Assembly: GCA_016929795.1 (NCBI GenBank)
Contig: JAFGIA010000391.1
Location: forward strand, 1 to 6,714
Origin: Anaerolineae bacterium
Lineage (GTDB): Bacteria; Chloroflexota; Anaerolineae; JAAYZQ01
Reading direction: 5' to 3'
Length of the DNA: 6,714 bases
Numbering within the stretch: the stretch's first letter is position 1; every line of letters begins with the position of its first letter. The notes beneath the pieces were generated by a model. It was given only the letters and a program-made list of their open reading frames with translations. It did no database searches and was not told where the DNA came from. This document shows, in pieces, positions 1 to 6,714 of the stretch. The translations under genes and the position numbers were made by a program.

Positions 1-16
1 CTACTTTGCAGGGATC

Positions 17-51
17 TGAAATGTGAAACGTGAAACGTGATGCGTGAATCG
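17..51. repeat. 7-bp tandem repeat array A (TGAAACG type)
   Basis: Five consecutive 7-bp units read TGAAATG, TGAAACG, TGAAACG, TGATGCG and TGAATCG. The constant part is TGA at the start and G at the end, and the middle varies. This is a heptameric short tandem repeat of the kind reported in cyanobacteria and seen in other filamentous bacteria. The unit GTGATGC at 37-43 is the reverse complement of the GCATCAC unit of array B. Confidence 0.85.
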
Positions 52-89
52 GGGTGTGATCAGCCATGCATCACGCATCACGCATCACG
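36..89. repeat. Inverted repeat / potential hairpin between arrays A and B
   Basis: The 12-mer CGTGATGCGTGA at 36-47 has a perfect reverse complement, TCACGCATCACG, at 71-82 and again at 78-89. The two right arms are alternatives in 7-bp register. The transcript could fold into a 12-bp stem with a loop of 23 or 30 nt upstream of the first gene. There is no U-tract after it, so it is not a typical intrinsic terminator. A role in mRNA stability or translation is possible but unproven. Confidence 0.6.
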
Positions 90-116
90 CATTACGCATC
101 AGGCGTCACGGATAAC
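68..116. repeat. 7-bp tandem repeat array B (GCATCAC type)
   Basis: Seven consecutive 7-bp units read GCATCAC three times, then GCATTAC, GCATCAG, GCGTCAC and GGATAAC. The first three are exact and the array decays toward gene 1. It lies inside a possible upstream extension of gene 1 that begins at the ATG at 66, but it looks like non-coding repeat rather than protein. The unit is the reverse complement of one in array A. Confidence 0.88.
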
Positions 117-125
117 GGGAAGGGG
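117..125 (+). promoter_or_regulatory. Ribosome-binding region of gene 1
   Basis: The purine run GGGAAGGGG ends 3 nt before the ATG at 129, and its GGGA part sits 8 nt away. It supports 129 over the upstream in-frame ATG at 66, which has no purine-rich stretch before it. Confidence 0.6.
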
Positions 126-128
126 CAG

Positions 129-1403
129 ATGAACAGGAGGAACTGCACGGTCGTCATCGTCGCCACCCTTGACACCAAAGGGGAGGAGGCCGCCTACGTT
201 CGCGACCACGTGGCTGCCTGGGGAGTGGATACGATCCTGATCGACCCCGGCATCCTGCCGGCGCCGGCGGTTGAGGCCGACGTCAGTCGCGAAAGGGTCG
301 CCGAGGCGGCGGGTACCACGCTGGAAGCGTTGTTGGCGCGGGATGACAAGGCGCGCGCCATCGCCACCCAGACCGAGGGGCTGATCCGCATCGTCCTCGA
401 TCTGCACCAGGCCGGGCGGCTGCAGGGCATCGTCGGGCTGGGCGGCGGGCAGGGGACATCCATCGGCACGGCGGCGATGCGCGCGTTACCCATCGGCGTG
501 CCCAAGTTGATGCTGTCCACCGTGGCCAGCGGCAATTTCCAGTTCGGCCCCTACGTCGGCACCAAGGACCTGTGCATGATGCACTCCATCACCGACGTGC
601 TGGGCCTGAACGCCATCAGCCGGCCCATCCTGCGCAACGCGGCCAACGCCATCGCCGGCATGGCCCTCCACTACGAGCCCGAGGCGGAATCCGCCACGCC
701 CACCATCGCGATCACCATGCTGGGCATCACCACCCCCTGCGTGATGCGCATCAAGGCCACGCTGGAGCGCCAGGGCTACGACGTAGTGCCCTTTCACGCC
801 AACGGCACCAGCGGCCCGGCCATGGAGGGGCTGATCGAACAGGGTAAGTTCGTCGGCGTCATCGATCTGAGCACCCACGAGGTAATCGACCAGCAGCACG
901 GCGGCCTGGCCGGTGCGCCGCGTCGCCTGGAGGCGCTAGCCCGCACGGCCATCCCCGCCGTGGTGTCGGTGGGCGGCAGCGACTATCTCCTTTTTGAGAG
1001 TGTACAGAAGGCACCGGAAAAGTACCGCACCCGCGCTCACATGGTCCACAACGCGCAGATGACCTGCTTTGCGCCTACCCCCGATGAGATGGTCGCCGCC
1101 GCCCGGGAGATGATCGAGCGCTTGAATCGCGCCCTGGGGCCGGTGATCGTCGTTCTGCCTTCTCGCGGCTTCTCCCGGCCCAACCGGGAAGGCGATGGTC
1201 TCTACGTACCCGAGGGCAACCGAGCGGTCATTGCCGAATTCGAGGCCGCGCTGCGCCCCGAGATCCCCGTCGTCGTGGTCGACCTGCACCTCAACGACCC
1301 ACCCTTCGCCGACCTGGTGGCCGGCGCCATGGAGCGGCTGCTGCAGGGCGAGGCACCCCACACCGTCGCGGCCCGAGTTCATAACGGTGGATCGTCCGGA
1401 TGA
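129..1403 (+). CDS. Tm-1-like ATP-binding domain (UPF0261) protein, copy 1
   Basis: The 424-aa product is a full-length member of the UPF0261/Tm-1-like family, named after the N-terminal domain of the tomato Tm-1 resistance protein. Visible family motifs are TLDTKGEE (residues 13-20), the glycine-rich GLGGGQGT (103-110), GPYVGTKD (140-147), HANGTSGPAME (223-233) and C-terminal DLHLNDPPFA (385-394). The glycine-rich segment fits nucleotide or phosphate binding. No signal peptide or membrane segment is seen, so it is probably cytosolic. The reaction of bacterial members is not established to my knowledge. I chose 129 because homology begins a few residues later, it has a ribosome-binding site, and the extension from 66 would be encoded by a 7-bp repeat array. 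Its stop overlaps the gene 2 start (ATGA at 1400-1403). It is a clear paralogue of gene 4, with about half the residues identical by eye over the N-terminal half. Confidence 0.9.
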   Translation: MNRRNCTVVIVATLDTKGEEAAYVRDHVAAWGVDTILIDPGILPAPAVEADVSRERVAEAAGTTLEALLARDDKARAIATQTEGLIRIVLDLHQAGRLQGIVGLGGGQGTSIGTAAMRALPIGVPKLMLSTVASGNFQFGPYVGTKDLCMMHSITDVLGLNAISRPILRNAANAIAGMALHYEPEAESATPTIAITMLGITTPCVMRIKATLERQGYDVVPFHANGTSGPAMEGLIEQGKFVGVIDLSTHEVIDQQHGGLAGAPRRLEALARTAIPAVVSVGGSDYLLFESVQKAPEKYRTRAHMVHNAQMTCFAPTPDEMVAAAREMIERLNRALGPVIVVLPSRGFSRPNREGDGLYVPEGNRAVIAEFEAALRPEIPVVVVDLHLNDPPFADLVAGAMERLLQGEAPHTVAARVHNGGSSG

Positions 1404-2575
1404 GCAGTTCGGGTTACCGATTCCCGGTTACCGATTCCCGGATTCCCCGCTCGCCGGACTTTCAGCGGGTTCGCCGGGCCATGCTCCGCGATGGCGAGGG
1501 TGACCGGGTGCCACTCTTTGAGATGTCGATCCACAGCCGGCACAAGGCGGCTATTCTGGCGCGCCCGGTGCAAAGCCTGCGGGACGAAGTGGATTTTTGG
1601 CGAGTAGCCGGCTACGATTTCGTCTCGATCCGGGCAGGGGTGCGGCCGGTGGTGCGGGGTTACCACCCGGCGGTCAGGGAGTGGCGGGCAGCGCGTGGCC
1701 AGGCACGCGAGGCGGGCGGTTGGGTCGCCGAGGATGCTGCCCTTATCCAGGACCGGCGCGATTTCGAGACCTTTCCCTGGCCGCGACCGGAGGAACTGGG
1801 CGGCTACCCCGACTATGAGGACCTGGACGGCTACCTGGCGGCGCTGGCCGGCCTGCTGCCCGCAGGGTTGAAGCTGCTGGTCCAGCTCGGCTATGTGTTC
1901 ATGGGCGCCTGGCAGATCCTGGGCTTTGAGAACTACTGTCTCAAGCTGGCCGACGACCCCGACCTGGTCCGCGATCTGCACGGTTGGCTGGGGGCGAGCC
2001 AGCTCGCGGTACTCGAGATGTTGCTGCAGCACGAGTGCGTGGGCACCGTGTGGCTGCCCGATGACCTGTGCTACAACAGTGGCCCGGTGGTGGCGCCCGG
2101 GGTCTATCGCCGCTACGTCTATCCCTGGTACGTCAGGATCGTAGAGCGCTGTCATCAGGCGGACGTGCCGGTGGGCCTGCACAGCGACGGCGACCTGACG
2201 CGCCTGCTGCCCGATCTGGTAGATTGTGGCTTTGACGCCGTCCACCCCTTCGAGCCGCCGATGAACGACATCGTCGCCGTCAAGCGGCAGTGGGGCGACC
2301 GCATCGCCGTTGCGGGCGGCATCGACCTGAAAAAGACGCTGTGCCACGGCACGCCCGCCGACGTCGAGGCCGAGGTGCAGAGGATGGCTGCCGCCCTGGC
2401 GCCCGGCGGCGGCTGGCTGCTCGGTTCCAGCAACTCGATCCCCGACTTTGTGCCGGTGGAGAACTACCAGGTGCTGTTAGCTGCGGGATTGCAATACGGC
2501 GATTACAAACGCCAAACTGCCCAATATCCAATAGCCAATACCCAATCTCCCGTCACGCAGGAGGAAAGGCCATGA
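1400..2575 (+). CDS. UroD-superfamily protein 1 (non-haem; decarboxylase or methyltransferase-like)
   Basis: The 391-aa product has the uroporphyrinogen decarboxylase (PF01208) TIM-barrel pattern: DRVPLFE (residues 35-41), a FPWPRPEEL stretch (125-133), Y-R-R-Y near 236-239, HSDGDL (261-266) and AGGIDL (305-310) followed by GTPADVEAEV. The N-terminal arginine-rich motif of true haem UroD (consensus W-x-M-R-Q-A-G-R) is absent and no haem genes are nearby, so I do not call it hemE. The motif that is HxCG in metal-dependent methyltransferase relatives reads HSDG here, so a cysteine-bound zinc is unlikely at this site. The start is the ATG in the ATGA overlap with gene 1. Its Shine-Dalgarno is weak (GGTGGA at 1386-1391), suggesting translational coupling. 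The next in-frame ATG, at 1481, would remove conserved sequence. Residues 5-16 and about 371-383 are encoded by 7-bp repeats and are probably dispensable tails. The substrate is unknown. Confidence 0.88.
   Translation: MSSSGYRFPVTDSRIPRSPDFQRVRRAMLRDGEGDRVPLFEMSIHSRHKAAILARPVQSLRDEVDFWRVAGYDFVSIRAGVRPVVRGYHPAVREWRAARGQAREAGGWVAEDAALIQDRRDFETFPWPRPEELGGYPDYEDLDGYLAALAGLLPAGLKLLVQLGYVFMGAWQILGFENYCLKLADDPDLVRDLHGWLGASQLAVLEMLLQHECVGTVWLPDDLCYNSGPVVAPGVYRRYVYPWYVRIVERCHQADVPVGLHSDGDLTRLLPDLVDCGFDAVHPFEPPMNDIVAVKRQWGDRIAVAGGIDLKKTLCHGTPADVEAEVQRMAAALAPGGGWLLGSSNSIPDFVPVENYQVLLAAGLQYGDYKRQTAQYPIANTQSPVTQEERP
1412..1446. repeat. 7-bp tandem repeat array C within the 5' end of gene 2
   Basis: Five 7-bp units read GGTTACC, GATTCCC, GGTTACC, GATTCCC and GGATTCC. 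The first four form two perfect 14-bp units (1412-1425 and 1426-1439), with identity continuing to 1441. The array lies 12 nt after the gene 2 ATG and is translated as residues 5-16. Five heptamers make 35 nt, which is not a multiple of three, so gain or loss of one or two units would shift the gene 2 frame. Confidence 0.88.
2512..2546. repeat. 7-bp tandem repeat array D within the 3' end of gene 2
   Basis: Five 7-bp units read CCAAACT, GCCCAAT, ATCCAAT, AGCCAAT and ACCCAAT; the last four have CCAAT at a strict 7-bp spacing. The array encodes roughly residues 371-383 of gene 2 and ends 12 nt before the strong Shine-Dalgarno of gene 3. Its local base composition is clearly richer in A+T than the surrounding coding sequence, consistent with inserted or expanded repeat DNA. 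Confidence 0.87.
2559..2564 (+). promoter_or_regulatory. Strong Shine-Dalgarno of gene 3
   Basis: AGGAGG lies 7 nt before the ATG at 2572, an ideal spacing. It fixes the start of the aldolase gene and excludes the longer reading frame that opens at 2290 inside gene 2. Confidence 0.85.
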
Positions 2576-3411
2576 CCCTGGGTAAAGAGATCCGTCTGCA
2601 AATGCTGAAAAACCGGGCGTCGGGCCGCATCCTGACCGTGGCCGTGGATCACGCTCCCAGCTATGGCGTGCTGTCCGGCCTGGAGAGGATCCAGCAGGTC
2701 GTCGACCGGGTGGCGAGCGCGGGTCCCGATGCCTTGCTGCTGATGAAAGGCACCGCCGCGCGCTGCTTCCGGCCCTATGCCGGGCGGGTGGCCCTCATCC
2801 TGAAATCGTCCAGCCTTTCGCCCTTCCACCTCCAGCACGACGTGTGGGTCAGTCCCGTGGAAGACGCGGTGCGGCTGGGCGCGGACGCCATTGCCATGGC
2901 GCTGACGGTGGGCAGCCCAGATCAAGCGGCTCTGCTGGCCAACCTCGCCGCCCTGGTCCGCGACGCGGAGCGGGCCGGCATGCCCATCGTCGTCCATGCG
3001 TACCCCAACGGCGAGCTAGTCCCACCCGGAGAGGTCTATACAGCCGAGCGGGTGGGTTATGCCTCGCGGCTGGCCATGGAGCTAGGCGTCGACATCGTCA
3101 AGACTTTTTACACCGGCTCGGCCGACAGCTTTCATCGGGTGGTCGAGATGACGGCCCCGGCGCTGGTAGTGGCTGCCGGCGGCCCGCGCCTGGAGACCGA
3201 CGCCGACGTCGTGCGCATGGCCCACAGTGTGGTGCAGGCCGGCGCGGCCGGTCTCACCTTTGGGCGCAACATCTGGCAGAGTGCCGACCCTGCCTCGCTC
3301 ATCCACGCCCTCAAGCACGTTCTGCACGAAAACGGCACGGTTGACGACGCACTGGCCCTGTTGGAGAGACGATCCGCCCAGCTCGATGACTTGCACATCA
3401 AGCGGGAATAA
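2572..3411 (+). CDS. Class I aldolase, DhnA/LsrF (DeoC/LacD) family
   Basis: The 279-aa product matches the usual length of the archaeal-type class I fructose-bisphosphate aldolase and LsrF thiolase family, a cytosolic TIM barrel forming a Schiff base with keto substrates. Visible landmarks are AVDHAPSYG (residues 24-32, where FBP aldolases usually have DHG), LLLMKG (55-60), VHAYPNGE (141-148), the Schiff-base motif DIVKTFYTG with K177 (174-182), AAGGPR (201-206) and the phosphate-loop-like GRNIWQ (231-236). The catalytic lysine and phosphate-binding signatures imply retro-aldol or acyl cleavage of a phosphorylated keto compound. The Ala after DH and the neighbours argue against ordinary glycolytic FBP aldolase, but this cannot be settled from sequence alone. 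The start is set by a strong Shine-Dalgarno and an ATGA overlap with gene 2; an in-frame opening to 2290 is only out-of-frame reading of gene 2. Confidence 0.88.
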   Translation: MTLGKEIRLQMLKNRASGRILTVAVDHAPSYGVLSGLERIQQVVDRVASAGPDALLLMKGTAARCFRPYAGRVALILKSSSLSPFHLQHDVWVSPVEDAVRLGADAIAMALTVGSPDQAALLANLAALVRDAERAGMPIVVHAYPNGELVPPGEVYTAERVGYASRLAMELGVDIVKTFYTGSADSFHRVVEMTAPALVVAAGGPRLETDADVVRMAHSVVQAGAAGLTFGRNIWQSADPASLIHALKHVLHENGTVDDALALLERRSAQLDDLHIKRE

Positions 3412-3422
3412 GAGGTCAACGT

Positions 3423-4655
3423 ATGAATATCCTGGTTATCGGCACGCTCGACACCAAGGGCCCTGAGGTCGGCTACCTGCGCGACGAAGTGGCCCGGCGT
3501 GGCGGATCTCCGCTGGTCATCGACCCCGGCATTCTGGGCCAGCCGGCCATCGCCGGCGACGTCACGCGGCAGCAGGTGGCCCGCGCCGCCGGCGTCGAGT
3601 TGGCCGACCTGGTCGCCACGGGGGACCGGCAGCGCTGCCAGGCGGCCATGATCGAGGGGCTGGTGGCGGTCGTCACGCGGCTGCACGCCGAGGGCCGGGT
3701 GGCGGGTGTCGTCGGCGTCGGCGGCGCGCAGGGCACGGCCATGGCCACGGCCGCCATGCGCGCCCTGCCGGTGGGTCTGCCCAAGGTCATGGTTTCGACC
3801 GTGGCCTGCGGCCAGACCACCTTTGGCCCCTACGTCGGCACCAAGGACGTGACCATGATCCATTCCGTGGCCGACATCCTGGGGCTGAACCGGGTCACGC
3901 GCCGCATTCTGGGCCAGGCAGCGGCGGCCGTGGTGGGCATGGCAGCGGTCGAGGCGGTGGCCGCGGGTGACAGGGAACTGATCGCCATTACCCAGGCAGG
4001 GATCACCACGCCGGGGGTGATGGCCGTCAAGGAGCAGCTGGAGGGCCTGGGCTTTGAGGTGATCGCTTTCCACTGTAACGGCATCGGCGGCCAGGCGATG
4101 GAGGAGCTGGTGCTCGACGGCGTAGTCAGGGGCGTGGTGGACTATTCGCCCCACGAGATCACGGACCTGCTCTTTGGCGGGCAGATGCCGGCCATGCCCG
4201 GCCGGCTCGAAGCAGCGGGGCGGATGGGCATCCCCCACGTCGTGACGCCTGGCGCCACCGACATCCGGCTCCACGGCCGCCCCGAGGAGCTGCCGGCAGA
4301 GCTGCGGGCACGAGCCTGCGTGCAGCACACGCCCACCCACACCCACGTGCGCAGCAGCGCCGAGGAGATGGCGGCTGTGGCGCGCCACATCGCCGCGCGG
4401 CTCAACGCCGGCATCGGCCCCCGGGCGGTGATGATTCCCCTGCAGGGCTACTCGATGCTCAACCGGCGGGGCCAGGTGCTGTATGACGAGGCGGCTAACA
4501 GGGCGTTCCTCGAGGCCGCGCGGGAAGCGCTGGCGCCCGAGGCCTGCCTCACCGCAGGAGAGGTCGAGCTGATCGAGGTCAACGCCCACATCAACGACCG
4601 CGCCTTTGCGGACGCCGTGGTCGACACCTTCCTCCGCTTACAAAGCGAAGGATAG
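3423..4655 (+). CDS. Tm-1-like ATP-binding domain (UPF0261) protein, copy 2
   Basis: The 410-aa product is a second full-length UPF0261 protein, paralogous to gene 1. Matching motifs are GTLDTKG (residues 7-13), VIDPGIL (32-38), GVGGAQGT (98-105), GPYVGTKD (135-142), HCNGIGGQAME (217-227) and HINDRAFA (389-396). It differs from gene 1 in the glycine-rich loop (GGAQ for GGGQ), in the NGIGGQ segment (NGTSGP in gene 1) and in the middle to C-terminal region, suggesting a different substrate or role. No signal peptide or membrane helix is seen. It begins 11 nt after the gene 3 stop, with GAGG at 3412-3415 placed 7 nt before the ATG. It sits directly before a UroD-like gene, repeating the gene 1/gene 2 arrangement. 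Two copies in one operon could form a heteromer or act on successive intermediates, but this is speculation. Confidence 0.9.
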   Translation: MNILVIGTLDTKGPEVGYLRDEVARRGGSPLVIDPGILGQPAIAGDVTRQQVARAAGVELADLVATGDRQRCQAAMIEGLVAVVTRLHAEGRVAGVVGVGGAQGTAMATAAMRALPVGLPKVMVSTVACGQTTFGPYVGTKDVTMIHSVADILGLNRVTRRILGQAAAAVVGMAAVEAVAAGDRELIAITQAGITTPGVMAVKEQLEGLGFEVIAFHCNGIGGQAMEELVLDGVVRGVVDYSPHEITDLLFGGQMPAMPGRLEAAGRMGIPHVVTPGATDIRLHGRPEELPAELRARACVQHTPTHTHVRSSAEEMAAVARHIAARLNAGIGPRAVMIPLQGYSMLNRRGQVLYDEAANRAFLEAAREALAPEACLTAGEVELIEVNAHINDRAFADAVVDTFLRLQSEG

Positions 4656-4658
4656 GAG
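4655..4658 (+). promoter_or_regulatory. Shine-Dalgarno of gene 5
   Basis: GGAG overlaps the last base of the gene 4 stop codon and lies 6 nt before the ATG at 4665. It favours 4665 over the second in-frame ATG at 4677, which has no comparable site at a good distance. Confidence 0.6.
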
Positions 4659-4664
4659 ATCTGC

Positions 4665-5825
4665 ATGACAGGCAGCATGACACCCAGGGAGCGGGTGCTG
4701 GCCGCGCTGGCCCATCGCCAGCCGGATCGGGTGCCCATCGACGTGGGCGGGACGTCGTTCAGCACGGTCATCGGCCAGGCCTACGAGCGGCTCAAGGCCC
4801 ACCTGGGGATTGATGCCGAGACGCGCTACATGAAGCGCAAATCGCGCAGCGCCCTGCTCGACGAGCGGGTCGCCCGGCGGCTCCACGCCGACGTTCGCCC
4901 GCTGCTGCCCGGCGCGCCTGACGGCTGGCACGACGTCCTCCTCGACGACAGCTCTTTCCGCGACGAGTTTGGTATAGTCTGGCGCAAGGCGGGTGATGGG
5001 CACTATGCCCCGACAGGCAACCCGCTCGGCGCCGCGACATTGGCCGGCCTCGACGCCTTCCCCTGGCCCGACCCGCTCGATCCAGGGCGCACCCGGGGCC
5101 TGCGGGAGGAGGCCCGGCGGCTGCATGAGGGAACGGACTATGCCGTGGCTCTCTCCCTGCCGGTGGGGTTCGTGCACCTCAGCCAGTATCTGCGCGGCTA
5201 CGAGCAGTGGCTGATGGATATTGTGCTCCACCCCGCCTTTCTCGACGCCCTGATGGACCGCACCCTCGAGTGGTGGCTGGCGTTGGCCGGTGCCGTCCTG
5301 GACGAGGTGGGGCCGTACGTGGACGTCGTTGCCTTTGGCGATGACGTGGCCTTTCACGACCGGCCCATGGTCGACCTGGGGCGTTATCGCCGGCTGTTCA
5401 AGCCACGCCACCGGAAGATGATCGACCTGCTCAAGAGCAAGTCGGAGGCCAGGGTGCTGTATCACTGCTGCGGGGCGGTGAAATCGCTCATTCCCGAGTT
5501 CATCGACATTGGCGTCGACGCCCTCAACCCGGTCCAAGTCTCGTCGGCGGGCATGGACGACACGGCCGCGCTCAAGGCCGAGTTCGGCGCCCACATCTGC
5601 TTCTGGGGCGCCATCGACACTCAGCGCCTCCTGCCCCTGGGCACACCGGACGAGGTCCGCGCCGAGGTGCGGCGGCGCATCGCCGACCTGGCCCCCGGCG
5701 GCGGCTTGATCGTGGCACCGGTGCACAATATCCAGGAAGACGTGCCGCCGGAGAGTATCGTGGCCATGGCTGATGCGGCATGGGAGATAGCCGGCACGGC
5801 CTCGAGTGCGAGGGAAAAAGGATGA
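4665..5825 (+). CDS. UroD-superfamily protein 2 (non-haem; HCCG motif)
   Basis: The 386-aa product has the PF01208 barrel: TPRERVLAAL (residues 6-15), DRVPIDVGGTS (21-31), FPWPDPLDP (132-140), YHCCGAV (266-272), WGAIDTQ (314-320), a GTPDEVRAEV stretch (326-335) and APVHNIQEDVPPE (351-363). The haem-type N-terminal arginine motif is missing. HCCG at 267-270 fits the H-x-C-G zinc motif of corrinoid-dependent methyltransferase relatives, but the expected late cysteine ligand is not obvious: the C-terminal loop carries H354 instead. No corrinoid-protein gene is in the window, so methyltransferase activity remains one option and decarboxylase or lyase activity another. The start at 4665 is favoured by its Shine-Dalgarno; a start at 4677 would give the more canonical family N-terminus. 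The stop overlaps the gene 6 start (ATGA, 5822-5825). It is only distantly similar to gene 2, so the two are not a recent duplication. Confidence 0.87.
   Translation: MTGSMTPRERVLAALAHRQPDRVPIDVGGTSFSTVIGQAYERLKAHLGIDAETRYMKRKSRSALLDERVARRLHADVRPLLPGAPDGWHDVLLDDSSFRDEFGIVWRKAGDGHYAPTGNPLGAATLAGLDAFPWPDPLDPGRTRGLREEARRLHEGTDYAVALSLPVGFVHLSQYLRGYEQWLMDIVLHPAFLDALMDRTLEWWLALAGAVLDEVGPYVDVVAFGDDVAFHDRPMVDLGRYRRLFKPRHRKMIDLLKSKSEARVLYHCCGAVKSLIPEFIDIGVDALNPVQVSSAGMDDTAALKAEFGAHICFWGAIDTQRLLPLGTPDEVRAEVRRRIADLAPGGGLIVAPVHNIQEDVPPESIVAMADAAWEIAGTASSAREKG
5810..5814 (+). promoter_or_regulatory. Shine-Dalgarno of gene 6
   Basis: GAGGG lies 7 nt before the ATG at 5822, inside the end of gene 5. A second in-frame ATG at 5828 would be 13 nt away, so 5822 is the better start. 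Confidence 0.55.
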
Positions 5826-6714
5826 CCATGACGGATGTGACGTTCGCGTACGCCGAAGAGCTGTTCGGCGGGGAATACGTGGTCGCCACCTACTACCTGG
5901 AGACCAACCCCGACGTGGACATTGTGGCTAAAGCCAGGTCGTTCGCGGTGGGCCAGAGCGTCGGCACCTGGACGCCGGTGCCGGGCGTCACCCGCGAGAT
6001 GCTGGAGCGCCACATGGGCCGCATCGTGGCCGTCTATGACGCGCCACCCGTCGAGCTGGCACCCGACCTGCCCGACAGGCGCGCCTTTTTCGTCCAGATT
6101 GCCTTCCCCGAGGTGAATTTTGGCCCCCAGTTCCCTATGCTGTTCACCACGCTGTTGGGCAACGACGTCTCGACGGCCACCCAGCTCAAGCTGGTGGATC
6201 TGACGCTGTCGCCGACTTTTGTGGCCGGCTTTGGCGGCCCCAAGTTCGGCATCGCCGGCGTGCGGGCGCATTTTGGCATCCCCGGTCGGCCCTTGCTGCT
6301 CAACATGATCAAGCCGTGCACCGGCTTTGGGCCGGAGGCGGGCGCCGCTTTTTTCGCCGAGTCGGCGCGGGGTGGAGTGGACATAATCAAGGATGACGAG
6401 CTGTTGGGCAATACCTCGTTCAGCGCCATGCTCGATCGGGTGCGGGCCTACACCCACGCCGCCGAGCAGGTCTACCAGGAGACCGGGCACCGGGCCGCCT
6501 ACTGCCCCAACGTCACCGACCGGGTCGAGAAAGTGGTAGACAATGCGCGACGGGCGGTAGAGCTGGGCGCAAGCATGATTATGATCAACGCCGTGGCGCT
6601 GGGGCTGGGTGTGGTGCAGGCGGTGGCCGAGGACCCGGCGGTCACGGTGCCGATCCTGAGCCACTATGCTGGCGCCGGCTCGCTGACCGAAAACCCGCGG
6701 GCCGGCATCAGCTC
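5822..6714 (+). CDS. RuBisCO-like protein (form IV type), large-subunit family, partial
   Basis: The reading frame stays open from 5822 to the window edge: 297 residues of a protein that usually has 400 or more. It shows the RuBisCO large-chain order: SVGTWTPV (residues 46-53), LLGNDVS (111-117), FGGPKFGI (137-144), GRPLLLNMIKPCTGF (155-169), GGVDIIKDDELL (184-195), GHRAAYCPN (222-230) and ILSHYAGAG (278-286). K164 corresponds to the first active-site lysine. K190, D192 and E193 match the carbamylated lysine and Mg2+ ligands. H281 fits the conserved histidine. The second lysine of the RuBisCO KPK motif is replaced (KPC) and the usual ESSTG segment is changed, so CO2 fixation is unlikely. RLPs carry out enolisation, isomerisation or decarboxylation of keto-sugar phosphates, for example MtnW and the 3-oxo-isoapionate-phosphate enzymes. 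The loop-6 lysine and C-terminal phosphate site lie beyond the edge. The substrate is unknown. Confidence 0.9.
   Translation, partial: MTMTDVTFAYAEELFGGEYVVATYYLETNPDVDIVAKARSFAVGQSVGTWTPVPGVTREMLERHMGRIVAVYDAPPVELAPDLPDRRAFFVQIAFPEVNFGPQFPMLFTTLLGNDVSTATQLKLVDLTLSPTFVAGFGGPKFGIAGVRAHFGIPGRPLLLNMIKPCTGFGPEAGAAFFAESARGGVDIIKDDELLGNTSFSAMLDRVRAYTHAAEQVYQETGHRAAYCPNVTDRVEKVVDNARRAVELGASMIMINAVALGLGVVQAVAEDPAVTVPILSHYAGAGSLTENPRAGIS

What the first reader, a model, noticed from the sequence alone, without database searches (positions are those of the whole stretch)
129..6714. Undescribed-looking operon: two UPF0261/UroD pairs, a class I aldolase and a RuBisCO-like protein
Six co-directional genes are packed with ATGA overlaps or gaps of about 10 nt. 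I do not recognise the set (UPF0261, UroD-like, DhnA/LsrF aldolase, UPF0261, UroD-like, RLP) as a described pathway. RLPs and class I aldolases both act on keto-sugar phosphates, so the operon plausibly degrades an unusual, perhaps branched or methylated, sugar or sugar acid. UPF0261 proteins lack a firm function, and this context would help assign one. The pathway is inference; the families and order are read from the sequence.
Basis: partly seen in the sequence, partly recalled or inferred. Interest (0 to 1): 0.75.

Follow-up and report, generated by a model that had tools for sequence, protein, structure and literature searches.

The report
RuBisCO-like sugar-acid operon with UPF0261 kinases
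A set of side-by-side bacterial genes, found in several related bacteria, probably breaks down an unusual sugar acid using a relative of the carbon-fixing enzyme RuBisCO, and it suggests that the poorly known UPF0261 proteins beside it are the kinases that feed it.

Summary
In detail: six co-directional genes, joined by ATGA overlaps or 9-11 nt gaps, encode UPF0261, UroD-like, DhnA-type aldolase, UPF0261, UroD-like and a RuBisCO-like protein (RLP). The core recurs in 5 Anaerolineae genomes. UPF0261 lies within six genes of a related RLP in 35 of 80 loci from several phyla, co-directional in 34 of 35. UPF0261 and FGGY kinase alternate there: 34 loci UPF0261 only, 30 FGGY only, 1 both, 15 neither; two swaps suffice on the RLP tree. 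Relatives of Saro_1862 (UPF0261 solved with acetovanillone) directly precede biotin-carboxylase and phosphatase genes in the 3 plasmid records opened (of 336 matched), the place of a kinase. Best reading: UPF0261 is an ATP-dependent small-molecule kinase; U2 phosphorylates a sugar acid, the RLP cleaves it (probably decarboxylation), the aldolase splits the product. The RLP fails the MtnW and OiaX tests and lacks MtnW's catalytic lysine. Demethylation by the UroD-like proteins is not supported. Substrate, RLP reaction and UroD-like role stay open. Ten library searches showed no description of UPF0261 with RLP. It is a new variant of RLP-dependent sugar-acid catabolism.

The parts
129..1403 (+). 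U1: UPF0261 protein (two-domain, Tm-1/Saro_1862-like), proposed ATP-dependent kinase specific to this operon type
   Evidence: Pfam, AlphaFold model pLDDT 91 with Tm-1 and Saro_1862 as best folds; own clade in the UPF0261 tree
1400..2575 (+). D1: UroD-like TIM barrel with HSDG motif, role unknown, dispensable
   Evidence: PF01208; ortholog absent from L101, present in the other 4 genomes; short tandem repeats of 7 or 14 bases at both ends of the reading frame
2572..3411 (+). A: DhnA/MJ0400-type class I aldolase, proposed to split the sugar phosphate
   Evidence: PF01791; best solved relative MJ0400 2qjg, KT(S/F)YTG motif shared; present in 2 of 5 related genomes
3423..4655 (+). U2: UPF0261 protein, proposed kinase feeding the RLP
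   Evidence: Pfam; its clade is sister to the single UPF0261 next to the RLP in L003 (Bauldia) and L006 (Paenibacillus), support 98
4665..5825 (+). D2: UroD-like TIM barrel with HCCG motif, next to the RLP in all 5 related genomes, role unknown
5822..6714 (+). R: RuBisCO-like protein, N-terminal 297 aa, cut by the window end; proposed cleavage (decarboxylation) of a keto sugar-acid phosphate
   Evidence: PF00016/PF02788; metal-site Lys-Asp-Glu kept, MtnW Lys98 replaced by Asn114

Best explanation
This is a catabolic operon for a sugar acid or its lactone in an Anaerolineae-like bacterium. A UPF0261 protein (U2) uses ATP to phosphorylate a (3-keto) sugar acid. The RLP binds the phosphorylated acid at its metal-lysine site and cleaves it, most likely by decarboxylation through an enediolate, to a ketose phosphate, and the class I aldolase splits that into central metabolites. 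U1 is a second, operon-specific kinase. MBL lactonases, a dehydrogenase and BKACE, known from related genomes outside the window's reach, prepare and finish the substrate. Shown by computation: gene families, conserved operon core, alternation of UPF0261 with FGGY beside the RLP, metal-site residues, kinase-place context of other UPF0261 proteins. Inferred: kinase activity of U1 and U2, RLP reaction, substrate, roles of D1 and D2.
For: UPF0261 within six genes of the RLP in 35 of 80 loci, co-directional in 34 of 35. UPF0261 and FGGY alternate: 34 UPF0261 only, 30 FGGY only, 1 both, 15 neither; two state changes suffice on an 83-row RLP tree. DUF1537-kinase queries hit one of the 80 loci (L061, about 3.4 kb from the RLP on the other strand), and no PfkB or GHMP signature (from recall) was found within six genes. 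Saro_1862 (9mpy) was solved with acetovanillone; N. aromaticivorans starts acetovanillone catabolism with the single-component kinase MarK (passages of PMC13101465). Relatives of 9mpy lie directly before BCCP-BC-CT-HAD genes in L111, L112 and L113, the 3 records opened of 336 matched; the same four functions follow the kinase genes of the hpe operon, there with CT before BC (passages of PMC9618137). The annotated OiaX locus L114 has a similar parts list with a four-carbon acid sugar kinase, BKACE and an AHL-lactonase-family protein; its BKACE (28%, E 7e-24 or better) and lactonase (28%, E 3e-17) are homologs of those of L032. RLP-UPF0261 operons of three Erysipelotrichaceae genomes carry a UlaG-class lactonase (590-593 bits, cut-off 306), while the only PF00215 protein found in each genome is PyrF, so no UlaD was found (completeness of the genomes not told).
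Against: No activity is shown for any UPF0261 on a sugar acid. That Saro_1862 is MarK is my inference; the MarK paper is not held. Of the 15 loci with neither kinase, 4 reach at least 4.6 kb on both sides of the RLP (L007, L024, L047, L061). The RLP misses OiaX by score, has Asn where OiaX has Gly, and its near relative P0017 keeps a lysine where OiaX has none, so decarboxylation is by analogy. UlaG-like proteins of L032 and L101 fall below the UlaG cut-off (225 and 222 of 306). MBL proteins lie far below the lactonase cut-offs (88 of 375). Pathway genes outside the window are known only from relatives.
Confidence: 0.6

Rival explanations
1. The RLP is an MtnW-type enolase in a methionine-salvage-like route: a ketose-1-phosphate is dehydrated to a 2,3-diketo-1-phosphate and the RLP tautomerises it.
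For: MtnW models are the best NCBIfam hits; class II aldolase-family proteins, the family of MtnB, lie within nine genes of the RLP in 13 of 80 loci and a HAD-family phosphatase in 4 of 80.
Against: All scores lie under the MtnW cut-offs (window, partial, 228 of 409; full-length L006 342, L037 341, L021 401). The MtnW base Lys98 (recalled) is Asn114 here. The class II proteins tested fail the MtnB cut-off (87, 59 and 77 of 137). The window has no MtnB, MtnX or MtnD gene.
Confidence: 0.15
2. UPF0261 is not the kinase but an ATP-binding partner or regulator of a TIM-barrel enzyme (TBST or UroD-like), and the alternation with FGGY only marks two lineages.
For: UPF0261 goes with PEP_hydrolase/TBST in 21 of the 23 RLP loci that have TBST, co-evolves with it elsewhere and is fused to it in plants (passages of PMC5028733); in the window each UPF0261 is near a UroD-like barrel; swaps number only two.
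Against: UPF0261 stands without TBST or UroD-like neighbour in L003, L006 and the Erysipelotrichaceae loci, U1 stands without D1 in L101, and UPF0261 fills the kinase place in L111, L112 and L113.
Confidence: 0.15
3. The UroD-like proteins are MtaA/CmuA-type methyltransferases and the operon demethylates a methylated sugar.
For: MtaA/CmuA models are the best NCBIfam hits of D1 and D2; MtaA 4ay7/4ay8 is among the best folds of D2.
Against: Scores 48 and 57 of a cut-off of 235. Of the three recalled zinc ligands of MtaA, D2 keeps His and one Cys, D1 only His. The 5 genomes have PF02607 corrinoid-domain proteins but none on the contig of the operon. D1 is missing from L101.
Confidence: 0.05
4. 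The RLP is a true carboxylase (form III-like RuBisCO) and the operon fixes CO2 onto a sugar phosphate.
For: Metal-site Lys, Asp, Glu and a His are kept, and the residue at the MtnW Lys98 place is Asn, as at RuBisCO Asn123 (recalled).
Against: RuBisCO III score 128 of 497 (partial protein; full-length relatives 235-266). Laying the recalled RuBisCO motif AESSTGTW on the window row puts Gly at Glu60.
Confidence: 0.02

Closest known systems
OiaX locus (3-oxo-isoapionate-4-phosphate decarboxylase; Rhizobium plasmid, L114)
   Same: RLP with kinase, BKACE, AHL-lactonase-family protein and sugar ABC transporter nearby; kept metal-site Lys-Asp-Glu
   Different: Kinase annotated as four-carbon acid sugar kinase, not UPF0261; RLP 32-34% identical to P0017, window clade under the OiaX cut-off; no UroD-like or DhnA gene in the annotated stretch (the table is incomplete)
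Ula pathway (L-ascorbate-6-P lactonase UlaG, 3-keto-L-gulonate-6-P decarboxylase UlaD)
   Same: UlaG-class lactonase in related RLP-UPF0261 operons, UlaG-like in L032 and L101
   Different: No UlaD found in the three genomes tested; an RLP stands in the operon; ABC importer genes in place of the PTS (PTS recalled)
Hpe/Acv/MarK hydroxyphenylethanone pathway
   Same: UPF0261 relatives of Saro_1862, 35-37% identical to U1 and U2, in the kinase place
   Different: Followed by biotin carboxylase and HAD phosphatase genes, not by an RLP; HpeHI itself is another kinase family
Methionine salvage MtnW
   Same: Nearest solved structures and NCBIfam models
   Different: Lys98 replaced by Asn; no Mtn partners in the window

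Membership tests
UPF0261 family (PF06792/PF23189) | Both domains over the Pfam cut-off and the family fold | tested here: met
   for U1; Pfam only for U2
MarK-like kinase | ATP-dependent phosphorylation of a small molecule | not testable with these tools
   Homology 35-37% over nearly the full length, shared DTK and P-x-G-x-P-K positions; activity not shown
MtnW (DK-MTP-1-P enolase) | Score over the NCBIfam cut-off | tested here: not met
   228 of 409 for the partial window protein; three full-length relatives 341-401
MtnW (DK-MTP-1-P enolase) | Catalytic base Lys98 (recalled) | tested here: not met
   Asn114 in the window; Asn in 8 of the 10 rows, Lys in MtnW, Gly in OiaX. The search pattern itself asks for this Asn, so its constancy in the 80 loci is partly selected
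OiaX | Score over the NCBIfam cut-off | tested here: not met
   120 of 700 for the partial window protein; three full-length relatives 198-212
RuBisCO form I-III | Score over the NCBIfam cut-offs | tested here: not met
   140 of 438, 128 of 497 and 53 of 489 for the partial window protein; three full-length relatives also under the cut-offs. Metal site kept; Glu60 judged lost from a recalled motif only
MtaA/CmuA methyltransferase (D1, D2) | Score over cut-off and His-Cys-Cys zinc site (recalled) | tested here: not met
   48 and 57 of 235; incomplete ligands
Corrinoid-dependent demethylation system | Corrinoid-domain protein (PF02607) beside the operon | tested here: not met
   None on the operon contigs of 5 of 5 genomes; not testable for the window itself, whose contig ends
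UlaG lactonase (L037, L042, L060 operons) | Score over the UlaG cut-off | tested here: met
   590-593 against 306; L032 and L101 proteins 225 and 222, not met
Class I aldolase DhnA/MJ0400 type | PF01791 and the lysine of the KT-YTG motif | tested here: met
   the named NCBIfam cut-offs are not met, closest 234 of 241

The most novel reading that the evidence does not exclude
UPF0261 proteins are a widespread family of small-molecule kinases, and together with RuBisCO-like proteins they form a separate decarboxylating route for sugar-acid lactones, an ascorbate-like pathway in which an RLP has taken the place of UlaD and UPF0261 the place of the usual sugar kinase; UPF0261 was swapped for FGGY kinases at least twice.
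Probability: 0.3. Interest if true: 0.85.

Novelty: new variant of a known kind. Interest (0 to 1): 0.62.

Why it matters
It gives thousands of UPF0261 proteins (at least 5544 relatives of U1 at E <= 1e-20 among the 7998 candidates scored) a testable function, kinase for sugar acids or other small hydroxylated compounds, and gives an uncharacterised RLP clade a kinase partner. It would add another kinase family to RLP pathways and a case of an RLP replacing a decarboxylase of another superfamily.

Tried and rejected

The first simple ORF caller lost the RLP in several loci; the counts use the homology-guided caller. Neighbour counts use gene order within six genes or nine genes of the RLP, and contig ends cut several loci. 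L009, with UPF0261 on the other strand, was kept in the 35. Only representatives of neighbour families and chosen single genes were scanned with Pfam or NCBIfam, not every neighbour, so a kinase of a family that I did not query could be missed. ROK and glycerate-kinase motifs were written into the script but not run.

Full report
Observation. The window holds six co-directional genes: U1 129-1403, D1 1400-2575, A 2572-3411, U2 3423-4655, D2 4665-5825 and R 5822-6712 (open), with ATGA overlaps at three junctions and gaps of 11 and 9 nt at the other two. Pfam gives UPF0261, URO-D, DeoC/LacD aldolase, UPF0261, URO-D and RuBisCO large. No whole genome is held for the window. Among the closest RLP relatives those with an organism name are from Chloroflexota and Anaerolineae.

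Recurrence. A search of 396 genomes of the class of L032's genome gave 19 with an RLP at E <= 1e-90; five of these are close (69-100% identity to the query P0017): G001, G002, G003, G019 and G046. All 5 of 5 carry U1, U2, D2 and the RLP in this order; D1 is in 4 of 5 and absent from L101 (G019); the aldolase is in 2 of 5 (G001 and G019) and in the window. Upstream lie a UTRA-domain regulator gene and an MBL-fold hydrolase gene whose best models, far below their cut-offs, are AHL lactonases and pyridoxolactonase; downstream in G001 and G019 lie a 3-hydroxyacyl-CoA-dehydrogenase-family gene, BKACE, IlvD and a UlaG-like gene. In a draw of 400 genomes of the phylum, partly overlapping, only G001 matched at E <= 1e-130, so this operon type is rare.

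Wider context. UPF0261 lies within six genes of the RLP in 35 of 80, among them Chloroflexota, Bacillota, a Bauldia (Pseudomonadota) and a Caldisericota genome; it is co-directional with no opposite gene between in 34 of 35. FGGY kinases lie there in 31 of 80. One locus (L011) has both; 15 have neither. Of these 15, L007, L024, L047 and L061 reach at least 4.6 kb on both sides of the RLP; the others are cut closer on at least one side. Ten of the 15 genomes have UPF0261 somewhere. On the RLP tree of 83 rows (80 loci, two further Anaerolineae loci and the window, which I labelled UPF0261) the UPF0261/FGGY state needs two changes (no shuffle control was run, and the 'both' and 'neither' rows were left out). 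Two DUF1537-kinase queries hit one of the 80 loci (L061, other strand, 3.4 kb off), and no PfkB or GHMP motif was found within six genes in any locus (motifs from recall).

UPF0261 as kinase. The AlphaFold model of U1 (pLDDT 91) matches Tm-1 and 9mpy, described as Saro_1862 with bound acetovanillone. Passages of PMC13101465 say that N. aromaticivorans starts acetovanillone catabolism with MarK, a single-component kinase. That MarK is Saro_1862 is my inference; the paper is not held. As an independent test I looked at close relatives of 9mpy on plasmids (336 records with a match, I opened 3): in Sphingobium yanoikuyae L111, Novosphingobium humi L112 and Pseudomonas putida L113 the UPF0261 gene is directly followed by genes for BCCP, biotin carboxylase, a carboxyltransferase-like protein and a HAD phosphatase (L112 bears no annotation and was read by tblastn). 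In the hpe operon the same four functions, with the last two carboxylase genes in the other order, follow the kinase genes hpeHI (passages of PMC9618137). U1 and U2 are 37% and 35% identical to the L111 protein over about 400 residues and share the DTK, GG, P-x-G-x-P-K, D147, N161, T201, R266 and D285 positions.

U2 and the RLP. In the UPF0261 tree the U2 clade is sister (support 98) to the single UPF0261 of the RLP loci L003 (Bauldia) and L006 (Paenibacillus), while U1 forms its own clade; the tool warns of long branches that meet, so deeper joins are unsure. U2 is the better candidate for the kinase that feeds the RLP.

The RLP. It scores below the cut-offs of the NCBIfam models it matched, MtnW and OiaX included; the window copy is partial, but the three full-length relatives scanned fail too. 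Against 2oek the metal-site Lys173, Asp175 and Glu176, plus Lys147 and His264, are kept, and Lys98 is replaced by Asn114 (residue roles recalled). Annotated OiaX has Gly at that place and Gln where P0017 and MtnW share a later lysine, a part that the window copy does not reach and that L006 and L039 do not keep.

Pathway. The OiaX locus L114 has an RLP, a four-carbon acid sugar kinase, BKACE, an AHL-lactonase-family protein and a sugar ABC transporter; its BKACE and lactonase are homologs of those of L032 at about 28% identity. Three Erysipelotrichaceae genomes (G006, G746, G747) have ABC genes, UlaG-class lactonase, esterase-like protein, class II aldolase, MBL, UPF0261 and RLP in one run, and the only OMP-decarboxylase-family protein found in each is PyrF. 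Hence I infer lactone to acid, phosphorylation by UPF0261, RLP cleavage with loss of CO2, aldol cleavage. TIM- and RpiB-like genes near other RLPs (13 and 8 of 80) would suit a tetrulose phosphate product; one RpiB-like protein scores 121 of 240 on the D-erythrulose-4-phosphate isomerase model and over the general RpiB cut-off. The order of the steps and the substrate are inference.

UroD-like proteins. D2 has the UroD/MtaA fold but neither D1 nor D2 reaches MtaA/CmuA scores, the MtaA zinc site (recalled) is incomplete and the operon contigs carry no PF02607 hit, though each genome has such proteins elsewhere. Their role is unknown; D2's constant place before the RLP suggests that it acts on the same intermediate.

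Literature. Ten library searches listed no paper on UPF0261 with RLP. Seen: PMC5028733 (passages), PMC12167813 (abstract, passages), PMC9618137 (passages), PMC13101465 (passages), PMC11837543 and PMC12607616 (passages; no match for UPF or Tm-1), PMC12710314 and PMC12619356 (passages by other terms; no locus tag for MarK). Carter et al. 2018 on apionate pathways is recalled, not read.

Noticed in passing
window 17-48, 68-117, 1412-1441, 2521-2550: Short tandem repeats (units of 7 or 14 bases) lie before U1 and at both ends of D1; D1 is also the gene missing in L101, so it may have been gained or lost at these repeats.
   Followed up: partly
L012, L014-L016, L019-L021, L030, L031, L035, L036, L043: Another RLP operon type: RLP, PEP_hydrolase/TBST, ComB-like phosphatase, UPF0261, second TBST; its pathway is unknown.
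   Followed up: no
L105, L106: Class II aldolase gene with two tandem UPF0261 genes and no RLP beside them in two Chloroflexota genomes.
   Followed up: no
L104:3709-7380: Third UPF0261 of G001, next to AAA ATPase and CoxE-like VWA genes, about 7 kb from the operon.
   Followed up: no
L018:11408-13977: RLP-UPF0261 locus followed by amidohydrolase and S-adenosylhomocysteine hydrolase genes.
   Followed up: no
L111:3992-4879: BKACE gene directly before the UPF0261-carboxylase cluster of a Sphingobium plasmid, a possible last step of acetophenone-type catabolism.
   Followed up: no
L009:9962-12754: UPF0261 and TBST next to the RLP but on the opposite strand.
   Followed up: no
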